Translations under genes and position numbers: made by a program
Notes under the pieces: generated by a model
The model's input: only the letters and a program-made list of their open reading frames with translations
Told to the model about the DNA's origin: nothing
The model's database searches: none
Virus record (IMG/VR): IMGVR_UViG_3300042876_000637
Span: 1-45,023 of that record
Length of the DNA stretch: 45,023 nucleotides
Reading direction: 5' to 3' (one strand)
Source: a virus
In this document: piece by piece, positions 1 through 45,023 of the stretch
How the letters are laid out: each line of letters begins with the position of its first letter
Position numbering within the stretch: position 1 is the first letter of the stretch

Positions 1-36
1 CTTACGTCTAATGCGTTCAAAATCTAATTCTCTTGA

Positions 37-65
37 AGTATACTCTCGCGGCTATTATTTGTCAA
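37..65 (-). promoter_or_regulatory. Leftward early promoter (sigma-70 type, near consensus)
   Basis: On the minus strand TTGACA (65-60), a 17-nt spacer and TATACT (42-37) form a near-perfect sigma-70 promoter. After closing the circle it reads into the gene starting at 44852 and the whole leftward early operon. The same boxes occur in the second copy at 44926-44921 and 44903-44898. Its position, divergent from an XRE repressor gene, is that of a lambda-type early promoter. Confidence 0.8.
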
Positions 66-77
66 TATCGAATAATA
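53..77. promoter_or_regulatory. Operator-like dyad over the early promoter -35 box
   Basis: TATTATTTG (53-61) and CGAATAATA (69-77) are inverted repeats with one mismatch in nine bases and a 7-nt centre. The left arm overlaps the -35 box of the leftward promoter (60-65). It lies 34 bases before the XRE gene. This is a natural binding site for the repressor encoded at 111-473; binding would occlude RNA polymerase. The protein assignment is inference. Confidence 0.55.
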
Positions 78-110
78 TATTTCGCCAATGAAGTAACTTT
101 GTGTGCGAAT

Positions 111-473
111 ATGTTTCTAGTGACAACTTTTTCGACTTGGCTTCAAAGTGAATTAGATTCCAGAGGTTGGTCGCAATCCGATTTGGCCAGGGCTTCTCAA
201 ACAAGCCCAGGAACAATCAGCAACCTCATTACCGGGTTGCGTCAACCTGGAGACGACCTTTGTCGAGCGATTGCATCGGCATTTAAGATGCCCCAGTGGA
301 GAGTTTTTTTATTTGCTGGGTTACTAACTGAACCCCCTGTTTCAAAAAACGAGTTAGATTCAACTACTGAGCATTTCATCAATCGTGTGATGGCCCTGCC
401 TCCCGAAAAGCGGGAGCGGGTGCTGGCGTTGAGCGAAAGCATCGCCGACGCTTTGGATCAGTCGAGCGGATAA
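111..473 (+). CDS. XRE-family (CI-like) transcriptional repressor
   Basis: This is a 120-residue protein with an XRE/Cro helix-turn-helix at about residues 21-45 (WSQSDLARASQ, then GTISNLITG). The C-terminal part (about 88-112) is helical and carries RVMALPPEKRERVL. It is divergent from the early leftward promoter and its operator-like dyad, so it is the best candidate for the lysogeny repressor. ATG at 111 is chosen; GTG at 120 is also in frame, and neither has a clear Shine-Dalgarno. It lacks a LexA/CI-type peptidase domain, so induction would not go through self-cleavage. The second XRE protein (30179-30532) has a similar helical tail. Confidence 0.85.
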   Translation: MFLVTTFSTWLQSELDSRGWSQSDLARASQTSPGTISNLITGLRQPGDDLCRAIASAFKMPQWRVFLFAGLLTEPPVSKNELDSTTEHFINRVMALPPEKRERVLALSESIADALDQSSG

Positions 474-637
474 TGGAATTGGCGCTGGTTGCCTTCGGCC
501 TAATCGTGCTGGTGGGGATTGGGCTTCGCGCAACCAGAGTTTCAAACCAAAAAGAAAAAGAGTTTGAAAAAAGAGTGATGGCCCTGCCACCCGCCAAGCG
601 CGAAAAATTCTTGAGAATGTTTGAGCATGACGACTGA
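473..637 (+). CDS. Small single-pass membrane protein sharing the repressor tail motif
   Basis: A 54-residue protein starts at the ATG overlapping the repressor stop (TAATG), so translation is probably coupled. Residues 3-18 form one hydrophobic membrane segment, followed by a basic stretch. The C-terminal half holds RVMALPPAKREKFL, which closely matches RVMALPPEKRERVL in the repressor next to it. The shared motif may be a protein-protein interface or a duplicated segment. Function is unknown; a membrane partner of the repressor is a speculation based on the motif and position. Confidence 0.7.
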   Translation: MELALVAFGLIVLVGIGLRATRVSNQKEKEFEKRVMALPPAKREKFLRMFEHDD

Positions 638-1019
638 CAGTGACCTCGAACGCACCCGGAAATTGGCAGAACGGCTGGAACGGCACTATCGCGGGTTTGA
701 CCGCCCATTGTTTGTGCTGACTCAGATGGAGCGGGAAGAAGCCCGCGAAAATCCGCCATTCACTTGGCGCGACCGGCTGCTGGCCCTCAACCCATTCTTT
801 GAAAAACTTGGAAACCGCTATGCGCGGTTGGCAATTATCAGTGTGGTGAGTTATGCCGAGGGAATGCTGCTCATGCGGATTGGGGTTGTTTCTGACAATT
901 TATTGGTGTGTTGGCTGTCACTTGCCCCACTGGCTGCGTCCATTGGCATAATGGCATTAGTGACACTCGCTATTTGGCTGGAATCGGCCTGGCGCGTGTG
1001 GGCCGCGCTGCGGGCGTGA
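627..1019 (+). CDS. Two-pass membrane protein, unknown function
   Basis: A 130-residue protein with ATG at 627 overlapping the end of the previous gene. The N-terminal 60 residues are charged and helical (DLERTRKLAERLERHYRG). Two hydrophobic segments follow at about residues 68-90 and 95-118. It is in the rightward lysogeny-side operon with the repressor. It matches no family I recognise. Superinfection exclusion or host-envelope modification would fit the location but cannot be read from the sequence. Confidence 0.7.
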   Translation: MTTDSDLERTRKLAERLERHYRGFDRPLFVLTQMEREEARENPPFTWRDRLLALNPFFEKLGNRYARLAIISVVSYAEGMLLMRIGVVSDNLLVCWLSLAPLAASIGIMALVTLAIWLESAWRVWAALRA

Positions 1020-1047
1020 ATTTTTTATAAGGAAATTCGGAGGGATT

Positions 1048-1665
1048 ATGAAGGCAGCATATTGGGTGGCGGCGGTCTTGGCACTGGTGGGGGTGGCGGC
1101 CTGTGGCCCTTCCCCAGCGGCGGTGCAGCAAACGGTGGAAGCGGGGGTGGCGCAGACACAGGCGGCAGCATCAACCCCAACTCAAGTAGCCACCAATACA
1201 CCCGAGCCAACTGCCACGCTTTTCCCAATTGAATCGTTGCGGCCCGACATTGAGCCTTCACTTTTTCAGGAAGGCGATTTGTCGAATAACTGGCGAAGTG
1301 GCCGATTTACAACGGCATTTCCTAAAGATAGCAATTACGAATCTTTGCCCACGCCCGATTTAGTAGTTTTTCAACCGGTAACGAACATTGGATATAGCAA
1401 ACAGGGGCATGTGTTTGTCGCTGTTTATAGAGATAATTCAGCATTAACAAGTGCTTATCAATCGCTGTTTAGCGGAACGTCAATTGATGGCTTTGCCGAC
1501 AGTGCGAAAAAATTGAGCGAAAAAGAAATAGGAGGATGGCACGATGTTGCATTTGTTCGATGTAATTCGCTTGTGAGTGTAAAAATTTACGGCATGTCAG
1601 AAGACGAAATTATTGACATAGCCAAGCGCATCGATGGCCGATTGATAAAAGTGTTGTGCAAATAG
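1048..1665 (+). CDS. Secreted lipoprotein of Chloroflexota style
   Basis: A 205-residue protein with a strong ribosome binding site (GGAGG before ATG 1048). The N-terminus is a lipoprotein signal peptide with lipobox VAAC, so Cys19 should be lipidated. A low-complexity Gln/Ala/Thr/Pro linker follows (STPTQVATNTPEPTATL), the type of stalk seen in Anaerolineae surface proteins. The rest (about 70-205) is a mixed alpha/beta domain I do not recognise. Being in the repressor operon, it may be expressed in the lysogen and alter the host surface. Confidence 0.8.
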   Translation: MKAAYWVAAVLALVGVAACGPSPAAVQQTVEAGVAQTQAAASTPTQVATNTPEPTATLFPIESLRPDIEPSLFQEGDLSNNWRSGRFTTAFPKDSNYESLPTPDLVVFQPVTNIGYSKQGHVFVAVYRDNSALTSAYQSLFSGTSIDGFADSAKKLSEKEIGGWHDVAFVRCNSLVSVKIYGMSEDEIIDIAKRIDGRLIKVLCK

Positions 1666-1687
1666 CCGATTTATAAGGGACAGGGCC

Positions 1688-2197
1688 ATGCCAAGACGAA
1701 TAAAAATCACAAAGCGAAGTTCTCCGCTTTTGCTGATTGCCATGTTTGTTATCTGCGCCTTAGCATTTTGCAACCCGTTTTTGTTGTTAACCAACAATCG
1801 CGCCGGGCCCACTGCCACACATTACTCAGCGGGTTCGACGGCAAACAAGCCCTATTCAACCTGGACGGAAAGACCAACTTACGTAACGCAAACACCGACC
1901 ATTACGCGGTCCCCAACCGTCACGCGCACTCGCACGCCAAAAGCAACAATCACCGTGCGCCCGCCAACGGCCACGCGCATTGTCATCACGCCAGTAATAT
2001 CTGTTCCGACACAGCGGCCTACAGTCGCCCCAACGCGCCGCCCGGCGGCCACTGCCACAATCCCCGTCTCCCGCTACCGCACCGGCGCGACATGCAAGGA
2101 TGGCACATCTAGTTCGGCCACCGGTAAGGGTGCGTGCTCGCGGCATGGTGGGGTGTCGTGTTGGCGCTACAGTGACGGCACTTGCACATCTCCGTAG
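1688..2197 (+). CDS. Membrane-anchored or secreted protein with Thr/Pro stalk and DUF3761-like C-terminus
   Basis: This 169-residue protein has a hydrophobic N-terminal segment (about 12-34) ending in Cys, so it is a signal anchor or possible lipoprotein signal. About 90 residues of Thr/Pro/Arg repeats follow (TPTITRSPTVTRTRTP). The C-terminal 40 residues (CKDGTSSSATGKGACSRHGG) match the DUF3761 pattern of small secreted Cys/Gly/His domains. It is the last gene before the terminator at 2217. Like the previous gene it probably acts outside the cell and may be a lysogenic conversion gene. Confidence 0.75.
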   Translation: MPRRIKITKRSSPLLLIAMFVICALAFCNPFLLLTNNRAGPTATHYSAGSTANKPYSTWTERPTYVTQTPTITRSPTVTRTRTPKATITVRPPTATRIVITPVISVPTQRPTVAPTRRPAATATIPVSRYRTGATCKDGTSSSATGKGACSRHGGVSCWRYSDGTCTSP

Positions 2198-2216
2198 CGC
2201 GCCAAGGGATTAAACG

Positions 2217-2251
2217 CAAAACGGCATCCCACGTTAGGGGAGGCCGTTTTG
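2217..2251. terminator. Intrinsic terminator between convergent operons
   Basis: CAAAACGGC (2217-2225) pairs with GCCGTTTTG (2243-2251), and CCC/GGG in the loop extends the structure. A-rich and T-rich flanks on both sides suggest action in both directions. It closes the rightward genes 111-2197 and may also stop readthrough from the leftward operon ending at 2314. Confidence 0.7.
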
Positions 2252-2289
2252 TATTGCGGGGGAGTGCCGCCAAGCACACCGATAGCAGA

Positions 2290-2331
2290 AGTGTAGCAGA
2301 AAACTAAAAAAAGTCAATTTCCTGTTACACT
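2290..2331. repeat. Imperfect inverted repeat at the end of the leftward operon
   Basis: AGTGTAGCAG (2290-2299) and CTGTTACACT (2322-2331) pair with one mismatch around a 22-base A/T-rich loop. The right arm contains the stop codon of the gene ending at 2314. It could be part of a termination region; there is no T-run directly after the stem. Confidence 0.35.
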
Positions 2332-2685
2332 CCCCCACTCGCGGATAAAACCCCTTCTGCCGCTCAGAAAACGTTCCAAGAGAACGTTTTGGAACGTTCC
2401 GGGCCATTTAGAACGTTTCCCGGAACGTTTCGGAAGGGGTGGGGTGGGGCGTGGCGACAAATTCCACCAGCGCCGATAGCCATTCCTGAGCCGCCCACTC
2501 CATTGTGCGGTCGGCATGGCGGCGCAGGCGTCGGTCATTCGGCACAGCACCCGCCGCACTTCGCCCGTCACCAGGGGCACATCGTAAAACCCGCTCCCCA
2601 GGCACGCTGGGCAAGTGGGCGGCGGGGCGGCCTGCCGCTGGGCGTTTTCCCGGCGGCGCAGTTCGCCATTGCTGATGGCGGTCAC
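2314..2685 (-). CDS. Small protein with CPACxGSG zinc-binding motif
   Basis: A 123-residue protein starting at GTG 2685, which overlaps the stop of the upstream gene (GTGTGA). It contains CPACLGSGFY, the zinc-binding knuckle also seen in DnaJ-type zinc domains, with two further Cys residues about 20 and 26 residues later. It is the last gene of the three-gene leftward operon. The C-terminal 50 residues are basic. A role with the two membrane-anchored DNA-binding proteins upstream is suggested only by the operon. Confidence 0.65.
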   Translation of the reverse strand: MTAISNGELRRRENAQRQAAPPPTCPACLGSGFYDVPLVTGEVRRVLCRMTDACAAMPTAQWSGRLRNGYRRWWNLSPRPTPPLPKRSGKRSKWPGTFQNVLLERFLSGRRGFIREWGSVTGN

Positions 2686-3803
2686 ACCACCACCTCCGAC
2701 GGCACGGGCACCACAAGCGCCCCACTCTGCAATTTATCCAACAGATTGTTTAAATCGAGCGCGCGGCGGGCCACGAGGCGCGTGCCATACTGCCCAGCGC
2801 CGGGGCGGCCCGTGCTGGTCTCTACCACGCCCATTTCTTTGAGCGTCTTGACGCGCGCCGTCCAGTCGGCCCCGCCGCGCCCCATGTCGCTATCGGTTGG
2901 GATGTAATTGGACTTGCCGCCAAACTTGGCCGACCCAATGGCGTCCTCGACAAACGCAATCATCTGTTTCTGGGCATTCGTCATATAGGGGGCGTCGTCT
3001 GGCTCGTAGCCGGGAACGGGCGGCGCGGATGAAATCCGCTCGCACGGCGGCTCGCTCGATGGGTCACTTGTGGGCGGCGCGGGCAACGGGATGTTCTGGG
3101 TCACGTAGCCGTCGAGCACAATCACGATGCGCCCAGGGCGTCCTGGGGCGGGGGGCAGCTGGTGAATGATGGTGGCCTGCCGTTTGGCTTCCGTTTTGAT
3201 TTTCTCGGCCTGGGCCTCGGAGATGGCACGCGCGCCAGCGGCGGCCTGCTCCCGCTCAATTCCTCGGCTGATGATCCACCGCTGGCCCCCAATCGCCAGC
3301 ACCACCACCACAAACACAAACAGGGCCACGCTCACCAGCAGCAAAATCAGGCCGTTGCGGCTCTCTTCCGCCTGGCGCAACACCTGCGCTTGGTAGGTGG
3401 CGGTGGCAATGGGCGCGGCGGCGCTGGCGGTGGCCGTGGCAATTCCTGCCTGTTGGGTGCCGGTGGCCTGCTGTCCGGCCACGAATTGCATGGTGGCGGT
3501 CAGCGCCGTTTGGGTTTGTGCGGCGCTCACGCCTGACCATAGGGCGGTGGCTCCGGCGCTGGTGGCGGTGGCCTCAGCGGCGCGCGTCACCTGCACTACC
3601 GCTTCAGCGGTTTGGGTAGCCCCAGCGGCGTAGCGCGCGGCGGCATCGGCCACGATGGCGGTGGCGGCGTAGTCGGGCGCGGCGGTGGCAGGGGCGTCGA
3701 GCCGTGGCGCATTGGCGGGGGCCAGCGGCGTGGATGTTTCCAGCGGCGCGCAGGCGGCCAGGGCCAGAGCCAGCGATATGAGCATCCGATTAGGATTCTT
3801 CAT
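2682..3803 (-). CDS. Lipoprotein with internal membrane segment and cytoplasmic winged-helix-like domain
   Basis: A 373-residue protein, start ATG 3803. The signal peptide ends in lipobox LAAC (Cys about 17). About 120 residues of Ala/Thr/Gln-rich stalk follow (GATQTAEAVVQVTRAAEATA), typical of Chloroflexota. A transmembrane helix is at about 165-187 (ILLLVSVALFVFVVVVLAI), then a coiled-coil-like EREQAAAGARA region. The C-terminal part from about residue 280 (MTNAQKQMIAFVEDAI to RRALDLNNLLDKL) has the helix-helix-wing look of a winged-helix domain. Predicted topology puts the stalk outside and the winged helix inside. It overlaps the upstream gene by 14 bases. Confidence 0.75.
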   Translation of the reverse strand: MKNPNRMLISLALALAACAPLETSTPLAPANAPRLDAPATAAPDYAATAIVADAAARYAAGATQTAEAVVQVTRAAEATATSAGATALWSGVSAAQTQTALTATMQFVAGQQATGTQQAGIATATASAAAPIATATYQAQVLRQAEESRNGLILLLVSVALFVFVVVVLAIGGQRWIISRGIEREQAAAGARAISEAQAEKIKTEAKRQATIIHQLPPAPGRPGRIVIVLDGYVTQNIPLPAPPTSDPSSEPPCERISSAPPVPGYEPDDAPYMTNAQKQMIAFVEDAIGSAKFGGKSNYIPTDSDMGRGGADWTARVKTLKEMGVVETSTGRPGAGQYGTRLVARRALDLNNLLDKLQSGALVVPVPSEVVV

Positions 3804-4536
3804 GGTGGAATCCATTCTCGCGCAGCTTGCGCGCCCACTCACGCCCGCTCCGGTCGCTAACCCCAGCGGCGGCGGCGATTTCTATCGGCGACATTCCGGC
3901 AAGTTCGAGTTTATGCTCCGGCGTGAGGTCACGCCAGTCGGAAGGAAAGCGCGGAGCGTTCCGGCGACTTTCCGGCGACTTTTCGGCGGGCGCGGCAGGC
4001 TCCGGCGTGTTTCCGGCGTCTGGCCGTCCGCCAGCGCGTTTCTCCGCCTTCGATTCGGCGATTTCCTCTAGTCGCCGTGCGTGCTGGCTGCGGAGGGCGA
4101 TGATGAGCGCGGCGTCTACTGAAAGCAGCGAGAGCAGCGCCTTCGCCGTGATGCGGGCGGTGATGTCTCCACCCGTTGCTTCGAGCACAGCATTCACCAG
4201 CAGCACAATGACGATGTAAAACAGCCCGGCGGCGGCGGCCACGATGAATGGGGCTGCGTCGTCGCTTTTGCGTTTTTCGCTATTCCATGTCCAGAACTCG
4301 GTCGCGGTATGCACGGCACTGAGGCCCACCAACTCCACCGCGAGGGCGGTGACGACGACAAACCCGACATCAATGGCCTCGGTGCCCTGGGCCAGGTAGC
4401 GCCAGGCATTGTGCGCTACAAGATAAGCCGGGATGGCGGGGGCCAACCACGGCGAAAAAGCCACGATGAATTCAATGATGGCGCGTTCGACATGACGCAG
4501 TCGGGCGGATAGATTGTGGGCAGAAGGGGATGTCAC
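3790..4536 (-). CDS. Multi-pass membrane protein with C-terminal helix-turn-helix
   Basis: A 248-residue protein with GTG start at 4536 after GGAGG. Hydrophobic segments at about 22-42, 58-78, 95-115 and 125-145 suggest four membrane passes. A charged linker rich in Ala, Pro, Glu and Arg follows. The C-terminal 50 residues (LTPEHKLELAGMSPIEIAAA, then GVSDRSGREWARKLR) form a clear helix-turn-helix of the resolvase/IS-Hin type. This makes it a membrane-anchored DNA-binding protein. The N-terminal half resembles DUF2637/SpdB-like membrane proteins only loosely. First gene of the leftward operon. Confidence 0.75.
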   Translation of the reverse strand: MTSPSAHNLSARLRHVERAIIEFIVAFSPWLAPAIPAYLVAHNAWRYLAQGTEAIDVGFVVVTALAVELVGLSAVHTATEFWTWNSEKRKSDDAAPFIVAAAAGLFYIVIVLLVNAVLEATGGDITARITAKALLSLLSVDAALIIALRSQHARRLEEIAESKAEKRAGGRPDAGNTPEPAAPAEKSPESRRNAPRFPSDWRDLTPEHKLELAGMSPIEIAAAAGVSDRSGREWARKLRENGFHHEES

Positions 4537-4579
4537 GGCGGCCTCCGGGGCGGGCGTGGAAGTTCGAGGGGATGGTTGG

Positions 4580-4588
4580 ATTGTAGCA
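4580..4588 (-). promoter_or_regulatory. Extended -10 promoter for the 4536-2314 operon
   Basis: On the minus strand TGC followed by TACAAT (4588-4580) is an extended -10 element. Transcription would start near 4573, giving a leader of about 37 bases with GGAGG before the GTG start at 4536. No good -35 box is visible, as is usual for extended -10 promoters. Confidence 0.5.
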
Positions 4589-4624
4589 TGATTTTTATCT
4601 GCCAGTATCTTTTTTTTAGTTTTG

Positions 4625-4633
4625 TGCTATATT
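4625..4633 (+). promoter_or_regulatory. Extended -10 promoter for the rightward late region
   Basis: TGC followed by TATATT (4625-4633) is an extended -10 element facing right, back-to-back with the leftward one at 4580-4588. The start site would fall near 4640, at or just before ATG 4641, so the first transcript may be leaderless. An upstream T-run (4609-4618) makes the region A/T-rich. The next rightward genes lie beyond a strong terminator at 4847-4880. Confidence 0.5.
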
Positions 4634-4640
4634 CTGCTGT

Positions 4641-4808
4641 ATGCCAACTTTGCCAACTTTGCCAACTTCTCAAACTTTGCAAACTTCGCAAACTTCACAC
4701 CCCGGTCAATCTGACCGTGACCGCCGTTTTTGGCTGATTTTGCGACGCGCATTAATTATGATGGCGAAGGCAATCGAAGACCGCTATGGGCGGGAAGACC
4801 CAACATAG
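4641..4808 (+). CDS. Small basic protein with a PT/QT repeat
   Basis: A 55-residue protein beginning at ATG 4641. Residues 2-19 are six tripeptide units of the type PTL/QTS, encoded by six 9-bp repeats. The C-terminal part is amphipathic and basic (RRFWLILRRALIMMAKAIED). Short proteins with LRRALxxxxxAIE segments are common in tailed phages. Function is unknown. It stands alone between the divergent promoters and a strong terminator, a position where a phage antitermination or leader gene could sit; that is speculation. Confidence 0.6.
   Translation: MPTLPTLPTSQTLQTSQTSHPGQSDRDRRFWLILRRALIMMAKAIEDRYGREDPT
4642..4695 (+). repeat. Six tandem 9-bp repeats (TGCCAACTT type)
   Basis: The units are TGCCAACTT three times, then CTCAAACTT, TGCAAACTT and CGCAAACTT. 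They are in frame with the 55-residue protein and encode its Pro/Gln-Thr repeat. Iterated 9-bp units beside two divergent promoters could also be protein-binding iterons. Confidence 0.85.
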
Positions 4809-4846
4809 TTGCATGTGCGGCCCCGCCCTAGCCCGCCTTTGCCCAC

Positions 4847-4880
4847 AAAGCCCGGCTCTCAAATGAGAGCCGGGCTTTTT
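4847..4880 (+). terminator. Strong intrinsic terminator ahead of the late genes
   Basis: AAAGCCCGGCTCTC (4847-4860), loop AAAT and GAGAGCCGGGCTTT (4865-4878) form a 14-bp perfect stem followed by T residues. It lies between the small gene 4641-4808 and the late operon starting at 4899. I see no separate promoter after it, so late transcription may depend on readthrough or antitermination. Confidence 0.85.
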
Positions 4881-4898
4881 AATTATTAGGAGACCATC

Positions 4899-5135
4899 AT
4901 GCCCGAAGACCCCACGCTTCAACCAGAACCCGCCAAACTGGTGTTGGTGACCAGAGACGAAAATCCGTTTAAGGGTTTGCTCCGCAGCCGTAAATTTTGG
5001 ATCGCCGTGCTGGCGCTGGGCAACACCATCGTCAGCACATATTTCCAAGTTCCTCAAAACGTGACTATCTCGGTGAATGCGGTGCTGCTGGTGGTCATTG
5101 GCAGCATCGCCTATGAGGACGCGGCGGCGGCCTAA
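4899..5135 (+). CDS. Two-pass membrane protein, holin-like
   Basis: A 78-residue protein with AGGAG before ATG 4899. A polar N-terminus is followed by two hydrophobic segments (about 32-50 and 56-72) and a short acidic tail. Size, two membrane passes and position at the head of the late operon fit a small holin. I found no endolysin next to it, so the assignment stays tentative. Confidence 0.6.
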   Translation: MPEDPTLQPEPAKLVLVTRDENPFKGLLRSRKFWIAVLALGNTIVSTYFQVPQNVTISVNAVLLVVIGSIAYEDAAAA

Positions 5136-5527
5136 TGACCCCAGAGCAATTGGCGCTGATTTTCGGCGCGGTCGGCGGCTTGAGCGGTATAAGCGCGCTG
5201 ATTGGCGTGGCCGTCAATGCCGTCATCCAGAATCGTGCCAGCAAGAGCGCGGCCAAGAAGGATGATTTTGACGTGCTGCGCCAATCCAATGAGACGCTGG
5301 CGAAACGGCTCGAGGAACAGAACGCCGAATATCAGGCGCAGTATGAGCAGTGGCGGGCTGACCGCGAGCAATGGGCGGCAGAGCGTGCCGCGTGGTCAGC
5401 TGACCGCGAGCAATGGCGCAATGAGCGTGAGACGTGGGTGCGCGAGCGCGCCTCACTCAATGAGCAGATTGGTCAGTTGCGCGCTGACGTGGGCCGCCTG
5501 AAACGCACCGGCCCGCTGGGAGGATAG
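5135..5527 (+). CDS. Membrane-anchored coiled-coil protein
   Basis: A 130-residue protein overlapping the previous stop (TAATG). Residues 8-30 form a Gly/Ala-rich membrane helix. The remainder is a continuous charged coiled coil with a near-repeat (QWRADREQWAAERAAW, then SADREQWRNERETW). The arrangement of one N-terminal anchor plus a long coil is also seen in spanin-like and tail-associated proteins, but nothing specific identifies it. Confidence 0.65.
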   Translation: MTPEQLALIFGAVGGLSGISALIGVAVNAVIQNRASKSAAKKDDFDVLRQSNETLAKRLEEQNAEYQAQYEQWRADREQWAAERAAWSADREQWRNERETWVRERASLNEQIGQLRADVGRLKRTGPLGG

Positions 5528-5529
5528 TC

Positions 5530-5832
5530 GTGTCGAAAATGGCCCGGGCGATTTTTCTGTTTCTCTTCGGCTTCGTTTTGCACCAGGCCGCTCCGGTGCT
5601 GGATGTCCTGCCCGCTGGGTGGGGCAACCTCATGCGAAGTGCCATTGGCGTATTGGCGGGCTGGCCCTCGGTGCTGGCCTGGGGGGATGAATTCCAGGAC
5701 GTGCCGGATAGACGCACGCGGTTGACGCTGCGCTTCTGGGCGGGCTTTGTGCCGTTGGGGTTGGGAGTGGTGATGGCATATGTCGTCCAGCACTTTTTTA
5801 CGGTGTGGGGGCAGGAGGGCAAACAGCGATGA
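5530..5832 (+). CDS. Small membrane protein
   Basis: A 100-residue protein from GTG 5530 preceded by GGGAGGA. Three hydrophobic stretches are visible (about 6-24, 36-50 and 68-90), separated by an acidic/basic loop (DEFQDVPDRRTR). It is in a run of small membrane proteins (4899, 5135, 5530) that may be a lysis or membrane module. Confidence 0.6.
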   Translation: MSKMARAIFLFLFGFVLHQAAPVLDVLPAGWGNLMRSAIGVLAGWPSVLAWGDEFQDVPDRRTRLTLRFWAGFVPLGLGVVMAYVVQHFFTVWGQEGKQR

Positions 5833-6134
5833 GCATATTTAAATCAGACGACACGCGCGGCGGGGTGTTCGCCAGCGCCGCGCATGATGACGAAGTGCTT
5901 GGCCTTGAAAGCCATATGATTGGCGGCCCAAATGACCATGCCCAGGCCATGCTAAACGCCATTCGCGCGGCGCTGCCAGCCGATTGCGCCCCTGATCTGC
6001 CTTTGCCGGAGCGGGTGCAGGCGCTGGTGGCAGAGTTGGAGCAGTTGAAAACGGGCTTATGCCAGCACACTAATGAGTTGAATTCAATGCGTAATACCAT
6101 CAAGGCGCTGGGAGGTGGCGGCTATGACCATTAA
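5829..6134 (+). CDS. Small acidic protein with helical C-terminus
   Basis: A 101-residue protein, ATG 5829 overlapping the stop of the upstream gene (ATGA). The second half is a predicted helix with heptad character (RVQALVAELEQLK). No family recognised. It is preserved in the tightly packed late operon. Confidence 0.55.
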   Translation: MSIFKSDDTRGGVFASAAHDDEVLGLESHMIGGPNDHAQAMLNAIRAALPADCAPDLPLPERVQALVAELEQLKTGLCQHTNELNSMRNTIKALGGGGYDH

Positions 6135-6420
6135 CTGCACCTGCTGGCACGGCGACCTGGCCAAAGCCCCGCCGTGCCAGTGCCATCCGGATTCAACACC
6201 CGTCCCGCAACTGCCGTTCATGCTCAACCGCGAGCAGGCCGTCAAACTGGTGCGCGCCGCCCGTCCCCTCGCCGCGCTGGGCCAATTGCTGGCCCGCGAG
6301 TGTGTTGACCGCAATCAGGTAATTGTGCGGGTTTTTGACCCCGAAGCCAACGCCCATGTTGGGCTAACGATGGGCGCGTTTATCGAATTATCAGCGGCCA
6401 TGCCGGAGATTGACATCTAA
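6124..6420 (+). CDS. Cys-rich small protein, unknown function
   Basis: A 98-residue protein from ATG 6124, overlapping the previous gene by 11 bases. Four Cys and a His cluster in the first 23 residues (CTCWHG, PCQC), a possible metal site. The rest is an alpha/beta stretch ending 1 base into the next start (TAATG). No family recognised. Confidence 0.55.
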   Translation: MTINCTCWHGDLAKAPPCQCHPDSTPVPQLPFMLNREQAVKLVRAARPLAALGQLLARECVDRNQVIVRVFDPEANAHVGLTMGAFIELSAAMPEIDI

Positions 6421-7589
6421 TGCCGCCAACGACTTCATTCGGCGAATTGCTCACTGCGCGTTTATCGCCAAAAGCAGGGTGGCGCGCGGATTACACGGTG
6501 AACACGCGGCTGTACAGCACTGCGCGCACGTCCGGCGGGACTGTGACCGTGGACGACAACCGGTTCAAATTGAGCACGACCGGCACGGCCTCGCGCACCG
6601 CAGTTATCGAGACGAAAAAGCGCCTGCGCTACCTGCCCGGCATGGGCGGGCTTTTCCGCGTGACGGCTATTTTTGACCCAGCGGCCCCGGTTGGCAGCAA
6701 GCAGATTATTCAAATCGGGGATGTGGATGATGGGTTTGGGTTTGGATTCAGTGGCTCCACCTTCGGCACGCTGCGCCGCCGGGGCGGGGTAGACCACTGG
6801 ACGCCCGAATCGGAGTGGAATGGCAAAGCGGTGACGTGGGACAAAGCGACTGGGCTGCCCATCCAGTTGCGCTATCAGTGGCTAGGGTACGGTTTTGTGC
6901 GGTATTACCTGCTCAATCCCAATTGGCGCGTGGGGGCCTACGATTTGGTCAACACGTTGCAATACCCGGCCACGTCGGCGTTGGTGCATATCAAAAATCC
7001 AACGCTGCCCGTGAGCGCGGAGGTCAGCAACGGCGAGAGCGCCTACGATGTGGTGATGTACACGCCTTCCGCGATGGCGTTCCTCGAGGGCGAGGACGAA
7101 CTGCCCCTGCACCCGCTTGACCTTTACAGCCCCATTGATGCCGCCGGAACACTAGCCGACACGAGCAACAATCACGCGCTGACGATTTCCAACAAAGCGT
7201 TGTACACCATCAACGCGACTGGCCCGGTAACGCAAAATAATCGTGTGCCGGTGGAGTTGCGTTCGCTGGTGCTGACGCGCGGGAGCGCGGGGGCTACCCG
7301 TTCAAAAATTTCGATTTACCGCAACGGGGCCACGGCCGGCGCGCGCACCTATGCCGATTATGACCAATTGAATAGTCCGTTGGCGGTGAGCACCACGGCC
7401 ACGACGGTGTCGTCCACCAACCCGGAGCGGGTGTATTACCTGTCCAACGGGGCCACGCAATTGCCGTTGAATTTTCTGCCTGGGGAAGTGGAGTTATTGC
7501 CCGGCGAAACACTGGTGTTTGGGTGGGAAAACAACGGCGTGCAGTCTACGGAGTGGTGCGTCACGGCCACATTGCGCGAGAAATACTAA
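6420..7589 (+). CDS. Probable virion surface or receptor-binding protein
   Basis: A 389-residue protein rich in Thr, Ser, Gly and Asn with regular beta-strand patterning. The N-terminal 200 residues hold GLFRVTAIF, DGFGFGFSG and FGTLRRRGG, a motif order I associate with jelly-roll or lectin-like phage surface proteins. The C-terminal half (LADTSNNHALTISNKALYTI onward) reads as a second beta domain. It sits ahead of the terminase genes, where accessory fibres are encoded in some phages. Direct assignment to a tail fibre is not possible from sequence alone. Confidence 0.55.
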   Translation: MPPTTSFGELLTARLSPKAGWRADYTVNTRLYSTARTSGGTVTVDDNRFKLSTTGTASRTAVIETKKRLRYLPGMGGLFRVTAIFDPAAPVGSKQIIQIGDVDDGFGFGFSGSTFGTLRRRGGVDHWTPESEWNGKAVTWDKATGLPIQLRYQWLGYGFVRYYLLNPNWRVGAYDLVNTLQYPATSALVHIKNPTLPVSAEVSNGESAYDVVMYTPSAMAFLEGEDELPLHPLDLYSPIDAAGTLADTSNNHALTISNKALYTINATGPVTQNNRVPVELRSLVLTRGSAGATRSKISIYRNGATAGARTYADYDQLNSPLAVSTTATTVSSTNPERVYYLSNGATQLPLNFLPGEVELLPGETLVFGWENNGVQSTEWCVTATLREKY

Positions 7590-7867
7590 TGGCCCGCCCG
7601 GTCTATGCCGTCTACATCAAGAGCCAAGCCTGGAAACGCCAGGCCCACGCCGCGCGCGTGCGGGCTGGGTTCAAGTGCCAATTGTGCGGGCGCGCCGACC
7701 GCGTGCTGGAGGTCCACCACAACACGTATGAGAACCTCGGCAGCGAACCGGCCCGCGACCTCGTGTGCCTTTGCCACGAATGTCATGCGGCTCACCATCT
7801 GCGCCAGCGCCATGCGCGGGTGTGGGGAGTGTTCGTGTGGATAACTCGGTTATTTCCGTGGAAATGA
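7589..7867 (+). CDS. HNH endonuclease
   Basis: A 92-residue protein overlapping the previous stop (TAATG). It has the zinc pair CQLC, then LEVHH, N, and LCHECHAAHH, the order C-x2-C, HH, N, C-x2-C, H of HNH nucleases. Small HNH proteins next to terminase genes take part in DNA packaging in many cos-type phages. Here four genes separate it from the terminase large subunit. Confidence 0.85.
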   Translation: MARPVYAVYIKSQAWKRQAHAARVRAGFKCQLCGRADRVLEVHHNTYENLGSEPARDLVCLCHECHAAHHLRQRHARVWGVFVWITRLFPWK

Positions 7868-7868
7868 T

Positions 7869-8504
7869 ATGAGCGCGCCCACGTTTCCGTTATCAATTTG
7901 GGGGGCAGGCTACTTCATGCGGCGGCGGGAGAAGTGGCGCTGGCGGCGAAAACACATGGCGCAATCGCCCATTTTGATTTACGACAAATTCACCGGCCCC
8001 AACGGAGATACGCTCGCGGCGCATACCCCAGGCCCTATCAATATCCCTGGCGGGAGTTGGAGCGCGACGGATTATAGAATTGACAGCAACAAAGCCTATA
8101 ACAACACCACGTCAAACCGGGCTGTCGGTATTCCAACGGGCCGCACGGATTTATACCGGGTGACGGCGACTTTCACCACAAACATAAATAGCGGCGTAGC
8201 GTTGCGCGTTGTGGACGCCACCCACAGTTTTTTTACGTACAACACTGCCACAAACTTTTTGATTATCGAGGACAACGGCGGATTCACCCAGAGGGCCAGC
8301 ATGGCGCTTGTGCCGAGCGGGGTTGGGAAGGCCAGCATAGAATTGAATGGCAACGTTATCACGGCAAAACACTACTCCGATAACGTTTTGGATGGCGTGC
8401 TGACGTACACCTCGGCCCTATTCGCCGCGTCTCAGAATGCCGGACTAGCATTGCAGCAAGGCACTACGCATGCCGCGGACGAGTTTGTCGTGGAGACAAT
8501 ATGA
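7869..8504 (+). CDS. LamG-like virion surface protein
   Basis: A 211-residue protein. ATG 7869 is used, but ATG 7956 (MAQSPILIYDKF) would remove a basic leader (MRRREKWRWRRKH) and may be the true start. The body has the strand pattern of a concanavalin/LamG fold (LYRVTATF, GVALRVVD, KASIELNGNVITAKHYSDN). It lies with the other surface protein (6420-7589) and was probably acquired as host-range cargo. Confidence 0.55.
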   Translation: MSAPTFPLSIWGAGYFMRRREKWRWRRKHMAQSPILIYDKFTGPNGDTLAAHTPGPINIPGGSWSATDYRIDSNKAYNNTTSNRAVGIPTGRTDLYRVTATFTTNINSGVALRVVDATHSFFTYNTATNFLIIEDNGGFTQRASMALVPSGVGKASIELNGNVITAKHYSDNVLDGVLTYTSALFAASQNAGLALQQGTTHAADEFVVETI

Positions 8505-8734
8505 TTCGTGCATCAGTGACTACGCCGATGATTGGCGATGGGCTGACAATTGAGACACGGTATCGCCCGAGGATTAGCGACATTCCGGGCGTATTGGCCT
8601 CGTCCGATGTAACAGGCGCGAATTTGCCAGCCGCGCCCAACGAGGTAGTTTACGAAGCATCGTTTTCGGACGATTCATTTGCATTGGTCGAGGCAGACCC
8701 GGAGTATTTTGTAAATTGGAGCATGGCAATCTAA
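8501..8734 (+). CDS. Small protein, unknown function
   Basis: A 77-residue protein overlapping the previous gene by 4 bases (ATGA). It is beta-rich with a conserved-looking C-terminus (DPEYFVNWSMAI). No family recognised; possibly an accessory to the surface protein it is coupled to. Confidence 0.5.
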   Translation: MIRASVTTPMIGDGLTIETRYRPRISDIPGVLASSDVTGANLPAAPNEVVYEASFSDDSFALVEADPEYFVNWSMAI

Positions 8735-8919
8735 TGGCCGGAAAATCAACAGTCGTTAAACCGCCGCATGGCAACCCTAGCGCAACCGAATTGGGCGCAC
8801 AAAAAGCGTGGTTGCGGGCGCATGGATTTACCGCCGCGCAAGCCGCGCAATTGAACAGAAGTAATACGCGCAGCCAGAACGCGCAGATTATTGCGCGTTG
8901 GCAGAAACCGAATTTGTAA
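8734..8919 (+). CDS. Small basic protein, unknown function
   Basis: A 61-residue protein from TAATG 8734. The middle (GFTAAQAAQLNRSNTRSQNA) looks like a helix-turn-helix, so it may bind DNA. It immediately precedes the terminase small subunit. Confidence 0.5.
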   Translation: MAGKSTVVKPPHGNPSATELGAQKAWLRAHGFTAAQAAQLNRSNTRSQNAQIIARWQKPNL

Positions 8920-8920
8920 A

Positions 8921-9454
8921 ATGCCGCGCAAACCGACAAAACCGACTCCTAAAAAAGGTCAGAAGCGGGCCAAAAATCCGCCCGCGCCCCCGGCCCCCGA
9001 CCTGAAAGCCTGGCGGGAGCGGTTCTTGGCTGCGTTGCGCGCATCGCCCAACGTGAGCGCGGCGGCCAAAGCGGCGCGGGTGAATCGGCAATATGTGTAT
9101 GAGGTGCGGGCGGAGGACGCAGAATTTGAGAAGGCGTGGGATGACGCTTTGCTGGAGTCGATTGAAGTGGCGGAGGGTGAAGCCTACCGCCGCGCGGTGC
9201 ATGGGGTGAAACGCGAGAAAGGTATTTATTACCTCGGAGAGAAAATAGCCACTGAAACGGTGACGGAGTACAGCGACACGCTGATTATTTTCCTACTCAA
9301 GGCGCACAAGCCGAAGGTCTACCGAGAAACTGTGGCCCACGAAATCACGCGCCGCCGGTCGGCAGAGGAGATGACTGACGATGAGCTCGCGGAAATCGCC
9401 AGCCGCCACGGTGACGGAAGCGGCAGCGGCCCGCGAAATCCTGCGGCGGCGTGA
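8921..9454 (+). CDS. terS: Terminase small subunit-like protein
   Basis: A 177-residue protein. Residues 1-30 are Lys/Pro-rich. A helix-turn-helix with the small-terminase look follows (SAAAKAARVNRQYVYEVRAE), then an acidic helical segment and LIIFLLKAHKPKVYRE, the usual motif where these proteins end their conserved core. It overlaps the large subunit by 74 bases. It should recognise the packaging site and feed DNA to the large subunit. Confidence 0.8.
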   Translation: MPRKPTKPTPKKGQKRAKNPPAPPAPDLKAWRERFLAALRASPNVSAAAKAARVNRQYVYEVRAEDAEFEKAWDDALLESIEVAEGEAYRRAVHGVKREKGIYYLGEKIATETVTEYSDTLIIFLLKAHKPKVYRETVAHEITRRRSAEEMTDDELAEIASRHGDGSGSGPRNPAAA

Positions 9455-10892
9455 AGCCCGGCGACGGGTATTGGCATTTACGAAGTTCACCAAACCAGAC
9501 TACCAGACCAACTGGCACCATGATGTGCTGTGCGGGTATCTGGATAGGTTTGTGGCGGGAGACATCAAGCGGCTCATGATTTTCATGCCGCCCCGGCACG
9601 GCAAAAGCGAACTGGTGAGCCGCCGGTTGCCCGCTTTTATTTTTGGGCAGCGGCCCGACGCCAACGTCATCGCCTGCTCGTACAGCGCCGACCTCGCCAG
9701 CCGCATGAACCGGGATGTGCAGCGCATAATCGACTCTGACACGTACCGCCGATTATTCCCCGAGAGCCAGTTGTTTGGCGCGAATGTTCGCACGGTGGCT
9801 ACGGGTTCATACCTCCGCAACTCGGATATTTTTGAGATTGTGGGCCACAACGGATCGTACCGTAGCGCGGGCGTGGGGGGCGGCATCACCGGCATGGGCT
9901 TCCACTTCGGGATTATTGACGACCCGGTGAAGCGGCGGAAAGAGGCGGAAAGCGAAGCGTTTCGCAATAGCGTGTGGGAGTGGTATGGCAGCGACTTTTA
10001 CACGCGGCAGGAAGGCAACGGCGGCATCCTCATCACCACCACGCGGTGGCATGAGGACGATTTAGCCGGGCGCATTCTCAAACAGGCGGCGGCGGACCCC
10101 AACGCCGAGCAATGGACGGTGGTGAGTTTCCCCGCGCTGTTTGAGCCGGATATTGCTACCCCTGGTGACCCACGCCAGGACGGCGAGGCGCTATGGCCCG
10201 GCAAGTTTGACGTAGAGCGCCTGCAAAAAACGCGGGGAGTGCTGGGGCAGTATCAGTTCCAGAGCCTCTACCAGCAGCGCCCCACGGCGCGCGAAGGCAA
10301 CCGCATCAAGCGCGCCTGGCTGAGCAAGTTCGTGGACGCGGCCCCTGCCGAGGCCCGGCGTGTGCGCTACTGGGACAAGGCTGGCACGGATGACGGCGGG
10401 AAATTTACCGCCGGGGTGCTGATTGCCGAGCACGAAAAGCAGTTCTATGTGGAGCACGTGGTGCGCGGCCAATGGAGCGCATTGAACCGGGAGCGCGTCA
10501 TCCGGCAAACAGCCGAGGCCGACCGGCAGCGCGGCGCGGCGGTGGTAGCCCACTGGATTGAGCAGGAGCCGGGCAGCGGCGGCAAAGAGTCGGCGGAGAG
10601 CACCGTGCGGAACCTGGCCGGGCACACGATTCATGTGGACAAAGTGACCGGCGGCAAAGATGAACGGCTAGACCCCTTCGCGGTGCAGTGCGAGGCGGGC
10701 AATGTGTTTTTGGTGCGTGGGCAGTGGAATGAGGCCTACATTGACGAGATGGCCGCTGTGCCCAACGGCAAATACCGCGACCAAGCCGACGCCAGTGCGG
10801 GCGCGTTTAACAAACTTACCGAAGGCGGCACCGATTGGAACGATGTTTCTGGCCTCGGCCAAGTTGAGGAGTATGAGTCACGATGGAAATAA
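9381..10892 (+). CDS. terL: Terminase large subunit
   Basis: A 503-residue packaging ATPase/nuclease. Walker A is PPRHGKSEL (about 70), the adenine-side region ACSYSADLASRMN follows, and Walker B is FGIIDDP (about 177). The coupling motif is ITTTRWHEDDLAGR. The C-terminal RNase H-like nuclease starts with RYWDKAGTDDGGKFTAG (first catalytic Asp) and includes DQADASAGAFNKL (last Asp). Length and motif spacing are normal. ATG 9381 gives a 74-base overlap with the small subunit. Confidence 0.95.
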   Translation: MSSRKSPAATVTEAAAAREILRRREARRRVLAFTKFTKPDYQTNWHHDVLCGYLDRFVAGDIKRLMIFMPPRHGKSELVSRRLPAFIFGQRPDANVIACSYSADLASRMNRDVQRIIDSDTYRRLFPESQLFGANVRTVATGSYLRNSDIFEIVGHNGSYRSAGVGGGITGMGFHFGIIDDPVKRRKEAESEAFRNSVWEWYGSDFYTRQEGNGGILITTTRWHEDDLAGRILKQAAADPNAEQWTVVSFPALFEPDIATPGDPRQDGEALWPGKFDVERLQKTRGVLGQYQFQSLYQQRPTAREGNRIKRAWLSKFVDAAPAEARRVRYWDKAGTDDGGKFTAGVLIAEHEKQFYVEHVVRGQWSALNRERVIRQTAEADRQRGAAVVAHWIEQEPGSGGKESAESTVRNLAGHTIHVDKVTGGKDERLDPFAVQCEAGNVFLVRGQWNEAYIDEMAAVPNGKYRDQADASAGAFNKLTEGGTDWNDVSGLGQVEEYESRWK

Positions 10893-12892
10893 ACTACACC
10901 GAACAAGGCTCGCCCGGCGGCCTCGACCAGTTCTCCGGCTTTGTGGCGAAGGCATACAACGCCGAACTGTACTGGCCAAATGTCTTCCCGCTCTATAACC
11001 GCCTGCGCCGCAGTGACCCGGAGGTCGCGGTCGTGCGCGGGGTATTCAGCACCGTGGCGGCAGGGGTACGCATTCGGTGGGAGTTGCCCTCCAACCCCAG
11101 CGATGACGATAAAAAATTCGTGGAGTTCGGTGAGCAGGTGTTGGATGACCTGGAGGGAGGCATTGAACGCTGGCGCGACACGCTGATTAGCCAGGCCCCC
11201 TTCATGGGCTGGGCGTGGTGGGAGGCCGTGCCGGGCCTGCGCCAGACGGGCTGGACGCCGCCGGATGATGACCCGTGGCGGAGCAAATATAACGACGGGC
11301 TGATTGGGTTTCGGCGGTTGGGATTCCGCGACCACTCATCGTTCCAGCAGTGGGACTTGAACCCCAAGGGCCGCTTGCTGGGGATGTGGCAGCAAGACCC
11401 GCCCCATGCGCGCGTGCGCCTGCCGCTGGAGCAGAGCGTGCATGTGGCGTTTGGCGACGCGGATAACCCCGAAGGCCTCAGCCCGCTGGAATCCCTGTGG
11501 CGGCTGGAGCGCATCAAATACGGGCTGGAGGTCGTGCAGGGCATTGGGTATGAGCACGCGGCGGGCCACCTGAGCGTGAACAAAACTGAGAAAGGCGAAC
11601 TCACAGCCGCCGACAAAACCAACATTCGCGCGGCGGCCCGGGCCATCCTCAGCGCCCAGGAGGGCAACTATGCGGCGTGGCCCTACGGTTTCACCGGGCA
11701 GGTGATGGATGTGCCGTTCGGGTCCGCCGGTTCGATTCTCGACGCCATTCGCCATTACGCCATGCTGAAAATGGCGTTGTACAACATGCAGTGGGTGGCA
11801 ATGAGCACGCTGAGCGATAGCGGCTCGTATGCGGCGCTGAAGGACTCTAGCGCCCTGTGGCTGATGGCCTTCAACGCCATGATGACGGGCTTTGTGGGTC
11901 AGTTCGATACTCAATTTGGGGCGCGGCTGTACGAAATGAACAAGGCCGCGTTTCCGGGCGTGACCGTGCGCCCGAAGTTAGTGGCCACCAAAGCGGAGAA
12001 AGTCTATGACCTGCCCGAGCTCGCCGCGTTCATGCAGGCGATGCAGGGACTCATGCCGCTGGGCGAGGATGACCTGCTGGAGGTGCGCCGCCGGTCTGGG
12101 TTCCTGCCAGAGTCGATGCCCACCAACCCAGTGACGACGCCTACGGCGCAGAGCACCAGCGCGCCCACGCCGAATATGCCCGCAGACATGCCCCCCGCCG
12201 CTCCGTCCGCTGGCGAAATGGCCGCGCTGTATCAGGCCGCGCGCAAGCGGGTGGGGCAAATTGTGGAATTGAGCGCTGGCGGTGGGGCGCGGGCGTTGTT
12301 CGCCGAATTGGCGCGGGGGCGCGAGGTGGTGCGGGCGGCCTATGGCGACGCCATCTATGCCGCCATCCTGGAGTATCTCGCCGCGGCGGGCAGCAGCACC
12401 CAGTATAAAAACCGCGTGAAGCGGGCGGTGGTGGAATCGTTCCCCGAGGTCTTCTATCTGGCCTATGCCAGTGGGGGCGGCGAGGTGGTAGACCCCGAAG
12501 ATGACCAATGGCTGACCGCGAAAATCAACGCGGAGATGGCCTACGTTGACCTGCTTTTCCAGAGCATGAAGACGGTGAAAGACACCGCCGAAAGCGCCGA
12601 TGAGCGCCGGGCCGAGGCCAATGCCCGTGCCGATGGCTATCTGAAGACGTTGGATGCGGTGTATGCCGAGGGGCTGCTACGCGGCAAAAAAAACCGAATG
12701 CTGACGATGGTGGGCGAGGACGGGGCCGAGAGTTGCGTGGACTGCCAGCGGCACAAGGGCAAGCGTTACACGGCGCGCAAGTGGCTGCGCCTGGGCATTC
12801 CGGGCGTGCCGGGCAACGGGTGGGAGTGTGGGGGGTGGAAGTGCCAGCACGGGCTGATTGACGATGAAGGCGTTGCGTTCACGGGAGCGTAG
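10883..12892 (+). CDS. Portal protein (Mu gp29-like, DUF935) fused to a MuF-like C-terminal domain
   Basis: A 669-residue protein. Residues 1-420 match the DUF935/Mu gp29 portal family (DPEVAVVRGVFSTVAAGVRI, GLSPLESLWRLERIKYGLEV). A Pro/Thr linker follows at about 415-440. The C-terminal 200 residues end in ESCVDCQRHKGKRYTARKW and WECGGWKCQH, the Cys-rich tail found in Mu gpF-type minor head proteins. Family portals are usually near 500 residues, so this looks like a portal plus head-morphogenesis fusion. It overlaps the terminase stop by 10 bases. Confidence 0.88.
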   Translation: MEINYTEQGSPGGLDQFSGFVAKAYNAELYWPNVFPLYNRLRRSDPEVAVVRGVFSTVAAGVRIRWELPSNPSDDDKKFVEFGEQVLDDLEGGIERWRDTLISQAPFMGWAWWEAVPGLRQTGWTPPDDDPWRSKYNDGLIGFRRLGFRDHSSFQQWDLNPKGRLLGMWQQDPPHARVRLPLEQSVHVAFGDADNPEGLSPLESLWRLERIKYGLEVVQGIGYEHAAGHLSVNKTEKGELTAADKTNIRAAARAILSAQEGNYAAWPYGFTGQVMDVPFGSAGSILDAIRHYAMLKMALYNMQWVAMSTLSDSGSYAALKDSSALWLMAFNAMMTGFVGQFDTQFGARLYEMNKAAFPGVTVRPKLVATKAEKVYDLPELAAFMQAMQGLMPLGEDDLLEVRRRSGFLPESMPTNPVTTPTAQSTSAPTPNMPADMPPAAPSAGEMAALYQAARKRVGQIVELSAGGGARALFAELARGREVVRAAYGDAIYAAILEYLAAAGSSTQYKNRVKRAVVESFPEVFYLAYASGGGEVVDPEDDQWLTAKINAEMAYVDLLFQSMKTVKDTAESADERRAEANARADGYLKTLDAVYAEGLLRGKKNRMLTMVGEDGAESCVDCQRHKGKRYTARKWLRLGIPGVPGNGWECGGWKCQHGLIDDEGVAFTGA

Positions 12893-12894
12893 CC

Positions 12895-13356
12895 ATGCAA
12901 ACGCTGGGACATATCGCCGCAGACAATCCGCAAAACCCCGCCGACCGCAATAGCATTCGGCAGGGCTTGGTCACTGGCGACGGCCTGCTGGGCAGCGTGG
13001 TGACGGCGTTGAAGACGCTGGAACTGTGCGCCATTGATTACGGATTTTCGGACACGGCGCGCAATCACGAATCGTTGCAAGCGGCGCGGTTGGCGGTATT
13101 TGACGCGCTGAAAGCGATTGAGCGCGCGGCGCTTGGCCCAACCACTTGGGAGCCGTGGGTGACATTTCGAGACGCCACGGGCGCATTGCCCATTGCCGCG
13201 CCGCCGTGCGCCCACTGCCAACGCTGGCAACCGGTAGCAGAGTGGATGACGTTGCTCAATGGCGCGAAGATTTTTGATTGCGTGAGGTTGTGTCACGCGA
13301 TTGAGCAAAGTAATGATTTCTCGTGTTTTAGGCCAAAAAATGAGCACACCGCCTGA
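12895..13356 (+). CDS. Hypothetical protein with CAHC motif
   Basis: A 153-residue protein starting 3 bases after the portal stop. It is helical at the N-terminus and carries CAHCQRW and later CVRLCH, a possible zinc site. Its place between portal and protease is often held by small head proteins or cargo. No family recognised. Confidence 0.6.
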   Translation: MQTLGHIAADNPQNPADRNSIRQGLVTGDGLLGSVVTALKTLELCAIDYGFSDTARNHESLQAARLAVFDALKAIERAALGPTTWEPWVTFRDATGALPIAAPPCAHCQRWQPVAEWMTLLNGAKIFDCVRLCHAIEQSNDFSCFRPKNEHTA

Positions 13357-13543
13357 ATTGGTCGGAGCCGATTTACCCCCGGATATGCTGAGCCTGGCGC
13401 GGATGATGGCGCGAGATTGCCGCGCGCCTGGGCAATACGTGGTCTACCTCACCGTGCCGCCGTACCCGCGTGACCCGGTGCAGGTGGAAATAAAAACGGT
13501 GAGCACCATTCGGGACACGGTGGTTTCGCGGCAGAAAGGTTGA
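13340..13543 (+). CDS. Small hypothetical protein
   Basis: A 67-residue protein, ATG 13340 inside the end of the previous gene. It is alpha/beta (YVVYLTVPPYPRDPVQVEIK). Followed by a strong terminator at 13629. No family recognised. Confidence 0.5.
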   Translation: MSTPPELVGADLPPDMLSLARMMARDCRAPGQYVVYLTVPPYPRDPVQVEIKTVSTIRDTVVSRQKG

Positions 13544-13628
13544 CACGCCAAAAAAAACGTAATACCATCAACGCAATCGAATAACAACCGAGTCTTGCTA
13601 CTTGTGACCGCCTTCGGGCGGCAATGCT

Positions 13629-13674
13629 GACCGGGCCAACCTTTCCCAAGAGAGGTTGCGCCCGGTCTTTTTTT
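13629..13674 (+). terminator. Strong intrinsic terminator inside the late operon
   Basis: GACCGGGC plus CAACCT (13629-13642) pairs with AGGTTG and GCCCGGTC (13653-13667, one unpaired C), followed by seven T residues (13668-13674). It ends the transcript before the head genes and just before the Acb2-like gene, whose ATG is only 7 bases later. Bases 13544-13628 contain no gene. Confidence 0.88.
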
Positions 13675-13680
13675 ATTCCC

Positions 13681-13905
13681 ATGCCAGAGCCTACCCAAAT
13701 TTCCCCCAAAGCCCCCAACCGCCTCATGCAGTTTTTCTCCTACGCGCACCTGCCGGAACGATTGCAAGGCGTGAGCCTGCCGTTTTTCGAGTTGGCTTCG
13801 CACTTGGACGCGACGCTGCCGGATAACGCAGAGAAAACAACTGCGCTGCGCAAACTGCTGGAAGCGAAGGATTGCGCCGTGCGGGCCGTGCTTTACCGCG
13901 AGTAA
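13681..13905 (+). CDS. acb2: Acb2/Tad1-hairpin-like anti-CBASS protein
   Basis: A 74-residue protein. The core FSYAHLPERLQGVSLPFFEL, then LDATLPDNAEKTTALRKLLE and AKDCAVRAVL, follows the Acb2 (T4 Vs.4-related) hairpin family: an aromatic N-terminal motif, LP, then ALRKLxEA and a final amphipathic helix. Acb2 proteins form hexamers that sequester cyclic di- and trinucleotides, blocking CBASS and some type III CRISPR signalling. ATG 13681 is directly after a terminator, with no strong Shine-Dalgarno. Assignment is by remembered family pattern, not a search. Confidence 0.75.
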   Translation: MPEPTQISPKAPNRLMQFFSYAHLPERLQGVSLPFFELASHLDATLPDNAEKTTALRKLLEAKDCAVRAVLYRE

Positions 13906-13909
13906 CCCT

Positions 13910-15319
13910 ATGACCAAAACCAACCGCAAATACAGCCCCCCATACCGCACCAACCAACCCAGTAATTTTTGCTTTACCGAACTCACCGCCGACGCGCTCA
14001 CCGATGGCCGCCCGTTTGATGGACTGGCCGTGGGCGAGTTCACCGACATGCACGGGCGGGCTGTCACCATTGCCCGCGCCGACCTGCCCACCTACGTAGA
14101 AAACACGCTGGCGGCCATTGCGGCCACCCAGGGCGAGAGCGGTGAACTGGCCGGGCTGCCCATTGACGCGCGCGACCACGAAAAGGGTGATGGCGCGGGT
14201 TGGATTGTGGGGGCCAGCACGGAAGGCGACCTAATCCGGCTGGTGCCGCAGTGGACGGAAATCGGGCGCGATTTGGTGGCGAGGAAAATCCGCCGCTTTT
14301 TCAGCGCGACCGTTGACCTGGCGAACAAGGTCATTCTCGGCGGCACCCTCACCAACTGGCCCGCGACCCGCGATGGCAAGGGGCGCGTGATGTTGCGCCC
14401 CATTGAACTCGCGCACGGCATTTTCCAGTTGTCCGATGGCGGCATGGAAGAGCAGGTGATGAAAGTGCGGCGGGCGTTCTACGAGGCTTATGCCGCGCCC
14501 GCCGAAGCGCCGATGGTGGATGAAGTTTTTCCCGACCACGCGATTGTGGAGGTCGGCGAAAAGAAGTTTAAGGCCGCCTACTCGGTGGATGATGCGGGCA
14601 CGGTGGTGTTCGCGCCCCGCGAGGAGTGGGTGGAAGTCGTTGAAACCTATGTGGAAGCGCGGGCGCAGCCGCCCGCTACTCAATTGGAGGATGAACCTAT
14701 GGCGTTGAAACTGGCTGACATGAGCGCGGAAGACCGCGCGGCCCTGACGGCGGCTGTGGTGGCGCAACTGCAACCGCTGGCCCCGCCCACCACCCCGCCC
14801 CCCCAGGCCCCCACCGCCGCGCTGCCGGTGGATTTGGCCCAGGTGTTGGGGGTGGATGTGCTGAGCGATGAGGGCAAGAAGAAAATCGCGCACTGGATGG
14901 AGCAGCAAGCGAAGGCAGTGCAGGAGCAAGCGCAACTGGCCTTCAACGGGCACATGGCCCGCATTCAGCGCGAAACGCAAGTGGCGGACCTCGCCCGCCG
15001 CGTGACCAGCGGCACGCCCGATGCCCCGCGCGGCCTGAAGAATGTGAAGGCCGACGAGTTGCAGCGGCGCTTGCTGGCCCTGCCCCACGATGAAGCGCAA
15101 TTCTGGGGCGGCCTGTTGGAAGGCGTGGTGAAGGACGGCCTGGTGAACTATGCCGAGCTAGGCCACGGCAAGCAACTGACCGGCGTGGCGGAATTGCCCG
15201 CCGAGGTGGCGAAGAAACTGGACAGCGGCGAGTTCACGCTGGCCGACCTGAAGAACCCCATTTTGGGCCTGGGCGACCTGGCTCAATACAACCTGAGCGC
15301 CTACACGGCGAAGAAATAG
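13910..15319 (+). CDS. Prohead protease-scaffold (Mu gpI-like)
   Basis: A 469-residue protein. The N-terminal 190 residues resemble the Mu I protease family (FTDMHGRAVTIARADLPTYV, LPIDARDHEKGDGAGWI, RFFSATVDLANKVILGGTLT, NWPATR). Asp-His within DARDHEK is the likely catalytic region. The C-terminal half is Pro/Ala/Gln-rich then helical (QQAKAVQEQAQLAFNGHMAR), as expected for scaffold. An internal start at 14699 gives the scaffold alone. It directly precedes the decoration and capsid genes. Confidence 0.82.
   Translation: MTKTNRKYSPPYRTNQPSNFCFTELTADALTDGRPFDGLAVGEFTDMHGRAVTIARADLPTYVENTLAAIAATQGESGELAGLPIDARDHEKGDGAGWIVGASTEGDLIRLVPQWTEIGRDLVARKIRRFFSATVDLANKVILGGTLTNWPATRDGKGRVMLRPIELAHGIFQLSDGGMEEQVMKVRRAFYEAYAAPAEAPMVDEVFPDHAIVEVGEKKFKAAYSVDDAGTVVFAPREEWVEVVETYVEARAQPPATQLEDEPMALKLADMSAEDRAALTAAVVAQLQPLAPPTTPPPQAPTAALPVDLAQVLGVDVLSDEGKKKIAHWMEQQAKAVQEQAQLAFNGHMARIQRETQVADLARRVTSGTPDAPRGLKNVKADELQRRLLALPHDEAQFWGGLLEGVVKDGLVNYAELGHGKQLTGVAELPAEVAKKLDSGEFTLADLKNPILGLGDLAQYNLSAYTAKK
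14699..15319 (+). CDS. Nested scaffold protein from an internal start
   Basis: GGAGG (14686-14690) stands 8 bases before an in-frame ATG at 14699 within the protease gene. Starting there yields a 206-residue product (MALKLADMSAEDRAALTAAV onward) that is exactly the scaffold part. Nested scaffold genes are known in Mu (I/Z) and lambda (C/Nu3). The spacing is ideal, so independent initiation is likely. Confidence 0.6.
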   Translation: MALKLADMSAEDRAALTAAVVAQLQPLAPPTTPPPQAPTAALPVDLAQVLGVDVLSDEGKKKIAHWMEQQAKAVQEQAQLAFNGHMARIQRETQVADLARRVTSGTPDAPRGLKNVKADELQRRLLALPHDEAQFWGGLLEGVVKDGLVNYAELGHGKQLTGVAELPAEVAKKLDSGEFTLADLKNPILGLGDLAQYNLSAYTAKK

Positions 15320-15331
15320 GAGGCAAACATC

Positions 15332-15829
15332 ATGGCTGTTTTGAGTGCCAACAAACAACGCCCGGTACGCATTCCGCCCGGTGGGTTGAACACCGCCGAG
15401 GTGAAACTGGCGGGTTACACGAATTTTGGCGCGGGCACGCTGGCCCACACGGTTTACAAAGGCTCCATCGTCATCTGCGACGTGAGCGACACCGATGGCT
15501 ATTTCCGCGCGTGCCCGCTTTCGTCCTCGGTGAACGCGGCCAGCGGCGACATCTTCGGCGGCGTGGCGGCGGAAAAAGTGGATGTGACCAGTGCCGACAC
15601 GGCGGACGGCTCGAAGAAATGCACGGTCTACCGCGAAGGCGTGTGGGGATTCCCCAAGGGCGGCTGTGCCATCACCGACATCGGCGCGCCCGCGTATGCG
15701 AGTGACGACGACACCATCACCCCCACCAGCACCAATAACTTTTTCGTGGGCGACATCGTGGATGTGGATGACACCTATGTGTGGGTGAACATCGCCCGCG
15801 CTTTCATGCGCCCCACCAGCGCGGCCTAA
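15332..15829 (+). CDS. Head decoration/capsid cement protein (DUF2190-like)
   Basis: A 165-residue protein with AGGAGG before ATG 15332. It has short beta strands and a pattern like other small capsid stabilising proteins (GTLAHTVYKGSIVICDVSD, GDIFGGVAAEKVDVTSADTA, VGDIVDVDDTYVWVNIARA). Position between scaffold and major capsid genes is the standard one for a cement protein. Confidence 0.72.
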   Translation: MAVLSANKQRPVRIPPGGLNTAEVKLAGYTNFGAGTLAHTVYKGSIVICDVSDTDGYFRACPLSSSVNAASGDIFGGVAAEKVDVTSADTADGSKKCTVYREGVWGFPKGGCAITDIGAPAYASDDDTITPTSTNNFFVGDIVDVDDTYVWVNIARAFMRPTSAA

Positions 15830-15850
15830 CGAACAGGAGAAATTGAGACT

Positions 15851-16819
15851 ATGCCTATTGTTCGCAGTGACATTTTGGCGCACCTGGAACGCGGGATGCG
15901 TGTGGGTTTTTTGGCGGGGCTGAAAGACTATGCCCCCAAGCGCGGGGCGTTCACGCGCACGGTGCCCAGCGATGGCGCATTTGAAATTTATGGTGACCTG
16001 GGGAGCCAACCCTGGCCGGTGCGCATGGCGGGGCAAGCGGGCGGCGGCACGGATGGCCGCACCGGTGGCCCCAGCGCGGGCGGCCTGCACGAAGGTGGCC
16101 CCATCGTGGTGTTGGGCGGCGAGGAACGCAATCTCGTGGTCTACAACTCCGACTGGGGCACGGCGGTGGGCATCTGGCACAACGCCATCAACGACGACCG
16201 CGTGGGCGGCCTGGAAGATTGGGCGCGCAACCAGGGCAAGCGTTTCGAGCAGCATAAAGATTATTTGTGCTTCGATGCGCTGAACTCCGGCGAGGCCACG
16301 ACCAACTATGGCGCGTGCTATGACGGGCTGTCGTTTTTCAATGACAGCCACTTCGACAAAGGCGCTGAGTACCAGACCGTGCAGGACAACAAGTACGCGC
16401 TCTCCCTCTCGCTGGACAATTTCGAGACGGTGCGGATTGCGGGCGGGAAGTTCAAGGATGGCCGGGGGCAACCCTACGGCGGCCTCGGTCACTCGCTGCT
16501 CGTCCACGCGCTCGACCTCGAGCGCACGGCGGCGCAAATCACCGATAACCCGCTGGCCTATGACACGGCCAATCAGGAGCGCAACCCCTACGCGGGGATG
16601 ATCCAGCGGTTGGCGGTGCCGGGGTCGTGGTTTGACTCCACCGCCTGGGTGCTCGTTGACCCGGATGTGAAGCCCATCCTGCTGCAAGAGCGCAGCGGGC
16701 CGGAGTTGATTTTCTGGGATGACTTCACCCAGGGCTCCGGCGTTCGCTATTACAAGTGGGTGGCGCGCTACTCGGTGGCCTATGGCGACTGGCGCGGGGC
16801 CATCATGGGCAATTCCTAA
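15851..16819 (+). CDS. Major capsid protein (Mu gpT-like)
   Basis: A 322-residue protein with AGGAG before ATG 15851. It matches the Mu gpT major head subunit family: GMRVGFLAGLKDYAPKRGAF at the start, GLSFFNDSHFDKG, GRGQPYGGLGHSLLVHAL, and LQERSGPELIFWDDFTQGSG near the end. Length is close to the family norm of about 305. It assembles into the HK97-fold head. Confidence 0.92.
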   Translation: MPIVRSDILAHLERGMRVGFLAGLKDYAPKRGAFTRTVPSDGAFEIYGDLGSQPWPVRMAGQAGGGTDGRTGGPSAGGLHEGGPIVVLGGEERNLVVYNSDWGTAVGIWHNAINDDRVGGLEDWARNQGKRFEQHKDYLCFDALNSGEATTNYGACYDGLSFFNDSHFDKGAEYQTVQDNKYALSLSLDNFETVRIAGGKFKDGRGQPYGGLGHSLLVHALDLERTAAQITDNPLAYDTANQERNPYAGMIQRLAVPGSWFDSTAWVLVDPDVKPILLQERSGPELIFWDDFTQGSGVRYYKWVARYSVAYGDWRGAIMGNS

Positions 16820-16831
16820 AGGAGCCCCCCC

Positions 16832-17650
16832 ATGAAGAAATTTTTGAACGACCCGCTCTCGAATGGCGTGGTGATTGTGGCACTGGTGTTGGCGGCTGTT
16901 TTTGGCGCTTGGATTGGTGCTCCCAATAATGATGTGACTGGCCTCGCCCTCACCGGCGGGGCCAGCAACTTCAGTCTTTTGCAGACCGCGGACGGCACGG
17001 TGAGCGAGCCGAGCCATGCGTTCACCAACGACACCGACTCTGGCCTCTACCGGATTGGCGCAAATAACCTAGGCGTTGCGGCAGGTGGCTCGAAGATTTT
17101 GGATGTGGGGGCTGCTGGTGTGTCTGTCTCCGGCATCCTCACGGTGAGCACGCTGGTGAGCCAAAGCGTTGGCGCCAGCGCGGCTTACATCACGGCGACT
17201 ACGGCCCTCAGCACGGCTTCCCTCACGGTGCCGGGCGCGGTGACGTTTTCTGGGAATGCCACCTCGACGGGCAACCTACAAGCCGTAAACATCACGGCCA
17301 CCACGGCGTTGAGTACGGCGGCGTTGACCACGGGTGGCGCGGCCACCATCGGCACGTTTCTAAAACTAACGGCGGCTACGGCCATCTCGGTGACCAATGG
17401 CGCAGCGTTCACCCCCACCGCGAGTTATCAACCGTTGACATCGGCAGGCACGGTGACGCCTACCATCGCTACCAGTGGGGTTTCCACTGGCACAGTGCTG
17501 CGGCTGGTCAATACCTCCGCTACGAGTATCGTGATTCAGGACACCGGCACGCAGGTGCTGGGCGGCGACCGCACGTTGGGCCAAAACGATGTATTGCTGT
17601 TGCTGTTTGATGGCACCAACTGGCTCGAAATGGCCTACGCCAACAACTAA
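16832..17650 (+). CDS. Fibre-like repetitive beta protein with N-terminal membrane segment
   Basis: A 272-residue protein with GGAG before ATG 16832. Residues 12-30 are a hydrophobic helix (VVIVALVLAAVFGAWIG), unusual for a virion protein. Then HAFTNDTDSGLYRIGANN, a motif common in tail and head fibres, and Thr/Ala/Ser repeats (ITATTALSTASLTVPGA, ITATTALSTAALTTGGA). The C-terminus (GGDRTLGQNDVLLLLFDGTN) is a compact beta end domain of a kind seen in capsid fibres. Likely a head or tail fibre. Confidence 0.65.
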   Translation: MKKFLNDPLSNGVVIVALVLAAVFGAWIGAPNNDVTGLALTGGASNFSLLQTADGTVSEPSHAFTNDTDSGLYRIGANNLGVAAGGSKILDVGAAGVSVSGILTVSTLVSQSVGASAAYITATTALSTASLTVPGAVTFSGNATSTGNLQAVNITATTALSTAALTTGGAATIGTFLKLTAATAISVTNGAAFTPTASYQPLTSAGTVTPTIATSGVSTGTVLRLVNTSATSIVIQDTGTQVLGGDRTLGQNDVLLLLFDGTNWLEMAYANN

Positions 17651-17651
17651 C

Positions 17652-18203
17652 ATGACCATCTGCGTGGCCGCCCAAAGCCTCGCACCATCGGCGGCGGTGA
17701 TGGCAGGGGTAACACCGCTGACATCGCCGCCGCTCGTTTTGAGCACGTTTGACCCGGCCATTTTGGCGGGCCACGATTTGGTGTTTTTCAAACTCCACGG
17801 GATGTCCGGCCAGCCCTATTGGTACGGGGATAGCGGCATCACGGCCTGCTCGGCAGAGCAGATTGGCCAGGCCAATCTCGCGGGCGCGCTGGTGTTCGTG
17901 GCGAACTGTTGGGGCGGTGAGGATGCTCCGATGGTGCAGGCGCTACGCACGGCGGGCGCGCTGGCGGTGGTCACGGGCACCGGCGTCAATTTTGCTGGGC
18001 AACGCTGGCCGGCCGGCGCGGATGTGCTGGGGCGCGTATGGCGGGTGGCCCTGAGCCTCGGGGCCACTGCCGAAATGGCGCTGGCGCTGGGTCGGGCCGC
18101 CGCGAAAATTCACAGCCCGCAGCTGCGCGTTGACCTGGATTCATTTGCGGTGATTGGCGAGCGCAAAGCGCGGCTGAACGGCAAGGCTACAAAGCGCGGC
18201 TGA
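17652..18203 (+). CDS. CHAT/caspase-fold (clan CD) peptidase-like protein
   Basis: A 183-residue protein starting 2 bases after the fibre gene. DLVFFKLHGMSG (His49-Gly) and later GALVFVANCWGG (Cys86) give the strand-His-Gly and strand-Cys order of clan CD peptidases such as CHAT and gingipain families. Between them is SAEQIGQANL, and after the Cys comes MVQALRTAGALAVVTGTG, both typical of CHAT folds. The last 8 residues were changed by a 26-bp tandem duplication. A caspase-like protein in a phage structural operon is unexpected. It could process virion or host proteins, or be an inactive mimic. Confidence 0.65.
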   Translation: MTICVAAQSLAPSAAVMAGVTPLTSPPLVLSTFDPAILAGHDLVFFKLHGMSGQPYWYGDSGITACSAEQIGQANLAGALVFVANCWGGEDAPMVQALRTAGALAVVTGTGVNFAGQRWPAGADVLGRVWRVALSLGATAEMALALGRAAAKIHSPQLRVDLDSFAVIGERKARLNGKATKRG

Positions 18204-18230
18204 ACGGCAAGGCTACAAAGCGCGGCTGAA
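18165..18230 (+). repeat. 26-bp tandem duplication at the 3' end of the CHAT-like gene
   Basis: A 26-bp unit starting AAAGCGCGGCTG occurs at 18165-18190 and 18191-18216, then its first 14 bases again at 18217-18230. Because 26 is not a multiple of three, the second unit shifts the frame and creates the present stop at 18201-18203. Without the repeat the reading frame would end in RKARLKADHMR. Confidence 0.9.
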
Positions 18231-18240
18231 AGCCGATCAC
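18221..18240 (+). repeat. Short palindromic motif, copy 1
   Basis: CGCGGCTGAAAGCCGATCAC contains CGGCT, a 3-base loop and AGCCG. A close copy (CGCGGCTGCAAGCCGCTCAC) is at 21219-21238. Both lie in short gaps between structural genes, just before a ribosome binding site. Confidence 0.6.
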
Positions 18241-18252
18241 ATGAGGTGAGAT

Positions 18253-18609
18253 ATGCAAGCAAGAGTGAAAGCAGACGCGCGCTGGGCCGTGATGACGGCC
18301 TGTGGCGGGCGTGAGTTTGTGAAAAGCGAATGGCGGGCGGTGCCCACCGGCGCGGAGGCCGAAGCGGCGCGCATGGCGTTTTTGGAAGTGCGCGAGGCCG
18401 ACCCGCCCGCCCCGCTCCCCGCCCCAGATGCGCCCCTGCCGCCACCCGAGCAACCGGTGGTGATTGATTTGCGTGACGGCGTGCAGCCCGACGAAGCCAG
18501 CATGGCGGGGCGCGTGTTGCAAGCAGTGGGGCGGGATATTTCCACGGAAATGCCTGCCGCAGCCCCGGCCCCTGTGGCCCCACCCAAAAAGAAAGCGAAG
18601 CGGAAATGA
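18253..18609 (+). CDS. Hypothetical Pro/Ala-rich late protein
   Basis: A 118-residue protein with GAGGTGA before ATG 18253. The N-terminal 45 residues look folded (ARWAVMTACGGREFVKSEWR). A Pro-rich linker and a Lys-rich tail (PPKKKAKRK) follow. It is located where head completion proteins are encoded. No family recognised. Confidence 0.55.
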   Translation: MQARVKADARWAVMTACGGREFVKSEWRAVPTGAEAEAARMAFLEVREADPPAPLPAPDAPLPPPEQPVVIDLRDGVQPDEASMAGRVLQAVGRDISTEMPAAAPAPVAPPKKKAKRK

Positions 18610-18998
18610 CGCTCTCAGTATTGCGCCTGTCAACAGGCCCTACCACCGGCGGCGCGGGGACCTCGACCGCCACGGTGACGACTACCCACATGGTGCGCGG
18701 GATGATTATGGGGGTGTACGTCAAATATAACGATTCCCCGCCCGCTGGCACCACGGTGGTCGCGCTGAAAACTACGGGCACGGCTAGTGACGCGCCGCCC
18801 ACTATGCCCATCCTCACCCTGACCAATGCCGCGACCAGCGGATGGTTTCGCCCGCGCGTACAGGAGCACACGGTGGCGGGTGCCGAGATTACCGACTCGT
18901 ATGATTGGCCGGTGGTCTACGATACCCTGACACTCACCGTCTCCGGCGCGAATGATGGCGATTCGGTGGATGTGTGGGTGCAGGTGGAAACGGAATAG
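18606..18998 (+). CDS. Hypothetical beta-rich structural protein
   Basis: A 130-residue protein coupled to the upstream gene (ATGA). It is almost entirely beta (TATVTTTHMVRGMIMGVYVK, DTLTLTVSGANDGDSVDVWV). Size and strand pattern fit a virion accessory or head decoration protein, but the family is not recognised. Confidence 0.55.
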   Translation: MTLSVLRLSTGPTTGGAGTSTATVTTTHMVRGMIMGVYVKYNDSPPAGTTVVALKTTGTASDAPPTMPILTLTNAATSGWFRPRVQEHTVAGAEITDSYDWPVVYDTLTLTVSGANDGDSVDVWVQVETE

Positions 18999-19001
18999 GC
19001 G

Positions 19002-19526
19002 ATGACCCTGGGCGCGAACTCCTACGGCACGACCGGCGATGTGGCCGCGTTGACGCCCCGCTACGCGAACACCAGCGGGGTGTTTGATGCGAACACGCGC
19101 CCCACGCTTACCCAGGTGGAGCGGCAAATGGACTTGGTAAGTGGCCTGGTCAATGCGCTGCTGGCCGAGGCCGGGTTCACCATCCCCGTGACGCAGGCGG
19201 ATGTTGTGCTCTCACTCGCGTTTTTCGTGGAGCAGGAAACCGCCGCGATTGTGGAGGGCATCAACGGCTCAGGGCGGTTCGGCCCCACCACGAAGAGCGA
19301 AGGCGGCAAGGGCCGCTTTGCGCTCATCATGGATGATGTGAAGGCGTTCATCGAGGCCAACACCGTTGGGTTCGAGCGGCTGGGCGCGGCGCGCAATTAC
19401 AGCGCGACCAGTGGCCTGGCCTACCGCGATACTGATGAGCGCGGCAATCCGATGTTCCCACTGTTTCAGCGGGCCGCGTTCGGGGATGAGTTCTTTCAGC
19501 ACGATTGGGATGAGGCCCTTGCCTAA
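19002..19526 (+). CDS. Head-tail connector-like protein
   Basis: A 174-residue helical protein. TLTQVERQMDLVSGLVNALL and VVLSLAFFVEQETAAIVEGI resemble the helical adaptor proteins that bind below the portal (gp6/DUF3199-like families). Position between capsid and tail genes supports a connector role. Its stop overlaps the next start (TAATG). Confidence 0.6.
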   Translation: MTLGANSYGTTGDVAALTPRYANTSGVFDANTRPTLTQVERQMDLVSGLVNALLAEAGFTIPVTQADVVLSLAFFVEQETAAIVEGINGSGRFGPTTKSEGGKGRFALIMDDVKAFIEANTVGFERLGAARNYSATSGLAYRDTDERGNPMFPLFQRAAFGDEFFQHDWDEALA

Positions 19527-20011
19527 TGGCCGGATTTGAACTGCGGTCCACCCCAACGTTCCGCGACCTGCAAGGCCGTTTTACGAAGGCCAATCACGAG
19601 TTATTGGAAACGCGGCGTGACTCCATGCGCGAACTGGCAAAGCGATATGTGACGCTGGCGCAGGAAGAATCGCCAGGCGGACCGGGCCACACGGTCGCAG
19701 AGCAGTTGGGGTATCAGACTTTCAACGACGGCGAGACGCTAGGCTTCCGGCTTACGGCGGGGCAAATCGCCCGCTGGCACATCTCTGGCACGGGCATTTA
19801 TGGGCCAGCGCACCGCCCCATTCGCCCTGTGAAAGCGCGCTTTTTGCACTTCTTCATCGGCGGCGAGGAATTCTTTCGGCGCAGCGTGCGCGGCGTGCCG
19901 CCCAACAAATTTCCCGGGCGGGCCTATCGGCGCTGGCTGCCGGGGGCGCGTGAGGAACTGGCGAAAATCAGCACGTCCTATGTGCGGAAAATCGCTGGGA
20001 ATAACACATGA
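19526..20011 (+). CDS. HK97 gp10-like head closure/tail completion protein
   Basis: A 161-residue protein. A helical N-terminus (ELLETRRDSMRELAKRYVTL) leads to GHTVAEQLGYQTFNDGETLG, then a His-rich loop and PPNKFPGRAYRRWLPGAREE, the order seen in HK97 gp10-like minor tail/head completion proteins. Coupled by overlap to both neighbours. Confidence 0.65.
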   Translation: MAGFELRSTPTFRDLQGRFTKANHELLETRRDSMRELAKRYVTLAQEESPGGPGHTVAEQLGYQTFNDGETLGFRLTAGQIARWHISGTGIYGPAHRPIRPVKARFLHFFIGGEEFFRRSVRGVPPNKFPGRAYRRWLPGAREELAKISTSYVRKIAGNNT

Positions 20012-20469
20012 ACGAAACAGCGGTGCAAGCCGCGATTCAAACCACGCTGAAGGCCATGACCGAGTTCGCCGACGCGGATGTGGTCATCAACGATTGGTCT
20101 TTACTCGACCAATCCAGCCTCGCCGCGCCCTACGTCATCATCACCAACGCGGTCAACATTAACAGCGGGCAAGACACCGCCGATGAGCAGGCCACTTACA
20201 CTATTCCGGTGACGCTAATTGAGCGTTTTACCCACTGGAAAGCCAGCCTGGACAACATGCGTACGCGGCGCGAAGCCGTGTTCAATGCGTTCATTGGCAA
20301 TACCAACGTGCGGAGTGCAAACGGGCTGGCAGGCACCAATATCAAGGCTGTGCGGACGGAAGGCCCAATTACCGAGTATTACGACCGGGGCCTGGCCGCT
20401 GAGCAAATGGCAGTAGCGATGCCAGCGTTTTTGCAACAGACGCTGGCGCTGGATGTGGAGGAGTTCTAA
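20008..20469 (+). CDS. Tail terminator-like protein
   Basis: A 153-residue alpha/beta protein overlapping the previous gene by 4 bases. AAIQTTLKAMTEFADADVVI, YVIITNAVNINSGQDTADEQ and YTIPVTLIERFTHWKASLDN follow the pattern of lambda gpU-like tail terminators. It is directly upstream of two tail tube-like genes, the standard place. Confidence 0.65.
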   Translation: MNETAVQAAIQTTLKAMTEFADADVVINDWSLLDQSSLAAPYVIITNAVNINSGQDTADEQATYTIPVTLIERFTHWKASLDNMRTRREAVFNAFIGNTNVRSANGLAGTNIKAVRTEGPITEYYDRGLAAEQMAVAMPAFLQQTLALDVEEF

Positions 20470-21215
20470 TGGCCGCAGGCAAAAACAAATTGACGCGGTA
20501 TGCGCGGGTGTACGTGGGTGGCTATGATCTATCGGGCGATGTCCGCACGTTCAATAGCCTGGATTTTCAGGCCCCCGAAGTGGACATGACCGGGCTGAGC
20601 AACGCGGTGAACAACTTCCTGGCGGGCCACCGCCAGGTGGGCGTGCGCGGGTATCAGGCGTACATGAACGATGCCACCGGTGGCGCGTCGGCTGTGATGC
20701 AGCCCCCGGCCAGCCATGTGGTGAGCGTGTTCCTCGGTGGCGGGGCCGCCCCCGCTGCGGGGGATATGGCCTATTTGCTGCCCGGTGTGCAATTGGCCGA
20801 TGCGGCGGAATTCTCGGCGGCGGTGGGGATGTTTTCCACCGACATGCCGCTCGATGCCGCCGTGGCTGATGGCAACTATCGCACGCCCTGGGGCAAGGTG
20901 TTGCTGCCGCTAACGGCGCTGACGGCGACCACCAATGGCACGGCGGTAGACCTGGGCGCGGCGGGCACGCTGGGCGGGCACGCGACGCTGCATGTGACGG
21001 CGGCGGGCACCACTTGGGCCTTCGTCATCCAACAGAGCGCCACGGGCCTATTTGCGGGTGAGGAAACGACGCTACTGACCTTTGCCAGCACGGGCGGCGC
21101 GGTGGGCGGCGAGTGGAAGTCGGTGAGTGGCAACGTGGCGCGCTATGTGCGCTTGGTGGCCACCAAAACAACGGGCAACGTCACCATTGCGGCGGCGTTT
21201 GCGGTCAATCGGTAA
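20469..21215 (+). CDS. Major tail tube-like protein 1
   Basis: A 248-residue protein starting at TAATG 20469. The N-terminal half (GKNKLTRYARVYVGGYDLSG, MTGLSNAVNNFLAGHRQVGV) is shared with the next gene. The C-terminal 100 residues are an added beta domain (HATLHVTAAGTTWAFVIQQS, GNVARYVRLVATKTTGNVTI). It is probably the tail tube subunit carrying a surface domain. Confidence 0.7.
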   Translation: MAAGKNKLTRYARVYVGGYDLSGDVRTFNSLDFQAPEVDMTGLSNAVNNFLAGHRQVGVRGYQAYMNDATGGASAVMQPPASHVVSVFLGGGAAPAAGDMAYLLPGVQLADAAEFSAAVGMFSTDMPLDAAVADGNYRTPWGKVLLPLTALTATTNGTAVDLGAAGTLGGHATLHVTAAGTTWAFVIQQSATGLFAGEETTLLTFASTGGAVGGEWKSVSGNVARYVRLVATKTTGNVTIAAAFAVNR

Positions 21216-21218
21216 TTT

Positions 21219-21238
21219 CGCGGCTGCAAGCCGCTCAC
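21219..21238 (+). repeat. Short palindromic motif, copy 2
   Basis: CGCGGCTGCAAGCCGCTCAC matches 18221-18240 in 18 of 20 bases and can form a hairpin of at least 5 bp. It lies in the 46-bp gap between the two tail tube-like genes. It may be a small mobile palindromic repeat or an RNA processing site. Confidence 0.55.
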
Positions 21239-21261
21239 ACGTTTTGATGGAGGATTAACAC

Positions 21262-21708
21262 ATGTCGGGCAAAAACAAACTGGCGCGCGGGATGCGTATT
21301 TTGGTGGATGACAGCGGCGGCACGCCCCGCGATTTGAGCGGCGACCTGATTCCCAACAGTCTCAATGGCATGGGGTTCACGGCAGGCGAAATCCCCATGA
21401 CGGGCGAGAGCAACACGGTCGAAAACTTCTTGGCTGACCGGCTGCAAAACACCCTGACCGCCCGATTCCACGCCAACGACACGGCCGCGACCGGGGCCAG
21501 CACGGTGATCAATGGGATTGTGCAACTGGTGGGCACGGTGACGGTGCAGGTGGGCCAGGGCGGGGCCGCGCCCACCACTGGCGACCAAGAGTTTGAAGGC
21601 GAGTTTTTGTGCTTGGGCGCGAACATGGTGAACGACGGCGGGAAGATGGTTCACGAAGTTACCTTCCGCCCTGGCTCCGCCACGCCGCCCGCGTGGGGCA
21701 CAGTGTAA
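21262..21708 (+). CDS. Tail tube-like protein 2 (paralogue)
   Basis: A 148-residue protein with GGAGGA before ATG 21262. GKNKLARGMRILVDDSGG, DLSGDLIPNSLNGMGFTAGE and MTGESNTVENFLADRLQNTL align with the first half of the previous protein. It lacks the extra C-terminal domain. The pair looks like a gene duplication; one may be the tube and the other a minor or decorated form. Confidence 0.68.
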   Translation: MSGKNKLARGMRILVDDSGGTPRDLSGDLIPNSLNGMGFTAGEIPMTGESNTVENFLADRLQNTLTARFHANDTAATGASTVINGIVQLVGTVTVQVGQGGAAPTTGDQEFEGEFLCLGANMVNDGGKMVHEVTFRPGSATPPAWGTV

Positions 21709-21710
21709 CC

Positions 21711-22109
21711 ATGCCGGAGCTGCATGTGACGCGGCGCGTGAATTGCCCAGTGTCAGGCTATGAGGCGGCACATGTGGTGCTGCCCCCGGAGTGGTTGGGG
21801 GCGCACCTGCTGCGCCGGGATGAGGTGCTGGCCGCGCTGGAAAAATCCCCGGCGGGCAAAAGCCCTACCCTCACCCGCGCGGCCATTGCGCTGGCGCTGG
21901 CGGATGACTGGGACGGCATTCCTGGGCTGACCGACAAACATGACCCGGCGACGTGGGACGTGACCGCCATGCCGTTGGGCGTGTTGCTGTGGCTGGTGGA
22001 AGCGGTGTATGCCGATTTTGCCCAGGCGTTTGTTGTCCCAAAAGTCTCTGCCGCGCCGTTGCCGCATGGATTGACGGCGACAGCGGCGATGAGCACGGCT
22101 GGCAGTTAG
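21711..22109 (+). CDS. Tail assembly chaperone, short form (gpG-like)
   Basis: A 132-residue product of the zero frame. It is an alpha/beta protein with a helical core (PATWDVTAMPLGVLLWLVEA). It lies between tail tube and tape measure genes, the place of the lambda G/T genes. A canonical -1 slippery heptamer near its 3' end makes the long form. Confidence 0.82.
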   Translation: MPELHVTRRVNCPVSGYEAAHVVLPPEWLGAHLLRRDEVLAALEKSPAGKSPTLTRAAIALALADDWDGIPGLTDKHDPATWDVTAMPLGVLLWLVEAVYADFAQAFVVPKVSAAPLPHGLTATAAMSTAGS

Positions 22110-22357
22110 ACCCCCAGCACGCCCGCGCCGCAATGGGCGCGGGCGTGTTCGCCGCCTGGCGCGCTTGGGTGCAACATGGCACGCTGCCGGGCGCGGGCGG
22201 GTGGGCGGCGCAATCGCTGCGGCTGCTCAATTGTTTCTCGGCGCTGGGCCTGATTGACCAAACGTGGCGCTACTATCGCCAGCGCGAGGCCGACCTAAGC
22301 AAACTGACGGCGCTGCAACTGGATTTGATTCGGTGGCTGGAGGATGAGGATGGCTGA
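21711..22357 (+). CDS. Tail assembly chaperone, -1 frameshift product (gpGT-like)
   Basis: A -1 shift at CCCAAAA (22037-22043) joins 111 codons of the first frame to about 104 codons of the second, giving a protein of about 215 residues. The second frame (WQLDPQHARAAMGAGVFAAW, QREADLSKLTALQLDLIRWL) is free of stops and ends at 22357, overlapping the tape measure start. In lambda-like tails this long form binds the tape measure protein. Confidence 0.82.
22037..22087 (+). promoter_or_regulatory. Programmed -1 frameshift signal
   Basis: The heptamer C CCA AAA (22037-22043) is in the correct frame. Six bases later begins a stem: GCCGC and GCCGT (22050-22059) pair with ACGGC (22074-22078) and GCGGC (22083-22087), a 10-bp stem with a 4-base bulge. 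Heptamer, spacer and stem all fit the usual rules. Confidence 0.85.
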
Positions 22358-24206
22358 CCAAATTGAGGCCGAGTTAATCGTAACTGCCATTGCAAAAGGT
22401 TTTGACGAACTATCCAATGCGATGACCGACCAAGCTAAGGCATTTAAAGAGGCGGATGATGCGGCTCGCAAAAATGCTGAAGCCGCCAAAGCCCAACAAA
22501 AAGCAATTGCTGACCAGGAAAAAGCCGCCCGCCAAGCTGAGCAAGCGATGAAAAATTGGGGCGAGGGCGCAAAGATGGCGTTCGAGATGATTGGCAAGGG
22601 TCTGGACTACGCCGCTAAAGCATCTGAACGATTGGGCCGTACAGATATGCCTGATGCGCTAGAGAGCGCCGAGCAAGCGGTGCAAAAATTAGGTGACAGC
22701 CTGCTCGAATTGCCTATTGGAAAAATAAACCCGCTATTCCAAATGTTTGGTGACGAAGCGTTGAAAGATGCTGACGCGCTTACCATTCTCGCAAAGGGGT
22801 TAGGCACAGTATCAGACGGGGCTAATGCGGTCACGGCCGCATGGATTAAATATCAAGCAAAGACAGGCGCAATTACCTGGGAAGAAGCGGCCCGCCAAAT
22901 TGACGAACTAACGGGCGCGGTGAAGGATAACCGCACCGAGGCGCAGAAGGCGGCGGCCAGCGTGAACGCCTACGCCGCGCGCTGGACGGCGATGGCGGCG
23001 GAGATGAAGGGCCGGGGGGATGAAACCACGAAGAGCATCAACCGCATGTTGGAGATGGAAAAGGCCGAAGAAGCGAAAGCCAAAATGGAAGAATTGGAGA
23101 AAGCCGCGCAACTGCTGGCGGCGGGCATGAGCGGGGCGCTGAGTAACGCGCAACAGTCCTATACCGACACCACGGCTGAGACCAGCGTGGAAATCGAGAA
23201 ACTGCAAAAGGAACTTGACAAGTATCAAGCCCTGAATGGCAAGACCGTGACCGTGACGGAAGAGGCCACGGTAAGTGCCACCGAAGCGGCCATTGCCCAG
23301 CGTGACCTCGGCGAGGCGCAAAAAGAACTGGCGGACAACACCGACCCGAAAAAGACATTGGATTTGACGCTGGCGCTGGAAAAAGCGAAGGAAAAGGCCG
23401 ATGACGCGGCAAAGGGGCTGGGCGGCACGTCGGAGGTGACGCTGGATTACACGAAAAAAATCGAGGATTTAAACACCAAACTCGACGAGCAACGGAAGAA
23501 GCAGGAAGAAGCGGCGCTGGCTGTAAAAGAAGCCAACGCACAGTTTGTTTTCCAGCAGGCCAGCGCAAGCCTGGACGCGGAGGGGCAATTGGCGCTTGCT
23601 TTCAGCCTGGGATTAATAGACGAAAAATCTTACAACGCATCCAAGCGCGTGCTCGATTTAACAGCACAATTTGACGCAAACCACGACAAAGTTGTCGACG
23701 CGACCGAAGGGCAGGACGATTACATCAATGCCCTAAATTATGTGGCACAAACAGCGGATGGAACGGTTGCGCCGATGACAGATTACAAAAATTCAGTTTT
23801 GGAAGCCGAAGCCGCTATGAACGCGGCAGATGGAGCGGCGCAAGATTTGACCAAAAGCATTGGCGGCATTCCCGATAAAACCGTGACAGTAACCACGCAG
23901 TACCTCGACCTGGGCACACCCGGCGGACGCCAAAGCGGGGCCATCGGCGACGGCTACGCCAGCGGCGGGGACTTCATTGTGCCGCCAGGCTACCCCAATG
24001 ATAGTTTCCCCATGCGCGTTCAAAGCGGCGAGCGGGTGATTGTGCAAACGCCCGCGCAACAGGCCCAGGGCGGCATGGGCATCACCATCGGCAATGTGAC
24101 CATCAACGCGGCCCCCGGCCAAAACGGGGCGGCCTTGTGGGATGAATTCAGCGCGGCGGCGGCGCAGGCGGCGCGCGCCCAACGCGCGACAGGAGCATGG
24201 AATTAA
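22350..24206 (+). CDS. Tail tape measure protein
   Basis: A 618-residue protein; ATG 22350 chosen, ATG 22344 is 6 bases upstream. Long charged helices and coiled coils dominate (FKEADDAARKNAEAAKAQQK, TSVEIEKLQKELDKYQALNG). The C-terminus has SGERVIVQTPAQQAQGGMGI and TIGNVTINAAPGQNGAALW, a common ending of tape measure proteins. At about 1.5 angstrom per residue it predicts a tail of roughly 90 nm. Confidence 0.88.
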   Translation: MADQIEAELIVTAIAKGFDELSNAMTDQAKAFKEADDAARKNAEAAKAQQKAIADQEKAARQAEQAMKNWGEGAKMAFEMIGKGLDYAAKASERLGRTDMPDALESAEQAVQKLGDSLLELPIGKINPLFQMFGDEALKDADALTILAKGLGTVSDGANAVTAAWIKYQAKTGAITWEEAARQIDELTGAVKDNRTEAQKAAASVNAYAARWTAMAAEMKGRGDETTKSINRMLEMEKAEEAKAKMEELEKAAQLLAAGMSGALSNAQQSYTDTTAETSVEIEKLQKELDKYQALNGKTVTVTEEATVSATEAAIAQRDLGEAQKELADNTDPKKTLDLTLALEKAKEKADDAAKGLGGTSEVTLDYTKKIEDLNTKLDEQRKKQEEAALAVKEANAQFVFQQASASLDAEGQLALAFSLGLIDEKSYNASKRVLDLTAQFDANHDKVVDATEGQDDYINALNYVAQTADGTVAPMTDYKNSVLEAEAAMNAADGAAQDLTKSIGGIPDKTVTVTTQYLDLGTPGGRQSGAIGDGYASGGDFIVPPGYPNDSFPMRVQSGERVIVQTPAQQAQGGMGITIGNVTINAAPGQNGAALWDEFSAAAAQAARAQRATGAWN

Positions 24207-26740
24207 TGGCAACCCAGATGATTGTGAAGCTGACGCGGGGCGGGGCCTCGCTAGATTTGAACGACCAGACGAACTATCGGGTGGCGGTGGGGTTTGTGCC
24301 GCCTTCGGTCATCCTCCAGCCGGTGATTGCGGAGGGGGGCAGCACCAACCGTTTCGGCGGCGGAAAACTGGTAGACCAGAAGGCCGCGAGCAGGCCCTTC
24401 ACGTTCACCATCCACATCCTCGGCACATCGGAGGCGGATGTGAGCGCAAAGGGCGACGTGGTGGCGGCATTTTTGGCAATGGCGGGAGATGTGGAGGAGC
24501 CGTTGTACCTGGAATATCGGGCCAATAGCGACATTGCGGCGGAGCCATTGTGGGGCCAGCGCGGGGCAAACCGGCGGTATGAGGTGATTGCAGCGCAAGG
24601 GCCTACGGCGGGGCGCATGAGCGGCCCGGCGAACCTGCGCGCCCAGGCCATCGTAAACATGCAAATCAGCCTAACGCTAGGCCCCTACGCGCTGGGCAAG
24701 CAACAAGAAGTGTGCTCGGCGATGGGCGGGGTGCAGGATGATGTGGTGGGCGCGCTGGATGGAATTAGCCGGGGGCTGATTGCGCCCGAGTCCACTACCA
24801 ACCTGTTTGCCAACCCGGTTTTTGGCAATGCCACATACACCACCGCCTGGACGGCGGGGGCATCGCTGGTGACGACCAAAATAAACGACCAACGCCGCAC
24901 GTATCCGGGCGCGGAAAACGCGCTGCGGGCGCTGGCAAGCGCGGCCACGAACAACACGCTGACCCAATCGCTGACGTTGCCGGCCACATCGCATACCATC
25001 ACGTTTTGGGTGCGGCGGTTGGATAATGGCGCGGTGAGCACATCGCAGGCCGACATCACCTATGACGGCAGCGCGCAAACGACCACGTACACTAACCTGG
25101 GCAATGGCGTGTGGCGGATGCACGCGACGGTAACGGGCACCACGGCGGCCGCGGCCACGGGACTACTGGTCAAAAACAAAATGACGCTGGAAGTGCTGGG
25201 CGCACAGTGCGAGGCCAAAGCCTACCCCACGCCGCTGGCCTGCGGGGATTTTCTGGGGCATTCGTGGAGCGGGGTGTCGCACGCGGCGAGCGTCACCTCC
25301 ACGCGCACGGAGGCGCGGGTGCGCCTGCCCATTGCGGAGGGCGAAAACTTCAACCGGGGCAGTGGGGCCATTCGGTTGGTGTGGCGGCCCCACGTGGCCA
25401 ATGACCATCCCAACGACCAATACTTGTTTGACACCCGCGACGGCTCCAACACCAACGGACTTTCCGCGCGCTATCTGGCCGCCAGTGACTCCATCAATTT
25501 CTCGCGCGGCGCGTCGTCGCTGGGCACCGTGGCGGTCACGTTTGCGGCCTTTAGTGTGTACGTGCTCCATTTTGTTTGGGGGCCGGACAATATGGAGATG
25601 TATGTCAACGGAACGCGCATCGGTGTTGGCCTGTCATTTTTGGCGAATTCAACAGGCGGTTATATTTACATTGGGGCGGATTACTCAGGCACGGATGGCT
25701 CGCAATGCCTGGGAACTATCATGGATTTTGCAATTTACGCCAGCGAGTTGACGGCGGCGGAGGTGTTAGCCGATTACGCCAACGTTTGGCCGGTGGTCAA
25801 CGGGGGCAAGCGCGCGGGGGCTATCCCGTGGCTGTACACGAAGGATGGGGATAACGTCGCTGACAACGGGCTGGATACGGCGAGCAGCACCGGCGCGCCG
25901 CATGAAAACTTCGCGGTCGTGGGCGGGATTGCCGGGAGCGCGCCAGCGGAAACGGTTTTTTGGGTTGACCCAGACAGTGGGGTGAGCACCATTTATCTGG
26001 CAAACTGGGCCATTCCGTTTTATCTCTCGCCAGGCGCGTGCCTGTATTACGAACAAGGTGGCACGGCGGGCGCGGCGACGGATTCCAATGCGGATTACAA
26101 AGCCAGCACGGGGGTTGGGACGACCGAAGTGGCGCTGGCAACATCGGGCACGGCGTGGGAAAGTAAGCAGAAAATGCGCCTGTTGGCCGGGCGGGAGTTT
26201 TGTATTGCCACGCGCCTATACGATGTGAGCGGCAGCAATTTATTGCTGGCCTTTCGGTTCTACATCAACAATACGGTAAGTGGCGGGGAGAGCGTGGTGA
26301 CGGAATTTGAAGCGCCAAAGACCCTCAGCACCTTGTATTTTGGCGTTTCCCTCACCCCGGCTCTGGTTTTGCCGCCGCTCATTGAAATTTATCCGCTGAG
26401 CAGCGTGGATATTGAGGACCCGGCAATGGTGCTGGCCGGGAAGCGTACCACCGGGAGCGCCGATGTGCGGGTGGATTACATGATGCTGATGCCAGCGCCG
26501 CTGATGGCGTTTGCCGCGCACACGTTTGGCAATGTGATTTGCGGGCGGCGCGTCACCTCATTGACGACCGGGGGCGGGGTGGCCTTTATTCGGCAAATCA
26601 CGGGCGATGTGATTGAACTGCAACCGGCGCAATACAACGTGTTGCTGGTCGCCCTGCACAATGGCGGCACGAACACCACGATCCAAGGCACGTTGCAATT
26701 TGAGCACGTTTACATCACCCCACGCTTTGCCCTGTTTTAG
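24206..26740 (+). CDS. Distal tail-like protein with LamG domain
   Basis: An 844-residue protein. AGGAG at 24191-24195 favours ATG 24206 (TAATG with the tape measure stop). The first 170 residues (IVKLTRGGASLDLNDQTNYR, RPFTFTIHILGTSEADVSAK) look like a distal tail (Dit-like) ring domain. At about 200-330 and 350-520 there are carbohydrate-binding-like beta domains; the second (AIRLVWRPHVANDHPNDQYL, NMEMYVNGTRIGVGLSFLAN) is a clear LamG/concanavalin fold. It probably combines ring formation with host-surface binding. Confidence 0.72.
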   Translation: MATQMIVKLTRGGASLDLNDQTNYRVAVGFVPPSVILQPVIAEGGSTNRFGGGKLVDQKAASRPFTFTIHILGTSEADVSAKGDVVAAFLAMAGDVEEPLYLEYRANSDIAAEPLWGQRGANRRYEVIAAQGPTAGRMSGPANLRAQAIVNMQISLTLGPYALGKQQEVCSAMGGVQDDVVGALDGISRGLIAPESTTNLFANPVFGNATYTTAWTAGASLVTTKINDQRRTYPGAENALRALASAATNNTLTQSLTLPATSHTITFWVRRLDNGAVSTSQADITYDGSAQTTTYTNLGNGVWRMHATVTGTTAAAATGLLVKNKMTLEVLGAQCEAKAYPTPLACGDFLGHSWSGVSHAASVTSTRTEARVRLPIAEGENFNRGSGAIRLVWRPHVANDHPNDQYLFDTRDGSNTNGLSARYLAASDSINFSRGASSLGTVAVTFAAFSVYVLHFVWGPDNMEMYVNGTRIGVGLSFLANSTGGYIYIGADYSGTDGSQCLGTIMDFAIYASELTAAEVLADYANVWPVVNGGKRAGAIPWLYTKDGDNVADNGLDTASSTGAPHENFAVVGGIAGSAPAETVFWVDPDSGVSTIYLANWAIPFYLSPGACLYYEQGGTAGAATDSNADYKASTGVGTTEVALATSGTAWESKQKMRLLAGREFCIATRLYDVSGSNLLLAFRFYINNTVSGGESVVTEFEAPKTLSTLYFGVSLTPALVLPPLIEIYPLSSVDIEDPAMVLAGKRTTGSADVRVDYMMLMPAPLMAFAAHTFGNVICGRRVTSLTTGGGVAFIRQITGDVIELQPAQYNVLLVALHNGGTNTTIQGTLQFEHVYITPRFALF

Positions 26741-26743
26741 CCC

Positions 26744-28768
26744 ATGCGCCCCCCCAGCGACTTGACCGTCGAGGTCTACACCAGCGGCACCACGCGCATC
26801 ACCGACGACCTGACCCGCGTCACCGGCCTGCAATTTGAGACGATGTACCCGGGCGGGTTGTATGGGGCCGCGTCATTTTTTGTGCCAAGGCGCATTGCAC
26901 AAAATTGGCAAGCAAAGGGCGCGCAGCGGGTGGTGTTTCGGCGCGGGCAAAAAATCGCGTATGAGGGCTACCTGACCAATCTTCAGGGCGTGATGAGCGC
27001 GGGCCAGCAGGGCGTGCTGCTCACGGCGGTGGGGGCCTGGGGCGCGCTGGTGGAAACGCGGCGCTGGCGCAAACGATGGGCCGACCGGCGCATCGGCGAT
27101 GATATTTGGGTATATCAGGAAGGCGCAGCGGGGGCGCTGAAATGCAACCTCGACCGGCTCAATCGGTTGCAGTTTTCGCCGCTGACCGAACTGTGGAACA
27201 ACGGCGAGTATGCGGCGGTCAAATACACCATGCCCACGGGCGAGACGGCCAAGCGGGTGACGTTTGGCTATGCGTTCGAGAATAGCGACACCACGAAGCC
27301 AAGCGTCGTTTTCTACGAAACGGGCGGGGTGTTCACCGACATTCCCAATGCCTATGATGGCGACCCCAGCACCAATCAGAGCGTGACCCTGCTGCTTGGC
27401 GAGTATCTGTACATCGGGTTTCATGCGGAGGACACGGACCGCATTAAAGCGGGCGACACAGTGCTGGTGCGCTTCAACCTGACCGCAACCGTCAACACGA
27501 ACGCGGCCACAATGACGGCGGAGTATTGGGATAGCGCCAACTGGGTGGCGTTGCCCGGCTACAGTGACGGCACGGCCACCGGCGGAAAAACGCTGGCGCA
27601 GGATGGCGACATGACGTTCACGCGCCCCGGTGACTGGTCGGCGGCAGTTTTAAACGACGCGAACAACACCGCGAAAATCTGGATCAGGCTCACCCCTAGC
27701 GCGTCATTGACCGCCGCGCAAATCGCCGAGATTGATTTTGGCGAGACCCAGTCGTGGAGCCTGATTTGCTGGAACAACACGGCGGCCAGCGCGGAGTTCA
27801 CGCAGTCGAGCGTGGGCACGGGCACACAAGACATCACGTTTGCCACGCCCACCCAATCGCTTGAATTTCGCATGAAAGCAGGGAAACAACAACTGGCGTC
27901 ACTGGGCACGGTGTACGGGCGCGTGACCAGCGTGGTGGTCTACGGTGAAACGGGCAGCATCAACCTCACCGAGGTAGTGAAGGATTGCGGCGGGGCGAGC
28001 GGCTCCCGGCTGAACGGGATACTCTCCACCAGCGAAGCCCTAATTGGCAGTAACACGTTTGACCTCGCAGCGGGCGGATTTGTGGCGGATGACTGGGGCA
28101 GCACGCTCCCTGGCATCATCCAGCAAGCCGAGCGTTTTGGAGACTCGGCCTACAATCAGTGGGCCGTGGGGGTGCGGGCGTCTGACCTGGCCCCGGACGG
28201 CAAGCCAATCATGTTTGCCGAGGCCTTCCCGGCGATGACCGATTACGATTATCTGGTGAGCCTGGCCGAGGCCGACGCGGATTTTGGGCTGAGCTTGGAC
28301 TATGACGACATCTGGAACTGGATTGCCGTGCGCTACACCGACGAGGCGGGAAAGGAGCAGTTCGTGACGCCCGACGATGATGCGGCGTTGAAGGACACGG
28401 CGAGCATCACGGCCTACGGGCAGCGCGACTATCTGCTCGACGCCTCGTACACGAGCCTGGCAAACGCCAAAAACGTGGCGCGGCGCTTTTTGGCATCGAA
28501 GAAAGACCCGCAATATCACATGACCCGTCCGCTAGTGGTACGCGACACCATCCGCACGAAGGCAGGCGGCGGGCGCGTGCCGGTGGCGCTTATCCGTGCT
28601 GGGCAACGGGTGCGGATTGCGGATTATCTACGAGATGTGAATGGGGCAGCCAGTACGGCGTTGACGTTCCTCATCGCCCGCACCAGTTATCAGGACAGCC
28701 CGCCCGCCTGCACCATCACGGCGGGGGTGCCGGATGACCTGAGCGTGTTCATCGCACAAATTCGGTGA
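26744..28768 (+). CDS. Baseplate hub/tail-associated protein (Tal-like)
   Basis: A 674-residue protein starting 4 bases after the previous stop. The N-terminus (MRPPSDLTVEVYTSGTTRIT, GLQFETMYPGGLYGAASFFV) and the GQQGVLLTAVGAWGALVETR region resemble the hub domains of siphovirus tail proteins. The C-terminus (KKDPQYHMTRPLVVRDTIRT, GQRVRIADYLRD) fits a phage tail protein of the GP5/hub type. Last gene of the late operon. Confidence 0.68.
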   Translation: MRPPSDLTVEVYTSGTTRITDDLTRVTGLQFETMYPGGLYGAASFFVPRRIAQNWQAKGAQRVVFRRGQKIAYEGYLTNLQGVMSAGQQGVLLTAVGAWGALVETRRWRKRWADRRIGDDIWVYQEGAAGALKCNLDRLNRLQFSPLTELWNNGEYAAVKYTMPTGETAKRVTFGYAFENSDTTKPSVVFYETGGVFTDIPNAYDGDPSTNQSVTLLLGEYLYIGFHAEDTDRIKAGDTVLVRFNLTATVNTNAATMTAEYWDSANWVALPGYSDGTATGGKTLAQDGDMTFTRPGDWSAAVLNDANNTAKIWIRLTPSASLTAAQIAEIDFGETQSWSLICWNNTAASAEFTQSSVGTGTQDITFATPTQSLEFRMKAGKQQLASLGTVYGRVTSVVVYGETGSINLTEVVKDCGGASGSRLNGILSTSEALIGSNTFDLAAGGFVADDWGSTLPGIIQQAERFGDSAYNQWAVGVRASDLAPDGKPIMFAEAFPAMTDYDYLVSLAEADADFGLSLDYDDIWNWIAVRYTDEAGKEQFVTPDDDAALKDTASITAYGQRDYLLDASYTSLANAKNVARRFLASKKDPQYHMTRPLVVRDTIRTKAGGGRVPVALIRAGQRVRIADYLRDVNGAASTALTFLIARTSYQDSPPACTITAGVPDDLSVFIAQIR

Positions 28769-28864
28769 GCGAGTATTTCCGCAGAAATGCACCAACGGCG
28801 CAAACATACAGCCCCCTGCCGTAGCGTTTGCCTGCGCCCCGCGTGGCAAGGCGGGCGGGGAAAA

Positions 28865-28899
28865 GAAAGCGCCCCCGGCGAGTTGTCGGGGGCGCTTTC
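28865..28899. terminator. Bidirectional terminator between late and early operons
   Basis: GAAAGCGCCCCCG (28865-28877) and CGGGGGCGCTTTC (28887-28899) form a 13-bp perfect stem with a 9-base loop, with T-rich ends on both strands. It separates the convergent operons ending at 28768 and 28902. The 28769-28864 stretch holds no gene. Confidence 0.85.
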
Positions 28900-28901
28900 G
28901 T

Positions 28902-29906
28902 TTATCGCAACCGCTCGAATTGGAGGTTGTCAGGCCCCAGTGCCATGCCCAGCGCCAGCGCAAAGTAATCTGGCACCGATGGCGCGCTGGGGATGAACAG
29001 GCTGCTAACCGCCGCCTGAAACGATTTGAGCGCGGGCGGCTTGTGGTAAATGATGACGGCGCTCGGCACGCTCTCGGTGTGCCACTGCGCCCGCCAATAC
29101 TCGGTGTAATCGGCGGTGGCGAAAAACTGTTTATACCCGCGCACTTTGGGCTTGGCGTCCTTCGCAAACGAGTTGTTTTGAAACTCGATTAGCAAAACTC
29201 GCGGCGGCTTTCCCGGTTCAACCAGGCGGAGTAGCCCATCGGGCTTGAGCACGAAGCGCCCCCGCGCGCTGGGGTCACGCTCGTTGACGTACCAAATGGC
29301 GGCCTGTTGTGGCCCCGCCGGTTCGGCCCGCCAGCCTGCCGCGCGATATTTGTCGGCAAGACGCCACATCGCCTCGGCGCAGAGCAAATCATGCACCCAG
29401 CGCACATCCCCCCGCGCCTGGCGCAGCGGGGGCGTTTCGTCCCCCACTACCATCTCGGCCAGTTCCTCGCCTACCGGCCCGAGGGCGTAGGCGATGAGCC
29501 GCCGGTCCGCCGGTGGGCGCAGGCCAGCGGCGTTGGCGTGTTGCATGATGGGGTAGGGCAGGCGCATGATGACGCCGTCACGCTGGTAGCGATTGAGTGT
29601 GGCGGCAAATGAATCGGCATTGTCGCTGATGGCAAACCGGCTCGCGCACAATTGAAAGAGTCGGGCCTCGGTCAGCGCCAAAAAACTGTGCAGCAACTCC
29701 ACCACGTAGGCGCGCAGATTAGAGCGGCTGTCCCGGTACATGCGGTCGGCGATTTGTCGGGATTCGGCGGCGCTAAATTCGCGGGAGCGCACTGGGCGGC
29801 CTGGCACTACGGGCCGCAATCGGCCATTGGCGGCAACGGGCGGGCGCTTCGGGGTTGGCAAAACCGGATCGGGCTGGGCGGCATGAGGGGCAGGAGAATC
29901 GCTCAT
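28902..29906 (-). CDS. Replication-relaxation-like protein
   Basis: A 334-residue protein with AAAGGA before ATG 29906. A basic, Pro-rich N-terminus is followed by a winged-helix-like region (LLHSFLALTEARLFQLCASR) and a nuclease-like core with VLKPDGLLRLVE and LLIEFQNNSFAKDAK. The D...ExQ pattern recalls PD-(D/E)xK folds. The order matches the replication-relaxation family of plasmid and phage initiators. It is the last early gene. Its exact role in replication is not known. Confidence 0.65.
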   Translation of the reverse strand: MSDSPAPHAAQPDPVLPTPKRPPVAANGRLRPVVPGRPVRSREFSAAESRQIADRMYRDSRSNLRAYVVELLHSFLALTEARLFQLCASRFAISDNADSFAATLNRYQRDGVIMRLPYPIMQHANAAGLRPPADRRLIAYALGPVGEELAEMVVGDETPPLRQARGDVRWVHDLLCAEAMWRLADKYRAAGWRAEPAGPQQAAIWYVNERDPSARGRFVLKPDGLLRLVEPGKPPRVLLIEFQNNSFAKDAKPKVRGYKQFFATADYTEYWRAQWHTESVPSAVIIYHKPPALKSFQAAVSSLFIPSAPSVPDYFALALGMALGPDNLQFERLR

Positions 29907-30000
29907 AGGTATCCTTTCAGGTCAGTTGTTAAAGGGCGAAGAAAAATTTCTTGGTATTTTTTTTGCAGTGTGGCGGCTCCTTCCTGAAAAAAAAATTCTC

Positions 30001-30030
30001 AAAAAAATAGCCGTCAAAATTTCCACGGCT
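30001..30030 (-). terminator. Leftward intrinsic terminator after the second XRE gene
   Basis: On the minus strand AGCCGT (30030-30025), a 10-base loop and ACGGCT (30014-30009) are followed by A and seven T residues (30008-30001). It would end the transcript coming from the XRE gene at 30532-30179, leaving a 3' region of about 175 bases that includes the structured element. Confidence 0.65.
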
Positions 30031-30049
30031 CGCGCGGAGTTGCAATTGA

Positions 30050-30115
30050 AAAAGGGCCTGGGAACGCAGACTACCCCGCAAGGGGTAGGTATCCCACGCT
30101 CAAATAGGCCCTTTT
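30050..30115. ncRNA. Structured RNA candidate (three nested helices)
   Basis: AAAAGGGCCT (30050-30059) pairs with AGGCCCTTTT (30106-30115). Inside, GGGA (30060-30063) pairs with TCCC (30092-30095), and CTACCCC (30071-30077), loop GCAA, GGGGTAG (30082-30088) forms the tip. On the plus strand the tip is a GNRA tetraloop. On the minus strand the tip reads CCCCTTGCGGGG, a core common in CRISPR repeats. It lies between the XRE stop and the terminator, so it could be a 3'-UTR small RNA. The 29907-30178 gap holds no convincing coding sequence. Confidence 0.5.
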
Positions 30116-30178
30116 CAGGACAGCCAAACGATAGCCAACTATCACCCAGTGGAGCACCAAACAACAGTAGTGCAAATG

Positions 30179-30532
30179 CTATTTGTTGTGATGGTCGAGT
30201 AGGTAATTCAGGTAGTGTAGTGCCTCCAGCTGGGCGGCTGGCTTCAATTTTGCAGCCACGTCGTGGATGGCCTGGATGGTTTTATTTTTGGGCGAACTGG
30301 GCTGAGACTCCAACCCGGCCAGCGTTCGCACCACGCGCGGCTCGTCGCCAAAAAAATTGGCGATGGCATCTGCCCGGTCGCGCGATGGTGAGAATTTTCC
30401 AACTTGGAGGAAGTGGATGTAATTAGCCGCCCACCCCAACTTCCGCGAAAGTGCGCTGGGGCGAATTTTTTCACGGGCGCAACGCTGGGCGATGTAATCG
30501 GCGAGGTCAGCAAATCCGGCATAGGCGGGCAT
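30179..30532 (-). CDS. Second XRE-family regulator
   Basis: A 117-residue protein with AAAGGA 9 bases before ATG 30532. An XRE helix-turn-helix lies at about 22-50 (IRPSALSRKLGWAANYIHFL). The C-terminal part (NKTIQAIHDVAAKLKPAAQL) is helical like that of the first repressor. Downstream of the serine integrase with its own sigma-70 promoter, it may act as a Cro-like or integration-control regulator. Confidence 0.8.
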   Translation of the reverse strand: MPAYAGFADLADYIAQRCAREKIRPSALSRKLGWAANYIHFLQVGKFSPSRDRADAIANFFGDEPRVVRTLAGLESQPSSPKNKTIQAIHDVAAKLKPAAQLEALHYLNYLLDHHNK

Positions 30533-30554
30533 CGGCGGGTATCCTTTGCGGATA

Positions 30555-30582
30555 ATGATAGCCGACTTGTTGCCGCCGTCAA
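30555..30582 (-). promoter_or_regulatory. Promoter for the second XRE gene
   Basis: On the minus strand TTGACG (30582-30577), a 16-base spacer and TATCAT (30560-30555) form a good sigma-70 promoter. Transcription would start near 30548, about 16 bases before ATG 30532, with AAAGGA as ribosome binding site. The -35 box overlaps the stop codon of the integrase gene. Confidence 0.65.
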
Positions 30583-32102
30583 ACCGCGTATAATACGGGC
30601 TGCATTGTAGATGACAAAAGGCGGACCCTGAGGAGTTTGTTGCGCGTTGGTATCCGAATCTCGTCGGGTCCGCACGCGCTAACGATTAGCGCATGGAAAA
30701 TCGGTTGTGGCTGAATGGCTGCAACCTCGTTTTGAAAGAGAAAGGCTTTTGCGAGCACTGCTTGCATGAGCCTTTTTCTTTGCTCGTCGTCGGCCAGCGC
30801 GTATAGCTGGCCGAAATTGTTTAAGGTCTCCAGGGCGGCGGCGTAATCAGCGGCGGACGTATCAGGGGCCGGGGGCGGCGCGACGGTTGCCAGGGCTTGC
30901 TCAATTTTCTTCTTTTCGGACAAATACTCGGCGTCGGTGAGATCGCCTGCCAGATATAGATTTTTAAGGCGGCGCTGGCGCTCGAGCAGGTCGGCTTGTG
31001 CGGCGGGGGGCTGGTCGGCAACGGCTGTCTGGAGTTTTACCATGCGCTCGATTTCGCTACGCCAGTCGGCAGGGATACGAATGCCGCTCAGAATTTCTAA
31101 CACTTGGGATTCGACGTGTTCGGCACTGACCGTGGTAGTCTGCGAACACGCGATTCCCAGTTGCTTTGCCGGTTGATAGTAGCGCCGGCCGTAAATCTGG
31201 TGATTGGTGCCCCGGTAGCGCAATTCGCACTCGCGGCAATGCAGCACCCCACTGAGGGGGTAAATGCGCGTCGCGTGATTGCTGGAGTCAGCCTTGGAGC
31301 GACGGCCCGCGCGCACTGCTTGGCATTTGTCAAACGTGGCTTGGTCGGTCAGGGGGGAATGCTCGCCGGGAAACCATTCGCCCTTATAGGCCACCAGGCC
31401 AAGATAATACTTGTCCTGGAGCATGTACCGCACCGTGTCTTTGCTGAACAGTCGCCGCCCCCGCTTATTGAGCGTGCGGTAGCCGCGTTGATTGAGCAGC
31501 GCGGCAATTTCCAGGTCAGAGTATTTCCCCGTCGCGTATTCGGTGAAGGCCAGCGTGGCCCCGATTCCGTCATAGGGGTCTGGGCTATCGCGCTTGGTCA
31601 GCGGGTCGCGGCAATAGCCGAAGTGCAGGTCGCCATTGCTGCGGCCTCGCACCACGCGCCCCTTCTTCCCCCGCTGGTATTTCTCGCTCAGGTCTTTGGA
31701 ATAGTAGGCCGCGAAGTCAGCCTGAATGCGGCGCGTCAGCCACCCGCTGGCGGTTTCCTCGTCCAGGTGCTGGGTGAGGGAAACTAGCCGCACGCGATGC
31801 TGGCGCAGAAATTTGTAATGGCGCTCACTATCGTCTTCGCGGGAGAAGCGGTCAATGTTCCAGACAATCAAAATGTCGAGGCGGTGGGCCTCGACATCGG
31901 CCAGCATGGCGCGGAATTTCGGGCGCTGGTCGGTGCCGCCCCGCTGGGCTTCCTCGCGGTAAATCTCGACAATCTGCCAGCCCTCCTGTGCGGCCCGTTC
32001 CCGCCCAAGGCGCTCTTGGTCGCCGAGGCTGTAATTGTCGAGTTGGCGTTTGTCGGAAACGCGCAGGTAGATTCCGGCGCGCAGTGGGGGTTTGGTTAGC
32101 AT
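30579..32102 (-). CDS. Large serine recombinase (phage integrase)
   Basis: A 507-residue protein with AAAAGGAG before ATG 32102. The catalytic domain begins YLRVSDKRQLDNYSLGDQ, with Ser16 as nucleophile, and includes DILIVWNIDRFSR. The recombinase domain follows (GYCRDPLTKRDSPDPYDGIG, DTVRYMLQDKYYLGLVAYKG). Then come a zinc ribbon (LHCRECELRYRG) and a coiled coil (about 375-440). Domain order and length match LSR integrases such as those of phiC31 and Bxb1. The Gp3-like protein at 41705 is the matching directionality factor. The attP site was not found. Confidence 0.93.
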   Translation of the reverse strand: MLTKPPLRAGIYLRVSDKRQLDNYSLGDQERLGRERAAQEGWQIVEIYREEAQRGGTDQRPKFRAMLADVEAHRLDILIVWNIDRFSREDDSERHYKFLRQHRVRLVSLTQHLDEETASGWLTRRIQADFAAYYSKDLSEKYQRGKKGRVVRGRSNGDLHFGYCRDPLTKRDSPDPYDGIGATLAFTEYATGKYSDLEIAALLNQRGYRTLNKRGRRLFSKDTVRYMLQDKYYLGLVAYKGEWFPGEHSPLTDQATFDKCQAVRAGRRSKADSSNHATRIYPLSGVLHCRECELRYRGTNHQIYGRRYYQPAKQLGIACSQTTTVSAEHVESQVLEILSGIRIPADWRSEIERMVKLQTAVADQPPAAQADLLERQRRLKNLYLAGDLTDAEYLSEKKKIEQALATVAPPPAPDTSAADYAAALETLNNFGQLYALADDEQRKRLMQAVLAKAFLFQNEVAAIQPQPIFHALIVSACGPDEIRIPTRNKLLRVRLLSSTMQPVLYAV

Positions 32103-32123
32103 GGCGGCTCCTTTTGATTCAGT

Positions 32124-32345
32124 TTACGATTTTTTGCCGGGGCTGGCAACGGGCTGGGCGGCAAGCGCGGGCGCGCCCGCCCGTTTGGCGCGGATGATGC
32201 GCTTGCGCGCTTGATGTGGCGGGGCGAACACGTTGACGTATTTCACGCGGTTCCCACACGCTTTACACCATGTATGGAACGTGTTGTTGCGAAACGTCAC
32301 AGACACGGCCGGGGCGTCACACAGAGAGCAAATAAGATTTTTCAT
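32124..32345 (-). CDS. Small zinc-ribbon protein (first gene after the attC array)
   Basis: A 73-residue protein with two C-x2-C pairs (LICSLCDAP and WCKACGN), a classic zinc ribbon, and a basic Ala/Pro-rich tail. Its ATG is 4 bases past the core of the attC site at 32350, so it lies where a cassette gene would begin. It ends 21 bases before the integrase start. No attC follows it, so it is either the phage gene at the insertion edge or a cassette that has lost its own attC. Confidence 0.7.
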   Translation of the reverse strand: MKNLICSLCDAPAVSVTFRNNTFHTWCKACGNRVKYVNVFAPPHQARKRIIRAKRAGAPALAAQPVASPGKKS

Positions 32346-32349
32346 GGCG

Positions 32350-32444
32350 GCCTAACGGCCAGCGGTAAGGCGCACGCGCCCACCGCCAGCCACTAATTTT
32401 TTCGCCCTCTGCGGGCGCGTGTCGCCTTGACCGCATGGTTGGGC
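32350..32444 (-). other. attC recombination site 1 (integron type)
   Basis: Read on the minus strand the site runs from GCCCAAC (32444-32438) to GTTAGGC (32356-32350). The left arm GCGGTCAAGGCGACACGC pairs with the right arm GCGTGCGCCTTACCGC except for two extra bases, C and A, in the left arm. Paired RYYYAAC and GTTRRRY cores plus two extrahelical bases are the defining attC structure. Orientation matches the leftward genes. Length is 95 bp. Confidence 0.85.
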
Positions 32445-32648
32445 CGCACGGGCGAATGTGTAGGCGGCCTTGCTATTTGACCGCCACTCATGCCCGCACC
32501 GCGCACAGCGAAATACGCCACCATTGCCGGATGAACGCACGAATAAAACTGCGTTCCATGTTCGATGGCCCGTGCCTGTGGCATAGGCCAGCCAATCGCG
32601 GCGGTAGCATTGAGAGCAGCGGAGTTTTGATGTTCGCGTTTGTGCCAT
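32352..32648 (-). CDS. Cassette gene C: zinc-ribbon protein
   Basis: A 98-residue protein starting at ATG 32648, 6 bases past the core of the upstream attC (32655). Two C-x2-C pairs (LRCSQCYRRD, FRCARCGHEW) form a zinc ribbon. The frame has no stop before attC and runs right through attC 1, ending in its final core (GTTAG), so the last 30 residues are encoded by the recombination site. No Shine-Dalgarno is visible. Function is unknown. Confidence 0.65.
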   Translation of the reverse strand: MAQTRTSKLRCSQCYRRDWLAYATGTGHRTWNAVLFVRSSGNGGVFRCARCGHEWRSNSKAAYTFARAAQPCGQGDTRPQRAKKLVAGGGRVRLTAGR

Positions 32649-32654
32649 AGTGCG

Positions 32655-32746
32655 GCCCAACGAATGGGCGTAAGCGGTGCGCGCCTTACGCTACTTGTGG
32701 TTTCCGGGTGCGCGTGGCGCGCATCCGCTTGACGACAGGGTTAGGC
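32655..32746 (-). other. attC recombination site 2
   Basis: On the minus strand GCCTAAC (32746-32740) opens the site and GTTGGGC (32661-32655) closes it. The left arm GTCAAGCGGATGCGCGCC pairs with the right arm GGCGCGCACCGCTTAC, leaving two extrahelical bases, C and A, at the same relative positions as in site 1. Length is 92 bp. Confidence 0.87.
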
Positions 32747-32930
32747 AGATTTGATTTGCCCAGGCACTTTCTGCCGCGTCTGCTAATAATTTCCCGCCGT
32801 TTGCACAGTCATCGCAAAGCGCGAGCGGAAAAATGGTGTCGTTGTACAGGGTTACAGTCGCCTTATTTTTGCAGCGCAACGGTTCGTGGTAGTCGTCTGG
32901 CGTGCTGTAAATTTCGTTTTGGCATTGCAT
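32691..32930 (-). CDS. Cassette gene B: small Cys-containing protein
   Basis: A 79-residue protein from ATG 32930, 9 bases past the upstream attC core. Cys residues in MQCQNE, LRCKNK and LCDDCANG suggest a metal site. The reading frame enters attC 2 and stops in its apical loop, so about 20 C-terminal residues are attC-encoded. No family recognised. Confidence 0.6.
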   Translation of the reverse strand: MQCQNEIYSTPDDYHEPLRCKNKATVTLYNDTIFPLALCDDCANGGKLLADAAESAWANQICLTLSSSGCAPRAPGNHK

Positions 32931-32939
32931 GGACAATCT

Positions 32940-33035
32940 GCCTAACGATTCGCTTCAGTGGCTTGCCGCCACGTCAGCACTCGGTTCAATCTCGCCGCCA
33001 GCGGGCGGCAAGTCCACTGCAAGCGGGGGTTGGGC
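32940..33035 (-). other. attC recombination site 3
   Basis: On the minus strand GCCCAAC (33035-33029) opens and GTTAGGC (32946-32940) closes the site. The left arm GCTTGCAGTGGACTTGCC pairs with the right arm GGCAAGCCACTGAAGC with two extrahelical bases, G and A. Length is 96 bp. The loop differs from the other two sites, so these are independent cassettes, not copies of one. Confidence 0.87.
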
Positions 33036-33200
33036 GGCGGCCTTGAGTAGATTGGCGCATTTATCAACAACGCGCCACGACGCGCCCACAGGCGGGGCAA
33101 ACAACGAAACCAGATACGGGTCACACTGCGCCGCTAATTTGCGCCAGTCATCCCACGCGGCGCGATTGTTCCACCACTGAGAATAGAGAGCGTTTGCCAT
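32955..33200 (-). CDS. Cassette gene A: small unknown protein
   Basis: An 81-residue protein from ATG 33200, 11 bases past the core GTTGGGC at 33212. The N-terminal 50 residues (WWNNRAAWDDWRKLAAQCDP) are Trp-rich and look folded. The last 30 residues (AAAQPPLAVDLPPAGGEIEP onward) are encoded by attC 3. No family recognised. Confidence 0.6.
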   Translation of the reverse strand: MANALYSQWWNNRAAWDDWRKLAAQCDPYLVSLFAPPVGASWRVVDKCANLLKAAAQPPLAVDLPPAGGEIEPSADVAASH

Positions 33201-33211
33201 AGAAGTAAGCC

Positions 33212-33246
33212 GCCCAACCTATAAATAGACTGCACGCCGCAGTCTA
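33212..33246 (-). other. Upstream core site and hairpin at the start of the cassette array
   Basis: GTTGGGC on the minus strand (33218-33212) is the insertion core in front of cassette A. Directly upstream TAGACTGC (33246-33239) and GCAGTCTA (33233-33226) form an 8-bp hairpin. There is no full attC here, so this may be the original insertion point (attI-like or secondary site) or a decayed attC. Confidence 0.5.
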
Positions 33247-33251
33247 ATTCG

Positions 33252-33443
33252 CTAATCTTTCCTTCGGCCAGAAATGACGATTTCGGCCACGAGTTGGCAA
33301 AAGGCGCGCACGTCGGGGTGTGCGATGGATGGCACGCCATTGACCGGAGTGGCGGGTGCCAAGACAACTGGCCCCCGCTTTAAACGATATTGTACGCGGC
33401 GGGCAGCCCGCCAAGCGCGCCCGTCAGACGTGATGTAATTCAT
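33252..33443 (-). CDS. Small basic protein
   Basis: A 63-residue protein coupled to the upstream gene (ATGA at 33443). Basic N-terminus (AWRAARRVQYRLKRG), then DVRAFCQLVAEIVIS. Last gene of the early block before the cassette array. No family recognised. Confidence 0.55.
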   Translation of the reverse strand: MNYITSDGRAWRAARRVQYRLKRGPVVLAPATPVNGVPSIAHPDVRAFCQLVAEIVISGRRKD

Positions 33444-33634
33444 AGGCGACCATCCTCGTGACTTTCCAGCGCATGTAAAACGGGCTTGCCCTCACGCTCG
33501 GCCCAACGCTCCCACGGCGAGGCGGGCGGTTCTTTGGCCCGCACTTGGGCCACATAAACGTGAAAGCGCAAATTGAGCACGGCGGTTTGCAGCAGGTCAA
33601 GCAGTAGGGCAACGGCATTCAAAATAGTGTTCAT
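33440..33634 (-). CDS. Small helical protein
   Basis: A 64-residue protein with ATG 33634 overlapping the previous stop (ATGA). A hydrophobic amphipathic N-terminal helix (NAVALLLDLLQTAVLNLRFH) and a charged tail. No family recognised. Confidence 0.55.
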   Translation of the reverse strand: MNTILNAVALLLDLLQTAVLNLRFHVYVAQVRAKEPPASPWERWAEREGKPVLHALESHEDGRL

Positions 33635-34182
33635 GCCGTCACCCGCTTGAACTCCACCACCCACACCCACGGGTTGTTTTCCCAGCAGTGGCCACGCGCC
33701 GCGTTGATGGAATCCCACAATTGCACAAACCCCCAGCGGGCCAAGCCAATGTCCACCCCTTCCGCGCGTGCGTCGTCATCCGTAATCTCTTGCACCCGCT
33801 CTACGCGCACCGCTACAATCTCCAGCGTCAGGCGCGACAATTCGCGTGGCATAAAAATTGACGGCTTCCAACGCACGTCACTATCGTTGGCAATTCCATC
33901 AGCCCGATAAAACACGGGTTCGCTGTCAGAAAACGTCTCGCGCACCCACAAGCGGTCGCCGGGCGTTCCAAATTTGCACAGTCTCAGCATTTGCTCGTGG
34001 CGGAAGTCTTGCCACAGACCGCCCCGCCCGCCGTTGCGCGTGCCGCGAAAAGTCCAGTCATATCCGGGGGTGTCACTGCGCCCAAACTGCGTGAGGCCAA
34101 TGACCCGCCGCGTCTGCGTCTTCCGCCCCGCCATGATGGCCCGCACCATCGGGCCAGAGAATAAAATCGGGCGCTCTTTCAT
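33631..34182 (-). CDS. Phage ASCH/PUA-like domain protein
   Basis: A 183-residue protein. KERPILFSGPMVRAIMAGRK, TQTRRV, PGDRLWVRETF, RWKPSIFMPRELSRLTLEIV and NPWVWVVEFKRV make up the well-conserved phage family with a PUA/ASCH-like fold, frequent in early regions of dsDNA phages. Such proteins are thought to bind RNA or modified nucleic acid; the role is unproven. It is coupled to both neighbours. Confidence 0.8.
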   Translation of the reverse strand: MKERPILFSGPMVRAIMAGRKTQTRRVIGLTQFGRSDTPGYDWTFRGTRNGGRGGLWQDFRHEQMLRLCKFGTPGDRLWVRETFSDSEPVFYRADGIANDSDVRWKPSIFMPRELSRLTLEIVAVRVERVQEITDDDARAEGVDIGLARWGFVQLWDSINAARGHCWENNPWVWVVEFKRVTA

Positions 34183-34411
34183 GTCGCACCTACATGGATT
34201 TCGTGAAAGGAAATGTCGAAGACAGGCGTTTGCACCAGGCTATCGGACTGAATGTGCAGTTGCCCATCAGCGTCATACCAAAACTCGCCGACACACTCGC
34301 TAGGGCACTCGCCAATGTGGTTGTCAAAAACGATACATTCGCCATCAAACGGGCAATAGTATTGGTTCCCCGTTCGCGTAAAAACATCTCTACCGCCAGG
34401 CGCTCTTTCAT
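34179..34411 (-). CDS. Cys-rich small protein with an apparent frameshift
   Basis: The start ATG 34411 (coupled to the upstream stop) opens MKERLAVEMF. At the T5 run (34384-34380) a -1 shift would bring in TRTGNQYYCPFDGECIVF, then ECPSECVGEFWYDADG, ending in EIHVGAT at 34179, which overlaps the next start as its neighbours do. The unshifted frame runs to 34190 but has low-complexity residues (TTTLASALASVSASF). The shifted frame is therefore the likely real protein: indel, base-calling error or slippage at GTTTTTA. Confidence 0.6.
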
Positions 34412-34710
34412 GGGTTCACCTGTTCGTGTGTGTTCACCAAAAATTCCACTTTCCACTTCCCGCTGACGCGCGTCCACAACTCCACGGTGGACGCGGGCGG
34501 GATGGTTAGGGCGCGCAGTTTGGCGCGCTCGGCGGGGCGAATAGCCCCCCGCCCTTTTTTGACTTGGATAAACCGCGCGCCGCCATTGTTCCAGGCGATG
34601 AGGTCAACTGGGCCTTTGCTCCCGGCGGCACGCAGGACGGTATAGCCGTCGGCGGTCAGGGCGTTGCGGGCGAGATATTCCATCGCCCGCCCATTGGTGT
34701 AGTTGGTCAT
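34408..34710 (-). CDS. Holliday junction resolvase-like PD-(D/E)xK nuclease
   Basis: A 100-residue protein. AMEYLARNALTADGYTVLRA, SKGPVDLIAWNNGG and RFIQVKKGRG give the E, D and QxK residues of Hjc-type/VRR resolvase folds. Early phage genes of this type cut branched replication or recombination DNA. Coupled by overlap to both neighbours. Confidence 0.78.
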   Translation of the reverse strand: MTNYTNGRAMEYLARNALTADGYTVLRAAGSKGPVDLIAWNNGGARFIQVKKGRGAIRPAERAKLRALTIPPASTVELWTRVSGKWKVEFLVNTHEQVNP

Positions 34711-35036
34711 TTGAACACCGTCCGAGAAATGCCCAGCAGCCGCAAGGTTTGCAACAAAATCACGGCGAGGGCGTGATACTCGCGGGCTGCGCGTTTGTGG
34801 TCAAGACATTCATCACTCAGCAAAAAATACTTATTGGCAAGACTGCGCTGCAAATCACGAGCCTGCCGATACTCGCGCAAGCGCTGGGCCGCAATGGCGC
34901 GCTGGGCGGCAATCAGCGCGTCGGCCTCTGACACCATGCACCCGCAAATATGCCCGTCACTATCGGCATAGCACCCGCCTTCGTGGTGGTTGGTTATTTT
35001 GTGTAAACAGTAGGGGCAATCAGTAATGACGCTCAT
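34707..35036 (-). CDS. Zinc-binding helical protein
   Basis: A 109-residue protein. CPYCLHK, then GGCYAD and ICGCMV give several Cys/His ligands in the first 35 residues. The rest is a long charged helix (AQRLREYRQARDLQRSLANK). No family recognised. Confidence 0.6.
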   Translation of the reverse strand: MSVITDCPYCLHKITNHHEGGCYADSDGHICGCMVSEADALIAAQRAIAAQRLREYRQARDLQRSLANKYFLLSDECLDHKRAAREYHALAVILLQTLRLLGISRTVFK

Positions 35037-35248
35037 TTGTAGTGGCCTCGAGGCGGAGAAACGGGCTGGCGCTCGACATAGGCAGCGGCTTCGCGTTGGG
35101 AATGCCGAATGCGGCGGGGCAGGCTTTCGTCGTGGGTTTCCATCGGCGGCGGCGCGGCCACGCGGGCGTCACGATGCAGCCAGACAAAAAGCAGCGAAAT
35201 CAGGACAAGGACGGCGATTAGGGCGATGGCAGGTGCGATTAGGTTCAT
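35033..35248 (-). CDS. Small single-pass membrane protein
   Basis: A 71-residue protein from ATG 35248, 1 base after the previous stop. One transmembrane helix (APAIALIAVLVLISLLFVWL) at about 4-25, then an Arg-rich cytoplasmic tail. No family recognised. Confidence 0.6.
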   Translation of the reverse strand: MNLIAPAIALIAVLVLISLLFVWLHRDARVAAPPPMETHDESLPRRIRHSQREAAAYVERQPVSPPRGHYK

Positions 35249-35249
35249 A

Positions 35250-36449
35250 TCAATGCTCCAGCGCGATACCGAGTAAATTCTGAACAGCACCAGACCGGTG
35301 CGTTTGCGGGATGAGCACCGTTGCGTCCGGGTCAGCATCGCTCCAGCGGTTGGGATAAGTGCGGGCGGCGATGAGTTCGCGGATGCGCGCCTCTTCTTCG
35401 TCGTTGATGAGGTCAATGAGCGGGCGGCCCAGTTCGTCGGCAGCCACGTTGATTTGCTCCTGCACATCCAGCACCTTTTGCAATGCCCATTCGCGGGCTT
35501 CGAGCGTGAGCGGGCCTTTACGGCTTGGGTTGCTGGACAGTTCCCCGCCTTTGTTGCGTTCGCCGTTCTTCTGCTTGCGGAGACGAAAAGAGCGCAGTTC
35601 GGAGTAGAGTGGGCGCAGGCGCTTGAGCGGTTGCAGGTAGGCCCAATCCGGTTGGCTGAGCACGTTATCAAGGGCGGCGTCTTTGGTTGCGAGGGGGCAA
35701 CCGATGCAGCCGGTGCGCGCATTGATTTCCTCGGCTTCCTCACCGCCGTAGACCTGTGCCACAAATGAGACCGATGGGGCAATGGTGGGCGCGTCAAATG
35801 TCAGCCAGTCCCAGACATGGCAAACACGCCAGTGGAGAATGGGGGCCAGCGTATCGGCCACGGATTCGGGGGTTGATTCCTGAAACCAGCCTTGCCCACA
35901 CTCCGCGCCGTTGCGCCCACACGAAAGCGCAATGCGGGCGTCACGGGCGGCGCTTTCGCCCACCCGAACGCCGGTGAGCATGAGGAACTTTTCGCCGTGG
36001 GCGTCACGGAGGCCCTTGAGCGCGGCCAACATCGGCTCAACTTTGATTTGAGCGGTACACCAGCGGAGCGTGTTGTTGTTAGGCGGCGGCACACCCCGCC
36101 CGAGCATGTAAACGAAGTAGCGGTCATCGAGCGGCGGCAGCACCACGCGGGCGGTGTGGCCCAGAGCGCGCACCGATTCGAGCGTTTGCATCGCCCCGAT
36201 GTGCAGAGGCGGGATTTCCTGGCGCGTGTCGCTGTAGAGCACGGTTAGCGACTGCGGGGCAGTGACGCGGCCAGTCTCGATGAGGTGGAGCACAACGGTG
36301 AGTAGCGCACTGCTGTCTTTGCCCCCGCTGTAGGCGATAGCCCAGTGCTGATAAAACGCGGCATAAGCGTTGAGCGACTGCGCCGTGAGTTCAATAGAGT
36401 CGGCCAATGTGAGACGTTTATCGTCGAAAAGGCTGGCTTGTTTACGCAT
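35250..36449 (-). CDS. PAPS reductase/DndC-like sulfur-transfer enzyme
   Basis: A 399-residue protein, ATG 36449 chosen because the upstream 260 bases belong to the primase gene. The PP-loop AIAYSGGKDSSALLTVVLHL (S41-S46) binds ATP. LRWCTAQIK, GVRVGESAARDARI and RTGCIGCPLATKD follow the DndC/PAPS-reductase order, with Cys residues placed for an Fe-S cluster. DndC works in DNA phosphorothioation with DndA, D and E, none of which is here. Many phages carry such solitary PAPS-reductase-like genes of unknown use. Confidence 0.82.
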   Translation of the reverse strand: MRKQASLFDDKRLTLADSIELTAQSLNAYAAFYQHWAIAYSGGKDSSALLTVVLHLIETGRVTAPQSLTVLYSDTRQEIPPLHIGAMQTLESVRALGHTARVVLPPLDDRYFVYMLGRGVPPPNNNTLRWCTAQIKVEPMLAALKGLRDAHGEKFLMLTGVRVGESAARDARIALSCGRNGAECGQGWFQESTPESVADTLAPILHWRVCHVWDWLTFDAPTIAPSVSFVAQVYGGEEAEEINARTGCIGCPLATKDAALDNVLSQPDWAYLQPLKRLRPLYSELRSFRLRKQKNGERNKGGELSSNPSRKGPLTLEAREWALQKVLDVQEQINVAADELGRPLIDLINDEEEARIRELIAARTYPNRWSDADPDATVLIPQTHRSGAVQNLLGIALEH

Positions 36450-37374
36450 GGAATAAACTCCCAATGTCGGCCTTTTCGGGCGCGGTGAGGGGCCATTCGT
36501 AGATGATGGCGGGAATGCCAGCGGCGCGCAGGCGGGTGGCGAGTTTGATGCCGCTGAGAAAAGCCGTCTCGTCATCTGGCAAATGGCGGGCGCGCCGGCG
36601 CGTCTTCCACGCGGCAATAATGGCGGGGTTGCGCGTCTGGCCAGGCACGTCGTTATCAAAGCCGATGATGACGGCGCTGGGCTGGGCGGCCTTGAGCGCG
36701 GCGGTGTAGCCATCGTTCCAGATGCTCACGCCGAAGGTGGCGACGGCAGCCATGTGCCAGTGGTCGCCGCACAGCAGGGCATCAATTGGGTTTTCCAGGA
36801 TGGCGACCGGCTGGGCGGGCTGCACGCTGGCAAGGTTGTAAAGCGCCAGTTTGCTGCCGCCGGGCGAAAGCCACTTCGGGCACTGGCACTCCACCGCGCG
36901 GCAGCGGAATCCAATCACATCCTCGCCATCAAAAATCGGCACAATCAGGCGCGGGTGGTCACAGCGCCCAGCCGCGTGATGCAGCCCGCCGGGAAACACG
37001 CCGTAGCCAAGTTTGTGTGCGCGGATGGTGGGCACCAGCAGCGGCTTGTAAGCCTGCCACTTTTGCGCGGCCAGCGGCGCGGCGGAAAACGAGATGGCGA
37101 GTTCACTGGCGCGGGCCTGCCACGGGCGCGGCTTGGGCGCGGGGGGCATGTAGGCTGGGGCCGAGGTGGGGCGCGTGTCGTGCATCCCCAGTTTTTCGGC
37201 GAGGGCGGATAGTGAGGGGGAGTATCCACAGAGGAAGCAATGCGCCCCGCGCGGGCCAAATGAGAAATGCGCTTTGGGCTTGCCGCATTGGGGGCAGGGG
37301 ATGTACACCTCGCCTTTGCGGTTCGGCGTCCGGTTGACGTAGGTGGTCAGGGCAGAGAAAAGTTCGGCGCTCAT
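36442..37374 (-). CDS. DNA primase with zinc ribbon and Toprim domain
   Basis: A 310-residue protein from ATG 37374 (ATGA overlap). Cys27, Cys30, Cys46 and Cys49 (YIPCPQCGK and HCFLCGYS) form the zinc ribbon. The Toprim domain has VAILENPIDALLCGD with the catalytic Glu and VIIGFDNDVPGQ with the DxD. It makes primers for phage replication together with the helicases upstream. Confidence 0.88.
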   Translation of the reverse strand: MSAELFSALTTYVNRTPNRKGEVYIPCPQCGKPKAHFSFGPRGAHCFLCGYSPSLSALAEKLGMHDTRPTSAPAYMPPAPKPRPWQARASELAISFSAAPLAAQKWQAYKPLLVPTIRAHKLGYGVFPGGLHHAAGRCDHPRLIVPIFDGEDVIGFRCRAVECQCPKWLSPGGSKLALYNLASVQPAQPVAILENPIDALLCGDHWHMAAVATFGVSIWNDGYTAALKAAQPSAVIIGFDNDVPGQTRNPAIIAAWKTRRRARHLPDDETAFLSGIKLATRLRAAGIPAIIYEWPLTAPEKADIGSLFHA

Positions 37375-39080
37375 GCTGTCACCTGCTGTCCGTGAAACAG
37401 CGCGCGAAGTTTGGTGTGTTCGGCGGCGTCCACCGACCGCGACACAATGGCGTGGGTGATGAGTTGCGCGGCCTGTCCACTGGTGCATCCGTCAGGCACC
37501 GGAACGCCCAGGCGGGCCAATAGAAGCCGTTGCTTGGTGGTGATGTCTTTGCGTCGCCAATCGCTCTTTTTATTGCCCAGCGTGCCGCCATCCAGCGCGA
37601 GGCAATCGGCGGCGGCTTTGGCTGCGTCCATCGTGGGATACAGGCCCACAAACCGGGCGCTGCCATTGACGCGGTAAAGGCGGAATTGGCTGAGCCAGTC
37701 GTAGGCGGCGCTGTGACCTGGCCCCCACTGCCCGCAGCGCTTCAGCCCCTCGGCCTTGCCCATGCGCTCTGCGTTCGGGAGCGCGATGCACAGTGACTCG
37801 GTGCCCAGCGCGGCAGTGGCGTAAAAGTCAGCCCCCACCGTCCAGGCCAGCGCGTCCTTCTTGAGCAGGTTAAGCACCTTGACAATGAGTTTGGCCGGGT
37901 CAATGGCACTGCTCTGGCCCATGCGGTCGATACTGAGCGCAAACAACACGCCTTGGCGCTGGGCCTGCTCTTCGGCTTTCTTCACCTCACGCGGCTTGCC
38001 CAGCACGTCGCCCGCCATCACCACGTTGCGGTCTTCCACGGGGGCGAAGTCGAGCACGCGGCAGTCGGCCTTGCCAGCGGCGAGGCGAAGGCCACGCCCC
38101 AGGCGCTGCACGTAAATCAGGTCGCTCTTGGTGGGGGCAATCATTAGCACGGCGCTGGTCTCGGGGGCGTCGAAGCCCTCGGTGAGCACCATGCAGTTGA
38201 AAACCACTTTCAGGTCGCCGCGCTGGTAGTATTTCAAGATGGCGTCGCGCTCCCGCTTGGGGGTCTCGCCGCTCACCCAATTGGCGGCCACGCCCTGGGC
38301 GGAGAAATACTCGGCGGTCTCGCGGGCCTGCGCCACGCTGGCGGTGAATCCGATGGTCTGGCGGTCTGAGCAAAACTCCTGCCACTTCTCAAACACGATA
38401 GCCAGCACGTTTTCGGCGCGCAGCAGATTGCCCAGGGATTCGGCCTCCCACCCGTTTTCGGTCTCGCGCAGCTCGGCAACTGACACCGGCAATGCCACGC
38501 CCAGCGCGTCAAACGGAGCCAATGAGCCGCGGGCGATGGCGGCGCTGATGGGCAACCGATACGAAACCCGCTGAAAAACCTTCGCCAAGCCGTCGCCATC
38601 CGTCCGCAGCGGGGTAGCCGTCACCCCTAAGACTTTTGCGCCGGGAAACGCGGCTACAAGCCGCTGGTACGTCTCGGCGGTGGCGTGGTGGCACTCGTCA
38701 ATGATGATGTGGCTGATGGGGCCGTGGGCGAGGATTTGCTCTACCCGGTTGCCCGCCACGAGCGTTTGGATGGTCGCCACGATGTGACGGGCGTGGACCT
38801 CGTTTTGGTCGGCCATGACCACGCCCATCTCGGCCCCAAGCGCAGGGAAGAATTCCAAGGCGCGCTGGATCGGTTGGTAAATCAGTTCACGCCGGTGGGC
38901 GATGATGAGCGCGCGGGTGAGTGTCCCGGCCCGGCGTTCGGCGTCGAGCAGGCCCAGGAACGTTTGCGTTTTGCCTGTGCCGGTGGCCATCACGACCAGC
39001 GTCCGGTCAACGCCTTTCCAGTCGCCGCGCACGGCAGCGATGGCTTCAATTTGGTAGTCGCGCAAAGCGAGTGTCGTCAT
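37371..39080 (-). CDS. SF2 DEAD/DEAH-type helicase
   Basis: A 569-residue protein. Motifs: Walker A ATGTGKT (32-38), Walker B IIDECHHA, motif III GVTATPLR, and motif VI VQRLGRGLR. The C-terminal 170 residues are an accessory domain. It resembles the phage and type III restriction-type helicases used for replication or recombination. No ribosome binding site precedes ATG 39080; instead the hairpin element ends 10 bases upstream, so expression may depend on it. Confidence 0.9.
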   Translation of the reverse strand: MTTLALRDYQIEAIAAVRGDWKGVDRTLVVMATGTGKTQTFLGLLDAERRAGTLTRALIIAHRRELIYQPIQRALEFFPALGAEMGVVMADQNEVHARHIVATIQTLVAGNRVEQILAHGPISHIIIDECHHATAETYQRLVAAFPGAKVLGVTATPLRTDGDGLAKVFQRVSYRLPISAAIARGSLAPFDALGVALPVSVAELRETENGWEAESLGNLLRAENVLAIVFEKWQEFCSDRQTIGFTASVAQARETAEYFSAQGVAANWVSGETPKRERDAILKYYQRGDLKVVFNCMVLTEGFDAPETSAVLMIAPTKSDLIYVQRLGRGLRLAAGKADCRVLDFAPVEDRNVVMAGDVLGKPREVKKAEEQAQRQGVLFALSIDRMGQSSAIDPAKLIVKVLNLLKKDALAWTVGADFYATAALGTESLCIALPNAERMGKAEGLKRCGQWGPGHSAAYDWLSQFRLYRVNGSARFVGLYPTMDAAKAAADCLALDGGTLGNKKSDWRRKDITTKQRLLLARLGVPVPDGCTSGQAAQLITHAIVSRSVDAAEHTKLRALFHGQQVTA

Positions 39081-39090
39081 AAGTGGAGGT

Positions 39091-39145
39091 GAATTTAGAG
39101 GGGTGCAGTTAAAGATATTAATTTAATCTGGACCCCTCTAAATTC
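39091..39145. repeat. 55-bp hairpin element, copy 1
   Basis: GAATTTAGAGGGGT (39091-39104) and ACCCCTCTAAATTC (39132-39145) form a 14-bp perfect stem around a 27-base A/T-rich loop (39105-39131). A second copy is at 44611-44667 in reverse orientation with the same loop. The element provides the last eight codons and stop of the helicase-like gene ending at 39118. Confidence 0.9.
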
Positions 39146-41220
39146 GCCGGAATGGGCTTGGGAAAGGCCGCGCGAGGTGGGCGGCCGCGGCCAGTGGGCT
39201 GCAACTGCCCCACCTGCCAAACTGCGGGCATGTGGGCCGCAATCAGGTCGAGCCAGCGGTTGCGCTTGGCGTGGTCTACCTCGACGTGGGCGGCCTGGGC
39301 CAGAGATTCGTAGGTGATGGGCGTCCCCGCTTCGTGTTGCTGGCGGAGCCACGGCTCGAGGGCCAGCCAGGTGCGCCAGTAGATGCCGGGCGGCCCAACG
39401 GGCGGGTCTTGCCAGATGCCGTCCACGACCTCGTCAGCCAGCGGCGTGCTCGTGATGAGCCAGCAGGTAGCCGGGTTGATGGTCAGGCGCGCGCGATGGA
39501 TGGCCTGGATGAGTTCGGCCTCGCGCAATTGCCGATGAATGGCGTCCAGCGTGGGGTGGCTATAGTGGCCGGTGCGGCGCGCGGCGGCCTGGGCCTCGGG
39601 GTGCATGAGTTGCAGGGTGGCCACGCCCGCCGGGCTGAGACGATATTCTCGGTCGCTGTAGCGGTAAAGCGGCTCACGGCGGTTGTCTGCGCCCACCTGC
39701 CAGAACGGTTCGAGGTCGCCGCTAAGGGCCACGGCCAGGTCAAGCATGGCGCTACCATTGGGGGTGTAGGTACCCACCACAAATAGATCATCCACGCCCT
39801 GGAGCCCGTTAGCCCCGCGCAGGCCGCCAAACGTCATCACGTTTTCCGCGCCAAAGACGCGGGCGAAGTGGGGCTGCAACGCTTTCCAGCACACCACGCC
39901 GGGGCGCTGCGATTGGCGGGCCAGGGCCTGCACGGTTTCCACCAGCAGTCGCCCTTCGTCGGTCAGGTTGCTGCGGTGGATAGCGGCGTTTTTGGCGTTG
40001 AGCCGCCCCACGATTTGGTGCAAGCGCCCTTGCCGCACCACACGCGGGGCGTGGACTTCGACCGGGCGGGCAAACAGCGATTGGTACAGGTCAGCCTGGG
40101 CGGTGGCATCCAGCACGATAAGTTTGGCGGGGATTTTTTCCCAAAGCGGGCTGCGCTCCAACAGGTGCAGCCCAGTGCTCGTCACCCAGATGCGCTCATT
40201 CCAGTTGGCCCACCCGCTCTCCCATGCCCTCTGCTCAGCCGTGGCGAGGCGGAGCATGTCGAACACGTACCAGTAGGGGGCCTTCACAACATCAGCCTCG
40301 CTGTAAATGCGCGGGGTCATAGGCAGCGCCGTGGCAACGTCTATTTGCGCCAGCGCGTCAGGGATGTGTTGCCCAATCTGGTTGAAAAGCGCCCGCCCGG
40401 CGACCCGCCCGCCCTTGGGGGCAAGGAAAGCGGCTTGCCGTAGCGCACTGATAAGCGCGTCCAGCGGGCCAATGGCCCCTACATCCAGGCCGTTCACGGG
40501 GATGATGCGCTCCTGCACGAAGGCGCTGAGTGGCAATTCATCCACGATTGCAAAATCAAATTTGCTAATGGCGAGGCCAGTGACGATGTGGTAGTGCTGC
40601 CCAAAAATGAGCGGCGTTTTGCAGCGTTCCTGCCCGCGATAGGGGCATTTCTGGATGTGGTTGTCGGCGTATTTGCCGCACAACTGCCAGCACAGTGCCA
40701 TCGCGTCGTAACCCTTTTGCGACCAGTGTTGCTGGGCCTCGGCATAGCGGCACACGGGCGCGTCGTTGAGTTTGCCCTGGATGCCCTGCCAGTGATACCA
40801 AAGCGATTTATCGAAGTGCTGGAATTGCGAGAGGTCGCCAAACATGTCGTGGCGACTGGCGGCCCAGAGGCCGCGCTTGCCCGCGCGGGCGTAGGCTTGA
40901 GCCACGTCCACCAGCGCGTGGGTCTTGCCAATGCCGGGGTCGCCGCGCACCAGCAACACGGAATCGGTGTCGCTGTCCAGATAATCCCGCCCCACGCGCG
41001 GCAATTCGGCGCGGGCGGTTTCGAGACTGACGGCGGCGGGCAGTGGCGGCAAGGACGACATGGCGAGGGGCTTCAGGCGAAAATCAGAGAATGGGGGCGG
41101 GTCGGGCGGCGGGTCCGGCGGCTGCCAGTCCTGCTCGCCGAGTTGCTCACGGGCCTGCCGCAGTTGCGCCTGGTGAAGGCGCAACTGGGCAAGGAGGACG
41201 TTTTCAATGATGTCTGGCAC
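39118..41220 (-). CDS. DinG/XPD-like helicase with Cys cluster
   Basis: A 700-residue protein, GTG start at 41220. Walker A is GDPGIGKTHA, Walker B FAIVDELPLS. Between them CWQLCGKYADNHIQKC and RGQERC place four Cys like the Fe-S cluster of XPD/DinG helicases. Helicase end motifs (IQAIHRARL) and a winged-helix-like C-terminus follow. The final residues LEGSRLN come from the hairpin element. It probably unwinds phage DNA during replication or recombination. Confidence 0.75.
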   Translation of the reverse strand: MPDIIENVLLAQLRLHQAQLRQAREQLGEQDWQPPDPPPDPPPFSDFRLKPLAMSSLPPLPAAVSLETARAELPRVGRDYLDSDTDSVLLVRGDPGIGKTHALVDVAQAYARAGKRGLWAASRHDMFGDLSQFQHFDKSLWYHWQGIQGKLNDAPVCRYAEAQQHWSQKGYDAMALCWQLCGKYADNHIQKCPYRGQERCKTPLIFGQHYHIVTGLAISKFDFAIVDELPLSAFVQERIIPVNGLDVGAIGPLDALISALRQAAFLAPKGGRVAGRALFNQIGQHIPDALAQIDVATALPMTPRIYSEADVVKAPYWYVFDMLRLATAEQRAWESGWANWNERIWVTSTGLHLLERSPLWEKIPAKLIVLDATAQADLYQSLFARPVEVHAPRVVRQGRLHQIVGRLNAKNAAIHRSNLTDEGRLLVETVQALARQSQRPGVVCWKALQPHFARVFGAENVMTFGGLRGANGLQGVDDLFVVGTYTPNGSAMLDLAVALSGDLEPFWQVGADNRREPLYRYSDREYRLSPAGVATLQLMHPEAQAAARRTGHYSHPTLDAIHRQLREAELIQAIHRARLTINPATCWLITSTPLADEVVDGIWQDPPVGPPGIYWRTWLALEPWLRQQHEAGTPITYESLAQAAHVEVDHAKRNRWLDLIAAHMPAVWQVGQLQPTGRGRPPRAAFPKPIPANLEGSRLN

Positions 41221-41234
41221 ATTGGGTTATGGGG

Positions 41235-41708
41235 TCAAAACGGGAGTTCGTCGTCGTCTGCGTAGGCGTCAATCTGCTCTGCGAGCAGCAGGTCAGCCGC
41301 ATGGTCGGCGAGCGCGCCAGTGTCGTCCCGTTCGGCGTCGGCGGATGGGTCGTCGTCGCGCCCCCCCAGGGCGGATGCCATGCGGTCGCGGATGAGCCAT
41401 TCGATGGCGCGGCGCTCGACGGACAGGGATTCGATGTCGGATTCGATGGCGCTCAGTTCGTCGGCGGTTTCAGACTGCATGTCGCGCAGCGCCTTGAGCG
41501 CCGGGTCGTCAGCCTCGGCGCGCTGGCGGGCTAGGCTCCGCATCTCCTCATTTTTGCCCGGCCAGCCGTCCGCTGGGGCCAAGGCCAGCACGCGGGCGGC
41601 ATAGTCGCTCTGCTGATGCGAGAGTTCGATTTGGTGGTCACGGCGGGCGCGGATGAGCGTGCCCAGCGTGGCGGCAATTTCGATTAGGCGGGTAGATGAG
41701 GCGTTCAT
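41235..41708 (-). CDS. Coiled-coil protein with SSB-like acidic C-terminal tip
   Basis: A 157-residue helical protein (QSETADELSAIESDIESLSV). It ends in YADDDELPF, which closely matches the C-terminal tip of bacterial SSB (DDDIPF) that docks many repair and replication proteins. There is no OB fold, so it is not an SSB. It may recruit the host proteins that normally bind SSB. It overlaps the stop of the RDF gene (ATGA). Confidence 0.65.
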   Translation of the reverse strand: MNASSTRLIEIAATLGTLIRARRDHQIELSHQQSDYAARVLALAPADGWPGKNEEMRSLARQRAEADDPALKALRDMQSETADELSAIESDIESLSVERRAIEWLIRDRMASALGGRDDDPSADAERDDTGALADHAADLLLAEQIDAYADDDELPF

Positions 41709-42886
41709 GCGGCCTCCAGCGTGACGGCGGCGGCTTCGTCTTTGAGGTTGGCGAGCGTGTTCACAGCGGCCTCGATGGTGTCGTCGTTGTCAGGCCAGCC
41801 GAAGTCGGCGGGGAGAATTTCTTTGGCGCGGGTGACAAGCGCGGCGTGCAGGGCGCGCCCAGCGGCGATGTACTGCTCTGACGCGGCCCCTTGCGGGATA
41901 GCATCGGCCTTGATGCCGAGCGCGATTTTCCATTGCCAGAGCGTGTTCCAACGCTCTTTGAGTTTTTCGAGTGACGCGAGTTTTTTGCCGTTCCCGTTCC
42001 CGTTGGATGCCGTGGGCTGCGTTTGCGCGGCGGCCTTATGCGAGTTGGAGAGCGGCTTGGCGGGCTCGCGGATAGAATCCGCTCTTACTGGCTGCGCGGG
42101 TTGCGCGGATTGGCGCGGGGCCGGCAGCGCGGGCATGGGGGCGGGTTCGGCCAGCACGTACTCACCGGTAGTGGCGTCAACCACTTCAGGCGCGGGCAGG
42201 TCGAGGGCGGCGGCGCGGGCCAGGGCAATCTCGCGGCGCATAAAGGCGGCGTCTGGCTCGATTTTGACCAGCCATTTGTCGGTGCGCTGGCGCTGGCCCT
42301 GGCGGTCGCCCCACCCCGGCACGCTGATTTTTTCCTGCTGGCGATAGAGGCGGAAGGCCACACCGCTCAGCCGGGCGTGCTTGCGCTCCAGACCGGCCAG
42401 GACGCCCGCGATAAACACGATGTCGTTGATGGAGTGGGTCTCCATCACCACGGTGCCCACATACCCCGCCTGTAACAACTGCGGCACCACAAATTCCAAG
42501 CGCCCCACCGCGTCGCGGCGCGGGTCGCCTTTTTCGTGCCCGCCGGTGCAAGGGCGCTGACCCTTGACCATCTTGTCCCCATCGCGCCAGATGGTCATCA
42601 TCTCGCCGTCGCAGCGGTGCTCCAGGCCAGACGAGCTCCACAGTTCCACCCAGGTGGTGAAGTTTTCGGCGGCGGTTTCGTAAGGCAGGTAGATGGTCAG
42701 TTCGCGGGGGGGCTTGGGGAAAGCGGCGTTCCACGCGGCCAGCGCTTCGGGGTTGTCGCTGGTGAAACGGAAGTGGTCGAGGTCGGGGCCGTAGCCCTTG
42801 CTGGTCTTTTCGCCGCCCTTGCGTAGCTTGCCGAGGCGCGGCAAGCGGGGAAGCAAGCTTTCGGGGTCAGTCAGGTTCTTAATCAT
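41705..42886 (-). CDS. Gp3-like recombination directionality factor
   Basis: A 393-residue protein with AGGAG before ATG 42886. LDHFRFTSDNPEALAAWNAA, GLEHRCDGEMMTIWRDGD, GRLEFVVPQLLQAGYVG and METHSINDIVFIAGVLAG follow the order of the phiC31 gp3 family. Gp3 binds the serine integrase and switches it to excision. The middle (about 255-310) is a Pro/Ala/Gln linker. Expression in the early operon fits a role at prophage induction. Confidence 0.82.
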   Translation of the reverse strand: MIKNLTDPESLLPRLPRLGKLRKGGEKTSKGYGPDLDHFRFTSDNPEALAAWNAAFPKPPRELTIYLPYETAAENFTTWVELWSSSGLEHRCDGEMMTIWRDGDKMVKGQRPCTGGHEKGDPRRDAVGRLEFVVPQLLQAGYVGTVVMETHSINDIVFIAGVLAGLERKHARLSGVAFRLYRQQEKISVPGWGDRQGQRQRTDKWLVKIEPDAAFMRREIALARAAALDLPAPEVVDATTGEYVLAEPAPMPALPAPRQSAQPAQPVRADSIREPAKPLSNSHKAAAQTQPTASNGNGNGKKLASLEKLKERWNTLWQWKIALGIKADAIPQGAASEQYIAAGRALHAALVTRAKEILPADFGWPDNDDTIEAAVNTLANLKDEAAAVTLEAA

Positions 42887-42895
42887 GTGCGGCTC

Positions 42896-43147
42896 CTAAT
42901 TGGCGGGTGCGCTTTCCACGGGCTTGCCCATGAAAAACTCGCGGGTTTGGGCGTTCACTTTGCTGAGCAGCGGCATGGCCTGCTCTTTGACGGCAGATTT
43001 GGCTTTGGCAAACAGGGCGTTGGTGGCGGCGGCGGGGTCTTCGCCGTCTTCCACATCGGCCCACACGGTGACGCCAATGGCGGCGCTATTGAAATCGCCG
43101 AGGTTGAGTTTGCGCTCGTAGGTGACGGAGATGGTCTTGATGTTCAT
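42896..43147 (-). CDS. Small phage protein, conserved type
   Basis: An 83-residue protein. NIKTISVTYERKLNLGDFNS and AIGVTVWADVEDGEDPAAAT match a small protein type seen beside recombination genes in phages and mobile elements. Function is unknown. It lies upstream of the directionality factor. Confidence 0.68.
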   Translation of the reverse strand: MNIKTISVTYERKLNLGDFNSAAIGVTVWADVEDGEDPAAATNALFAKAKSAVKEQAMPLLSKVNAQTREFFMGKPVESAPAN

Positions 43148-43386
43148 AGGGGCACCGCAAACGACGAAACCTTGCGCTCCAGCATCTTGACCAGCAGCCG
43201 GTCAAACGTGCCGCCGGGAAGTTTTGAAAGCACTTGGTCGAAGATAGCGTCAGCATCGGCATCAAATGTGTCGTTGGAAAATCCGACTGTTTTGAATTCT
43301 GGAATAGGGACGCTGAGCACAAGCGTGACCGATTCGATTTGGCCGCCCCCAATGGCTTGGGCCTTATAGGCCTCGATGGTCTTCAT
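43144..43386 (-). CDS. Small early protein
   Basis: An 80-residue protein from ATG 43386, coupled to both neighbours. It has alpha/beta character (IESVTLVLSVPIPEFKTVGF) with an acidic centre. No family recognised. Confidence 0.6.
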   Translation of the reverse strand: MKTIEAYKAQAIGGGQIESVTLVLSVPIPEFKTVGFSNDTFDADADAIFDQVLSKLPGGTFDRLLVKMLERKVSSFAVPL

Positions 43387-43547
43387 TTGCGCCACCACAG
43401 CGCTACAACCGTGCCAATCACGGCGACAGCGGCGCAGAAAACGGTCAGCGGGCGCGGGAGCGTGCAGAGCAGAAAGGCTGGGATTTCGCGCACGGGCAAC
43501 GCGCCGGTGCGGATGTCGGTGGCAATGTGGAGAATTTCGGTCAGCAT
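43383..43547 (-). CDS. Small membrane protein
   Basis: A 54-residue protein with AGGAG before ATG 43547 and a stop overlapping the next gene (ATGA). Residues 32-51 form one transmembrane helix (LTVFCAAVAVIGTVVALWW). The N-terminal half is amphipathic. No family recognised. Confidence 0.6.
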   Translation of the reverse strand: MLTEILHIATDIRTGALPVREIPAFLLCTLPRPLTVFCAAVAVIGTVVALWWRK

Positions 43548-43555
43548 GGCGGCTC

Positions 43556-43669
43556 CTAAAATCCGCTGAGGCAGCGGAATTGGGCGACTACGTTTCCCCA
43601 GGTGCGGGGGCCATAGTCCTGGCGGATGAGTTGGCCGAGCAGGTCGGCGAGTTCAAGCAGGGTGGTCAT
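43556..43669 (-). CDS. Very small early protein
   Basis: A 37-residue protein from ATG 43669 inside the end of the upstream gene, ending 8 bases before the next start. MTTLLELADLLGQLIRQDYG is an amphipathic helix. Packed spacing supports translation; size makes it uncertain. Confidence 0.5.
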   Translation of the reverse strand: MTTLLELADLLGQLIRQDYGPRTWGNVVAQFRCLSGF

Positions 43670-43940
43670 TGGCGGTGTCCTCAAAGTGGCGTTGCAGGTC
43701 GGTCAGAATTCCGTCGAGGGCCGCGAGGTTGGCGCGGGTGCCCTCGATTTCTGTCATGGCGCTTGTCAGACGGGTGATGGCAGCGCGGTCGGCGGTGGTT
43801 TCCAGCGTGTTGCGTAATTTGGCGTCCATCACTCGGAGGCGAAACGCGCAATCGCTCAGGCGGGCCTTGCCGTCTAAAACGGCATTTAGGACTTCGGCGA
43901 GTTGCTGCGGGGGCCGCGTGCGGCGCGCGCAGGTGGACAT
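43653..43940 (-). CDS. Small helical early protein
   Basis: A 95-residue protein, start ATG 43940, almost all helical (TRLTSAMTEIEGTRANLAAL). Overlaps the next small gene by 17 bases. No family recognised. Confidence 0.55.
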   Translation of the reverse strand: MSTCARRTRPPQQLAEVLNAVLDGKARLSDCAFRLRVMDAKLRNTLETTADRAAITRLTSAMTEIEGTRANLAALDGILTDLQRHFEDTANDHPA

Positions 43941-43944
43941 CCGG

Positions 43945-44265
43945 TCACTCTGGCTGTTCGTCGCGCCGTAAACTCAGGCGCTCGAACAGCCGGTCAAGCC
44001 AGTGGTAAGAGAAGACGCTGCCGCCGCCAAGCCCCAGCACCGCGCTCATGGCCCACATGGCATCGGCGGCGGTCATCTGCCCCCATACCAAAAACAGCGC
44101 GGCCAGCGGGAGGTACAGCGCCAGCACGCCCATCACGTAGCGGGCGGTGAGTGGCATGTCGCGCCGCAGCGCCGCCTTGAAGTAGGGCAGCCCAGCGTAG
44201 TGCTGGAGGCCCAGCAGGGCGGCGGCGGCGAGGCCAGTGGCAATGATGAGAGCGGGGTCGCGCAT
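43945..44265 (-). CDS. Three-pass membrane protein
   Basis: A 106-residue protein from ATG 44265. Hydrophobic segments at about 5-20, 43-63 and 70-88, with a basic C-terminus (DRLFERLSLRRDEQ). Holin-like size but in the early operon; a membrane role in early takeover or exclusion is equally possible. Confidence 0.6.
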   Translation of the reverse strand: MRDPALIIATGLAAAALLGLQHYAGLPYFKAALRRDMPLTARYVMGVLALYLPLAALFLVWGQMTAADAMWAMSAVLGLGGGSVFSYHWLDRLFERLSLRRDEQPE

Positions 44266-44302
44266 GTGACTATCTCCTCAGACGGGGAAGGTTGGTGTAG
44301 GC

Positions 44303-44572
44303 TTATTTCCAATCGGCGTAGACCCACTCGCCAGTGGTGGCCCCCAGCGGCGCAATGCACGCCAGCGGGGTCGTCCCATCAAACCGCGAGGCGAGCACGG
44401 CGTAGGTGACGCCCGGCTCTTCGTCGAAAATGACGGTGTCGCCAGGGAGAGGTAACGTCGCCGCTTGCGCGAGGATGGCGGCGGTGTTGGCAACGTGCTG
44501 CCCATTGGCGGTGTAGCAGTCCGGGCAGTGCGCCCCGGTATAGGGTTTTTGGCAGGTGCGGCAGGTTTTCAT
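44303..44572 (-). CDS. Zinc-ribbon protein
   Basis: An 89-residue protein with GGAG before ATG 44572. CRTCQKPYTGAHCPDC at the start is a zinc ribbon. The rest is beta-rich (GDTVIFDEEPGVTYAVLASR). Second gene of the early operon. Confidence 0.65.
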   Translation of the reverse strand: MKTCRTCQKPYTGAHCPDCYTANGQHVANTAAILAQAATLPLPGDTVIFDEEPGVTYAVLASRFDGTTPLACIAPLGATTGEWVYADWK

Positions 44573-44610
44573 GGTGTGCTCCGTTGGCGGCGGGGGGAGG
44601 TGGGTCTGGC

Positions 44611-44667
44611 GGAATAAAGAGGGGTCCAGATTAAATTAATATCTTTAACTGCACCCCTCTTTATTCC
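44611..44667. repeat. 55-bp hairpin element, copy 2 (inverted)
   Basis: GGAATAAAGAGGGGT (44611-44625) and ACCCCTCTTTATTCC (44653-44667) form a 15-bp stem. The 27-base loop (44626-44652) is the exact reverse complement of the loop in copy 1. In each arm two bases differ from copy 1 (TT to AA, AA to TT) so that pairing is kept. The change supplies the TAA stop of the ribbon-helix-helix gene. Confidence 0.9.
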
Positions 44668-44852
44668 CCGGAAGGCGGGTAGGCCGCAAGCGCGGCGGCG
44701 GCGGTGGGCGGGAGGCTGGACTTGATGCTGCTGAGTTTTTCGCGAACGGCTAATCGAACCAATTTGCTTTGGTCAGTATCAAGGCGCTTCACGGCTTCAT
44801 CAATTTCTGAAACCATTTCATCTGGCGCAATAAATGTGATTACTTTTGGCAT
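44661..44852 (-). CDS. Ribbon-helix-helix DNA-binding protein
   Basis: A 63-residue protein with AAGGAG before ATG 44852, first gene of the early operon. MPKVITFIAPDEMVSEIDEA, then KRLDTDQSKLVRLAVREKL, is a typical RHH (CopG/Arc) fold: a strand, helix, turn, helix. It sits directly downstream of the early promoter, so it may regulate that promoter in Cro-like fashion. Its stop codon comes from the hairpin element. Confidence 0.8.
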   Translation of the reverse strand: MPKVITFIAPDEMVSEIDEAVKRLDTDQSKLVRLAVREKLSSIKSSLPPTAAAALAAYPPSGE

Positions 44853-44861
44853 AGGTGGCTC

Positions 44862-45023
44862 CTTACGTCTAATGCGTTCAAAATCTAATTCTCTTCAAGT
44901 ATACTCTCGCGGCTATTATTTGTCAATATCGAATAATATATTTCGCCAATGAATTAACTTTGTGTGCGAATATGTTTCTAGTGACAACTTTTTCGACTTG
45001 GCTTCAAAGTGAATTAGATTCCA
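44862..45023. repeat. Terminal direct repeat (copy 2)
   Basis: This is the second copy of bases 1-162, with C at 44896 and T at 44954 instead of G. It contains the leftward promoter (TTGACA at 44926-44921, TATACT at 44903-44898), which directly drives the gene at 44852 in this record. Confidence 0.9.

What the first reader, a model, noticed from the sequence alone, without database searches (positions are those of the whole stretch)
17652..18203. CHAT/caspase-fold protein encoded among virion genes
Seen: strand-His49-Gly and strand-Cys86 motifs with the hydrophobic context and following AGA-VVTGTG segment of clan CD peptidases. Known: CHAT and related proteases act in bacterial immunity and programmed cell death. 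Inference: a small stand-alone member between the fibre-like gene and head-tail connectors could be a virion maturation protease, an injected effector, or a decoy for host caspase-like defence.
Basis: partly seen in the sequence, partly recalled or inferred. Interest (0 to 1): 0.75.

Follow-up and report, generated by a model that had tools for sequence, protein, structure and literature searches.

The report
Phage caspase-like protein beside membrane spike
Viruses of Anaerolineae-type bacteria carry a small stand-alone protein with the fold and catalytic residues of caspase/gingipain proteases, almost always right behind a gene for a membrane-anchored spike, which makes it an undescribed phage protease-like family whose target can now be tested.

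Summary
The ORF at 17652-18203 (+, 183 aa) has His49-Gly and Asn85-Cys86. Family libraries do not recognise it, but it belongs to a phage family of 21 distinct members found here. His49 and Cys86 are unchanged in every member seen.

A confident AlphaFold2 model (pLDDT 93, pTM 0.90) matches gingipain RgpB (Z 15.8), SAVED-CHAT, separase and TPR-CHAT. Its profile matches the C-terminal half of the Peptidase_C25 domain of Anaerolineae proteins (E 1e-21), with His and Cys in register. The caspase/C25-type fold is therefore well supported; proteolytic activity is inferred.

In 18 of 19 distinct loci with the upstream gene complete, it directly follows a spike-like protein with an N-terminal membrane anchor or lipobox, in the capsid/connector gene block. 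One member lies in an Anaerolineales MAG, so the host is probably Anaerolineae.

A prohead-protease role is unlikely; injected-effector and decoy roles are untested. My best guess is an active cysteine peptidase working late in infection on, or with, the membrane-anchored spike. The pairing is not obligate: one phage has the peptidase without the spike, others a related spike without the peptidase. It is a new variant of a known kind.

The parts
17652..18203 (+). C25/CHAT-like caspase-fold protein, 183 aa; His49-Gly and Cys86 putative catalytic dyad
17796..17801 (+). codons of His49-Gly50 (invariant)
17907..17909 (+). codon of Cys86 (invariant)
16832..17650 (+). spike/fibre-like protein, 272 aa, with an N-terminal membrane anchor (predicted helix 10-28) and a tailspike-like C-terminal domain; the constant upstream neighbour
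   Evidence: Phage_depo_C 26.9 bits; hydrophobic N-terminus in 18 of 19 loci; C-terminal domain resembles a tailspike depolymerase, E 2.1e-5
15851..16819 (+). Mu gpT-like major capsid protein (context)
   Evidence: PF10124 58.7 bits, phrog_371
13910..15319 (+). probable Mu gpI-like protease/scaffold protein (context; argues against a prohead-protease role for the C25-like protein)
   Evidence: position and motif; homologue in L001 matches Mu-like_Pro weakly, 16.6 bits, below cut-off

Best explanation
The gene encodes an active, minimal C25/CHAT-like cysteine peptidase with a His49/Cys86 dyad, corresponding to the catalytic C-terminal half of the C25 domain of cellular Anaerolineae proteins. 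It is made with the late virion genes, encoded 1 nt behind a spike-like protein whose N-terminal signal anchor (lipobox in some relatives) should place it in the host membrane. The peptidase probably acts in the infected cell on, or in complex with, this spike (processing or releasing it), or failing that on another envelope or virion protein at the same stage. Shown: gene, fold, conserved dyad, gene pairing. Inferred: catalytic activity, timing, and the spike as partner or substrate.
For: Fold: pLDDT 93 / pTM 0.90; RgpB Z 15.8, SAVED-CHAT 13.4, separase 13.3; Foldseek E 7.5e-6 to SAVED-CHAT and 5e-5 to gingipain R. Homology to C25: one search hits, Pfam C25 on those cellular proteins, hhalign E 1.2e-21 with His and Cys in register. 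Dyad invariant in 20/20 phage and 16/16 cellular sequences. Spike neighbour with membrane anchor in 18 of 19 loci, often with a gap of -1 to 13 nt. The pair occurs with a gpT-like capsid protein (window) and with a capsid protein carrying a large fused N-terminal region (L004).
Against: No enzymatic evidence. The pairing is not obligate: L034 has the peptidase behind a 60-aa holin-like protein and no spike; L055/L056 have a related spike with no peptidase next to it. The peptidase has no signal sequence, so a substrate beyond the membrane would have to be met before or during export. The spike as substrate rests on gene adjacency only.
Confidence: 0.4

Rival explanations
1. Host-directed effector or decoy: the protein is injected or made in the cell and acts on, or competes with, the host's own TPR-C25 peptidase or another regulatory or defence pathway.
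For: It is homologous to the catalytic half of host Anaerolineae TPR-C25 proteins; these lie beside a very large TPR protein and, in L048, an ftsZ gene. The caspase fold is used in bacterial defence: TPR-CHAT (PMC9729208).
Against: Located in the late structural block, not among early genes. The host TPR-C25 loci match no PADLOC model. Phage and host sequences are separated by a long 100/100 branch, not close mimics. A catalytic dyad need not be kept in a pure decoy.
Confidence: 0.2
2. Envelope or lysis protease: it helps to breach the host envelope at the end of infection.
For: Small holin-like membrane proteins stand next to it in L034 and in front of the spike in L038 (phrog_4712 E 0.0036 and 0.011).
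Against: Weak holin matches in only two loci; no signal sequence; no lysis genes recognised beside it in the window.
Confidence: 0.13
3. Non-catalytic virion or assembly component that uses the caspase fold only as a binding scaffold.
For: Flanked by virion genes; some residues around the cysteine differ from cellular C25: A84-N85 in phages where cells have E-A.
Against: Both dyad residues are invariant down to 34% identity, unlike what is expected of a scaffold.
Confidence: 0.17
4. Prohead (capsid maturation) protease.
For: It lies close behind the major capsid gene.
Against: A gpI-like gene precedes the capsid gene in the window and L001 (Mu-like_Pro match in L001 only, below cut-off); in the other group a large region is fused in front of the capsid domain (L004: Phage_capsid_4 at 661-965 of 969). 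A phage with a related spike, L055, shows no match to the family.
Confidence: 0.05

Closest known systems
Peptidase family C25 (gingipains; Anaerolineae TPR-C25 proteins, PF01364)
   Same: Same fold (RgpB Z 15.8); His and Cys in register; colinear over the C-terminal half of the domain.
   Different: Stand-alone, 183 aa, lacks the N-terminal half of the C25 domain and the TPR part; does not reach the Pfam model; phage-specific residues N85, G109, N113; no signal sequence.
CHAT proteases (SAVED-CHAT, TPR-CHAT/Csx29 of Craspase)
   Same: Same fold (Z 13.4 and 11.8-12.0; Foldseek E 7.5e-6); His-Cys dyad as in TPR-CHAT (PMC9729208).
   Different: No sensor or TPR domain attached; phage late gene, not part of a CRISPR or CBASS-type operon; sequence relatives found here are C25 proteins, not CHAT.
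Mu-type gpI and other phage head maturation proteases
   Same: Encoded in the same morphogenesis block.
   Different: Unrelated fold (from general knowledge, not tested here); a gpI-like gene is present separately.

Membership tests
Clan CD caspase/hemoglobinase fold | The fold itself | tested here: met
   Model pLDDT 93; RgpB, SAVED-CHAT, separase, caspases among the best matches
Clan CD caspase/hemoglobinase fold | His-Gly and Cys at the ends of neighbouring strands, conserved | tested here: met
   H49, G50, C86 invariant, 20/20 phage and 16/16 cellular; H49 follows strand 43-47, C86 follows strand 80-83
Clan CD caspase/hemoglobinase fold | Cysteine peptidase activity | not testable with these tools
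   Needs protein; coordinates for the dyad distance were not available either
Peptidase family C25 (PF01364) | Homology to C25 proteins | tested here: met
   hhalign 99.4%, E 1.2e-21 against proteins that pass the Pfam cut-off
Peptidase family C25 (PF01364) | Own match to the Pfam model | tested here: not met
   No match for P0001 at E 1, none in seven phage records (the control genomes did not ring either)
Peptidase family C25 (PF01364) | Complete C25 domain with its N-terminal half | tested here: not met
   The phage protein aligns only with columns 181-385 of 397
CHAT (PF12770) | Own match to the Pfam model | tested here: not met
   No Pfam match at E 1 and none for four members at E 5
Mu-type prohead protease | Own match to Mu-like_Pro or a PHROG head protease | tested here: not met
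   No Pfam or PHROG match
Known anti-phage defence protease | Match to a PADLOC model | tested here: not met
   None at E 1
Described phage protein family (PHROGs) | Match to a PHROG | tested here: not met
   None for the window protein at E 1, none for L007 and L040 relatives at E 0.5; no tblastn hit in 50,697 phage records

The most novel reading that the evidence does not exclude
The membrane-anchored spike and the caspase-like peptidase form a two-component phage device at the host surface: the spike is displayed on the infected or lysogenic cell and the peptidase processes it, or is triggered through it, to control spike release, superinfection exclusion or a membrane event. This would be a phage counterpart of caspase-plus-membrane-substrate systems.
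Probability: 0.2. Interest if true: 0.85.

Novelty: new variant of a known kind. Interest (0 to 1): 0.6.

Why it matters
Caspase-fold proteases in bacteria are mostly discussed as host defence or cell-death enzymes. A conserved, stand-alone family in tailed phages, kept with an intact dyad next to a membrane-anchored spike, would show phages using the same fold in their own late programme. The compact core of about 180 residues and a candidate substrate next door make the idea easy to test. It also gives a marker family for uncultured phages of Chloroflexota. A few searches of the held literature found no description of such a family, and it is absent from PHROGs, Pfam and PADLOC.

Tried and rejected
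Direct family searches (Pfam, PHROGs, PADLOC, NCBIfam), tblastn against phage and plasmid records and sequence search of the PDB gave nothing for the protein itself; the best PDB sequence hit, a fructokinase at E 0.075, is chance. Viral predicted structures (BFVD) gave no match at E <= 1e-3. The idea that spike and peptidase strictly depend on each other was tested by scanning for the spike N-terminus and rejected (L034, L055, L056). The prohead-protease role was rejected on context. A decoy role was considered through the host loci; nothing there points to phage targeting. The spike model is low-confidence except for its C-terminal domain. A PDB sequence search with the cellular C25 profile did not find gingipains, so the C25 link rests on Pfam and on the fold search.

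Full report
Observation. It starts 1 nt after the stop of the fibre-like gene (17650) and lies behind a Mu gpT-like major capsid gene (15851-16819) and a cement-like gene (15332-15829). The record is a 45 kb IMG/VR virus contig with a terminase and a large serine recombinase, so the phage may be temperate.

What it is, by sequence. No library knows it. Iterated scans of viral contigs and bacterial genomes gave relatives in steps: L001 (61%), L003-L006, L007, L008-L012 and L032-L040, plus a 4.5 kb contig of another genome drawn from the same phylum, G218 (L064). With the window that makes 21 distinct members (L036 and L037 are near-copies and counted once). L007 lies on a contig of an Anaerolineales MAG with the same gene order as the window, so the host is probably Anaerolineae. 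H49 and C86 are invariant in the 20 distinct sequences aligned, together with W57, Y58, G59, N85, G109 and N113; His-Gly and Cys are also present in L064.

What it is, by remote homology. The profile of seven members found longer cellular proteins, mostly with open frames of 540-930 aa, in 17 of 199 genomes of the class (G001, the genome of L007, among them); the best E for a cellular protein is 2e-18. The five I scanned match Peptidase_C25 at 36-63 bits (cut-off 23), and four of the five also carry TPR repeats. Profile-profile comparison of 12 phage members with six cellular domains gives 99.4% probability and E 1.2e-21; the alignment is colinear but covers only the C-terminal half of the domain. 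The cellular LHG..P.WYG and EACYG motifs fall on the phage LHG..QPYWYG and ANCWG motifs, and both catalytic columns are invariant on both sides. In a maximum-likelihood tree phage and cellular proteins are separated by a 100/100 branch: no sign of repeated recent capture, though the root is not known.

What it is, by structure. AlphaFold2 on the 12-member alignment gave pLDDT 93 and pTM 0.90. Foldseek's best matches are SAVED-CHAT (E 7.5e-6), TPR-CHAT and gingipain R (E 5e-5, TM 0.71 on the query length), then separase and caspases. VIA-align ranks gingipain RgpB first (Z 15.8, 3.2 A over 171 residues), then DdvA, SAVED-CHAT and separase.

The neighbour. In 18 of 19 distinct loci with the upstream gene complete, that gene encodes a spike-like protein with a hydrophobic N-terminus (Kyte-Doolittle mean 1.8-3.0 over 19 residues); only 20 of 172 longer ORFs in these loci have such an N-terminus, the spikes included. 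Several look like lipoboxes (for example L008 LIGC, L011 LVGC, read by eye), and most outside the window's own group carry LGxTHF after the anchor. In the window the spike has a predicted helix at 10-28 and a C-terminal domain matching Phage_depo_C (26.9 bits) and a solved tailspike depolymerase (E 2e-5). In L040 and L064 the upstream gene is cut by the contig end, with fibre-like C-termini visible. The exception is L034, where a 60-aa holin-like membrane protein precedes the peptidase (phrog_4712 E 0.0036); L038 has a similar small protein in front of the spike. Conversely L055 and L056 carry a related signal-bearing spike with no such peptidase next to it, and the family profile finds nothing in their records, which may be fragments. 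The link is strong but not obligate.

How it may work. Shown: fold, dyad, family, late-gene location and pairing. Inferred: it is an active cysteine peptidase, because both catalytic residues persist at 34-60% identity; and its partner or substrate is most likely the adjacent membrane-anchored spike, because the two genes stay together across phages with differently built capsid proteins. The main difficulty is topology: the peptidase lacks a signal sequence, so it would meet the spike before or during export, or on its short cytoplasmic tail. Rivals are a host-directed effector or decoy, an envelope or lysis protease, a non-catalytic binding protein, and a prohead protease. The last is unlikely because a gpI-like gene, or a region fused in front of the capsid domain, is present.

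Relation to known systems. It is homologous to C25 proteins and shares the fold of CHAT proteases, so it may well work like them. It fails two formal features of C25 (own Pfam match, complete domain), so I describe it as a C25-like phage family rather than a C25 member: a new variant of a known kind. BFVD held no significant structural match.

Verdict. The functional options should be reshaped around the membrane-anchored spike.

Noticed in passing
L043, L047, L048 (Anaerolineae genomes): The host TPR-C25 gene has conserved neighbours: a protein of about 1800-2150 aa (TPR-rich in the one scanned here), an unidentified protein of about 440-840 aa, and a gene that is FtsZ in L048 and starts like FtsZ in L043 and L047. 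Its role is unknown.
   Followed up: partly
window 18164-18241: A 26-nt unit is present in two perfect and one partial tandem copy across the 3' end of the C25-like gene, reaching past its stop codon.
   Followed up: no
L055 3935-5212, L056 3593-4870: Another phage group has a related spike with a signal-peptide-like N-terminus (FICLAIILVGALAYA before GTTHFT) but no C25-like gene next to it.
   Followed up: partly
L034 5749-5931; L038 4510-4743: Small holin-like membrane proteins stand in front of the peptidase (L034) or of the spike (L038).
   Followed up: partly
L004 812-3721; L005 2169-4559; L006 147-2960: The capsid protein of this phage group is the C-terminal part of a very long ORF with a conserved N-terminal region, possibly a fused protease/scaffold part.
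   Followed up: partly
BFVD A0A8S5MXG5: An uncharacterised Myoviridae protein is the nearest viral predicted structure (E 3e-3, TM 0.49 on the query) and may be another phage caspase-fold protein.
   Followed up: no

Follow-up and report, generated by a model that had tools for sequence, protein, structure and literature searches.

A predicted three-cassette CALIN in the genome of an apparently temperate tailed phage

We analyzed a stretch of 45,023 bases (the window) that is identical with one whole virus record, and found on its minus strand three attC sites that we read, from their sequence, as an integrase-free array (CALIN) inside a phage. The explanation we consider highly probable is a three-cassette CALIN in a temperate tailed phage, whose cassettes would have been assembled by IntI acting in trans. 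CALINs are recognized by a threshold of two or more attC sites without IntI (PMC9024848), and we assign the array to them because the record holds three attC sites within 0.7 kb and no IntI. A search for tyrosine recombinases (PF00589) matched all 14 of the 14 control genomes but nothing in the record; the sequence-only reading of this DNA, which had proposed an integrase-free array in a phage, was thus right on both counts. As for a complete integron, no intI1, attI or Pc promoter was found in the record, which may be a fragment.

attC sites and the cassettes they close

The array consists of the following elements, where R1 and R2 denote the covariance models described below:

33212-33218, minus strand: lone GTTRRRY core (GTTGGGC), the 5' end of cassette A, which opens the array; pairs at 10 of 10 bases with the core at the 3' end of that cassette
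32946-33217, minus strand: cassette A, 272 bp (TTGGGC...G), bounded by G^TTRRRY
32940-33035, minus strand: attC site 3, which ends cassette A, of the Anaerolineae-like GCTTGCA type; R2 40.5 bits, E 7.2e-9; strict architecture
32661-32945, minus strand: cassette B, 285 bp; own cores complementary over 12 bases
32655-32746, minus strand: attC site 2, which ends cassette B; R1 28.7 bits, E 5e-5
32356-32660, minus strand: cassette C, 305 bp; own cores complementary over 12 bases
32350-32444, minus strand: attC site 1, which ends cassette C; R1 38.0 bits, E 1.8e-7

On the minus strand the sites start with GCCCAAC (sites 1 and 3) or GCCTAAC (site 2) and end with GTTAGGC (sites 1 and 3) or GTTGGGC (site 2), the outer boxes RYYYAAC and GTTRRRY being present in all three. 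When folded, each site forms long pairing arms, the 5' arm carrying exactly two additional bases with six pairs between them; these extrahelical bases are C and A for site 1 as well as site 2, and G and A for site 3. The sequence-only reading had given the same coordinates, the same RYYYAAC and GTTRRRY ends and the lone core GTTGGGC, all of which agree with the re-verified letters, as well as two extra left-arm bases per site (C and A, C and A, G and A), which our folds bear out.

A stem-scoring scan for RYYYAAC...GTTRRRY exceeded its threshold only at these three places, with scores of 28-38 in cassette orientation; 100 shuffles, used as the control, gave a mean of 0.31 matches at a score of at least 18, with one best at 29. 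We additionally defined a strict architecture of at least three pairs, an unpaired base, six pairs, a second unpaired base and at least four pairs, the two unpaired bases lying on the 5' arm and the whole between RYYYAAC and GTTRRRY. Exactly three stretches in 45 kb match it, namely sites 1-3 in cassette orientation, compared with none in 1000 dinucleotide shuffles (both strands) and none in TerL- and helicase-related phage loci. Class 1 attC sites already known fit this layout; in attC-aadA1, too, the two unpaired bases sit on the 5' arm with six pairs between them. The folds and the strict scan, with matches on the minus strand only, describe an imperfect palindrome with strand polarity. The possibility that the sites are identical copies of one unrelated repeat, which had been named as evidence against an array, was checked and does not hold: they are only 60-62% identical in pairwise comparison (about 52% for shuffled sequence), with structure conserved and sequence hardly so.

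We built covariance model R1 from nine resistance-cassette attC sites with the loop cut out. In the window it gave only two matches, sites 1 and 2, at full length and on the minus (cassette) strand only, and it gave zero matches over 1.1 Mb of related phage loci. R1 recovers known cassette attC sites and, at 244-293 of phage TJE1, a single site whose 23.7 bits lie below the 38.0 and 28.7 bits of the window sites; our first attC detector had missed the TJE1 attC sites, so exact-core scanning is incompletely sensitive. With filters off, R1 matches were worse and truncated, the long loops presumably exceeding its window. Site 3, whose first unpaired base is G like that of attC-cmlA1, was missed by R1. 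Model R2, built from site-3-like attC sites of Anaerolineae genomes, gives site 3 a score of 40.5 bits and has no other match with E below 0.4 in the window. Its E-value of 7.2e-9 for site 3 is optimistic, since a pattern drawn from site 3 served to choose the training sites; the strict-architecture test of site 3 is independent of R2. The covariance-model check that had been suggested for the array therefore came out in its favor, with R1 matching sites 1 and 2 and R2, in part trained on sites chosen through site 3, matching the third. Rfam models at their gathering thresholds returned nothing.

Scanning Anaerolineae integron regions, we found an attC type that shares the GCTTGCA...TGAAGC arms of site 3. 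This pattern occurs at 15 sites in 12 of 298 Anaerolineae genomes, with no occurrence of the reversed pattern, and in 2 of 274 Gammaproteobacteria (Fisher p 0.013 for the comparison between the two groups, whose genome sizes differ). The Anaerolineae loci L298-L312 display a distinct attC type common to genomes of this class, with G as the first unpaired base (GCTTGCANNNGA...TGAAGC). Anaerolineae chromosomal integrons are thus like the present array in the type of site 3; they differ from it in lying in bacterial genomes, some with IntI nearby, whereas sites 1 and 2 of the window are of the general TCAAG type.

In integron arrays the core that follows an attC belongs to the next cassette, which predicts a closer match of a unit's 3' core to the core opening that unit than to the one behind it. 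We found own-core complementary runs of 10, 12 and 12 bases in cassettes A, B and C, versus 3 bases with the next core. When every pair of cores in the window is compared, complementarity over 12 bases is confined to cassettes B and C, while runs of 10 arise a few times by chance. The same comparison for 21 neighboring pairs from other fetched arrays gave own above next in 15 and own below next in 2. The three units are therefore gene cassettes, bounded by G^TTRRRY and with complementary ends of their own, and the runs of 10, 12 and 12 against 3 are direct evidence of formerly independent units that became linked at G^TTRRRY. In the other arrays scanned, end complementarity often extends beyond the 7-base cores (10-13 bases) and tracks the cassette rather than its neighbor, and such extended complementarity might serve for phasing cassettes. 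Covariance models, architecture, strand asymmetry and cassette phase all support the prediction that the three sites are attC.

The phage, its cassette genes and its candidate host

Outside the array, the window encodes the following phage functions:

9381-10892: terminase large subunit
10883-12892: portal
15851-16819: major head protein
30579-32102, minus strand: large serine integrase, 507 aa, with Resolvase, Recombinase and Zn_ribbon_recom domains; phrog_95
41705-42886, minus strand: Gp3-like recombination directionality factor (RDF); PF18897, E 1.1e-21

Because terminase, portal, major head protein (capsid), serine integrase and RDF are all encoded, the contig is, by its predicted genes, a temperate tailed phage. 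No terminal repeat of at least 15 bases was found in the 45,023-base record. The window also carries a PAPS-reductase-like phage gene at 35250-36713 (phrog_12882, E 3.3e-158).

The array lies inside a leftward gene block, just upstream of the serine integrase with one small gene between, and its surroundings include these features:

33226-33246, minus strand: hairpin by folding, with a stem of 8 bp and a loop of 5 bases, located 7 bases beyond the lone core on the outer side of the array
32955-33200, minus strand: putative cassette A ORF, 81 aa, overlapping its attC by 81 nt; no family match
32691-32930, minus strand: putative cassette B ORF, 79 aa, Cys-rich; no family match
32352-32648, minus strand: putative cassette C ORF, 98 aa, zinc-ribbon-like; sub-threshold matches
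32124-32345, minus strand: zinc-ribbon-like ORF, 73 aa, without an attC of its own, starting 4 bases past the last core

The start codons of the ORFs in A, B and C and of the 73-aa ORF follow the four cores by 11, 9, 6 and 4 bases, in agreement with the spacing of 4-11 bases proposed earlier. The claim that the array adjoins the serine integrase gene holds in part: the two are near each other, but the 73-aa ORF stands between them and the integrase is the next gene but one. This ORF has a weak match to phrog_6422, a Lar-like restriction-alleviation family (E 0.0011), and is either a resident phage gene or a truncated last cassette. The three predicted cassette ORFs (32352-33200) extend 56-93 nt into attC, through most of each site. 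Searches of Pfam, PHROGs, NCBIfam and PADLOC gave no convincing family for them; our best guess at function, from CxxC motifs, is small zinc-binding accessory proteins. The hairpin at 33226-33246, which received no terminator call in a terminator scan, recalls the palindrome beside the TJE1 CALIN (PMC9892861).

We found no near matches among phage records, and no relatives in IMG/VR by the serine integrase or by the cassette A, B or C proteins. Searches with TerL, MCP and helicase recovered phages that share single modules only, none of which carries attC, and no close relative turned up, either carrying the array or lacking it. The MCP profile had no match in GTDB genomes, and MCP matches in Anaerolineae were weak only (24-32%). 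The best TerL match by identity in GTDB genomes is a 175-aa fragment at 69% on a contig of an Anaerolineae MAG (L242); the attC model had no match in the genome of that contig. Homologues of the serine integrase in Anaerolineae are near full length at 32-38% identity, IntI exceeds the curated cut-off in 73 of 298 genomes of this class (that of the best TerL match), and integrons are known in Chloroflexota (PMC8618304). Taking the TerL fragment, the integrase homologues, the IntI frequency and the known Chloroflexota integrons as a weak hint, we regard an Anaerolineae host as plausible. The suggestion that the cassettes came from a host integron is likewise plausible and is partly supported. 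Three weak matches of cassette C in Anaerolineae were judged on inspection to be compositional chance. An archaeal host was considered on account of a Methanomicrobiales virus TerL (55%, the best among annotated phage records) and set aside, the Anaerolineae fragment being closer at 69%.

Route of entry into the phage

The cassettes would have been assembled by IntI in trans, most likely from an integron-bearing host, for which Anaerolineae is our hint. IntI would join the folded bottom strand of attC (the plus strand of the window) to a GTT-containing phage site, attG- or attI-like; alternatively, pieces of a host array may have been captured. Off-target insertion, loss of intI and rearrangement have all been proposed as origins of CALINs (PMC8618304). 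Cassette insertion at off-target attG sites, for which PMC12901181 and PMC11023631 cite Loot et al. 2024, might on those citations explain how a host IntI could place cassettes in a phage genome. We found no empty phage site for an attG comparison; if the cassettes were inserted, the empty site is predicted to read ...GTCTATTTATAG then GTTAGGCCGCCATGAAAAATC..., or in its flank form ...GTCTATTTATAG, then GTTAGGC, CGCCATGAAAAATC, and so exact a prediction makes the insertion route testable. Lying co-directional with phage transcription, the cassette genes would be readable from the phage transcript.

Instead of being inserted by IntI, the array could have been picked up as a finished unit from an integron in the host chromosome, through an illegitimate recombination event or when a prophage excised imprecisely, which we hold to be possible but not probable. 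Such capture has been described for Vibrio anguillarum prophages (Qi et al. 2023, PMC9892861). The present array is close to the phage integrase gene, and a gene without attC follows its last core, as in a cut array; however, it sits inside the genome, flanked left and right by genes of its own orientation, rather than at a prophage end. Sedentary integrons carry arrays that are near-uniform in attC, unlike the three diverse sites observed here (60-62% identity). Given this diversity and the interior, co-directional position, we slightly favor a host IntI having inserted the cassettes at a phage GTT site over capture.

A chimeric assembly, in which phage DNA was joined to a bacterial integron, appears a very improbable origin of the contig: the virus record comes without reads and its junctions without a confirming near relative, but the array spans only 0.87 kb with co-directional genes of one block at both flanks, the base composition of the cassettes (0.54-0.62) matches that of the phage (0.61), and other attC-matching IMG/VR contigs also carry phage genes. 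Hairpins are common between small genes and the phage is GC-rich, but chance look-alikes of attC (unrelated hairpins from terminators, from a dispersed repeat or from a regulatory repeat of the phage) are more improbable still and in the main refuted by the 0 of 1000 shuffles with strict architecture, the specific and one-stranded covariance matches, the cassette phase (own cores 10-12, next 3) and sites that are not copies of one another.

Cassette arrays in other phages and what they may mean

Phage CALINs were already published in 2023, with 17 CALINs among 10,705 phage genomes, including those of Tetrasphaera phage TJE1, Polaribacter phage P12002L and Pseudoalteromonas phage PH101, and with 5 of 6 assayed phage attC sites recombining with attI1 through IntI1 (Qi et al. 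2023, PMC9892861); the present array is thus another member and the phenomenon is not new. Like the window, those genomes hold integrase-free arrays of small cassettes, in one direction in TJE1 and PH101, but the phages assayed were virulent, whereas the present phage is predicted to be temperate, with a serine integrase and an RDF. Compared with class 1 cassettes (aadA1, aadA2, cmlA1 and others), our array shares the R''-L''-L'-R' layout with two unpaired bases six pairs apart, and differs in being without intI1, attI and Pc and in having cassette genes without known function.

A pattern scan of IMG/VR with one attC pattern yielded at least 120 stretches (L097-L216), and R1 confirms attC sites in most of the 94 IMG/VR loci searched. 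Among ten large neighboring proteins sampled, eight, from 7 of 9 contigs, have known phage functions (terminase, portal, head or DNA polymerase). Many of these stretches are multi-attC arrays, some of them beside terminase (L165), portal (L100), DNA polymerase (L144) and virion genes (L118 and L150). One 4.5-kb stretch with about ten attC sites (L142) may be a piece of a bacterial integron wrongly recorded as viral. Arrays of attC thus look common in uncultivated phages, although some contigs may be bacterial, and since attC-bearing IMG/VR contigs are this numerous, phage cassette arrays probably extend far beyond the 21 phages of the 2023 publication.

Given IntI in the cell, the cassettes would be excisable and movable to attI; that the phage may spread them, an inference of the sequence-only reading, is partly supported. 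Phages would thereby be a further route for integron cassettes between bacteria, besides plasmids and transposons, and a temperate one such as this, equipped to integrate into a chromosome by itself, could bring cassettes there directly. More speculatively, and rather against the odds as we judge them, the phage lineage may act as a cassette shuttle, with host IntI loading and unloading cassettes at a fixed GTT site in an operon of the phage; if this were true, the phage would sample the cassette genes of its hosts and carry them between integron-bearing bacteria such as Anaerolineae.

Follow-up and report, generated by a model that had tools for sequence, protein, structure and literature searches.

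Two inverted hairpins at gene 3' ends of a phage genome as possible copies of one short palindrome

Two hairpin elements, here called E1 and E2, have an identical 43-nt core and loop, hold that loop in opposite orientations, sit at the ends of genes, and are bounded by outer arms that are perfectly paired but different. From these observed features, E1 and E2 are tentatively explained as two copies of one short copyable palindrome: the pair works like such an element and may well have arisen like one. The sequence analysed, referred to below as the window, is a single IMG/VR virus record of 45,023 bp.

Results

Element E1 (39091-39145, minus strand) is a hairpin with a perfect 14-bp stem and a partly paired 27-nt loop, while element E2 (44611-44667, minus strand) combines a perfect 15-bp stem with the loop of E1 in inverted form. 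Read along the window, E1 consists of GAATTT-AGAGGGGT, the 27-nt loop and ACCCCTCT-AAATTC, and E2 of GGAATAA-AGAGGGGT, the reverse complement of the E1 loop and ACCCCTCT-TTATTCC. The core common to both is made up of the 8-bp inner stem and the 27-base loop, and the E1 core (AGAGGGGT-loop-ACCCCTCT, 39097-39139, plus strand, 43 nt) is the reverse complement of the E2 core (44618-44660, minus strand, 43 nt), the two lying in opposite orientation. In the six pairs outside the core, two adjacent bases in each arm differ between the elements, and pairing is intact in both. The E1 outer arm GAATTT (39091-39096, plus strand) pairs with AAATTC (39140-39145), and the E2 outer arm GGAATAA (44611-44617, plus strand) pairs with TTATTCC (44661-44667); relative to the GAATTT/AAATTC of E1, E2 therefore has GAATAA/TTATTC and one extra G-C pair, and UCUUUAUU results on both strands. 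The preliminary description had reported an identical loop in opposite orientation with 8 bp of inner stem, as well as outer stems that are two bases apart per arm yet fully paired, and both statements proved exact when the sequences were compared and both arms were read.

No other inverted repeat of the window comes close in length to the E1/E2 pair (58 nt, 91% complementary, with 5466 nt between the arms). The 31-mer core occurs exactly twice in the window, with 0 matches in 100 shuffles, and chance resemblance between E1 and E2 is excluded. Perfect hairpins of at least 11 bp number eight in the window, E1 and E2 included, as against 0-1 in Markov controls. Upon RNA folding of either strand, E1 and E2 gave energies of -31.5 to -38.7 kcal/mol (z -6.7 to -8.9), and by this prediction both would form strong hairpins in the leftward mRNA. 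Since the 27-nt loop is itself partly paired, with CAG/CTG and TTAAA/TTTAA pairs lengthening the stem, each element is one long hairpin. An Rfam scan of the window gave no match.

In the outer arms next to the stem, E1 and E2 have the same base at 7 of 9 positions (GAATxxAGA). The flanks on the gene-end side show a weak similarity, in direct and not inverted orientation, which is marginal given that its P values (0.004 by local alignment, 0.024 when anchored) are uncorrected for four comparisons. No direct repeats flank either element, such that the target-site duplication of a classical DDE-transposase MITE is missing.

Both elements lie in a series of leftward genes that extends from the right end to about 35 kb, starting from a promoter-like site at 44926-44898. 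This site, a sigma-70-like TTGACA-17-TATACT (44898-44926, minus strand, 11/12), is about 230 nt upstream of E2. The first leftward ORF (44661-44852, minus strand) encodes a 63-aa ribbon-helix-helix (RHH) protein (PF01402, E 1e-4), and its TAA stop (44661-44663, minus strand) is within the outer stem of E2. Between E2 and E1 lies the gene of a Gp3-like recombination directionality factor (RDF; 41705-42886, minus strand; PF18897, 1e-21). A 700-aa ORF (39118-41220, minus strand) ends inside E1, which encodes its last residues, NLEGSRLN, and places its TAA stop (39118-39120, minus strand) within the loop; the earlier statement that the elements supply the stops of leftward genes thus holds for both. 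The 700-aa product contains a P-loop-like motif, GDPGIGKTH, and has no Pfam family and no relative in IMG/VR. Directly downstream of E1 is a DNA helicase gene (37371-39080, minus strand; PHROG 16, 1.8e-77), and the leftward cluster also includes a gene for a PAPS-reductase-like protein (35250-36713; PHROG 12882, 3e-158).

Predicted products in the window include a serine integrase, the RDF, a helicase, a primase, TerL and a portal protein. The ends of the window bear a 162-bp direct repeat (1-162 and 44862-45023, two mismatches) that includes the leftward promoter-like site and is either a true repeat or an assembly overlap; on account of this repeat, the genome is probably complete or circular. 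Elsewhere, at 18164-18241, a 26-nt unit, CAAAGCGCGGCTGAACGGCAAGGCTA, is repeated three times in tandem, two of the copies being identical.

E2 comes right after the first gene, that of the 63-aa RHH protein, of the early leftward operon, and its U-tract score of 3.19 on each strand falls within the top 0.5% of window positions. The scores of E1, 1.72 and 1.83, lie at about the 5-6% level, near background. Two other strong hairpins with U-tracts in the window, at 4847-4878 (4.23/2.83) and, between convergent genes, at 28865-28899 (3.18/3.79), are probable terminators; the score of E2 is level with that of the latter and close to that of the former. Because the arm is palindromic, the TT/AA swap between E1 and E2 decides whether a U-tract is present, and does so for both directions simultaneously. 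Judged by sequence, E2 is probably an intrinsic terminator or attenuator after the first gene, while E1, in which the U-tract is missing, would be a poor terminator and might serve at most in protection or processing of RNA 3' ends. The earlier suggestion of a processing or termination signal is hence plausible for E2, with its high score on both strands, but not for E1.

These features raise the distinct possibility that recombination within the phage duplicated an ordinary intrinsic terminator or attenuator hairpin, no separate element being involved, and that the stem is kept by selection for RNA structure. As in intrinsic bidirectional terminators, the GC stem of E2 stands between A-rich and U-rich tracts, and its U-tracts are bidirectional, like those of the hairpins at 4847-4878 and 28865-28899. 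Hairpins also occur immediately ahead of the helicase gene in a distantly related phage (L125) and immediately behind the RDF gene in L303. The orientation of the loop would be irrelevant to a stem-only signal, and the agreement of the arms at 7 of 9 positions means that a unit of 55-57 nt may have been duplicated by plain recombination. However, E1 lacks a U-tract, both elements have a long 27-nt apical part with internal mismatches, and the loop, which would be unselected, is identical in E1 and E2 whereas the stem has changed. Moreover, both copies lie inside one operon, whose later genes would be shut off by a strong terminator behind the first gene unless antitermination occurred, and no antiterminator was recognised in the phage.

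It is improbable that the elements are DNA sites for a protein, that is, an RHH repressor stoperator or a replication or partition site in the form of a dyad with an AT-rich centre. The centre TTAAAGATATTAATTTAA is indeed conspicuous in a genome of 61% GC, the RHH gene adjoins E2, and the helicase and primase genes lie beside E1; yet no third copy, half-site or similar dyad is found near the promoter or elsewhere in the window. The inversion site put forward in the preliminary description, where recombination between the copies would flip the 5.5-kb segment bracketed by identical 43-nt cores in inverted orientation, is highly improbable and was rejected, given that outer stems recombined by a crossover in the core would be mismatched hybrids (GAATTT facing TTATTC) whereas both observed stems are perfect, that the promoter lies outside the segment and a flip would separate about ten genes from it, that 43 nt is short for homologous recombination, and that among the ORFs scanned, a subset of those in the window, no cognate invertase was recognised, the sole recombinase being the large serine integrase (30579-32102) found by the annotation scan.

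The exact core and loop are absent from the 2.9 million viral contigs of IMG/VR, in which an 18-nt half of the loop is likewise unmatched, so the 27-base loop does not recur in other phages of that collection. Seven genomes and records also contained no match to the core, and when the element was compared by blastn with phage and plasmid records, only chance-level matches emerged. When the stem was generalised to a 12-nt pattern, viral sequences yielded one other match only (L003/L004): at L003:7425-7463, in another viral contig, a hairpin arm AGAGGGGTCCAGA is identical to one arm of E1/E2, and the loop is different. The generalised stem also found more than 120 loci from many phyla in bacterial genome contigs. 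These were rejected as relatives, as they are mostly unrelated hairpins that fit the imposed stem, or belong to repeat families of Devosia and Pseudidiomarina; in the Devosia genomes (L012, L014, L025 and other loci), a palindromic repeat, GGGTGAGGGGTTCAG...CTGAACCCCTCACCC, whose centre varies, is present many times.

Across 400 Chloroflexota genomes, the stem pattern showed a modest excess over the reversed control (33 genomes with matches), and no match resembled E1/E2; an E-like pattern gave one chance-like match in 148 Desulfobacterota genomes. Phage relatives identified by helicase, TerL and RDF are distant, and none has E1/E2 elements. The best matches of the phage TerL in the 400 Chloroflexota genomes reach only 37-39%.

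One of the generalised-stem loci, L088, has a RAYT-like gene flanked by hairpins, and for this reason E1 and E2 were compared with the ends of Y1 transposases. At this locus (L088:2343-3300, Pseudidiomarina), the RAYT-like transposase lies between GAGGGGTGCAG REP-like hairpins. On either side of RAYT/TIRYT-type Y1 transposases lie TIRs resembling GGGGACAGAT or GGGGTCAGACTTA; examples from the longer RAYT-like (TIRYT) genes of Desulfobacterota and Chloroflexota are the terminal inverted repeats AAAAGGGGACAGATTTATTTTT and CAGGGGTCAGACTTACTTATTGACAAT. The flanks of RAYT genes in Chloroflexota bear hairpins other than E1/E2. The Terminal Inverted Repeat associated tYrosine Transposases (TIRYT) are associated with the TIR motif GGGGWSAS (Di Nocera et al. 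2013, PMC3733652; PMC6006769).

E1 and E2 resemble TIRYT TIRs in being short palindromes that start with GGGG, in their CAG-type motif and AT-rich centre, in the head-to-head arrangement of their ends, in occurring, like solo repeats, downstream of genes and in both orientations, and in that no target duplication is seen. They differ in having GGGGT[CG]CAG, one base off GGGGWSAS, with AGA in front, in numbering only two copies, and in having no known cognate transposase. Their ends, GGGGTCCA and GGGGTGCA, depart from the consensus by the replacement of A with C at position 7, and no Y1 transposase (PF01797) was found in the phage; membership of the TIRYT family is therefore unproven. Neither do the ends match any of 27 TIR sets of Y1 transposases. 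Against these 27 TIRs, the end AGAGGGGTCCAGATTAAATTAA scored P 0.01-0.02 by full shuffle, which lost significance with AGAGGGG held fixed (P 0.12-0.22), and the other end has no resemblance to the TIRs at all.

REPs and REPINs mobilised by RAYTs (Bertels and Rainey 2011, PMC3116915) are similarly miniature palindromes that move in trans, often in matched palindromic flanks, and insertion of REP dimers inside palindromes has been reported for other families (PMC3733652). The Pseudidiomarina REPs beside the RAYT-like gene have the 11-nt stem of E1/E2, GAGGGGTGCAG, a likeness that is not independent evidence because the search had imposed that stem. At the foot of the E1 and E2 hairpins, GAATTT and GAATAA are found in place of a GTAG or CGTC tag. 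As the similarity of the ends is not significant, the arms are similar to each other and the TIRYT consensus is absent, E1 and E2 are not filed under any named family.

Other phages contain a palindrome family that has the same architecture as E1/E2 but is unrelated to them; this family is mobile there, and its copies are often enclosed by complementary arms specific to the locus. In this family, two TIR ends placed head to head form palindromes of 25-53 bp, which are multi-copy in some genomes (G427, G501), while a reversed-pattern control gave 0 in 99 genomes. The 25-bp form also occurs in viral contigs; the 25-bp palindrome GGGGACAG occurs at least 12 times in the 54-kb contig IMGVR_UViG_3300033489_000011 (L364, L365, L373). 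Comparison of related viral contigs revealed homologous sites near gene ends with and without the insert (L363 versus L368 and L374). Copies were scored as having matched arms if their outer arms were self-complementary over at least 6 bp, with re-paired flanks as the null. Such arms, of 6-9 bp and differing from copy to copy, were found in 6 of 45 distinct copies, compared with 0.1% under the null. The matched-arm GGGGACAGATTTNAAATCTGTCCCC palindromes are located in viral contigs and one genome (L365:2565, L379:7342, L367:3483, L373:2305, L377:3136 and L387:201), and by a mechanical ORF count many copies of GGGGACAGATTTNAAATCTGTCCCC palindromes lie near gene 3' ends.

The phages that bear GGGGACAG palindromes are not kin of the E1/E2 phage, and the sequences of the palindromes are unrelated to E1/E2. 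What is common to them is the outward pattern of one core with different but paired arms; the arms of the comparison palindromes are independent, however, whereas E1 and E2 have similar arms (7 of 9 positions). The MITE-like character proposed in the preliminary description accordingly has a good precedent for its architecture in other viral contigs and genomes, but E1 and E2 themselves are without a relative.

Discussion

If E1 and E2 are copies of one palindrome, the likeliest kind would be a two-ended miniature element of the REP/TIR sort, movable in trans by a cellular Y1 (HUH) transposase, which would have settled at the 3' ends of two genes in the early leftward operon. We infer both the movement of E1 and E2 by this route and the host transposase as its agent. 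The promoter and the RHH gene just upstream of E2 count in favour of this explanation, and the occurrence of only two copies, with no relative of the core in IMG/VR, counts against it.

The change in the outer arms from E1 to E2 is a single adjacent dinucleotide, TT/AA to AA/TT, mirrored in the opposite arm, and a single event, or two at most, can account for such a change. Template switching between short inverted-repeat arms is known from yeast, with arms of more than 9 bp, to homogenize arms and invert spacers (PMC8604942), and it is also documented as a source of compensatory stem changes spanning several bases (PMC8794818). The simplest account is that one dinucleotide change was copied to the opposite arm of the palindrome in this manner; a different palindromic target site would be an alternative source of matched arms. 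A single template-switch event can yield both the arm change and the inverted loop while leaving the 5.5-kb segment unflipped. E1 and E2 are comparable to quasipalindrome template-switch mutations (PMC8604942, PMC8794818) in that the arms change jointly and the loop is inverted between otherwise matching hairpins, but the two hairpins are paralogous and not allelic, and their 27-nt spacer is longer than in the yeast cases. The preliminary description had taken the paired differences as covariation and hence as preservation of structure, which is too strong a reading for one adjacent dinucleotide, since template switching gives the same pattern (PMC8794818, PMC8604942). As a caution, paired "compensatory" changes in hairpins may reflect one mutational event or another insertion site, and compensatory changes alone do not prove a selected RNA structure.

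A further proposal, which appears doubtful, is that E1 and E2 represent a hitherto undescribed family of mobile palindromes carried by phages; a Y1 transposase of the host would move them, and they would insert into, or build, perfect palindromes at gene 3' ends. Should this be so, the insertions would supply the phage with ready-made hairpins, which is also what the GGGGACAG mini-palindromes apparently do in other viral contigs. The comparison set, with its 45 copies, six of them in matched arms, and its occupied and unoccupied homologous sites, makes the interpretation of E1 and E2 as a mobile palindrome testable. If that interpretation is true, phages can gain terminators and mRNA-end hairpins as small mobile insertions.
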